A stretch of 45,154 nt of DNA from Dicyema japonicum (Eukaryota > Dicyemida > Rhombozoa > Dicyemidae). A program made the position numbers and the translations under genes. The notes below the pieces were generated by a model. That model did not search any database and was not told the origin of the DNA. It was given only the letters and a program-made list of their open reading frames with translations. Position 1 is the first letter of the stretch, and each line of letters opens with the position of its first letter. Shown piece after piece: positions 1-45,154 of this stretch. Where the stretch lies: positions 856,656 to 901,809 of the forward strand of contig RDEW01000024.1 of NCBI GenBank assembly GCA_011109175.1, in the 5' to 3' direction.

Positions 1-156
1 GATGGTTTGTTCTCATTGTTAAAGTAATTGTCCATTATTTTGCAGAGGCGTTTATCTTCATTCTAAGCATGTGTACCAACTCCCGTCTACTCTATCAAAA
101 TATGTAGTGATAAAAATAAGATAACAAAAAATAAGCAACAATTTGACTTTAATTAT

Positions 157-469
157 ATGTCACCTGAGGATGACGACTTTGTAAGCGATAGTGATTCTGA
201 CGATGAGTTCCCCAGTTTACATAGAAGATTAAGAAATGCAACAAATTCTACAAGATGACGCGTCGTTTATAATATGGGGTGATGATGGAAAATACTGTGA
301 GTTGGACGTGATGCTACATACTTACAGCGCTGATGTCAAGGATATCAGATCAAAAAATTGCGGAGACTATTGCATAGCTAATGAGTCATTCGATAGGATC
401 GAGATGGTCGAAGAATCCAATAATTCAAATGATAATTCTGAGTCGGACAAAATTGATAATTTCGAATAA
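157..469 (+). CDS. Small acidic protein, two exons (97 aa), function unknown
   Basis: Exon 1 is 157-214 and exon 2 is 234-469, joined across a 19-nt GT...AG intron (215-233); the total of 294 nt gives 97 residues. The ATG at 157 opens a strongly acidic stretch (MSPEDDDFVSDSDSDDEF), and the C-terminus is again rich in Asp, Glu, Ser and Asn. Without the intron, the first reading frame stops at 256-258 and the second starts at an internal Met (236). The intron length matches the other genes here, which is why I prefer the joined model. A Tigger transposon begins eight bases after the stop. No domain was recognised. It could be the end of a longer gene that starts before the window. Confidence 0.45.
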
Positions 470-656
470 CTTAATACAGTATGACCTTTACCTATTTAAA
501 AAAATGCCTCAAAACAGAGGTTTCCCCAAAAATGGAGGTTCGGCATTTTCTTTAGATTTATCCACAGTTTAACAATTTAACTTTGCTTTTTATTAAATTT
601 ATAGATAAATAATGTTTTTTTTATATAGATTTTTCAGAATTATATTAAAAACAAAT

Positions 657-2230
657 TTATTTAACTATAGGAAAATAGTCTGTTAATTTCCCTCCGGTTG
701 CTGATTTTTTCATTTGCATTCCTAATATTTTTCTGAAATTATAATAATCTTTCAAAGTTTCAGGAAACAAATTGAAAATGTTCTCTTCAAGTGTATTCAT
801 CGCTGTTATTATTTCCAAATGAGAATAGGTACATTTTACTCCGTCGTATATATACTCGTCATCATTTTCTACTTGATTTTCAGTATATCTTTAATTATGT
901 TATCTAAACTCTCCAATTCATTATTCACCAATGATAGAGTTTGAAAACGACATTCATCAATTTTCTTCTAACAATTAGTAATTGATTCAGAGTGTATTTG
1001 TTTCCATGTCTTTCCAACAATAATGATTATTTGTCTGAGATTTACTTGCTTTAAATTCAACATTGTAAACTTAGCATCCTCAAAAGATAGGGTAAAATCC
1101 ATCAAATTATTCAAATAATTGGATTTGAACGATTTAATAACTCCCATATCTAAGGGTTGAATTAATGATGTTGCATTTTTTGGCAGAAAAAATAGCTCAA
1201 TGTTAGAAAAATGATTATTCTTGTGACAACTTGCATTGTCAAGTAAAAGGACAATTTTTCGGTTGTGTTGAATCATTTCTTCGTTGACAATGTTCAACCA
1301 AGTAATATATATATCAGATGTCATCCAACAATTTTTAGAAAACGAATAAAAAACTCCGTGCTTTTCAGGGTTAAAATTTTTGATACAACGTGGGGATTTA
1401 TATTTTCCTATTAATAATGGCTTCAATTTTCGCCACAAGCACTGACCGACAAAAGAATAGTAACTTTTTTTTTACTCTTTTTAATTCAAAAACAATATTG
1501 ATCTGAAGTTACAAATGATTTTGATGTTTTTCTTTNAATGTACAACGTGGGGATTTATATTTCCTATTAATAATGGCTTCAATTTTTCGCCACAAGCACT
1601 GACCGACAAAAGAATAGTGACTTTTTCTTTACTCCTTTTAATTCCAAAACAATCTTCATCTGAAGTTACAAATGATTTTGATGTTATTCTTTTAATGTAC
1701 AATCCCGTTTCATCGCAGTTGAAAATATTTTCAATGCCATAGTTATTAACATAGTCATGGTACTTATCAAAAAAAATTCCAAGGCAAGAAATATCACACG
1801 AATTTTTTTCACCACTTATTGTCTTAAATGACAAATTGTGTCTTTTCTTAAATTTTTCAAGCCAACCATTAAGGTATAGTTCAAATTCCTAGCTACTTTT
1901 ATAGCAATGTTTTTAAGAATAGGTACTGAAACGGGAATAAATTCTTCCCTTGCTTTAAAAAAGCATTCATAAACAATTTTATCGAATTTCTGTGACAGAC
2001 TGTCTCTTCTCTGTGAAATTTGACTAAGACAATTTGATTGTACGGACCCATTATTTATAAAGTTCATATAATTTTGTTTAATTCTAGATACTGCTCCTAA
2101 ACAATAGAATTATCAGATAACCTTTACTAATTTTATACTTTTTGACAATATCTCGTTCGCTCATGAAACAATTTTCGTTGATTTCTTGGGCAATTTTAAG
2201 CTTTAACTCCAAAGTAAGCTTCCTCCCCAT
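657..2230 (-). pseudogene. Tigger-type transposase with a tiny intron, inactivated
   Basis: DDE transposase of the CENP-B/Tigger/pogo group. The start at 2230 (MGRKLTLELKLKIAQEIN) begins the CENP-B-like helix-turn-helix. A 25-nt GT...AG intron at 2097-2121 joins KISKG to AVSRIKQN, the usual helix sequence. All three catalytic Asp contexts are visible: CDETGLY (about 1715), LLLDNASCH (about 1235) and PLDMGVIKSF (about 1140). The C-terminus reads to a TAA ending at 657. Breaks: a one-base frameshift near 1880 before GWLEKFKKRHN, an in-frame TAG after ITNC at 968, another frame change near 870, and the N-linked duplication at 1384-1695. It is a relic, but it retains most of the protein. Confidence 0.8.
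1384..1695. repeat. Near-tandem copy across the N at 1536 (likely assembly join)
   Basis: 1384-1535 and 1541-1695 are the same transposase segment with a few substitutions and one-base indels, separated by a single N. The duplicated protein text (KLKPLLIG, then the strand before the second Asp) occurs only once in the family. This suggests two overlapping contig ends placed side by side. Confidence 0.75.
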
Positions 2231-2555
2231 GACAACAAAAACGCAAATCTAGCACGCGAAGTTTAAGAAAATTTTATATAATTAAATTTAATAGTAATTG
2301 CAAGACTTTATATAAATTAAAAAAAATTAAGTGCCTCACTAAGAGGTTCAGGTAATTTCCAAATTTGGAAATTACTGTATAAAAATGATCTAATTTTCAA
2401 ACTGCCCCAAAACCTGGGGGTGCCCCAAAAATAGATGTGCCCAAATGAGAAGGTCTGCCCCAAATGGAAGTTGCACTGTATTCAGTTTATTTTACAAAAA
2501 TAATGTTAATAAATTAGTTAGAAGTATTTCCTTTTTATTAGCAAAGACGTCTTTT

Positions 2556-5052
2556 CTACGAGCAATTTAGTGTTTGGGGTTCTCCAAAACATTCTAGGTC
2601 ATCCACAAAGTTCGGTTCTGAGCAGTCCAAATTACTTGTTCCGTCGTCCTGAGAGTCTTTGTTATCCATTCTTGTATAGATATTATTTATTTCCTTCTTT
2701 AGCTCCTTATTTCTTTCGACAAAACCCGTTTTATTCCTGTATGAAACAATCATCGACTCAAAAGTTTTACGTATAACCAATGATTGAATATACGTATAGG
2801 TTCTTTCGCTTATGTTCAGAGATCTGGAATGTTCCCACGAGTGTGAGGTTACCAATCCAACCCGGGTCAGTACTATTGGGACAATCCTCACTTTCGCATG
2901 GTGTATTTATTCCAGTTCTTTCGATAGAAGGTCATACTTTCTCAATTTTTCGAATTCTACTTGTTAGAGAATTTGGGATGATGTTATACCCACTTCAACC
3001 AACAGTATTTGATTTTTCTTTTTATCGTAGAAACTTTAGGATATCTGTTATTAAGGAATCGGCTAAGTGGATCCAACACTAGCACAAATAGCATAGGAGA
3101 CAACGATCTCCCTGTAAAATTCCCCTTGAAGTTTGATAGTGCGAATATTATCTTTATTCAAAAAGAAGCTTGAGTTTCCAGTTTTGAATAAGTATTTTAA
3201 TTACGTTAACAATCCACAATGGAATGCCAGAGTTTTCAAGGAAAGAGAAAATCATGGTTTACTGAGTCGAAAGCCTTTTTAACGTCAATCCATGCTGCAT
3301 AAAGTCCAAATCTGTTGATGTTAATTGACTTGTTCACCAGAGCCTGTTCATTAGCACCTTGGCATCTACTCCTCGTGCCCACTTGATTTTCAGTAAGTAT
3401 GTCAAATGCTTCCTCATAGTCAGTTAGCTTCATATTAATGCATTTAGTCATGAGTTTATATAACGGTGGCATGCATGTAATCGGGCGGAAATCTTTTGGA
3501 GACTCAGGGGCAGTGCATTTTGGGATCAAGTAAGTGAGTCCAGTGAAAAACTACTCTCCGGCACACATTCTTCTTCCACAAGTCTACTCATCACATTAAA
3601 TATTGAGTCGTGCAAAGACGTGAACTTTTAATAAAAAAGTTGAAAACTCCATCGCAGCCTGGGTCTTTCCAGTTAGGCAGATATTTAATTGTTTCATTAA
3701 ACTCATTTCTATTAAATCCAACACGTACATTCTCGACGTCGGTTATTCTTTTTTCAATATTAACCCTCTCTAAACATGCATCTTTTTTTTCCAGAAGTCT
3801 TCCCAAAGTCTGTACATTTTTAATTATCAATAGACTCAGTAGCATTATTTGTCGTAGGGGTTAAGTTTCTGTAAAATGATCTTCTATTTAATTCGAAGTT
3901 TAGATTATCAAGACGGAATTTCTTGCGGGACTCAGATACACACAATTTCTTTTCGAGAATTTTAATTTTATCTTCAATGTACGAAATAATCCTCCTTCTT
4001 TCACCATGATTTTTATTGCATCCCACTAAGGATGTCGCGTGGCAGGTCATAGGTTTTTCCTCTGATGACAACGTCTTCATAAAACAATTTTTTAATTAAC
4101 AAAAAAAAGGATTTCCACTTTTCGACTATTCTACATATATTCTCATTCCATTTTGATGGCTCATTTTTTTCATGTAATCTGCTTGACCAGCATAAATAAG
4201 AGTAGAAATTTGATCCATAGAAATTATGGAGTTCTTTTTAACCCATTGGCTGACACAGTTCAAACACTCCAATAAGNATGACAACGTCTTCATAAAAAAT
4301 TTTTTTAATTAGCAAAAAAAAGGATTTCCACTTTTCGACTTTTACACATATATTCTCATTCCATTTGGATGGCTCATTTTTTTACTGTAATAATCTTCTT
4401 GACCAGCATAAATAAGAGTAGAAATTTGATCCATAGAAATTATGGAGTTCTTTTTAACCCATTGGCTAATGACACAGTTCAAACACTCCAATAAGTTATT
4501 GTCAATCTTGACATAGGGAATCTTTTTGGATCGGGGTCTCGAGCTTTGTTCAATTTGCTCGGCAATTATCAATTGTTCCATAAATGTGCGTCGGCAGTGA
4601 TCGTAAAATTTAGGATCCAGGGACGGTGAAGACATATCAGGCTTAGAATCTGGGGTAACCTTCGAATCAAGTTCATTGCGTGATAATTGATGCGTTCCTG
4701 GATGTATATCAGTTTTCTGAACTCAGGCATTGTTATTTCCTCTCCAACTTTAGTCTTGAACCCCTCAAAGAGAATAGCCCATAGACCTGTGGGGACACGA
4801 CCCAGTCTAGAACGCGTACTTTCAATAACTGAGGCAGACCATTGTTCTCGACAATCAGCTGTTGAGGAAGACATTATTGCTCGTAGAACCAGAAATTTCC
4901 TGTTGTTTTTCTGAGACGAATCCTAGAAGCATCCGCGTCGGAAAAATGTCGGACAAGCTCGGTGACAGTTCAATTTGGGTTTTTTTACTCAATTCGGCGC
5001 AGAAGTCCGCATAATCCGATGAACTTAGATGGTTCTTATCAACATCAACCAT
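2556..5052 (-). mobile_element. Non-LTR reverse transcriptase relic, R4/Dong-like
   Basis: Broken minus-strand coding pieces lie in the order of one polyprotein. The N-terminal region covers 5052-4342, including LLECLNCVISQWVKKNSI and ISMDQISTLIYAGQ. A linker with ERRRIISYIEDKIKILEKKL follows at 4080-3820. The reverse transcriptase begins with PNWKDPGCDGV (about 3660), then DFRPITCMPPLYKLMT (about 3480) and the motif-A region LYAAWIDVKKAFDSVNHD (about 3270). A LQG...GRSLSPMLF motif-B region lies at about 3100, and the tail has VRIVPIVLTRVGLVTSH (about 2870). The YxDD segment is missing between motif B and the tail, so there is an internal deletion plus several frameshifts. The tail resembles that of R4/Dong-group elements, from family knowledge without a search. 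Confidence 0.7.
4065..4497. repeat. Near-tandem copy across the N at 4277 (likely assembly join)
   Basis: 4065-4276 and 4278 to about 4497 are about 210-base copies of the same retroelement segment, beginning atgacaacgtcttcat, with scattered one-base indels and a single N between them. Confidence 0.75.
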
Positions 5053-5417
5053 TAACCAGCAACGTGTATTATATTTTAATAACTTTATTTACATTTTATT
5101 TAAATAACTTGTTAAAAATATTTTTAGAATATTTATTTATTCCTGTTAGGCACTGGTTTTTCACTTGAAGTGAGAGCAAGTAGGTATTCCCTTGATTACA
5201 TAATCATTTTATTAATGATGTCTATAGTATCGGCTTGTATTCTTTTGTGAAAGTTCTTAGGGAAGCTTATAATGTAAATAAATGGGGGATGGTGAACCAC
5301 CATGATAGAACCGCATTATGTTCGTTTTGTGCTTAACGTGGGAGGCTCCATGTACTTAGTCTGAAATATTTTTGATCTTTTGTAGTAAATGTCTTATTAG
5401 CCGTATGCTGTCTTGGT
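5053..5417. other. AT-rich stretch, no clear gene
   Basis: No domain was recognised. The minus strand has a short coding-looking piece near 5160-5280 (KNFHKRIQADTIDIINKM) that may be more retroelement relic. Confidence 0.3.
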
Positions 5418-5650
5418 TGATTATTCCTTCGACGACTTTCTATTACTTACCTTTTATTATATCCAAGGCTCTCGAAAAATCTATAATCAAGACTGCACGA
5501 TTTGTGTTTAGGCAAAATGACACGAATCTGCATTTTACCTTCCATCGCTGAATACACTCTAATTAGGGGACAGATTTGTATGATTCTACTGAGGATCACG
5601 ACTGTTTGTTTTTCGTATCGTAGTATGAAGATTTATTGGAGAGGTATTCG
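5418..5650. repeat. Repeat copy A1 (second copy at 7119-7350)
   Basis: The segment beginning ttccttcgacgactttcta recurs at 7128 with moderate divergence over about 220 bases. The minus strand reads AVLIIDFSRALDII, which resembles a reverse-transcriptase motif A, so this is probably a retroelement fragment. Confidence 0.65.
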
Positions 5651-5700
5651 CATCGTAGTACGAAAACTGTTTTCGTATCGTAGTATTTACTATACATATC
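5610..5700. repeat. Three short copies of a TCGTATCGTAGTA-type motif
   Basis: Near-identical 15-16-base units (ttcgtatcgtagta, ttcgcatcgtagta) occur at about 5611, 5646 and 5671, followed by variants ending tactatacat. A related tagtactatacatg occurs in the palindrome spacer at about 29703. Confidence 0.6.
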
Positions 5701-5728
5701 ATAGTATTAGTACTATACATGGGTATGC

Positions 5729-6236
5729 TGATAGTGTTCCATGATTTCTCAATATTAACCAAACTCACAGAAGTATGCTACAACATTTTCCGCTTTGATT
5801 TGTCCAATAATCAAATTGATATTAAAGATTTAGCAAACTTGTGTCAAAACCTACCAAATTTAACCAAAATTAGCTAAAATTTCATCTTCTGAGAATACGC
5901 CTTACATGAAGTATTTTCCAAATAATGTCAATTCTTTCACTTTTTTGTAATATGATGACTTAGTTTTACTTCATTTGCTATTTAAAACCAAATTTAGTGA
6001 AATTAGGTCACTAGAACTTTTATCAGATTCCCTTCTTGAAAAAAGTGTCCAACTAAAATTAATTGTTGCACAATCAAACTGATCAAAGAACTAGAAAAAA
6101 CTAATTTTGAAAATGTTCTGATTTCCATTTCGAAGAATTTTGCAAAAGTCTTACCAGTCCCAGATCTCTAAAGTTTTATTTTGTTAGATTAAGATACTTT
6201 TCGTATACAAAGTAAAAATACACAAACAGTAAAAAT
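5729..6236 (+). pseudogene. Truncated ZYG11-like copy (third copy)
   Basis: The DNA matches exon 1 of the arm genes from about codon 52 to its end, through intron 1 and into exon 2. Recognisable text includes HDFSILTKLT, DLSNNQIDIKDLANLCQ and NLPNLTK. A short deletion creates a stop after NLTKIS, and further stops follow. The first intron is 15 nt here (gttttattttgttag), one T shorter than the 16 nt in both arms. Homology ends soon after the start of exon 2. It is an older, separate partial duplicate. Confidence 0.85.
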
Positions 6237-7118
6237 GACTTCAGATCCTACTCCCCCCTACACTAGAGTTTTTCGGACGTCTTGGAAACCGGATCACCTC
6301 ATGCACTGGAGATCTCCGCAAAAGCCGCTGCCAGGTTGAGTGAATTTGCTCGCAATTCTGAGAATGAACAGCCACGCAGTGAGGGCTGTAATAACTAACG
6401 TTTTGTCCTTATCATTTTTAACAAAAAATTACATTTTTTTAATAAATTTTAAACAATTTTAAAGAACGTATAAATTTTTGACTTTAAAAAGTTTAGTTAT
6501 TTAAGTTATTAAGTAACCCTGGCATCATTAACTTGGGGTAGACCAGCGGCTATTAAGTGTGACCCATTAAATGGCAGTCGTTTCATAAATTGTCAGTCTT
6601 GCATAGTAGAAGAACTGTGCACTAATTCGTGACATTTAAATAGGTGAGTTATTGTTAACTCGGAGCAATTCCAAAAGGAACAGAGGATATCTTTACATCA
6701 TCCAATTTATGTACTTCGGTAGAGAGGTGTAGTGCACACATCGTAGACTTGCCAGTTAACTAGGAAGAAATGATTCTGAAGAAGTGGGACGGATAGTATT
6801 TAATTATCATCGAGTCTTCAGATGGTTGTCTAGAACAAAATCGTGTATTTGTTTAATACGACCTCAATGATTGGGGTGGAACGAATGGATGATAGGATTC
6901 AGACAGGTCACTTAAGACATAATAATTTTACTTTTGTTTAAGGTTTTGCATATTGTGATATTGATGGTTGGGTTGTAGGCATGGAAGAGGAATAGCTATT
7001 AATTGAGAATATGTTTTATGAACAATTCTACGGGTAATTACAAGACTCTGAAAAAAATCGAATACAGAGTTCCTATATAAATTAAAATAAAAAACCATTA
7101 TTATCAACATCCTTTCCT
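6237..7118. other. Mostly featureless AT-rich sequence with a coding-looking patch at 6245-6410
   Basis: 6245-6410 is less AT-rich, and one plus frame reads LETGSPHALEISAKAAARLS before a stop near 6400. I cannot identify it. Its end (gccacgcagtgagggctgt) resembles 29160-29180 in the palindrome spacer. Nothing was recognised from 6420 to 7118. Confidence 0.3.
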
Positions 7119-7350
7119 AGTGATTGNTTCCTTCGACGACTTTCTATAACTTCTTTTTAATAAATTCAAGGATTTCGAAAAAACTATAATCAAGACTGCA
7201 CGTTTTGTGTTTATGGCAAAAAAACACGAATATTCTGAAGTATACCTTCTATCCCTGAGTCCACTCTAATTAGATGACAGATATGTATGATTCTACTGAA
7301 GTCACGACTGACACGACTGACTGTTTTTCGTATCGTAGTATGAAGATATT
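7119..7350. repeat. Repeat copy A2, beginning at the N at 7127
   Basis: Diverged copy of 5418-5650, including the region around caagactgcacg and the end motif tttttcgtatcgtagta. The N lies inside the shared tgatt-ttccttcgacg sequence. Confidence 0.65.
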
Positions 7351-8480
7351 TTGGGAGAGGGCTGTTTAGGGTCCTTTGGGATTGACAAGTTCTGTGATAA
7401 ACTAGAACTCTCACCCAAGATGAACAAGATTGTTCTGCCTTAAAAATTTTTTGTTGAAATTATAAGTATAATTAGTTTGTATTTCAATAGTTATTTTTGT
7501 ATTTCGTTAAGGCCAAGAGATTGTGAGGCATTAAGTATAGATTTGTAGATATTGTGTTATTAGATTTGCTAGGAAGCTGGAATACCTTAATTTTGAATCT
7601 GGGAGTCAGTTATTTTTGACATGAACATATCAAGTGAACAAACCTCTTAGTTACAAACTGTTGAATGGCAAAAAAAATATATAATCAAAGAAAAACTTTC
7701 CGCATATAAAAAAAGTTATAGAGTGCAATGAAAAATTGCAGAAGCATTTAGACAATTTGATATAGACCGTAGTGTCTACAGCGCTGGAAAACTGACAAAA
7801 ATTTGTCAAATTTATCAGAACTAATGTTTTTCCAGATGACATGCATTTCAATTAAAAATAGCATTTATGTCAATAATTAATAGTTTTGAATGCTGTGGAA
7901 TTTAATCAAAATGCAATGAAGTTCCCATTATTTTCATTAAAGGCTACAGTAAATTTTAGCAGAAACCAATATGAAAATGTCAATATCGCATGTGTTGAAA
8001 TAGATATTGAATATGACTGTATTTCTAATAATTGGAAAAATTATTCTATAATAATGAAAATTTGATGTATATTCCTAATCGTTTTTGTATTCATTACTTT
8101 TTTCTCATTTCGGAATGCTTCCACAATTATGAAATTTAAAAGATATTAATATTCTGAACAAATCCTTTGGTGAAGAATACATTGTGAACACTATTCGGCC
8201 GAAGAATAATTGGTATTTAGTTTTAGTCAATTTATTCAAAAAAATCTTGGTTTTTAATTTTTATTTTTGATCCTAATATTTGTAATAATAAATTGTAGCG
8301 TGGCGTTGTGTGGTCCACCAATTTAAAAAATTCAATAAGATTTGGCAACTCCCTGAAGGCTTCTAATACCCTCCGAAATGGACAATTAGACCCTTCGCCC
8401 CGGGGTCATTATCGTCCCCCGGCGATGTGTTTCAAGAAAGTATAAACATTCCCGGCGAAAACCTTCAGCCTACTGTAGAG
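7351..8480. other. No recognisable gene
   Basis: AT-rich with only short random-looking ORFs. 8380-8450 is locally GC-rich (gccccggggtcattatcg) and leads into the retroelement endonuclease relic. Confidence 0.4.
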
Positions 8481-8489
8481 AAAAGAAAT

Positions 8490-8775
8490 TTACCAATAAA
8501 ACATCAACGGAATTAAAGGAAAAGTCAGGGAACTCCGTTCACTCCTGGCAAATCAAAAGATCGACGTGGACATGATTTAAGAAACTAAACTCCGCATGCA
8601 TGATTCCACTCCTTCATTCCCTGGATACGAGGTAATCAGGATGGACCGTAAAAGAGAAGAGTGGTGGACTACTTACTCTAACAACTCTGGAGTAGTCTGA
8701 AGTAAACTTCAAAAGTAAAACGTTCGGTGTTTCGGTGGAGGTGACTTCTCAAACAAGAGGTTTACCGGCTATAAA
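8490..8775 (+). mobile_element. Non-LTR retrotransposon endonuclease (APE) relic
   Basis: The plus frame reads INGIKGKVRELRSLLANQK, then the Mg-binding Glu context ETKL, then FPGYEVIRMDR. This is the N-terminal signature of AP-like endonucleases of I/CR1/Jockey-type elements. The codon before ETKL is TAA where CAA (Gln) is expected, and further breaks follow. Homology stops near 8775, where a minus-strand reverse transcriptase tail begins. Confidence 0.7.
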
Positions 8776-8782
8776 AAGATTG

Positions 8783-9260
8783 TCATCCTATTTGGAAAAT
8801 CTGCCTGACTAACTGCAAGAGAGAGACTGTAATCCAAAACAGTCGATCTGGTTTCACGGACTTTAATCCCAGTCGTAATGAGATCCTAATACGGACGCAT
8901 TCATTTTCCAGGAAAGTACCTAAAACTCTAGTAGGAACTGCGTTGAGCGAGGCACCGCTCTCGGAAGACGCCCCGACCAAAGACAGGCAGGGCTGTTTCG
9001 GCTAGATGACACTTGCAAATCTTCGAAAGAATTCCAGCATATAGGATCGTCCAGTCTTGCTGGAAGAACGGGAAATACATGGAAAGCTGATATGCACGGC
9101 TCCAGGCCTCAAGATCATGGCCGGCGTCCTTGTCGATAGAGAATTCAGGTAGAGAGTTTAGAATATTCTTGACAAGGGAGTTACAGGCAATTAGCGAAAA
9201 TAGATATGCAGGGATAATAAGGTCTAGTAAGTTTCGAATTCCAACTCCTCCGAGTCTCAT
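8783..9260 (-). mobile_element. Reverse transcriptase C-terminal relic
   Basis: Two overlapping minus-strand frames make up one protein tail: RLGGVGIRNLLDLIIPAYL (from 9260), then after a frameshift near 8950 SGASLNAVPTRVLGTFL and RIRISLRLGL. The LGGxGIR...LPAxL and LxAxPxxxLGTxL motifs are typical of the C-terminal region of many retroelement reverse transcriptases. No catalytic core is present. It abuts the endonuclease relic tail to tail. Confidence 0.65.
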
Positions 9261-9330
9261 TTTACAAAATTAATAAAATTAATATTAATTAATTTTTATT
9301 TAAAAATAAATTTTTTTAATTCATTATTAG

Positions 9331-10191
9331 GTCACTTTCTGATAATGCTCTATTACTAGGTTTATTAAATAAATTAATAATAGTCATATTTGCGTGTTTA
9401 GTAAGCAATAGAAATGTGTCGCAGAATATTGATACTTTTGAAAAATTGTCTATTAATGTCCCTGTGTGGGGTGGATTCGAGAATAACCGAGTTGTATCGT
9501 TATTTAGTGGGATAATTGAAGTTGAATATAAAATTAATAATACTGTAATCAGATTATATTTATAAAGATAAAATATGAAAATTTAATTGACGCAATTTTT
9601 TACTTTAGTTTACCTCTAAATTTTTCACCTCATGAACTGAAATGGAAGAAAAATGATATAGAATTCAAAATATTAATTTCCTGTATCAAAAAATATATGT
9701 TTTCTGGGAATTAGCATTGATTTCCATTCATATACATATGTTTACTCCAAGTATTAAGATTTGGACGACTGGTTATTACAACTGCTCTGAACTAGTCGTA
9801 AAAATTTCTGAATCTGCAACTATAAAAATAAGAGATATGAAAATGCAACTATCAAATCAGATAATAACAAAATATTTACTGGAAAAAGTACTTATGATAA
9901 CCAATATTTAGCACTCGGATGTGATTTTGAAAGAAATCTCCAATTCAAATCAACATCCCATATGAGTACAAAAATAAATACAACTACTTCTCAACGTTAT
10001 ATAAAAAATACAATGCACTCTCATACAATAAGTAATATTAAGTTAAATTTAGAAATCAAATCTCCAGTACTAGTTTGTGTAATTGGCGGATAGTTGTGAT
10101 CTTTGCAGTCGTTTATTTAATAAATATAATAGAATACGTTTTTATCCAGTACAGAATGGCATACTCAATTACTAATATTATTTTCTTTTAG
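9331..10191 (+). CDS. Putative type I membrane glycoprotein, at least 6 exons, 5' end unresolved
   Basis: The plus strand stays open if five small GT...AG introns are removed: 9545-9567 (23 nt), 9699-9714 (16), 9740-9758 (19), 9798-9832 (35) and 10077-10093 (17). The phases agree at every join, and exons 2-6 add to 537 nt, ending at TAG 10189-10191. The first visible exon (about 9331-9544) has no ATG but opens with a hydrophobic run (LLNKLIIVIFACLVS). The middle has several Asn-X-Ser/Thr sites (NCS, NATI) and two Cys. The end carries a transmembrane helix (LVFVIFAVVYLINII) and a short tail. The layout resembles a type I surface or lysosomal glycoprotein. I considered a LAMP-like protein but cannot support it. 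Confidence 0.5.
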
Positions 10192-10559
10192 ATTATAATA
10201 ATGACAATTATCTCATATAAGGCTTAATGATGTTGAAGTTGTTAGTTAGTCTGAGATTGATGTGGTGACGTATCTCTAACGAATGAAACTTCAAGAAAAG
10301 TAAAATCTATGTTCAATTTATTATCGTGTCCATTGACATAGTGATTACTTTTTCATTTATAATTATATATAATAATCATTGACATTGAACGACCGAAATA
10401 ACATGGGGATGTAGAGAAGTGGCGTAGACTGTTTTTTTATTTGAGAAATAGTAACATTGTATAAGGTGGAGTGATTGTAGAAGTAAGATATCACCGTTGT
10501 ATGAAAAGTGGTGGATATCTATAGTATTTTTTATTAAGGAGTAAATAAAATTTATAATC

Positions 10560-10915
10560 ACAAATGCACTCGAAAAATATTTCAGAAATTGTGGAATAAA
10601 TTCGTAGTAAATTTTCCCTTCGATCATAAATTAAAATGGAATACCAGGCAACATCCTGTGAAATGGAAAACATATTTTCGATTCTTTAAAATTTTTAACA
10701 AAGATAAAAATTTCCAACCCGAAAATGTAAAATATTATTTATTTTGTGTTTGACAATTAAAAATAAAATCAACTTTTAATTTTTAGGTCAATTTTTTTAA
10801 TATATTTATCAATTCAAGATAACATTTTATACCTTCAGGTCAACAAGAGGCTAATCCTATCAACAATTTCGCTGACTCTAAAAACAAGAGACTCGCCGTT
10901 ACACCAATAATCTAA
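10560..10915 (+). CDS. Unidentified coding exons (3' part of a gene)
   Basis: From about 10558 a plus frame without ATG reads KCTRKIFQKLWNKFVVNF and KWNTRQHPVKWKTYFRFFK. It can pass a 39-nt GT...AG intron after YYLFC. A further block, QQEANPINNFADSKNKRLAV, ends at TAA about 10913-10915, with one unexplained stop between the two blocks. The protein is rich in Lys, Trp and Phe. Upstream exons may lie at 10390-10520 but I could not join them. No family was recognised. It may belong to the membrane-protein gene just upstream or be a separate one. Confidence 0.3.
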
Positions 10916-11422
10916 CACTATCTTTTATAACGAAAATAGTTTTTATTAACTAATTTCTGTTAAACTCTATAAAAATCAAATCAATAAAAAATCAATAAAT
11001 TATTTTTACATTATTGACCTAAAATCTAATTTTGATTTTTTGACTTTATAACTACTGATATGTATAATATTTTTGATTAAGAAGTACATTAAGATGTCTG
11101 ATTGGATAATATCGTAGTCTGTGTGTTAACCGAGGAATAAATATGTATGCTATATTTTTAAAAATATTCAATTGTTTGAGTTAAAAAGCAAACAATTGGT
11201 TTATTTACTTTTTTTGTGCGAATTCATGTGTCTATAAAGGATCAAATCCATAGATTGCACATTCATAATATAAATGATTTTTAAAATTATTAAGATATTT
11301 CAAAAATGTGGTTAATAACCAAAATATCATTTAAAAAAAGTTTCAAATAGAAAATTGGTTTGGGTTAAATTAATTCAAGTGTACACAGAATACTTATCCA
11401 GTTGATGTACATGTTATGTAGA
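10916..11422. other. No recognisable feature
   Basis: Very AT-rich; no coding stretch or repeat was recognised. Confidence 0.4.
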
Positions 11423-11843
11423 TCAAATTCTGAGAAAAAGATACAGAAAGTCAATCTGTGTATAAATATGAAATTCCAAAGTTAAATAAACTTCGTTCAT
11501 ATATATTTTATGTAATAAAATTAGAATTTGATTCCAAGTCCCCAAGGAAATCCTTTTGATAAAGTAACGAGTTTTTTCCAAGTACATTTGAACGTCTTGT
11601 CGGATAACATTGTAAATTTTGGTGTTTGTCAGGAAAAAATGTGTACGCAATTTTGTGAACAAACATAATTTTGAAGTTAATTAAAATTTGATAATTTGTC
11701 ATTAGACAAAGATTCTTTTCGATGCCATCGAAGATAAAAAAAAACGTTTTTATTACGTGAAGTGAGATTAGAGAGAGGAGGAAATTGAATTGAAATATAA
11801 GCAAATATTTTGTGATGTGTATGGAGTTCAATCGAAATGACAA
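11423..11843 (-). CDS. Possible minus-strand gene, unidentified
   Basis: Two overlapping minus-strand frames look more protein-like than background. One (11843-11508) has a hydrophobic start followed by FDGIEKNLCLMTNYQIL. The other (from 11662) reads RQDVQMYLEKTRYFIKRISL and GTWNQILILLHKIYMNE. They could be exons of one gene joined by a short intron, but I could not fix the junction. No domain was recognised. The putative start (11843) would be divergent from the mucin-like gene at 11902. Confidence 0.25.
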
Positions 11844-11901
11844 TAAATAAGGTTAAAACCTTTGATGAATATTTATAGTCGAATTCAGACTGAAATCTTG
11901 A

Positions 11902-12830
11902 ATGATGTTAGTCAGTGGTTTGTTATTTCTTAATATATTTTCCAGTAAATTGTAAAATTTGATTAATAGAGATTGGATTAAGAAATCTTGGAGAAGGTAA
12001 TATAATTTTTAATAAATAGGCGAGTTAGAAGATACCAATTCATTAATTAAAAGTATAACTAGTCATTCCTATAGTTTCTACTACTCTGTCGACGACAGCA
12101 GGTTTAATGATTAGTAATTCCTATAGCTTCTATTACTACGACGACGACAGCAGGTATAATGACTGTTTATTTACGTCAGATTCTACCATTCCATTAACTA
12201 AAGGTATAATGACTAGTCATTTCCCTAGCTTCTTTCACTTTATGATATCTATTTCCTGAAGGTATAATGAATAATCATTTCCGTAGTTTTTGCTAATCTA
12301 TTGATGAGAGAAGGTTTAATGACTAGTCATTCCTCTAGCTTCTACTACTCCGTCGACGGCTGAAGGTTTAATGACTAGTTATTCCTATAGATTCACCTAA
12401 TCCGTAGACGACTACAGGTTTAATGACTGTTCATTATCGTCAGATTCTACCACTCCATTGACTGAAGGTATAATGACTAATCATTTCCCTAGCATCTTTC
12501 ACTTCATGGAATCTATTTCCTGAAGGTATAATGACTAATCATTTCCCTAGTTTTTGCTACTCTATTGATGAGAGCATGTTTAATGACTAGTCATTCCTCT
12601 AGCTTCTACTACTCCGTCGACGGCTGAAGGTTTAATGACTAGTCATTCCTATAGCTTCTACTACTCCGTCGACGACAGCAGGTATTATGACTGTTCATTA
12701 ACTTTTGCTTCTACCACTCCATTGACTGGAGGTAAAATGACTGATCATCGCGCTAGCATCAACCAATCCATCAGCAAGTAATCTGACAGCAAGTATTTTG
12801 ACTAATACAACCTACGAAAATATTAATTAG
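11902..12830 (+). CDS. Putative secreted Ser/Thr-rich mucin-like protein, 17 exons mostly 24-33 nt
   Basis: The ATG at 11902 starts a signal-peptide-like MMLVSGLLFLNIFS. Exons: 11902-11944, 11970-11996, 12020-12052, then an array of fourteen: 12075-12101, 12127-12153, 12180-12203, 12229-12261, 12287-12313, 12339-12365, 12391-12417, 12444-12467, 12493-12525, 12551-12577, 12603-12629, 12655-12681, 12708-12731 and terminal 12757-12830 (TAG). All introns are 22-26 nt, GT...AG and phase 1, and every array exon before the last is 24, 27 or 33 nt. Translation gives units such as ASTTPSTAE and DSTTPLTE, as in O-glycosylated linkers; the joined length is 531 nt (176 residues). Faults: TGA in the 33-nt exon at 12229, TAG in 12391-12417, and the intron before 12708 ends TG. 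Each faulty exon could be skipped in frame. Probably secreted or surface; decay or alternative splicing cannot be told apart here. Confidence 0.7.
12053..12756 (+). repeat. Exon-plus-intron minisatellite, about 53-bp unit, 264-bp higher-order period
   Basis: Units of 50-58 bp repeat about 13 times. The same five-unit order (27, 27, 24, 33, 27-nt exons) recurs with a 264-bp period: gactg landmarks sit at 12161, 12425 and 12689. Each unit contains aatgactagtcatt, a perfect 14-bp palindrome, or a variant. That palindrome falls inside the inferred intron, between the GT and a pyrimidine-rich tag end. Confidence 0.95.
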
Positions 12831-12981
12831 TTTGATTCATTTGTTTTTTGTTGAGTAATAATATGTCTTCTTTATTTATATCATACAATTATTGTGTATT
12901 TTCTAGACATTTATTCTTTTTTTCTTATTTTTTCTCTTTTAATGTAATCAAACTCTTATTTATTTTTTTAATCAAAAATCT
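12831..12981. other. 3' flank of the mucin-like gene
   Basis: T-rich spacer with no feature beyond possible polyadenylation-type A/T runs. Confidence 0.3.
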
Positions 12982-13690
12982 TTAAACAACTAATTTAGTT
13001 AGTTTATCGTAAATTTGCCGGAATACTATCTGAGCACACGGAAAAGGTGCAAGACTGCTGAGATAGGCGTAAGTGATCACATTAGTACTAGGATTCCTGG
13101 GAGCTGGAAAATATCTCATAAATATATTAAATAGCTGAGGACTCAAGACTGATCCTTGTGGCAGTCCCCTCTTCATAACAATCTCTTCAGAAATAAATCC
13201 TCCACATCTCATAAATGATCCCTGTCAGGAGATTTCTTTACCAATCAAGTAAAACTTTGAGATTCCAGCTACGACAAGCAGATAATAAAGTGTGTCATGC
13301 TAGACACTATCGAAGGCCTTCGATATATCTAGACAGACGACACTCAGCTGATATTTGAAATTCCTGGCCTTCTCAATCTCAGAGTTCAAGATGAAAAAAC
13401 AATCTCCGCATGATTTCCAAGGATTGTTTCTTCCTGAGAAAATATGGGGATCCGACATGACTTGTAAGTCTTTTATAAATAAGCCTCTCCATGATTTTTG
13501 AAATTTGGCCTACTAGACTACTAGGTCTGTAACTTAAGAGATCTGTCCTCGATTTTCCTAGTTTTGGGATCATCCGAATAATGGAATTGATTGTATAAAA
13601 TAGAAGCACATTTTGTGTTGACTGGATCCTGGATTTTAAAGATGCTTTTGTAATGTCGAGTTTTAGATGACCTTTTGAAAGAATGTTCTT
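12982..13690 (-). mobile_element. Jockey/I-type reverse transcriptase relic
   Basis: The minus strand carries, in order, SYRPSSLVGQISKIMERLI (about 13530), VVCLDISKAFDSV (motif A, about 13330) and MKRGLPQGSVLSPQLFNIFM (motif B, about 13150). A motif-C remnant reads ITYAYLS where the catalytic FADD/YADD is expected, so the Asp pair is gone. Frameshifts separate the blocks. The relic lies on the opposite strand to the mucin-like gene, ending about 150 bases beyond its stop codon. Confidence 0.75.
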
Positions 13691-14394
13691 TTTATGTTGA
13701 AAAAATGAGCAAGGGGTCCAAGGTCACTCCAAAAATTCTTTGATGTGTCTGTATGGGAATAAGTTTTTACATAAATGTTGATATCTAGACAATCCTTTTG
13801 TCACCGGTCAGTGGTAAAATATTAAATGTGAATTTTCAGAATGAACGTATAGTCAGTTCGAATTCAGCCAAGTCTACGGGTGTGTAGGTGTGACCTACGT
13901 TGATACGTTTTTATTCAACTTCAAGGGTGTTATACTCCTTAATCTACTATATTTGTGTATAAGATGGTTTTTATCTTCAAAGAAGGAGATCTTATTGCTC
14001 CTAGAGAAAACAAGGATTGCTGCGATTAAGCTCTCTCTACACAAGAAGCTGAGTGATAGTCTACGCCAGGAGGAACATATGATGCTAGTATAGAAGAACC
14101 AAATAGCAGAACTGTGAAGTTTATAGATGGTTTCAAGAGGAATTCAAAAATCGAGGACACATACGTAAAAATGAGAGAACCTTTTGAAGAGAATGAACAA
14201 AGGAGGAGAATCCATATATAGGCTCCAAGCCTTGAGGTAGGACTCCAAATTACACAGATAATTTGTCGGAAATTGCAACAAGGTGGTGATCTTTATTACA
14301 GAACACCCGAAGAGTTGTGTTTCAAAAGTAATTGCCATTTTCGATGTCAGGCAGACTATATTTTTTATGTGCAAACTATATTTTAAACAGTATT
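13691..14394. other. No gene recognised
   Basis: Only short ORFs with no family resemblance (13890-14093 plus, 14144-14374 minus). Confidence 0.3.
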
Positions 14395-14455
14395 AGTTTA
14401 ACAGACCATCGGTCCGCGGACACAAGTTGGGGACCACTTGTTTAAAGTACTGAGG
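14395..14455 (-). mobile_element. hAT-like terminal sequence
   Basis: Read on the minus strand the segment is aagtggtccccaacttgtg followed by ccgcggaccgatggtc. It resembles the ends of Charlie-type hAT elements (GTGGTCCCCAACC...GGACCG). No partner end was located. Confidence 0.4.
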
Positions 14456-14849
14456 TGTTAGCAAGATATATGCAAACTGGTTTTTAATTTGGAGGAATCA
14501 AATTCGATTTATGTTACATCCATAGTCATTAAAAATTGATAATAGACAGTGTACTTTGTGGTTTCGAAATAGTCAGAGACTCGTCCAATATGTCCTGGAA
14601 ATCATCCCTTCTATTCTTGATTAGTAGTCATCAATTAAACTGATGAGATGTGAGTAATCTTAGACTCAGGTCAGTTCAACTATATAGTCAGAGTTATCTA
14701 TAAAGTCACGACTTACAAAAGTTTTTAAATAATTTCGTCATTCATTGCATCGCTGCTATCATCCGCTTTTCCAGAAATTTAATTCAAGAAAGTACATGGA
14801 AAACTAAACTCCCATGGTTTATAATGTAGTATTGACAGAAATAATTGTG

Positions 14850-14946
14850 CTATTAAAGGATTCTTGGACTGCTGTTGCAGTCGCTTATAATGGTAGTGTT
14901 AAAGTCATTAAGAACTTAGTAGAGGAAACTTTAAATCTTAGTTGAG
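14850..14946 (+). pseudogene. Ankyrin-repeat-like fragment
   Basis: A plus frame reads DSWTAVAVAYNGSVKVIKNL followed by VEETLNLS and a stop. The pattern (hydrophobic-A-x-x-NG-x-x-x-VI-x-x-L) fits one ankyrin repeat. No neighbouring repeat was found. Confidence 0.35.
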
Positions 14947-16670
14947 CGAAGCTATGTGATACAACGTAATAGTATCATTCAAATGACGTCCTTTTGAACG
15001 ATTCCTCAGTTAAAAAATTATGTTCTTGACTCAATCGATATTTTGTAAAATTGTCAATGGCTCAAATTCACATTATTTAAAAAAATAAGTAATTAATAAT
15101 TTTATTAATTTTATTAAATGAATTAAAATTCAAAGTATTTTTGTTTTTGTTGGTGTGATACACTATGGCTTTAGTGGCAAAAATAATAAGTCTGTTTAAC
15201 TTCGTGTAAAAAGCAAAAAATGGATTCAGTATGTTTATAGTAATTAACCATAGATTGCATGATAATGTAATTATCAGGTGATACACGTGCTATTTTATGC
15301 GTGAAGTTTTCCCCAGTTGGTAATTTATTTGCATTTGCTGGGATATATCAAGTTATGACTTCGTCAAGTCTCTGCATTTAAGGATTATGAATACTGTCTG
15401 AGAATGTGAAAATTTTTATTCTCTGGTGGACACACTGGATGTGTTCTTAGATTTGCACAATTCTTTGTATGTGTTTTTGTGTAAACTTTACGATATTCAT
15501 ATTTTCTATTTAATCTAATTTTCGCTAATTTTTATTATTAAATTTTAGTCTGTTTAATTTCTGGTGGAATTGACAATGATATAAAAGTTTATATTTACTA
15601 TACCACATGGCGAAAAGTTATTTGGTGCTGTGTGGGTACGTGAATTGAAGATTATTTGTTTGATTCTTCCCTTTTGGTTCCAGGGAGCTTCAATTGTTAC
15701 CGTGCGTCATGTGGTTCACCATCTTTGGTGGCGCAGGTACAATCCTAAAATATATCCAAAAAGAACCATTAGTCAGCATCCATCAAGAAGAGTTTTCCGT
15801 GGAGGGCATTTCTTTAAAGTCAGAGGATGCGAAGACTTCTGAAAGAGGCAGGGGTCACCTGAATTGTTCATTCTGGCTATGACGGTGTTTTTTGGTTCAA
15901 TAAATTTAAAACTATATTTTTAGACTGATTTGGGATTGAAGAAATGAAGTTGTCTTTACAAGCATCTGCCCATACTTACACTATAACTGGTTGAGTTCAG
16001 AAGGTTTTTTCAAATGTAATGGACAAAATTGGTTGGTCTTTAATTGTTAATGTTAGTTCGTATTTCGAATATTTCTACATTTGTAACTCAAACTAATCGT
16101 TTTTGTAAATATTTTCGGGTTTAGTCATGTTAATTAAGGCGTTTGCTATTATTTGATAATTTAGTTTCTTCGAGGGCTTCATGGTCACCTGACTGGTTAG
16201 TGTAGGATCTTCAGATAAGTTTGTTTATGCATGAGATTCTACAACTACTAATATTTCCTGGCATCTGGATAAGTCAAGAAACTGATTTACAACCACATGA
16301 ACCAATTAGTGACTTTCAATTTGATTTCTAGTCCATCTGTTTTAAATGATGGACGAGTTACTTTTGAGAGATTTAATTTTTTGTCATCCTACGGGTCTCA
16401 TGAAGTTTTTCAAATTTGTCTAGATTTCATGTTTTTTAACATTTTAAGGGAAATACATAACACTCATAGTTGTCAGAGAAATTTAATATAAAAATAATCT
16501 GTAAATTCATAAAAATAATGGAATTTAATGTTCATTCTAGTGAAAATTAGTACCAAATCATGTATTAGAATACTGGAATCAGTGGGTTGCCTGTACGATG
16601 GGAACTCCAAGGCGTTGTGAAAACCATCATCGTTTGCAATTGTATTCCCCATTTTGTTGCCTGTTCCTAT
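14947..16670. other. Largely featureless; possible short exon at 15690-15890
   Basis: 15690-15890 is less AT-rich and open in two plus frames (for example MLPCVMWFTIFGGAGTIL), but I recognise neither. Its 3' end (ggggtcacctgaattgttcat...ttcaataaatt) weakly resembles the SINE-like repeat of the palindrome arms. Nothing else is supported. Confidence 0.3.
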
Positions 16671-16748
16671 AGCCATTCTTAAAATCGCTTAAAAAGGTTA
16701 CAGAGGCGATGGACAATACGAAAACGATTTCCAATAGCTAAGTATTTT

Positions 16749-16829
16749 TTAGTCTCCTCCGCTCGACTTCAGACCATGCTTGATGATTTCACGAACCTTC
16801 AGGAGGTCCATCTTTTTTCGGTCAGCCAT
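16749..16829 (-). pseudogene. Possible transposase N-terminus (short)
   Basis: A minus ORF from 16829 reads MADRKKMDLLKVREIIKHG before a stop after 26 residues. It is Lys/Arg-rich and helix-like, as in transposase DNA-binding starts, but too short to name. Confidence 0.2.
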
Positions 16830-16849
16830 GATACTACAATGACAATGTA

Positions 16850-17524
16850 TCTATGCTTGGATGTTGGTAAACGTTGAGCCAACATCTTCTATTTTCTATG
16901 CGTGTCGTCCGGAGACAATCAAGGTGGTGCTGACTAAAGAACTTCTTTACCTCTTAAGGGAAGCCCTCCAAAGAACCTTGTCCAATAATTTTTTGATACA
17001 GATTACCCACGGGAAAGTCAAAACCTAATCTCTCACATTGTCCGAACTTTCGATGTAGCCTTATCGAACGAGTTATTAGAAAAGTTATGTAAGATCTCAG
17101 TTATGAAGTAGTAATTTGAAGCACATGAAAAAAAATAGACAGGAAGTGTAAATACATCACCACTATATTAATCGGAAGTTGATATTAGGACCAACTCGGG
17201 CTGTCATTTTGATGTCTAGGCTGTCCATACTTTTAAAATATTAAATAATGATCTAAGGTTGTCAAGAGGAAAAGACAAACCTTCATGAGGAACAGGCTTA
17301 TTTTATCATAGTAGCGATTATCTGGTGAAGTATTCGAAGATTCTATGATTTCTATTGTCGTGGATGGTGAAGTCTATTTTGAGATACGTATAAGCCCACC
17401 TTGGGATTACATAATTAAGGGTAAATGTTCTAAGATTAATGATTATTCTTTATGAAAAAGATTATTGGATTCTCTACTTATTGCATATTAATGATTATAG
17501 GATTATTTGATTGTTAGTTGCAGG
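16850..17524. other. No recognisable feature
   Basis: Mixed sequence with no coding or repeat signal that I can support. Confidence 0.3.
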
Positions 17525-18158
17525 CAGGGGTTGTTAAAAATCATGATTTTTATGAAAAAATTCGAAAAAATCTGATTTTTTATTTAAATCAGATAAGACT
17601 TCTACTCCCACCAAGCTATAGGTGATACTTTGCTCAATAAATTCGGAGCGTACATGTATAGTTTAAATGTAACAGCTTTTGCTCTGAAATTAATCAGAGT
17701 CGGAAGAGCATATTCATAATGTTCAGCACAATATTCCAAGTCGATGTCAATCTAGCAGTTGAAAGAGATCTTCAACTACGTGTTGGATCCATATCAATCA
17801 AATTTTTCTTGATGACGTCGACGTAGTAATGAAATTAATTAAAGCCTTCTATCATCTTTAAAAGGAATTCGCTGATCAATTCACTTACAGGTTTCGACGG
17901 ATTATCAGGAATATCAATATTAGTTCGACAAAACAAATGATGCTGCTTCATCCGAAATACAAGACCTTGTACCTCCTTCCCGCGATTACAGTATTTGGCA
18001 AGACTCATGGTCTTTCCAGGAATAATACGTTTATCGAATTGAACCCACAAGGCATCACGCTTTCTTCCAGACATTAAAAAATCATTTAAAGATTTTTTTA
18101 ATAATTTAAATCATTGATTTTTTTATTAAATTCAAATGATTTAAATCTAACAACCCTG
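17525..18158 (-). mobile_element. Internally deleted hAT transposon, 634 bp
   Basis: The left end begins CAGGGGTTGTTA at 17525 and the right end finishes TAACAACCCTG at 18158, giving terminal inverted repeats that continue imperfectly through AT-rich sequence. The flanking 8-mers GTTGCAGG and GTAGCAAG match at 6 of 8 positions, fitting the 8-bp hAT target duplication with some decay. A BED-finger N-terminus lies inside; the catalytic part is missing. Confidence 0.7.
17835..18074 (-). CDS. hAT transposase N-terminal BED zinc-finger fragment (79 aa)
   Basis: The start at 18074 reads MSGRKRDALWVQFDK, then AKYCNRGKEVQGLVFRMKQH, then HHLFC. This is the BED-finger layout (R/K-RDxxW...CxxC...HxxxC) of hAT transposases that bind their own terminal repeats. 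The second Cys of the first pair appears replaced (CNRGKE), so zinc binding is doubtful. The ORF ends after 79 residues without the RNase-H-like core. It sits near the right end, as expected for a minus-strand element. Confidence 0.65.
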   Translation of the reverse strand: MSGRKRDALWVQFDKRIIPGKTMSLAKYCNRGKEVQGLVFRMKQHHLFCRTNIDIPDNPSKPVSELISEFLLKMIEGFN

Positions 18159-18399
18159 GTAGCAAGTAATGAAGAATGTTTAAATCTGTCTGCTATAACT
18201 GTGGGCAGTTTTCTCCACAAGTTGACGACTCAAAATAAAATTAATCCGTTACTTTTTGGGATTAATGATTATAAATTTTTTTCTATTCATTCGTTTGTTT
18301 TATAAATTTTATTAATTAATTAATAAATTTAAATTAATTTTGATCTTGTTGAGTATTTTTTTCCCTGAAAGTTACCTCAAAGTTGAATAATACACCTAA

Positions 18400-18600
18400 A
18401 CGCCAGTGTCAGGCCGGCACGAAAAAGGATCATTTGCTCTTCTCCACTCCACTGTAGGGGTTTCCACAACTGCATGTAATGGACTTCTTACCTTTTATGC
18501 TGATACCTGATGGAGTCTGTTTCTGTAGAAGTGGAAACTGGATACACTTAAATAGTTGTTTACTTTAACTTCTTTCTCGGTGTATCCGGAGTTGGTTAAT
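18400..18600 (+). repeat. Arm-end repeat, outer copy (left)
   Basis: The segment running through gatggagtctgtttctgtag and aactggatacacttaaatag is related to 27637-27765 near the inner end of the same arm, in the same orientation. The mirrored pair in the right arm is 40055-40235 and 31640-31770. Confidence 0.55.
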
Positions 18601-19530
18601 AAATAAATAATCGACGAAACCACACTTCCAATTACTTGTTAGAAAACTATTAAGATTACAAGGAATTTAAAAAATCCTTTATTTCACACAATCTTTTAAC
18701 AGTTCCAAACTGAGTGCCCTCATAGTTTTATGTTTCAATAATCTATTTAAGGAAACCCATCAAATTCTACATATACTTCGTCTACTTTAATATGTGCGAC
18801 ACATGGATTTACTTCCACATATTTATTTTGTTAAATGCGTGAATTGCAGGCATTTTGTCCTTCTGCTGAATTTCTTCATCTAGAAAACGTCGACTTATTT
18901 TATTAAAGTGATGCTTGTAACTTTTTAGATTTTTTCTCACCGCTTTGTGTCAAATTAACGGCGTTATGAATAAATCCGATTTCGCTTACTGCTTATCTGA
19001 TTATTTAGTGCTTAAGAATGTAAAAAATACTGATATTTTGCACAAAATCGTGATAACTTAACTTTATTCCCAAAAATAGGATTACTATCAATACCCCTCT
19101 GGATTCATCAAATTCTGTAAATTTCACCTGTTTTGCACAAAATGATTTCTCTGCCCGACGGATTTTTGGAGAAGAGTGCGTATTTATGTTCTGCCAGCAC
19201 CTTTTATAACCACGTGGATAGACATACTAGTGTCCTAAAAATGCAGGAAGAATCATCACCTAGTTGTCATTAGTAGTCTGTTCCATCAACTCAACTTCCA
19301 TTTTTTTTTCACGAATTTTTAAACAGGTTGTTCCCTAAAGTAAGAAATTTAGATTTTTGTCGTGGAAGCTGAGACTTACTATCTGGTTTAATTGACCAAG
19401 GTGTGCTTGATTCCGGCGAAACAGGTGGATATTTTAGATAACTTTCTAGATGGCCATTTATCGGAAAATAGACGACCTCGTTCACTGTTAGCCTGCTTTT
19501 TGTTTTTAAACCTGCTTATTTGGGTTTTTT
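18601..19530. other. Arm DNA, no gene identified (mirrors 39130-40020)
   Basis: Short frames shared by both arms exist, such as the minus strand here and plus 39426-39617 (KSFCAKQVKFTEF, LGIKLSYHDFVQNISIFYIL), but they do not connect convincingly. Confidence 0.3.
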
Positions 19531-19535
19531 GACTT

Positions 19536-20034
19536 TTATGATTGTAGACAGAGTCTCATCCACGAACTGGAATAACAATTTTGAGATATTTGAAGGAAAT
19601 ATCTCTCCCGATGATCAGTACAATCTTCAACTCCAAGTAAACAACTTTGAACATGATGAAAGCTTTTTGTGAGATTTATTTATGTTATTTTCTAAGAAAT
19701 AAATCCATCAAGCTTCTTAGTATTTGTATGGACCCCAATTCTACTGCGAGTACGTAATTTAACTGATAACAGATGTTTATACCGCAATTGATTGTGATTG
19801 GCTTTTTCGTTGTGTTAACATATTTAGCTGTGTTTTGATAGGTGGAATAGAGTGGGATTTATTAGATCAATTTACCCTTCAACTTCGAAGCTTCGGAGCA
19901 TCGGTGCTTTTGTCCATAAACTTCACTTCAGAGATAATTCTTACTCTGAAATCAAGAGTGACTGTCTCGCTCCATGCAGGTTACGCGAATTCTAAGCGCT
20001 ACACTTTGACCTTGGATTTTTTTGGATGTTGACA
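19536..20034 (+). pseudogene. Unidentified gene, left-arm copy
   Basis: Protein-like blocks in different plus frames: MIVDRVSSTNWNNNFEIFEG with NISPDDQYNLQLQ (19536 on), a hydrophobic stretch (LIVIGFF, TYLAVF, about 19790) and GGIEWDLLDQFTL...SFGASVLLSINFTSEI...VTVSLHAGY to a stop at 20032. The right arm has the same blocks (39120-38626, minus), partly in other frames, so neither copy is intact. A diverged copy of the last block (VTVALHADYYNF) occurs in the opposite orientation at about 21230-21330, and in the right arm at about 37370-37450. I do not recognise the family. Confidence 0.35.
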
Positions 20035-20115
20035 TCTAAAGTCAATTAACCACAATTAATTCACTATTTATTCATAAATCGAATTATCCGCATAAGAAAA
20101 AAGCATATTAAAAGT

Positions 20116-20690
20116 ATGATCAAAACTTCTAAGAATACAATGATATTGTTTCATATCTACAATGCAAGATCATCAACCAAAATTTTACACGAATGCAAAA
20201 ATTTAGGTTTATTAAGAAACCAATTTTTTTGGTTGTTGGAATGTTCTATAAACTCTATACAAATGATGAGGCTCATAAACAATGTTATGGCTCAAGACGA
20301 TATTCAAACTATGAAGATAGAATGCATGAAACAGCATTTGACCACTCATTATGGAATCAATAAACTGAAAGAATTATGCGACAATTATTATTTCACCATC
20401 CACAGATCCATCATACGTGATTTATGTTCCTGATCCACAACATGTTCACAAAGCCAACCGTTAAAAGCTTAAATTCCATTTGATTCACATTAAAGCAAAG
20501 TTTCCTTGTGAAAGATTTCAAATGGACTTAATGGATTTAAGTCGATGGTCCCAGGCCAATGATGGCTTTAAATATATATTTAATATTATTGACGTATATT
20601 ACAAATTTGTTTTGCAAAGCGATCGTCTCAAAAGAAGCAACAGTTATTTGTGTTGATGTCACAAATTAAATAATCTCGAGTTAAAAATTT
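20116..20690 (+). pseudogene. Retroviral-type integrase relic, left-arm copy
   Basis: The first ORF (20116-20433) ends with HYGINKLKELCDNYYFTIHR, the zinc-binding HHCC-type region of transposon integrases, with a Cys pair just beyond its stop (LC...TC). The next frame reads ERFQMDLMDLSRWSQANDGF, then KYIFNIIDVYYKFV and KAIVSKEATVI: the integrase core start with two Asp contexts (MDLMDL, IIDVY). A one-base T shift before KAIV is present in both arms. The style fits Ginger/Polinton/Ty3-like integrases; I cannot choose among them. The mirrored copy is at about 37950-38540 on the minus strand. Confidence 0.65.
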
Positions 20691-20810
20691 TTACGCCTTT
20701 CTGTTTTGTAATTTTGTCATCATGTTGTGTTTACTTTTTTTCATAAAAATTCAAAAATAAGGCAAGTGAGGTTAAACTCCTATGTTAATAGAGCACAATA
20801 GATAGAATTA

Positions 20811-20912
20811 AGGTAGTGGTAGGTTTAGGAAATGGTTAGGATTAGGTAATGATTTGGAGTAGTAGATGGTTAGGGTTATGATGTAATTGGTTAAATTAGT
20901 GGTTAGGGTATT
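20811..20912 (+). repeat. Degenerate TTAGGG-like block (left arm)
   Basis: About 100 bases are dominated by ggttagg/gtttagg/attaggt/ggttaggg variants on the plus strand. The mirrored block 37745-37850 reads taaccctaaccctaattt and then loses regularity. Confidence 0.7.
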
Positions 20913-20924
20913 TTTTTTAATTTA

Positions 20925-21015
20925 TTTAACCCAAGACCACGGTAAAATCAAACTAATTATCAGGTGATCCCTATGCATTCTAACAGAGACTCATCTTCGC
21001 TCGGAAGTGTATGGT
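20925..21015 (-). repeat. SINE-like repeat copy (left arm)
   Basis: Read on the minus strand it contains cgaagatgagtctctgttag, then ggatcacctgataatt and taccgtggtcttgggtt. The same order occurs in the second SINE-like repeat at 23411-23520 (cgggccaaaatgagatccct, ggatcacatgattatat, aaccgtggtcttt). Confidence 0.5.
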
Positions 21016-22020
21016 TTAATTAGGATCAAGATAGGGGATTTAATGAATAATTTCTATTATTATAATATTTATTTTTTATAAGTTTATTTAAAATAATAAC
21101 TTATAGTTTCATTTTAGAACAATTACTATGTGGCGTTTTATTCCTCAACACTTGCTTAAATACGATTTTTGAAATTGAGATTTCAATTTTTATGAAACGT
21201 CACCTGTCAAACTAAACTGTCATGTTACAAGGTTAAAGTGCAACGGCTAAAATTGTAGTAATCTGCATGGAGCGCGACAGTGACCAAAGAATTTCAAGTT
21301 TCTATTTTGACGTTGGATTGCTTACTGAGAAGTTGCTGGCAGAATTATTATCCGTTCGGATCGAATTTGAACAATCTATTGAGAATTTATCTTGTCTAGA
21401 AGAAGTTAAACACTTCAGACTCTTCTCGTGACGTTAAAAGATCTGCTATTTTGTTGGTTGTACTTCTTTATCAGGGAATGATGGATAATGAATAATTCTC
21501 ATTTTCGGGGGTTTATTATGAGACATGGGCTGCTCGTTACATTTTCTGGCCTTGAAAAATTTTTTTGATTATACGACATTTATTTTTTATATACGATTTC
21601 TATCGTGATTAATATTTAGATTATTTTTATTATTTTATTGCAGCAAATATTTAATTTTTTATAGCGGCAAACATAAATTTCTGTAGTGTGATATGGTGGA
21701 AGGTTGTTTTGTTTTAATGGGTTTTTAAAAGACTGCGTGGAATATGAATTTATAAAAGATGCTTTGGATATAACTTCCCCGAAAATTTTCTGAGGCACAG
21801 AAAATATAGGCTTCTTAAGAGATAGAGAATTTCTTAATTATCAATGAAAGGTATTGTAAATGTGCAATAAATGTATGGACTGTATCTTAAAGTTACTGAT
21901 CCCAGGCAAGTCAAATCTCTGGATTTGACTCCGAAATGGAGCTCGTGGCGTATTACAGAGATTTAACTCGGAGAATTAAATAAAATTGACTATGATTGTA
22001 GTCAAAGATAATCACTCTCG
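21016..22020. other. Arm DNA with a small conserved ORF (21616-21798 minus)
   Basis: The minus ORF MPQKIFGEVISKASFINSYS, continuing STQSFKN, is also present in the right arm at 36853-36960 (plus) with one early stop. A short perfect hairpin, tcaaatc-tctg-gatttga, lies at 21911-21928 and is repeated in the right arm at about 36730. No family was recognised. Confidence 0.3.
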
Positions 22021-22024
22021 AGAT

Positions 22025-22265
22025 TGAGAAATCAAAAAAGTCATTCAAAATTGTGAAGTTTGCAAATTTCCACCTACCTTAAAATTTTAAGATTTTTTAA
22101 TAGTAGATTGAAGATATAAATCACCACATGTTTGCTTCTTGTCCGAATATACGTTTCAGATAGATTTTAGAGATTTTAAAAAAATTTTCATGGTAAATCA
22201 AAATTTCAAATGGAGTTGACGGTAATTGACATATATAGTAGGTTGGCTTTTTAAAACATTTTTTA
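22025..22265 (+). pseudogene. Second integrase fragment, left-arm copy
   Basis: Plus frames read IQNCEVCKFPPT (Cys pair), then FQIDFRDFKKIF and LTVIDIYSRLAF. These fit the zinc-binding end and the first two catalytic regions of a retroviral-type integrase, with frame breaks between. Its mirror is at about 36395-36615, minus. It is distinct in sequence from the integrase at 20116. Confidence 0.5.
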
Positions 22266-23390
22266 TAGATTCGTATTTGCAGTTATTTCAAACATCAAAC
22301 ATATTCACTGATAGCCTAACAATCTTCGAGAAAGGGATAGTCGAAAGATTCAATTAAACGATAATGAGAAAGCTGTCAAAAATGCTGGATAACAGTGAAA
22401 TAAGTTGTTTGATAAATTAGAAAGTTAGTGTACAGTTATAACATATATGTCCATTAATTTATTTAAAAAAGTCTTAAATTCGAAAAGCAAAGACTGTGTA
22501 GAGCTAAACTTTTAGAAGATTTTCAATTATTGAGGAATGAAAATTCTTCTTTCAAATGTGTTTTATATGTTAATAAGGATGCATAATGACTTAATGTTTA
22601 ATTTTTAAATTCTGGAAGAAATTGTGTAATACTGAACGTATCTCTATTTCTGTTTCTGAACCATGAACCATCTGTCATTGTTTGACGCTATGTCGCTACA
22701 TAAATCTCTTTCTCTGTTACAGATAAAAAAGAAAATTAAGGCATGAATGAATAGCCTTCCATTTGTTGATTATTAATGAAATCACTTCTAATCGAATGAT
22801 TGCTCCTCTTGCCGCTGTTATTTTAAACATTACCTCAACCTTTACATGATTTATTGCTAATGTTGTTTAAGAATTTTTATGATGCTTAGTCCATTCCTGT
22901 CAGAATTTTTCATTTTTCCATTGTTATGTGGACGTAGATTTAGATTTTTTACATGACAGACACCTACAATTTAAATTCTCTTTATTTAATAAAAAGTGTA
23001 GTAATTAATGACTAACTGCTTGGATATATTTTTCGATAAAAACAAAATCATATACGATTAAAAATTGAAGTTATAAGCAAATCCTAATAAATCAGATCTA
23101 CATTTCTATTAATTCTATTGAATTGGAAAGATTTTTGTTTTTCTAGCATAAGGGTTTATTTTGCAACCATTCAAAACGATGCACATTTCTTCACATATTG
23201 TTGTGCTTAGGAAGTAACGTAACCGCTATAAAAATGGTGGAATAATTTTGATGTGTTTTACCAATTCCTGAAATAAAAAAACAACATTACTTTAGAAATA
23301 AATCAATATATATATATATATTTTTAAAAATTTATTTAAATAAAGAACATATTATTATGGAACGTGCCGTCGAGACTTTATGGTCCAGTC
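22266..23390. other. Arm DNA, nothing recognised
   Basis: Mirrors 35260-36395. AT-rich, with a short (TA)n run at 23307-23321 that is absent from the right arm. Confidence 0.3.
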
Positions 23391-23410
23391 ACTCGATCGA
23401 TACTTGCTTG

Positions 23411-23640
23411 TGTGGGAGGTCGAGGTAAGAGCATCGGGCCAAAATGAGATCCCTGCTAGAGCGTGCTAGGATCACATGATTATATAGTTTGTGTAACCGT
23501 GGTCTTTGTGTTATTACTATAACTAATTGACTGGGGAGAAATTAAGGAATGCTCTTCATTTCTATATTTTTTTTGTTGTTTGTAAGTCCTTTATAGACGA
23601 TCCGGTTCCGTAATTAAATGTTCACTGGTATCACACGTCA
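23411..23640 (+). repeat. SINE-like repeat, tRNA-related (left arm)
   Basis: gaggtcgaggtaagagcatc looks like the D-arm of a class II tRNA (Ser/Leu type). It is followed by cgggccaaaatgagatccct and a tail containing aaccgtggtcttt. The mirrored copy is 35010-35240. The tail is related to 20925-21015. No clean B box was found in this unit. Confidence 0.4.
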
Positions 23641-23667
23641 AGACAAAAAATCGTGGATGCGTGGAAG

Positions 23668-24426
23668 ATTCGACCATAATGTATAGCAGCGAGATTCGAA
23701 CTACGGGCCAGGCTTCTTTCCCTGAATCCGTTACATTGCACCACCTAAACATTTTATTAGATTATTAAGAGAATCAGTTCGCATTTGGAATTAGTAGATT
23801 ATTAAGTCAATTTTCTATCTTTGATTTAATTAAATTCAAAATTTCTAACATAAAATTCAAAATTTACTTTCTTCATATTAAATATAATTTCATCAAAAAT
23901 AGCATCATCTATTGATACAAACAAATATGATTTCAAAGCGAACGCGATCTATTATACCTAAACATTTAAACTACAAATTTCGCAATAATTTGAATCCACA
24001 TGTATTGTCATCTAAAATTGATAAATGAATACATCGAATAAGCTATCTAGAGGCGTTAAAACACTATTTTAATATAAATGAATTACTATCAGCCTCTCCA
24101 AAATTAATCAAGTTATTAAAAATAAAAATACCATAGAAAAATCCGAAAAATTAATAATTTACAGAATAATTCTGACATTTTCGAAACTTTCCTCGTATTG
24201 AGTAAGATTACATAATTATGTTCAATAATTTAACTCGAAAAATTAATAATTTATCGAACCAGCATAACATATATTGGAGTAGAATAACATTTCGAAATCT
24301 AAATAATCTAAAATAAATCAATAAAACCTCTATCGTTTTTGAATGTCGTTGACTTCAACTGTTTTTTCCATTTTTTAGATTTTTGATGATGCAGTAGGTT
24401 ATAAATTTAATAATATAAAATCAAAG
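23668..24426. other. 759-bp segment present only in the left arm
   Basis: In the right arm gtggaag runs directly into ctaactagttcagc (about 34970-34985, complement). In the left arm the two halves are separated by 759 bases, with aag at both borders. This is either a deletion in the right arm at 3-bp microhomology or an insertion with a 3-bp duplication. It contains the tRNA-like head at 23680-23750 and otherwise very AT-rich sequence. Confidence 0.85.
23680..23750 (-). other. tRNA-like SINE head with A and B box
   Basis: On the minus strand, TGGTGCAATG (23734-23743) fits the A box at 10 positions, and GTTCGAATC (23693-23701) matches the B-box consensus GWTCRANNC exactly. The boxes start 42 nt apart, close to tRNA spacing. 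Acceptor and T stems do not pair well, so it is a tRNA-derived SINE head or a decayed tRNA gene. Confidence 0.5.
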
Positions 24427-24554
24427 CTAACTAGTTCAGCTAATAAACAGACTTTGACAAATAAGTTTTAATCCTGTCACATAATCAATGTTAAGTTTCG
24501 ACTTTGAATTATTTTGGGTCAAAAAACTGAATAGCTATGTTGAAAAAATATAAA

Positions 24555-24960
24555 CTACATGTCTCCAATATAAAGAAATTTTTCCATCTGTCGAGAATTC
24601 TGAATCAAAAAAAATACTCTACTTGTTAAAAAAATTTTCCAATTTTCTTCAGTGTATATAAAATCAGGATGAACAGCTTGGATTTCAAAAATAAAAAAGA
24701 ATATTTTATCAGTCCGTGCAAGAGATTCTTTTTTGGGTAGCGCACAAGCAGCATCAATAGGGAATGTCTTAAACAATTTTGGATAACTGTGGATGAGTTT
24801 CTTCAGTATCTCTCGGTCTCTTCTTTATCGTATTGACCCAAACATGAAAACCTAACACTTTATTCTCTTACCAGGCCGAGAAAATCGCTTTTTTTATACC
24901 TCCCAAGAAGTCGATCAAACATATGGTAGACTTTGTGGAAAAGCCCAGACACTTTTCTTT
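24555..24960 (-). CDS. Unidentified multi-exon gene, left-arm copy
   Basis: The last exon runs from 24822 to a TAG at 24555. A 36-nt GT...AG intron (24823-24858) joins it upstream and gives RDREILKKLIHSYPKLFKTF, then PIDAACALPKK...EENWKIFLTSRVFFLIQNSR and ends MEKFLYIGDM. Upstream coding text (STKSTICLIDFLG) reaches about 24930 and may need one more short intron. The start was not found. It lies on the same strand as the ZYG11-like gene and downstream of it. The right-arm counterpart has a one-base insertion early in the last exon. No family was recognised. Confidence 0.5.
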
Positions 24961-25114
24961 GGATTTTAAACTTCGAATAAGAATTTCGAAAGTAATTACC
25001 TCTTAATTTGATTAATCTTTTTATTTTAAACCTAAAGTCTCCAATAAGTTTTAATTATGAGAACAAAAAATATTAAAGAAAATATCGTTAATATTAGTGA
25101 TTCGAAACATAATT

Positions 25115-27491
25115 CTAAAATAATAAGAAAAATACATTATAAGATTCTTTAACGTCAATGGCACATTCTTGTAGATTCTTGATATTTGATAGCGAAGCCA
25201 AAGTTTCAATTTTGCTGAAGACATTTTTAGACATCATCATTGGGATGAATATTTGTGCTACTAAATCAACAAATAGTACGTTCATAGTAAACCATTCGAG
25301 AAAATTCCCAAATGGCCCAAAACCATAGTCTTTGGTCTAATTCCTCATTTAAAAGGTTTACAAGTGAATCAATAGATCTTTTGTTAAATGATATCTTACC
25401 GATAATATCCGATATAAAGTAATGTCCCATATTATCATTTGAACATGAAGCAATTGTATCAATAATATATTCAGACACGGTTTTATTTTCTGTATCAAAA
25501 TAATCAAAAATCTTCATATCTTCAGTAGAGTCACTCATTATGTTTGATAAAGCATTGCAGATGGCAATTATTGATATGTGTCCAAGTATCGCCAAAGACG
25601 TAGTCCCTATTAAAATTACACAAAACACACAATAAATAGGTAATCAATCCACTATTCCGAACCAGAGGTCGAATTTTCTCGAATTTAGTTAGATTTTCGA
25701 TATTAAAAAAAACTGGAAGTAGAAAGTAATCATGCAAAATAATATAATTTTTAGGAAACTGTTTAAAGAAGTCTAGAATAAGATCAATCCCTCCCAATTC
25801 AACAAACAAAGTGGCATTGTCGTTGTTTGCATCTGACAGATAATGTAAACCAAAATCACCTAAAAGATACCACAAAATTCTCCAAGCCACATTACAGTAA
25901 GGAAAAGCTATTAGTTCTTTGTATTTTTTAATATGATTCACGATTGACTAAATCGAAATAAACGATACCTCGATTGATCCGTAAAATCCCAAATAAGACA
26001 AAACCTCAATACTTTGACTCTTCATTGGAAGATACAATACATCATCACTCTCGATAATTCTTCAATGTGCGTGTGAACATCCCTGACGAATGTTTGAGTG
26101 AAAAATGAAAAAGACAAAATCTAAAATGAGCAAGCAAAATACAAAATTTGATAACTCCCAAGGTTTTATGCAACTCATAATTTCGCATAATATATTCTGA
26201 ACTGAAAAAAATATAAAAATGTGACTACCGTATGATGACAACAATGTGCTTCTAAAGTAACAAGGATAGCTTCATAAATAAGGCTAAGTTAACATGGACT
26301 CAAACCATCGATAAGATTCAGATATGTTCATTCCATCGATTTCGGTATTTAAACAATACCTATCAAGTCAACGTACGCGATTACATGATTTGTAGAATAA
26401 CCTTAGTATTTTGTGATGTTTTCAACAAACGGCAGATAAACTAAAATATAATTTCAAATACCCTCAAAAATCGTTTATAAAGAGAAGGCCGAATTTCAGA
26501 GTCGCAGTCGTTAATATAATGTAAAGTAGAACAAAGCATCGCATCCTTATGTTCAAAGTGAAAAATTGAATTAACCAAATTATATATGAGTAAATTTGAT
26601 TCAATCTACAATTATTATTAATAATATTACATTGTCATTATTTTTAAAAAATTGCGATATTTTTTGGAAGCAAAATGTGTCAATCTTGTGTTTCAACAGT
26701 TCTCTAATTGTTACCTAGCAAAATACGGTTTTAGTAATCCATAATCAATCAAGAATCCTGACAAATCAAAGAATTCTAAATTAGTGGCTAAATTTAATAA
26801 CGTTCTAAAATCACAGCTTAATTCATGCACATCTTTACTGTTTGTATACGAAAAATATCTTAATCTAACAAAATAAAAACCTTAGAGATCTGGGACTGGT
26901 AAGACTTTTGTTAAATTCTTCAAAATTGGATACCAGAACATTGTCAAAATTAATTCTTTCGAGTTCTATGATCAGTTTGATTGTGCAACTATAAATTTTA
27001 TTTGGACTACTTCTTTCAAGAAAGGAATCTGATAAAAGTTCTAGTGACCTAATTTCACTGAATCCGCTTTTAAATAGCAAATGAAGTAAAACTGGGTCAT
27101 CATATTCCAAAAGAGTGAAAAAATTGACATTATTTGGAAAATACTTCAGATAAGGCATATTCTCGGAAGATGAAATATAAGCCAACTTGATATTCGTTAA
27201 ATTTGGTAGGTTTTGGCACAAATTTGCTAGATCTTTAATATCAATTTGATTATTTGACAAATCAAGGCGGAAAATGTTGTAACATACTACTGTGAGTTTG
27301 CTTAATATTGAGAAATCATGCAAAACTGATAATATCTTTTGTGAATTTTGTGCTTTCAAATATTCTATTTCATAATGTATTCTTTTGTCAAACATCATCT
27401 TCGACTTTGAGCTTAATCCGCCATATTTCTTCATGTTAATGATTTTTCGATATTCATTAATGCAAAGTGCATACAATGAAGGAATTTGCAT
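25115..27491 (-). CDS. ZYG11-like substrate receptor of a CUL2 ubiquitin ligase (692 aa, 14 exons)
   Basis: Known role: ZYG11/ZER1 proteins bind Elongin B/C and CUL2 and recognise substrates, including N-terminal Gly degrons. Exons (minus): 27491-26881, 26864-26727, 26703-26631, 26605-26462, 26440-26385, 26359-26306, 26283-26229, 26196-26143, 26120-26041, 26017-25969, 25947-25860, 25832-25629, 25606-25280, 25260-25115. All 13 introns are GT...AG, 16-32 nt; the 2079 nt are in frame, near human ZYG11B (about 744 aa). SLYALC at residues 5-10 fits a BC box. Leucine-rich segments cover about 60-270 (FRLDLSNNQI, LEFFDLSGF). ARM-like helices follow, with family-like text (NDNATLFVELGGIDLILDFF, LWFWAIWEFSRMVYYE). 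The junction at 26018-26040 has alternatives; the others fit uniquely or nearly so. Confidence 0.85.
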
Positions 27492-28222
27492 TATGTTTAA
27501 AAATTATAGATTTTAAATTTAAAACCCAAATTAAAAAATTAATATAAAAATCCAGAATTAAAAAAATACTCTTATCTTTTTTACTATAAATTTTTCTTTA
27601 CACTTCGAGTCATCAATATTTTTTATTGTGATACATTGAAACACCAAATGGATGTTTTCCATCCTTTATGGTAGTTCTTGATCGATATTTATTATTTGTG
27701 ATGCTTCTGTCTCCGTGACAATGGGAACTTGATGCACTTAATTAGTTTCAAATTTGAGTAAAAATAGCAAAAATTAATCAAAATTGTATCCCGACAACAT
27801 AATTGACGTTTAGCTCTCTTTCATGATCACAATTGTGATAAATGAAGAAGCATTCTTAGTATCAATTCATCTCATATCGAAGACGATCAAATTGGCTGAG
27901 AAAAGGACGATGTAGAACACTTTGGGAAATACTCCACACAAAAATTGTTTCATATGTTAGGTAATCGAATTTGTAAGACGAATCCTGGATTTACAACACA
28001 CAAAGATGTTAGGGTTTACAAAGGTGTCATTTCTAAGAGCCCAAGTTTGGTATTCTCAATATAATTGATCAGATAATTTCTGTAGCACAAAAAACATGAC
28101 ATCCAGCTCTTCTTTAAACGTTAACTTTTATAGATGGTCTCGTCATAGCGCGTTTGCTTTTAATCTATTTAGTATCTTCTCTTCCTGTATGTGACTACTC
28201 TTTCCATAATCCTTGTAGACTT
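27492..28222. other. 5' flank of the ZYG11-like gene and inner end of the left arm
   Basis: AT-rich upstream region holding the inner arm-end repeat (27637-27765) and the first copy (27758-27910) of a segment repeated at 28770-28922. Matches 31186-31911. No further gene. Confidence 0.5.
27758..27910 (+). repeat. Direct repeat, copy 1 (copy 2 at 28770-28922)
   Basis: gcaaaaattaatcaaaattg through tcaaattggctgagaaaagg recurs in the same orientation in the spacer with a few differences. The right arm carries the inverted copy at about 31500-31650. Confidence 0.85.
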
Positions 28223-28249
28223 TAAGAGAAGATTCAATCACCTTTAAAT

Positions 28250-28429
28250 ATGGATTATCTCTCTGGTTTCAGACCTAAAAATTATGAACCAGAAGATAAA
28301 AATCTTGAGTAGTTTGAAATGCTGTTAGATTTGAAAGAAAACGTAAAAACTAAGAACAAGAGTTTTAAAGGTGTCCAGAGTAATCTAACACTTATTAAAG
28401 CTCAATGTTGTATGTATATGGCACCATAA
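28250..28429 (+). pseudogene. Decayed unidentified ORF
   Basis: From the ATG at 28250: MDYLSGFRPKNYEPEDKNLE, an in-frame TAG, then FEMLLDLKENVKTKNKSFKG up to TAA at 28427-28429. The composition is clearly protein-like and the frame continues past the first stop. No family was recognised. Confidence 0.35.
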
Positions 28430-28769
28430 CTCGCGGATAAATGTACGGATTTTAATTTAAAAAAAAGTTATTAACAAATAAAAACAATGTCGAAAAAGTG
28501 AGTTAACCAGATATATTTGATCAATATCAACCTGTCATTTCAAAAACTCCACTTTAATCATTTCTGGGTACTAATACAAAATCTCAAAGATCCGAGAGAT
28601 AGGTGATAATGAGAAACAGTCCATGTGGCATAAACAATCAAATCTTAATATTTTTAAACTGCTAAACACTTTTCTTACAAATGGAATATTAAAATACTTA
28701 ATAGTCACCTAAGCACTTATAATCAAACTAGACACCTGTGTTATCGTATCACATATATACGTAAATTTG

Positions 28770-28922
28770 ACTAAAAATAGCAAAAATCAATCAAAATTGT
28801 ATCCCGACAACATAATTGATGGTTAGCTCTCTCTCATGATCCCAATTGTGATAAATGAAGAAGCCACTGAGTATCAATTCATCTCATATCGAAGACAATC
28901 AAATTGGCGGAGAAAAGGACTT
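28770..28922 (+). repeat. Direct repeat, copy 2, in the spacer
   Basis: Second same-orientation copy of 27758-27910; homology ends at aaaaggac (28921), after which the GC-richer patch begins. Confidence 0.85.
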
Positions 28923-28929
28923 TAACAAG

Positions 28930-29190
28930 TATATAAATTCTGGCTGTGGAGGTCCAGGAGAGACTCAGCGTTGTTTGTCAAATAATCGAAGCTCGCGGCA
29001 GACCCTAGACCACATACACGCGGAACGTGCGCAGGTGTCTTTGCACCCACCTTTGAGACGTCTGTTTCTTTTGCGCGACTCTAGGAATCTAGGGAATCTG
29101 ATTTCTACACAATCAAGAGACCTTTGTGAGCACAGCTAGTTATATGAGCGAATCTCGCCGCCACGCAGAAAGGGCGGCCGTTATATGACC
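28930..29190. other. Locally GC-richer patch
   Basis: It contains gcgcgactctaggaatctag, acacgcggaacgtgcgcagg and gccgccacgcagaaagggcg in an otherwise AT-rich spacer. It is open in one plus frame (part of 28855-29139) with no family recognised. Confidence 0.5.
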
Positions 29191-31911
29191 ATTTTTTAAC
29201 TTTTATCAAAATAAATTGATTTATTTCTTTGAACTTATCTAATATTGAAAGTACTGAAGGAGAATGGACAGGGAGTTATTTTAACATTTTACGTTTAATA
29301 TTGAGACGATTATCAAATAGTTAAAATTAAATAAATATAATTTAAAAATAATATCAATTGGTGTGTTGATGGCGACAATCTATATAGGTTTTTGATAAGA
29401 CAATTCCCAGTCACAGAGAGCCTATCGTTTTACAAAAGTGAGTGAGAACACGAGTGATGAAAATATTGATAACTTTTGGAAAATAGAATGTTTCCCAAGT
29501 TTTGGGAAAGTAAACACAATTTTACAACATTTATAGAAAATCTATCATTAAATTTATGTTCGCACGTAGTCACCGGAACCTTAATGAAGCGTTTAGGGAT
29601 AAAATGTTGTCAGAGATGTCCTTAGTCTCTCTTTGACCACAAAGATTTTGTAAAATCTCAAAAAAATTGAACCCGATTATAATTTTTTATCTGAATACCA
29701 TAGTAGTACTATACATGCTGACATTGCTCTATCTTTTTGACAATTTAAGGTAAATTAAAATAAAATATAAAAATTGACTATTCAAAATAGAATAACCAAC
29801 AAACGGAAAGATATACATCCCCCGTTTTTAAAGTTATGGACTCTACATTTGGTTTGTATTATTGCTTCTAAGAACTGCGACGAATTGCAAATACGTGTCT
29901 TTTAAAGGTCGTGTAAAATATAAAATATGAACCACAAAGTAAGCCTTGTCTGCAAAAAAGAAGGGACCATTAAATATGCAATTTTTTTTCTAGCCACTTT
30001 TTCAAAAAAGAATTAGAAGATTTATATTTCTCACTAATATCGTTATTACTGTGTATAGATTGGTCAACTGGTGACACTACAAACTAGAATGTATGTTGGG
30101 GGAGGTGTAGAAAAAGGTTAAAAAGCAATAATCTTTGGAGATAGTGTTCTGGTATGAATTTACTAATCAATTAGAAAGTAGAAATGTGAAACATTATCTA
30201 ACCCTCTATTGCAGAGAGAACTTGAGTAAAATAGGTGACAAACCATCATTGCATTAATATTATTGGATGGGTGCTTGTGAAAGAAATGCGAGAATTATTG
30301 GAAACAATCTGATGACTTGAGAATAAATATACGGACATATAGAAAATGTTGATCACATTGTATTAGTTGTATCAATGAGGACAATAGACCTACGCAAGTC
30401 AAAATCTAATAATCGAGTGAGGAGAATAAATAAAACAGATCAGAGATAAAATATAAAAAGTTTTATATTGACATTGAGAGGTTAACCGAATGGATGATAT
30501 CCCACTAACGTTTATCGACTATATACGAAATGGTCTGTGTTGAATAAAATTCTAAAATTCTGAAATTACTGGCATAATTTTTGACATAACAACTATTTGA
30601 GAAAAGAAAAATTGAAAGTTTAAGAAGAGAAGAATTGGAACAGGGGCGAGGAGAAGGTATTAACTAATGCCTTGGATAGTCAAAACTTTAATATTAAAAG
30701 TTCCTTTACAGAGTTTTGTCATGATTTATTGAAGAAGACTGCATCATAGGTGTTAGAACAAAGAGAGAGGATTAATGGAAGAGACAAGATATCAATCATT
30801 AACGACAACATATTTTGTTATCACCGAAAGATTAATTAAAGACAATTTTTTCCAATGTTCCCGCCGATAACACGAACACTCTGATACAAAAGTCAATAAA
30901 AATGACTAAAGCTGTTCCAGGACATGTGAATAACTTCCAAGACACTGTCACATACGGCTAAGTGGAACGACGTACAAAGGTGGAGATATCCCCCTTTTAC
31001 CAGCTGTGGAATCTGAATTTGGTTTGGATTATTGGTTCGTTCGAACACATGAGATTTTCAAAAGATGTCCATATTACTAAGCGGATGCACCATTAGCGTA
31101 TGAAATTGATGAAAATGATAAAATACATGACAAATTCGATGACGTTTTTGCATGTTGAAAATAATCTTGTTCTCAAAATGGGTAAGGATTATGGAAAGAG
31201 TAGTCACATACAGGAAGAGAAGATGACTAAAGTAGATTTAAAAGCAAACGCGCTATGACGAGACCACCTATAAAAGTAAACGTTTATAGAAGAGCTGGAT
31301 GTCATGTTTTTTGTGCTACAGAAATTATCTGATCAAGTATATTGAGAATAATCCAAACTTGGGCTCTTAGAAATTATACCTTTGTATACACTAACATCTT
31401 TGTGTGCTGTAGATCCAGGATTCGTCTTACAAAATCGATTACCTAACATATGAAACAATTTTTGTGTGGACTATTTCAAAAAGTGTTCCATCTCGTCCTT
31501 TTCTCAGCCAATTTGATCGTCTTCGATATGATCTGACTTGATACTCAGTGGCTTCTTCATTTATCACAATTGTGATTATGAAAGAGAGCTAAACGTCACT
31601 TATGTTGTCGGGATACAATTTTGATTAATTTTTGCTATTTTTACTCAAATTTAAAACAAATTAAGTGCATCAAGTTCCATTGTCACAGAAACAGAAGCAT
31701 CACAAATAATAAATATCACCAAGAACCACCATATAGGATGGAAGACATCCATTTGGTGTTTCAATGCATCACAATAAAAAAAATATTGATGACTCGAAGT
31801 GCTTAAAGAAAAATTTAAAGTAAAATAGATAAGAATATTTTTTTAATTCTGGATTTTTATATTAATTTTTTAATTTGGTTTTAAATTTTAAATCTATAAT
31901 TTTTAAACATA

Positions 31912-34286
31912 ATGCAAATTCTTTTATTGTATGCACTTTGCATTAATGAATATCGAAAAATCATTAACATGAAGAAATATGGCGGATTAAGCTCAAAGTC
32001 GAAGATGATGTTTGACAAAAGAATACATTATGAAATAGAATATTTGAAAGCACAAAATTCACAAAAGATATTATCAGTTTTGCATGATTTCTCAATATTA
32101 AGCAAACTCACAGTAGTATATTACAACATTTTCCGCCTTGATTTGTCAAATAATCAAATTGATATTAAAGATCTAGCAAATTTGTGCCAAAACCTACCAA
32201 ATTTAACGAATATCAAATTAGCTTATATTTCATCTTCCGATAATATGCCTTATCTGAAGTATTTTCAAAATAACGTCAATTCTTTCACTCTTTTGGAATA
32301 TGATGACCCAGTTTTACTTCATTTGCTATTTAAAAGCGGATTCAGTGAAATTAGGTCACTAGAACTTTTATCAGATTCCTTTCTTGAGAGAAGTACTCCA
32401 AATAAAATTTATTGTTGCACAATCAAACTGATCAAAGAACTAGAAAGAATTAATTTTGACAATGTTCTGATATCTAATTTCGAAGAATTTTCCAAAAGTC
32501 TTACCAGTCCAAGATCTCTAAGGTTTTTATTTTGTTAGATTAAGATACTTTTCGTATACAAACAGTAAAGATGTGCATAAATTAAGCTGTGATTGTAGAC
32601 CGTTATTAAATTTAGCCACTAATTTAGAATTCTTTGATTTGTCAGGATTCTTGATTGATTATGGTTTACTAAACCCGTATTTTACTAGGTAACATTTAGA
32701 GAACTGTCGAAACACAAGATTGACAAATTTTGCTTCCAAAAATATCTCAATTTTTTAAAAATAATGACAATGTGATATTATTAATAATAATTGTAGATTG
32801 AATCAAATTTACTCATGTATAATTTGGTTAATTCAATTTTTCACTTTGACATAAGGATGAGATGCTTTGTTCTACTTTACATTATATTAACAACTGCGAC
32901 TCTGAAAATCGGCCTTCTCTTTATAAACGATTTTTGAGGGTATTTGAAATTATATTTTAGTTTATCTGCCGTTTGTTGAAAACATCACAAAATACAAATG
33001 TTATTCTACAAATCATGTAATCGCGTACGTTGACTTGGTAGGTATTGTTTAAAACCAAAATCAGTGGAATGAACATATCTGAATCTTATCGATGGTTTGA
33101 GTCCATGTTAACTTAGCCTTATTTATGAAGCTATCCTTGTTACTTTAAAAGCACTATTGTTGTGATCATACGGTAGTCACATTTTTATATTTTTTTCAGT
33201 TCAGAATATATTATGCGACAGTTATGAGTTGCATAAAACCTTGGGAGTTATCAAATTTTGTATTTTGCTTGCTCATTTTAGATTTTGTCTTTTTCATTTT
33301 TCACTCAAACATTCGTAAGGGATGTTCACACGCACATTGAGGAATTATCGAGAGTGATGATGTATTGTATCTTCCAATGAAGAGTCAAAGTATTGAGGTT
33401 ATGTCTTATTTGGGATTTTACGGATCAATCGAGGTATCGTTTATTTCGATTTAGTCAATCGTGAATCATATTAAAAAATACAAAGAACTAATAGCTTTTC
33501 CTTACTGTAATGTGGCTTGGAGAATTTTGTGGTATCTTTTAGGTGATTTTGGTTTACATTATCTGTCAGATGCAAACAACGACAATGCCACTTTGTTTGT
33601 TGAATTGGGAGGGATTGATCTTATTCTAGACTTCTTTAAACAGTTTCCTGAAAATGATATTATTTTGCATGATTACTTTCTACTTCCAGTTTTTTTTAAT
33701 ATCGAAAATCTAACTAAATTCGAGAAAATTCGACCTCTGGTTCGGAATAGTGGATTGATTACCTATTTATTGTGTGTTTTGTGTAATTTTAATAGGGACT
33801 ACGTCTTTGGCGATAATTGGCCACATATCTATATTGCCATCTGCAATGCTTTATCAAACATAATGAGTGACTCTACTGAAGATATGAAGATTTTGATTAT
33901 TTTGATACAGAAAATAAAACCGTGTCTGAATATATTATTGATACAATTGTTTCATGTTCAAATGATAATATGGACATTCACTTTATGACGGATATTATCG
34001 GTAAGATATCATTTATACAAAAGATCTATTGATTCACTTGTAAACCTTTTAAATGAGGAATTAGACCAAAGACTATGGTTTTGGGCCATTTGGGAATTTT
34101 CTCGAATGGTTTACTATGAACGTACTATTTGTTGATTTAGTAGCACAAATATTCATCCCAATGATGATGTCTAAAAATGTCTTCAGCAAAATTGAAACTT
34201 TGGCTTCGCTATCAAATATCAAGAATCTACAAGAATATGCCATTGACGTTAAAGAATCTTATAATGTATTTTTCTTATTATTTTAG
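31912..34286 (+). pseudogene. ZYG11-like gene, right-arm copy, frameshifted
   Basis: Mirror copy of the left gene, with the same ATG context and the TAG at 34284-34286. Exon 1 (31912-32522) and exon 2 are intact and the splice sites of introns 1-5 are conserved. BC-box residue Ser5 is Leu here. One-base changes relative to the left copy include a shorter A run in exon 3 (before CTCAATTTTT), a lost A in exon 4 (ctttgacataagg), a lost base in exon 6, extra bases in exons 7 and 8, a lost A near 33830 and a shorter T run near 33893. Some are homopolymer-type, as a sequencing error might give; others are not. Either a decaying duplicate or a poorly polished assembly region. Confidence 0.75.
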
Positions 34287-34439
34287 AATTATGTTTCGAA
34301 TCACTAATATTAACGATATTTTTTTAATATTTTTTGTTCTCATAATTAAAACTTATTGGAGACTTTAGTTTAAAATAAAAGATTAATCAAATTAAGAGGT
34401 AATTACTTTCGAAATTCTTATTCGAAGTTTAAAATCCAA

Positions 34440-34843
34440 AGAAAAGTGTCTGGGCTTTTCCACAAAGTCTACCATATGTTTGATCGACTTCTTGGGAGGT
34501 ATAAAAAAGCGATTTTCTCGGCCTGGTAAGAGAATAAAGTGTTAGGTTTTCATGTTTGGGTCAATACGATAAAGAAGAGACCGAGAGATACTGAAGAAAC
34601 TACATCCACAGTTATCCAAAATTGTTTGGCACATTCCCTATTGATGCTGCTTGTGCGCTACCCAAAAAAGAATCTCTGGCACGTACTGATAAAATATTCT
34701 TTTTATTTTTGAAATCCAATGCTGTTCATCCTGATTTTATATACACTGAAGAAAATTGGAAAATTTTTTTAACAAGTAGAGTATTTTTTTTGATTCAGAA
34801 TTCTCGAAAGATGGAAAAATTTCTTTATATTGGAGACATGTAG
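34440..34843 (+). pseudogene. Unidentified multi-exon gene, right-arm copy
   Basis: Mirror of the gene at 24555-24960. It has the same 36-nt intron (34539-34574) and the same ending MEKFLYIGDM (TAG at 34841-34843). An extra base near 34600 (actacatcc versus actcatcc) breaks the frame just after the intron. The left copy is the better model. Confidence 0.5.
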
Positions 34844-35009
34844 TTTATATTTTTTTCAACATAGCTATTCAGTTTTTTGACCCAAAATAATTCAAAGTCG
34901 AAACTTAACATTGATTATGTGACAGGATTAAAACTTGTTTGTCATAGTCTGTTTATTAGCTGAACTAGTTAGCTTCCACGCATCCACGATTTTTTGCCTT
35001 TACGAGTGA

Positions 35010-35240
35010 TACCAGTGAACATTTAATTACGGAACCGGATCGTCAATAAAGGATATACACACAACAAAAACAATAAAGAAATGAAGAGCATTCTTTATTT
35101 CTCCCAGTCGATTAGTTATAGTATAATAACACCAGAGACCACGGTTACACAAACTATATAATCATGTGATCCTAGCACGCTCTAGCAGGGATCTCATTTT
35201 GGCCCGATGCTCTTACCTCGACCTCCCACACAAGCAAGTA
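35010..35240 (-). repeat. SINE-like repeat (right arm), tRNA head missing
   Basis: Mirror of 23411-23640. In this arm the sequence is truncated at 34976, exactly where the left arm continues into the tRNA-like head. Confidence 0.5.
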
Positions 35241-36394
35241 TCGATCGAGTGACTGGACCATCAAAGTCTCGACGGCACGTTCCATAATAATTTGTTCTTT
35301 ATTTAAATAAAAATTTTAAAAATAATGTTTTTTATAAATTCCATACTTTATATCCTGATTTTATTCTAAAGTAATGTTGTTTTTTTATTTCAGGAATTGG
35401 TAAAAACTTTAAAATTATTCCACCATTTTTATAGCTGTTACGTTAACTTCCTAAGCACAACAATATGTGAAGAAATGTGCATCGTTTTGAATGGTTACAA
35501 ATAAACCCTTATGCTAGAAAAACAAAAATCTTTCGAATTCAATACAATTAATAAAAATGTAGATCTGATTTATGAGGATTTGCTTATAACTTCAATTTTT
35601 AATCGTACATGATTTTGTTTTTATCTAAAAATATATCCAAGCAGTTAGCCATTAATTGCTACACTTTTTATAAAATAAGAAAATTTGAATTGTAGGTGTC
35701 TGTCATGTGAAAAATCTAAATCTACGTCTACATAACGATGGGAAAATGAAAAATTCTGACAGGAATGGACTAAGCATCATAAAAATTCTTAAACAACATT
35801 AGCAATAAATCATGTGTAGGTTGAGGTAATGTTTGGAATAACAGCGGCAAAAAGAGCAATCATTCGATTAATAGTGATTTCATTAATAATCAAAAAAATG
35901 GAAATGTATTCATTCAGGCCTTGGTTTTCTTTTTTATCTGTGACAGAGAAAGATATTTATGTTGCGACATAGCGTCAAACAATGACAGATGGTTTATGGT
36001 TCAGAAACAGAAATACAGATACGTCTCAGTATTACACAATTGCTTCCAGAATTTAAAAATTAAACATTAAGTCATTATGCATCCTTATTAACATAAAAAA
36101 ACACATTTGAAAGAAGAATTTTCATTCCTCACTAATTGAAAATCTTAAATAAGTTTAACTCTACACAGCATTTGCCCTTCGACTTTAAGACTTTTTCAAG
36201 TAAATGAATGGACATGTAAGTTATAGCTGTACACTAATTTCTATTTTATTAAACAACTTATTTCATTGTTATACCAGCATTTTTGACAGCTTTCTCATTA
36301 TCGTTTAATTGAATCTATTGACTATTCCTTTCTCTAAGATTGTTGGCCTTCAGTGAATTTGTTTGATGTTTGAAATAACTGCAAATACGAATCT

Positions 36395-36615
36395 ATAAAA
36401 AATGTTTTAAAAAGCCAACCTACTATATATGTCAATTACCGTCAACTCCATTTGAAATTTTGATTTACCATGAAAATTTTTTAAAATCTCTAAAATCTAT
36501 CTGAAACGTTTATTCGGACAAGAAGCAAACATGTGGTGATTTATATCTTCAATCTACTATTAAAAAATCTTAAACTTTTAAGGTAGGTGGAAATTTGCAA
36601 ACTTCACAATTTTGA
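36395..36615 (-). pseudogene. Second integrase fragment, right-arm copy
   Basis: Mirror of 22025-22265 with the same Cys-pair and core-like text and frame breaks. Confidence 0.45.
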
Positions 36616-37654
36616 ATGACTTTTTTGATTTCTCAATCTCGACAGTGATTATCTTTGACTACATTCATAGTCAATTTTATTTAATTCTCCGAGTTAAATC
36701 TCTGTAATACGCCACGAGCTCCATTTCGGAGTCAAATCCAGAGATTTGACTTGCCTGGGATCAGTAACTTTAAGATACAGTCCATACATTTATTGCACAT
36801 TTACAATACTTTCATTGATAATTCTCTATCTCTTAAGAGGCCTATATTTTCGATGCCTCAGAAAATTTTCGGGGAATTGATATCCAAAGCATCTTTTAAA
36901 ATTTCATATTCCACGCAGTCTTTTAAAAACTCATTACAACAAAACAACCTTCCACCATAGATATCACACTACAGAAACTTATGTTTGCCGCTATAAAAAA
37001 ATTAAATATTTGCTGCAATAAAATAATAAAAAATAATCTAAATATTAATCACGATAGAAATCGTATATAAAAAATTAAATGTCGGATAATCAAAGGAATT
37101 TTTCAAGGCCAGAAAATGTAACGAGCAGCCCATGTCTCATAATAAACCCCAGAAAATTGAGAACAATTCATTATCCATCATTCCCTGATAAAGAAGTACA
37201 ACCAACAAAATAGCAGATCTTTTAACGTCACGAGAAGAGTCTGAAGTGTTTAACTTCTTCTAGACAAGATAAATTCTCAATAGATATTTCAAATTCGATC
37301 CGAACGGATAATAATTCTGCCAGAAACTCCTCAGTAAGCAATCCAACGTCAAAATAGAAACTTGAAATTCTTTGGTCACTGTCGCGCTCCATGCAGATTA
37401 CTACAATTTTAGGCGTTGCACTTTAACCTTGTAACATGACAGTTTATTTGACAGGTGACGTTTCATAATAAATTGTAATCTCAATTTCAAATATCGTATT
37501 TAAGCAAGTGTTGAGGAATAAAACGCCACATAGTAATTGTTCTAAAATGAAACTATAATTATTATTTTAAATAAACTTATAAAAAAAGTAAATATTATAA
37601 TAATAGAAATTATTCATTAAATCTCCTATCTTGATCCTAATCAACCATACCCTC

Positions 37655-37740
37655 TCCGGGCGAAGATGAGTTTCTGTTAGAAAGAATCGGGATCACCTGA
37701 TAATTAATTTTGTTTTACCGTGGTCTTGGGTTGAATAAAT
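37655..37740 (+). repeat. SINE-like repeat copy (right arm)
   Basis: Mirror of 20925-21015: ccgggcgaagatgagtttct, ggatcacctgataatt and taccgtggtcttgggtt in order. Confidence 0.5.
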
Positions 37741-37744
37741 TAAA

Positions 37745-37850
37745 AAATACCCTAACCCTAATTTAACCAATTACATTATAACCATAACATCTACTAATCC
37801 AAATCATTACCTAATCCTAACCATTTCTTAACCCTACCACTACCTTAATT
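37745..37850 (-). repeat. Degenerate TTAGGG-like block (right arm)
   Basis: taccctaaccctaatttaac followed by increasingly irregular ccta/cataa units. It mirrors 20811-20912. Confidence 0.7.
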
Positions 37851-37949
37851 CTATTTATTGAGCTCTATTAACATAGGAGTTTAACATCACTTTATTTTTA
37901 TTTTTGAATTTTTATGAAAAAAAGTAAACACAACATGATGACAAAATTA

Positions 37950-38540
37950 CAAAGCAGAAAGGCGTAAAAATTTTTAACTCGAGATTATTATAATTTGTGA
38001 CATCAACACAAATAACAGTTGCTTCTTTTGAGACGATCGCTTTGCAAAACAAATTTGTAATATACGTCAATAATATTAAATATATATTAAAAGCCATCAT
38101 TGGCCTGGGACCATCGACTTAAATCCACCAAGTCCATTTGAAATCTTTCACAAGGAAACTTTGCTTTAATGTGAATCAAATGGAATTTGAGCTTTTAACG
38201 GTTGGCTTTGTGCACATGCTGTGGATCAGGAACATAAATCACGTATAATGGATCTGTGGATGGTGAAATAATAATTGTCGCATAATTATTTCAGTTTATT
38301 GATTCCATAATGAGTGATCAAATGCTGTTTCATGCATTCTATCTTCATAGTTTGAATATCGTCTTGACCATAACATTGTTTATGAGCCTCATCATTTGTA
38401 TAGAGTTTATAGAATATTCCAACAACCAAAAAATTGGCTTTCTTAATAAACCGAAATTTTTGCATTCGTGTAAAATTTTGGTTGATGATCTTGCATTGTA
38501 GACATGAAACAATATCATTGTATTTTGGTAGTCCTGATCA
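37950..38540 (-). pseudogene. Retroviral-type integrase relic, right-arm copy
   Basis: Mirror of 20116-20690. The minus frame MMAFNIYLILLTYITNLFCK is an out-of-frame reading of the core; KAIVSKEATVICVDVTNY is in frame. It has the same T-run shift as the left copy plus extra indels. Confidence 0.55.
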
Positions 38541-38625
38541 TACTTTTAATATGCATTTTTCTAACACGGGATAATTCGATATTTGAATAAATAGTGAATT
38601 AATTGTGGTTAATTGACTTTAGATG

Positions 38626-39120
38626 TCAACATCCAAAAAAATACAAGTTCAAAGTGTAGCGCTTAGAATTGGTGTAACCTGCATGGAGCGCGACAGTCAC
38701 TCTTGATTTCAGAGTAAGAATTATCTCTGAAGTAAAGTTTATGGACAAAAGCACCGATGCTCCGAAGCTTCCAAGTTGAGGGTAAATTGATCCAATAAAT
38801 CCCACTCTATTAACCCAATAAACACAGCTAAATATGTTACACAAAAAAAGCCAATCACAATCAATTGCTATAGACAATCAGTCAAATTACGTGCTCGCAG
38901 TACAATTGGGGTCCAAACAGATACTAAGAAGCTTGATGGGTTTATTTCTTAGAAAATAACACAAAATAAATTTCACAAAAACTTTCATCATGTTCAAGTT
39001 GTTTACTTGGAGTTGAAGATTGTACTGATCATCGGGAGAGATATTTCCTTCAGGTATCTCAAAATAGTTATTCCAGTTAGTGGAAGAGACTCTGTCTACA
39101 ATCAAAAAGTCAAAACCCAA
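38626..39120 (-). pseudogene. Unidentified gene, right-arm copy
   Basis: Mirror of 19536-20034: NISPDDQYNLQLQVNNLNMM, continuing to LLSICLDPNCTAST and a stop (39120-38887). A second frame, 38877-38626, contains GSFGASVLLSINFTSEIIL and VTVALHAGYTNSKRY. Blocks that are in frame here are out of frame in the left arm and vice versa. Confidence 0.35.
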
Positions 39121-40332
39121 ATAAGCAGGTTAAGGACCGAAAAACTGAAGTGAACGATGTCGTCTATTTTCCGATAAATCTATCTAGAGCGTTATCGGAG
39201 AAACATCCACTGTTTCGCCGGCATCAAGTACACCTTGTCAATCCAGATACTAAGTCTCAGCTTGAACGACAAAAATCTAAATTTCTTACTTTAGGGTACA
39301 ACCTGTTTAAAAATTCGTGAAAAAACACAGAAGTTGGTTGATGGAACAGACACTAGATGACAACTAGGTGATGATTCTTCCTGCATTTTTAGGAACTAGT
39401 ATGTCTATCCACGTGGTTATAAAAGGTGCTGGCAGAACATAAATGCGTACTCATCTCCAAAAATCCGTTAGCTGAGAAATCATTTTGTGCAAAACAGGTG
39501 AAATTTACAGAATTTGATAATCCAGAGGGTATTGAAAGTAACTCTTTTTTGGGAATAAAGTTAAGTTATCACGATTTTGTGCAAAATATCAGTATTTTTT
39601 ACATTCTTGAGCACTAAAGAATCAGATAAGCAGTAAACGAGGTCGGATTTATTAATAACGCCGTTAATTTGACACAAAGCGGTGAGAAAATCTAAAAATT
39701 ACAAGCATCACTTTAATAAAATAAGTCGGCGTTTTCTAGATGAAGAAACTCAGCAGAAGGACAAAACGCCTGCAATTCACGCATTTGACAAAATAAACAT
39801 GTGGAAGTAAATCCATGTGTCGCACATATTAAAGTAGACGAAGTATATGTAGAATTTGATGGGTTTCCTTAAATAGATTATTGAGACATAAAACTATGAG
39901 GACAATCAGTTTGGAACTGTTAAAAAATTGTGTGAAATGAGGGATTTTTTAAATTCCTTGTAATCTTAATAGTTTTCGAACAGGTAATTGGAAGTGTGGT
40001 TTCGTCGATTATTTATTTATTTATTAACTCCGGATACACCGAGAAAGAAGTTAAAGTAAACAACTAATTAAGTGTATCCAGTTTCCACTTCTACAGAAAC
40101 AGACTCCATCAGGAATCAGCATAAAAGGTAAGAAGTCCATTACATGCAGTTGTGGAAACCCCTCCAGTGGAGTGGAGAAGAGCAAATGATCCTTTTTCGT
40201 GCCGGCCTGGCACTGCCTTTTTGGTGTATTATTCAACTTTGAGGTAACTTTCAGGGAAAAAAATACACAACAAGATCACAATTTCTTTAAATTTATTAAT
40301 TAATTAATAAAATTTATAAAACTATACGAATG

Positions 40333-40679
40333 AACAAAACCTTGACTCCTTTCACAGAAGGCAAATTCGGTCTCTCTTAGGACTAAAGTGGCCAATGCGT
40401 GTAGGGAGTGAAAATTTATATAGAAGATGCGGTTCCGGACCTCTGAGCACCTTGATCATGAAGGCNCCGGCCTGGCACTTGGCGTCACCTATACAGGTGG
40501 ATCACATGACGCCACTCTATTAGGAAGAGAGAGGAGGAACAGACAAGCAAGCAGAAAATTTGAGCCATTTAACCACGCAGCATCACATGGCGCCACGCGG
40601 CAAATGGTTTAAAATCAAGTATGACAATTGGTTAAGTGAACCGTAACTGTAGTTATGCTAAAATTAATAAATAATGAAT
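40333..40679. other. Non-palindromic flank with an N and a GC-richer patch
   Basis: After the arm ends, 40420-40610 is less AT-rich and includes the N at 40466. ccggcctggcact follows the N and also occurs at 40202 in the arm, so the N may be another imperfect join. atcacatgacgccac and atcacatggcgccac recur 81 bases apart (40500, 40581). No gene was recognised. Confidence 0.4.
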
Positions 40680-41113
40680 TTAATATAAAATATAAATTAA
40701 AAGTAAAGTGCAATGAATAATCCCAGAGAATACAATCAAATAAGGTAATGTACACAACAGATCCAATGACCAACACAAACATATAATAGAAAAACTCACC
40801 AATATTTCCATCGAACTTAAAAACTCATTCAAAGACCGAAGAAACCGAAAAATAATGAACGCTTTCACGAAAAACGTGCGTATTAGATTTTTATTAAGAA
40901 CCACAAGATTGAGAACATTAGCAAGAATTTGCAAAATATTGACAACAATAATGCCATAAATATTGATAAAAAAATAAAAAGTACATTCATTGAGTAATCC
41001 GCAAAAACACACAAATTTGGAGTGCAATGAAGACTTTGAGAGAAGCCATTCAAGTTCACGACAACGAACTGGGTAACATAATATCCCTTATAAGGGAAAA
41101 GTTTTATTTTCAC
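40680..41113 (-). CDS. Multi-pass membrane protein, possibly a rhodopsin-like receptor fragment
   Basis: Overlapping minus frames 41113-40883 and 41027-40680 are both strongly hydrophobic and probably belong to one gene joined by a short intron. The longer frame reads IYGIIVVNILQILANVLNLV, a TM1-like helix with an Asn before the VLNL run, then a basic loop, then LCWSLDLLCTLPYLIVFSGI. The last has the LxxxDLLxxLP spacing of TM2 in rhodopsin-like receptors such as FMRFamide-type ones. It stops there, so at most two to four helices are present. It could equally be an unrelated small membrane protein. Confidence 0.35.
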
Positions 41114-41159
41114 GTAAAATTAGAGAAAATTAGAATTTAATTTTGCTTAAAGAATTCAA

Positions 41160-42145
41160 GACCAATCAACAATACAGTCAATTGAAGATATCTCTATTTT
41201 AGCTAGGGTTCTTATTGTGTCGTCACTGGATTTCAATTTTTGCTTTACGTTTTTAAGTTATCTTAGGCTTTTCATGGGAACGGCCTCCTTAGCAAACATC
41301 GTGATCATCCATAGTTCTGTTCGACTGTGATTCCAACTCCATTCTCAGAATGTGCCCAAATAGTCTCTAACGGACTCCATTATCTCCTGGCTTATTGATG
41401 TACACCCACATATCTTATAAATTCCTTTGCATGAGTTTCTGGTTGAGCACCACATTGCAAACATCGTGATCATCCATAGTTCTGTTCGACTGTGATTCCA
41501 ACTCCATCCTCAGAATGTGCCCAAATAGTCTCTAACGGACTCCATTATCTCCTGGCTTATTGATGTACACCCACATATCTTATAAATTCCTTTGCATGAG
41601 TTTCTGGTTGAGCACCACATTCCTGTTTTTTTAGGTTATTCCTGAAAGATTCCAGCCTCTCCACTTTTTTGAGGTAGCCTAGATCCCAGTTTTGTATAGC
41701 AGAATAGGTTTTATAAGCGAGTTTTAAATCCTTAGTTTGTTGCTGATCCATCTTCGCTTTTTAGTTTTTTTCGCATTTGCCAAGGTTTTTTATATATCAT
41801 CACTCTCTCCTAGAAGGAAACTGAGTTTTTGCATCTAGCCATTTCTCTTTACTCATTCTTTTTATTTCCTTGAATTTTGTTTTGTCTTTGTTTACTGTAA
41901 GAAATCATTTCCCAAGTAGATCCGATGCTTTTTTCTAATATATGTCCCAAGAGAGCTCTTTTTTCAGAAATTAGATCGACGTCGTCTGCATAGATTACTT
42001 CTATTTTCTTTTTTATAACGGTCTGAGTTCCCTCATAGTTGTTCTGAAATTGTCGTAAACGTTAAATGGGAAAGAGTCTCCTTGAGGGGTGTCAGTGTTT
42101 GTGTTAAATTTTAATAGTAAATTTCTAATATTGTCTATATCGGGC
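41160..42145 (-). mobile_element. Non-LTR reverse transcriptase relic with intact YADD
   Basis: Minus-strand order: NTDTPQGDSFPFNVYDNF (motif B, about 42090), then KIEVIYADDVDLISEK with the catalytic Asp pair (about 41985). Then a linker, LAYKTYSAIQNWDLGYLKK with KVERLESFRNN (about 41690), and the tail RLFGHILRMELE (about 41500 and again at about 41335). Frameshifts and stops separate the blocks. The tail is duplicated in tandem, see 41292-41621. Confidence 0.7.
41292..41621. repeat. Tandem duplication of 165 bp
   Basis: 41292-41456 and 41457-41621 are adjacent and differ at essentially one position (cattctc versus catcctc). No N lies between them. Confidence 0.95.
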
Positions 42146-42146
42146 A

Positions 42147-42483
42147 TGTCAAACTAGAAAGCTTCAGGACCGCTAATTTGAGTGTACAATTGTACCACAA
42201 TAACAAATCTACTACAAAGGCTACATTACGATGAAGCTCCACGACGATAAAAACACAATTTTAATCACTTTTTTTAAAATTATCATTTTCACTCTTTAGT
42301 CTTTATCCTGAGGTTCCTTTTTTTCGTGACTATTTTTCGTATCTGAAATGTATTATCAGTTCCGACCTTGATCAGGGATGACAACTGTTCATCAGTCAGC
42401 CTTGTTTTCTGAGAAAAATTTGTTGATTTCCTAAAGGAAAGTACATTGCTGTTAGGAAAATGAACCAAATTTTCATGTGACAA
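42147..42483 (-). mobile_element. hAT transposase C-terminus and element end
   Basis: The minus ORF 42483-42289 (MSHENLVHFPNSN...) contains TRLTDEQLSSLIKVGTDNTF, then IVTKKRN. This is the end of the hAT dimerisation region seen in ZBED/GTF2IRD2-like transposases (RLTDEhLxxLLRxAT). About 130 bases further lies gcatgtcaaactagaaagc with caggaccgctaatttgag (42147-42195), resembling the terminal region of such elements. The rest of the transposon was not found. Confidence 0.65.
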
Positions 42484-42771
42484 TTGTGACTTTATAAGCT
42501 TAATTTAGTAATGAACACTTTTGTAATGAACATCTTTTAACTCTATTGTCAGTACTCAGAGAGTACGCAGGTCAGGTTCAATAAACCTGATATTTCAGTC
42601 CACGATAGGGTAAATAATAGATTGTACTCATAGATAATGGAATTACTACTCAAGGATTATTGAAGCCCACAAAAGTTGAAGAACTCAAACTAATGTCATT
42701 GTTTTAACCTGCAAATGCTATAAATCTCACTTGGGAGTTATCCAAATCGATGCACCAACTAGAACGTCATT
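42484..42771. other. No feature recognised
   Basis: AT-rich spacer between the hAT fragment and the next reverse transcriptase tail. Confidence 0.3.
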
Positions 42772-43068
42772 TTAATTTGTTGTCTCTAAGAAGACGTGGG
42801 TGAGCATTTTTGCTATCGAAATATTCTTTTGTGAGGAGTTTACTATTGATTTTGATTTGGTCGGATTGAGAACAACCGAAAGGGTTATTTTAGGGCTACC
42901 TTCGACTTTCGGGAAATCCACTGTGAAATACACTAACATCATATAATTCGCTGAAGTTGTAGAGTCAAGGTGCTCTATGTGTCCGAAAAGTTTCCATCGA
43001 TCTTTGATGATTGTTTTTGATAGTTTCAAGATCTTTATTTTGGTGTCATTGGTTACCAATGACCACAC
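42772..43068 (-). mobile_element. Reverse transcriptase C-terminal fragment (98 aa)
   Basis: From 43068: KIKILKLSKTIIKDRWKLFG, then HIEHLDSTTSANYMM, then FPKVEGSPKITL. The RWxxFGHxxRxD pattern is the usual tail of non-LTR reverse transcriptases. It differs from the tail at 41335-41500, so it is a second element. Confidence 0.6.
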
Positions 43069-43081
43069 GTATTTTCCTTAT

Positions 43082-43108
43082 GTGGAACGCCACAGAAGGG
43101 CGTTCCAC
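43082..43108. other. Perfect hairpin, 10-bp stem
   Basis: gtggaacgcc (43082-43091) pairs fully with ggcgttccac (43099-43108) across a 7-base loop. No T run follows, so it is not a bacterial terminator. Confidence 0.8.
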
Positions 43109-43124
43109 GTTTCCCATAAAATTT

Positions 43125-43700
43125 TATTTGGGTTTTTTTTAACTCCAATTTTTGCATTTAGATCACAAGAAAATAATATCAGTGCGGACGATTCTAATTC
43201 GTTGCAATAAAAGTCCTCTCAGACGGATTTTTAATCACTTTCCTACAATTTGTCGCACTCACATTTATAATTGTCATTTTGGAGGGACAGTTGCTGTTAA
43301 GTCGTACTTGAATTACATCAATTCTGTCACTCACATGACATATATGGTGGATACCAACTTTCAAAGTATAGTACATAATTAGATATCAATCGATATTTCC
43401 ATAGGTCTCGTCGAGACTGCAGACACCCAATGGAAACGCTATATCTCTCCAGGAAATCACAGAGAATCTATCTCGTCCTGACCTTTGATATACATTTACC
43501 TTTAGGAGGAGCTTCATCTTCTTACATCTACTTTCTATAGAGTCGTGTGTTCAATAGCGTAAACATTTGTGTTCATTTACATGAGTCAGGAAGGGAAATG
43601 CTTAATAAGATCGTTTTAGTACAAATTATTGTGGAAAGTATCAGCAACCATATAATTCCTTACAATTACAAAATTAGTTCCTGTTTTATTAAAGAAAAAT
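43125..43700. other. No gene recognised
   Basis: Only short overlapping ORFs on both strands (43152-43382 plus, 43194-43376 minus); neither resembles a known family. Confidence 0.3.
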
Positions 43701-43702
43701 AT

Positions 43703-44389
43703 TTATAAAACTAAATCAGGCAACCAGTCATCATTAAAAGCATTCAAAACGATAGGAAGAGTATAAGTGAACAATCTCGAGTTATCATTTTGTTCGTTCT
43801 CTTCATCATTGGATTCCCCCAGTCTATCACGAAACCATAATTCAACTGTTTTACACATTGACGGCAGTTTAGGCTTATCCACGTAAATTAAATGACTTTT
43901 ATTGGTTGGAATCTAGGAAAAGTGGAGATAGAGATGAATCCTTGTCGAAGCACTCTTTGAGAGGACCTCACAGTTCAGAAACTAAGACAAATAGTGTTGA
44001 AAATACTTAGAGTTCACTAATTCCTCGGAAATCTCAGCTTCCGATAATTTTGGAAGCATAAATCTTATGCACATACGAGCATCTTCAATGCAGTTTCCAA
44101 AAACAACATCAATTTGGCAGAGATCCTCAACAAGACAAACTTCCTCAAAAAATTGGAAAAATTCTGAAACTTGAAGCCAGTAATTTATGAAATGGAAGAA
44201 ATAAGAAATATTTTCAATTTCTGAAGTAATTTCGTACAGTTCAATATAAGGCAGTGGAATATGACCATATAAATACAAAATGTGCTGTATGAGTCCGGAT
44301 AGTATAGGAGTTCTTACTACATTATTTGAAAACGCATTTTTTGTTGGACCAATTAACACCATCTTTCTTTCACAAACCATTTGGGACAC
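43703..44389 (-). CDS. p31comet-like (MAD2L1BP) protein, multi-exon
   Basis: p31comet binds MAD2 and helps silence the spindle checkpoint. Exon 1 (44389 down to about 44020) reads KMVLIGPTKNAFSNNVV, then LIQHILYLYGHIPLPYIEL, close in pattern to the human LLKHIMYQRQQLPLPYEQL region. Next come a coiled-coil-like helix (FFEEVCLVEDLCQIDVVFGN) and RFMLPKLSEAEISEEL. Downstream text continues with GPLKECFDKDSSLSPLFLDS, then VDKPKLPSMCKTVELWFRDR, where WFRxRL recalls the human WFRPKL, and ends at TAA 43703-43705. A GT...AG intron after SEEL and others near 43900 are needed; I could not fix all junctions. The first exon is repeated across the N at 44455. Assignment is by motif memory, without a search. 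Confidence 0.5.
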
Positions 44390-44740
44390 AAAATTTATTA
44401 TTTTTAATTTAATTATTTTTTATATTATAAATTTACAACTTCTTTTAAGAAAACNTTGAAGCCAGTAATTTATGAAATGGAAGAAATTAGAAATATTTTC
44501 AATTTCTGATATAATTTCGTACAGTTCAATATAAGGCAGTGGAATATGACCATATAAATACAAAATGTGTTGTATGAGTCCGGATAGTATAGGAATTCTT
44601 ACTACATTATTTGAAAACGCATTTTTTGTTGGACCAATTAACACCATCTTTCTTCCACAAACCATTTGGGACACAAACTTTATTATTTTTAATTTAATTA
44701 TTTTTTATATTATAAATTTACAACTTTTTTTAAGTAAAAT
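44170..44740. repeat. Near-tandem copy across the N at 44455 (likely assembly join)
   Basis: 44170-44454 and 44456-44740 are the same 5' portion of the p31comet-like gene plus upstream DNA, differing at a few positions. The second copy lacks the rest of the exon because it starts inside it at ttgaagcc. Confidence 0.8.
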
Positions 44741-44797
44741 TATTTATTTATAATCAAAATGTCGCATTGCATCATGTGGTGGTTAATAGGTTGATAA

Positions 44798-45106
44798 TTT
44801 ATTTTCCTTCGCTCTGATGGCTTCATTGGATACATCTTACTCAGGAGAGGCAAAATTCCAGGCCAGCATTCAAATGGATCCAACTATTCATTCACAATTT
44901 CGTCCCTGGCGACGAGTTCTGGAATCGCCCTCAGCTCTCCGGACAACGTATTCTGGATCACTGTTCTCGGGTGTGGTTTTCCGTTGGTACGCGTCTGGAT
45001 CAATGAATTAGTTATTTTAGTTTTACCCTTGGTCTTTGGAATATTATTACTTATTAACCCCATGCTTACAATTTTTGGTAAGGACGACACAAACAGTCAC
45101 AACTAA
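44798..45106 (+). CDS. Unidentified membrane-protein exon
   Basis: A plus frame open for about 100 codons without ATG reads SDGFIGYILLRRGKIPGQHS, then NYSFTISSLATSSGIALSS, then a hydrophobic helix (ELVILVLPLVFGILLLIN) and the tail FGKDDTNSHN to TAA at 45104-45106. It looks like the 3' exon of a type I membrane protein. Shorter ATG-initiated ORFs in other frames overlap it on both strands; I judged them less likely. No family was recognised. Confidence 0.35.
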   Translation, partial: FIFLRSDGFIGYILLRRGKIPGQHSNGSNYSFTISSLATSSGIALSSPDNVFWITVLGCGFPLVRVWINELVILVLPLVFGILLLINPMLTIFGKDDTNSHN

Positions 45107-45154
45107 TTTATCCAAGGAAGGAGCCCAAGGGAGAAGTGTGCCGACCAAAAATTT

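Follow-up and report, generated by a model that had tools for sequence, protein, structure and literature searches.

On the forward strand of the window, as the whole 45,154-nucleotide stretch of DNA that was analysed is called here, lies a mucin-like array gene that was outlined by TRF and by a reading at fixed coordinates (Table 1). In this gene, an ATG and a signal-peptide-like start are followed by two short 5' introns, by a tandem array in which each unit of 49-58 bases consists of a short exon and a tiny intron, and by a terminal exon that stays in frame to a TAG. All introns of this copy are 22-26 nt long. These parts had been proposed in a preliminary description of the DNA, and the coordinates fit, as they do for the array exons of 24, 27 or 33 nt in phase 1. 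TRF gives a period of 52 with 12.7 copies (12058-12726), where a 53-bp unit had been proposed, and a period of 264 with 2.7 copies and 87% matches (12058-12760), which agrees with the 264-bp higher-order period of the preliminary description and corresponds to a repeat of five units. Thirteen array introns of 25-26 nt had also been counted; thirteen do have GT and AG ends, but the array holds 14 introns, of which one is 22, ten are 25 and three are 26 nt long, and one of the 14 ends in TG.

Table 1. Features of the array gene in the window, with positions counted along the window
Feature	Position	Strand	Remarks
Stretch upstream of the ATG, ataaataaggt...tatttata	11840..11880	+	kept in both subfamilies (seven-locus alignment)
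Mucin-like array gene, window copy (C109)	11902-12830	+	TRF and fixed-coordinate reading
Exon 1	11902..11944	+	ATG and hydrophobic signal-peptide-like start MMLVSGLLFLNIFS; ends in phase 1
5' intron 1	11945..11969	+	25 nt; position kept in both subfamilies
Exon 2	11970..11996	+	27 nt
5' intron 2	11997..12019	+	23 nt
Exon 3	12020..12052	+	33 nt
Tandem array	12053..12756	+	14 introns, 13 exons (24/27/33 nt), phase 1
Array exon with in-frame TGA	12229..12261	+	33 nt; stop also present in the C159 copy
Array exon with in-frame TAG	12391..12417	+	27 nt; C159 counterpart open
Array intron without AG acceptor	12682..12707	+	ends TG; likewise in C159
Terminal exon	12757..12830	+	74 nt; in frame to TAG; ends NTTYENIN*

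The window array belongs to a family that is spread over the genome. When the genome (64.67 Mb in 191 contigs) was searched at the DNA level with the window array, the array of one relative, 5' parts and 3' parts as queries, at least seven array-bearing loci were found, namely the window copy (C109) and the loci C159, C101, C118, C152, C135 and C153, and all counts from these searches are lower bounds. The search with the window array also recovered a fragment on C77 and, where C105 ends, a short remnant. The 5' and 3' parts added an old member, L074 (C109:122301), and L068, a 5' copy that has no tandem repeat according to TRF. In an alignment, the two subfamilies of the family resemble each other in the ATG, exon 1, intron 1 and the stretch upstream, and this upstream stretch probably serves as promoter or 5' UTR. 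The higher-order repeat has a lag of 5 in C109 and C159, of 2 in C118 and of 3 in C152, C135 consists of near-identical units, and no clear higher-order period emerged for C101 in the lag comparison; since these periods differ between genes, turnover seems to be separate in each gene. Among same-length pairs from seven genes, introns are more alike than exons, both within genes (0.875 vs. 0.764) and between genes (0.772 vs. 0.676).

The exon-intron structure of the family was assessed with a parser that ignores frame and collects 20-28-nt GT-to-AG strings resembling six typed array introns of 25/26 nt. This parser was run on eight stretches, C77 being excluded, and returned 164 introns, 149 of them with a score of at least 9, and 156 segments between introns. 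Before the frame count, 16 of the 156 segments were dropped as bordering weakly scored introns; seven of the 16 are not multiples of three, and these off-frame cases comprise 43-nt 5' exons (C152, C153), the C105 remnant, and segments where an intron was falsely called close to the end of C118, C152 or C105. The 140 segments kept include 133 of at most 36 nt and seven longer ones (73 to 360 nt), and of the longer ones four span an intron that lacks AG, while the rest are duplicated or gapped stretches. Every one of the 133 short exons between well-scored introns has a length divisible by three, and these exons hold three stops in the claimed frame as compared with 52 and 67 in the alternative frames, counts that do not represent independent events because the units are related by descent (82 distinct exon and 86 distinct intron sequences). 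Two of the three stops are found in C109 and one in C159, whereas none occurs among the 111 exons from the six remaining stretches, and no split codon is a stop at any of the 149 introns. Across the family the exons are 24, 27, 30 or 33 nt long, in phase 1, and encode 8-11 residues each, with a composition over the 133 exons of 36% Thr, 22% Ser and 8% Pro. The 149 well-scored introns measure 25 nt in 97 cases, 26 nt in 46, 24 nt in three and 22 nt in three, lengths that are partly imposed by the 20-28-nt search and the typed 25/26-nt models. An intron without AG occurs in four stretches (C109, C159, C118 and C135). No clear purifying selection was seen in the exons: variability is highest at codon position 2, and single-base differences between distinct exons comprise 5 synonymous and 7 nonsynonymous changes, against an opportunity of 1770 and 4077.

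Gene models were built for relatives of the window copy, with introns outside the arrays picked by hand and with the frame in view, and two of these models run from ATG to stop when, in each, one exon is skipped after an intron without AG. The C118 model has 40 exons and 39 introns and encodes 359 aa without a membrane helix; about 40 exons are packed within roughly 2.1 kb, near-identical introns of ~25 nt lie between exons of 24-27 nt, and the terminal peptide ends in DNIN* where the window copy has NTTYENIN*. The C135 model has 21 exons and 20 introns and encodes 215 aa, in which a hydrophobic start is followed by an array of STTPLTTA-like repeats, a hydrophobic helix IPAVIVIILVIYILH and a basic tail. 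The C152 model stays open over 340 aa, and by eye the acceptor of its last intron may be 9 nt further on; C101 has a stop in exon 2 on a plain reading and is open only with an alternative donor, and the C153 model is interrupted late and uses a doubtful 14-nt intron. In the old member L074, TRF reports no array but only two small AT-rich repeats upstream; its open model of 86 residues nevertheless retains GT...AG introns that separate exons of 24, 24, 24, 24 and 15 nt, and the first part of the model requires a 15-nt intron. The 24-nt exons of L074 bear only a weak resemblance to the array exon, which they match at 8, 8, 9 and 13 of 24 positions, as compared with a shuffled mean of 5.7. A hydrophobic start was judged by eye to stand at the same place in all six other modelled loci, L074 included. 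The exons of L074 are acidic rather than Ser/Thr-rich. No Pfam match was found for the two complete proteins (C118 and C135), and a protein search with the 215-aa model, which scored only the 7991 candidates sharing most words, produced a single marginal match, to a protein of Cotesia (E 6.5e-4), which was taken as low-complexity similarity.

The array introns match the type seen in ordinary genes, GT...AG and about 22-28 nt long, where AG ends were required by both tools and GT by the parser, the aligner accepting GT or GC. By alignment to actin protein, 35 introns were modelled in ten actin or actin-like loci, and 29 of them are 22-28 nt long; the remaining six measure 17, 29, 29, 34, 37 and 78 nt, and these outlying introns may be aligner artefacts, as may at least one call of 25 nt that falls within conserved coding sequence. 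In Dicyema japonicum, a mean intron of 38.2 bp has been reported for a genome of 67.5 Mb in 377 scaffolds, estimated at 65 Mb (PMC6736024), and in Dicyema sp. the median intron is 27 bp (PMC6543705). The size and the introns of the present genome agree with such an animal, and a dicyemid is the best supposition, short of proof. The sections of these two papers that were consulted describe no exon-intron repeat gene for dicyemids (PMC6543705; PMC6736024).

Very likely, the array forms the repeat domain of a mucin-like gene. The gene belongs to an animal whose spliceosomal introns are very small and which is most likely a dicyemid, and the array units are presumed from their sequence to be spliced. 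A mucin-like gene tiled from exon-plus-intron minisatellite units, each of which could be skipped in frame, had been put forward in the preliminary description, and the frame test and the two open relatives bear it out. In such a gene, the minisatellite would copy each exon together with its intron as one unit of ~50 bp, and the array would grow or shrink in whole units by unequal exchange or slippage. As the array exons are in phase 1 and multiples of three, the gain, loss or skipping of a unit keeps the frame, and the loss of one splice acceptor would be survivable because skipping a unit stays in frame. The composition and the hydrophobic ends suggest a product of the secretory pathway that carries O-glycans and may be located at the surface, where the subfamily of the window would supply a form without a membrane helix and the other subfamily a membrane-anchored form.

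Two other accounts of the array were weighed against a mucin-like gene. It is very improbable that the array belongs to a noncoding minisatellite family whose exon/intron structure is coincidental, even if such a family would sit well with exon parts that are no more conserved than intron parts, and rather less so, and with the shared descent of the copies, which deprives the counts of independence. The frame rule and the stop counts argue against a noncoding minisatellite, which was held unlikely on those counts; moreover, two models are open and have a hydrophobic start, with a membrane helix in one of them, the structure is retained in the diverged member L074, and the lengths of the array introns agree with those of the actin introns. 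Many array introns also carry an inverted repeat, AATGA...TCATT (for example at window 12204-12228), and it has been considered whether this repeat is the selected element, as an aid to recombination or splicing, with the protein secondary. The mean best stem in 82 distinct introns is 5.13 bp, as compared with 4.12 (largest 4.32) in 50 sets with shuffled interiors, but the actin introns have similar best stems of 2-7 bp, and since the array introns are related copies this weak excess may reflect a single inherited sequence. Selection on the repeat itself is a highly unlikely explanation.

While the mucin-like gene is the preferred reading of the family, the window copy itself is probably decaying, because it has two stops and one dead acceptor, three defects that the preliminary description overlooked. 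In-frame Ser/Thr/Pro repeat exons were found for the family but are broken by the two stops in the window copy, so that the intact Ser/Thr/Pro coding attributed to this copy in the preliminary description has to be given up; with two stop-bearing exons, it could encode no uninterrupted Ser/Thr/Pro protein unless these exons are skipped. It is somewhat more probable than the contrary that the window copy is a pseudogene, and its near copy C159 too, which would leave the array family itself real and is compatible with the mucin-like explanation. The confinement of the stops to C109 and C159, the acceptor missing in both, and the internally duplicated pieces and assembly gaps of C159 point in this direction, whereas the window copy keeps its ATG, hydrophobic start, terminal exon and 15 of 16 introns, and its stop-bearing exons are multiples of three that could be skipped in frame. 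If these exons and the one after the dead acceptor were indeed skipped, the window copy might still work, with the array as a pool of optional modules. Any skip would be frame-neutral among window array exons that are in phase 1 and multiples of three (omitting the exon after the 12682-12707 intron leaves the frame intact), and the otherwise open relatives C118 and C135 have dead acceptors too; but skipping of the window exons is hypothetical. In the other six stretches, 111 short exons are free of stops, which suggests that a stop is not usually tolerated, and a working window copy appears rather unlikely.

Modular spider silk genes are built of far larger units than the present array and encode structural silk, not a mucin-like product. 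In these genes, exon and intron are likewise repeated together, and the introns have been reported to be more homogenised than the exons, as in the present family (PMC2576457, in the sections consulted). By described architecture, the closest known system is SmPoMuc of Schistosoma mansoni, which shares with the array family tandem exon-plus-intron units, Ser/Thr/Pro repeats and a signal-peptide-like start. In the consulted sections of the SmPoMuc paper, a multigene family is described whose products have a signal peptide and 9-residue repeats with Ser, Thr and Pro, and in which a 27-bp exon 2 and its flanking introns stand in tandem, as many as 20 units of about 1 kb each, with highly homogeneous introns and intron-limited gene conversion (PMC2576457). 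The unit is thus about 1 kb in SmPoMuc and about 50 bp here, the repeat exon is 27 bp there and 24 to 33 nt here, and a membrane-anchored subfamily is present here, unlike in SmPoMuc as far as these sections describe it. In SmPoMuc, a homologous C-terminal region is encoded by exons 3-15, and the intron that separates exons 9 and 10 carries a hammerhead ribozyme (PMC2576457); a search for hammerheads in eight loci of the present family (51,892 bases) gave no Rfam match at gathering thresholds.

The schistosome micro-exon genes (MEGs), in the parts of the literature consulted, are alike in having many short exons that are mostly multiples of three, and their products are secreted, a few being membrane-anchored, with isoforms that arise by differential splicing (PMC10526429; PMC4015677). 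MEG introns are 0.1-5 kb long, as opposed to 22-26 nt in the window copy, and the exons and introns here copy one ~50-bp unit, unlike those of MEGs (PMC10526429; PMC4015677). In the preliminary description, no gene with an exon-intron minisatellite this fine-grained was known; as to the kind of gene, novelty is not supported, since the tandem exon-plus-intron mucin is already known from SmPoMuc (PMC2576457, in the sections consulted), and what looks new is the grain of the ~50-bp unit together with the organism. In openly licensed literature, a search for dicyemids and mucin returned a trematode paper as its only match, and a search for dicyemids and micro-exons returned none.

The family suggests a route by which an animal could increase the number of its exons and introns jointly, as units of a minisatellite, with the reading frame unbroken, on a scale some twenty times finer than in schistosome mucins. 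As neighbouring introns are near-identical and the exons very short, the array genes provide a natural test of how the spliceosome pairs the smallest animal introns, and of whether in-frame skipping buffers dead splice sites. Tentatively, C118 might be the animal gene with the most closely packed lattice of exons and introns. Proximity or intron length alone would then perhaps decide which splice sites are paired, every skip of a unit would be in frame, one gene could give very many lengths of surface or secreted mucin, and the minisatellite would add whole exons and introns over evolution, though we regard this broader picture as speculative. A dicyemid origin, if true, would point to a convergent or shared design of mucin genes in two spiralian parasite groups, the dicyemids being parasites of octopuses.

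Further observations concern the genome and the surroundings of the array. An LTGP peptide, which we take to be the Lox5 mark of spiralians, follows the homeodomain in two of 15 homeodomain loci (L051 and L058), and a strict search for KLTG found none. A homology search with an exon neighbouring the array, aimed at placing the animal, scored 337 candidates, and none reached E <= 0.001. Just downstream of the array, broken frames at window 13001-14200 (-) contain pieces with SKAFDSV and GLPQGSVLSP and are presumably reverse-transcriptase-like. At 968-1888 (-), a DDE_1 transposase match, which we assume to be of Tigger/pogo type, is split over two open frames and has a 157-bp tandem duplication within it. 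Facing gene copies at 25266-27503 (-) and 31900-33988 (+) form an inverted duplication, with weak Pfam traces below the cut-off (ZER1-like, leucine-rich repeat). Two-copy tandem duplications, both probably recent, were found by TRF at 41292-41621 (165 bp, 99% matches) and at 44167-44739 (285 bp, 96% matches).
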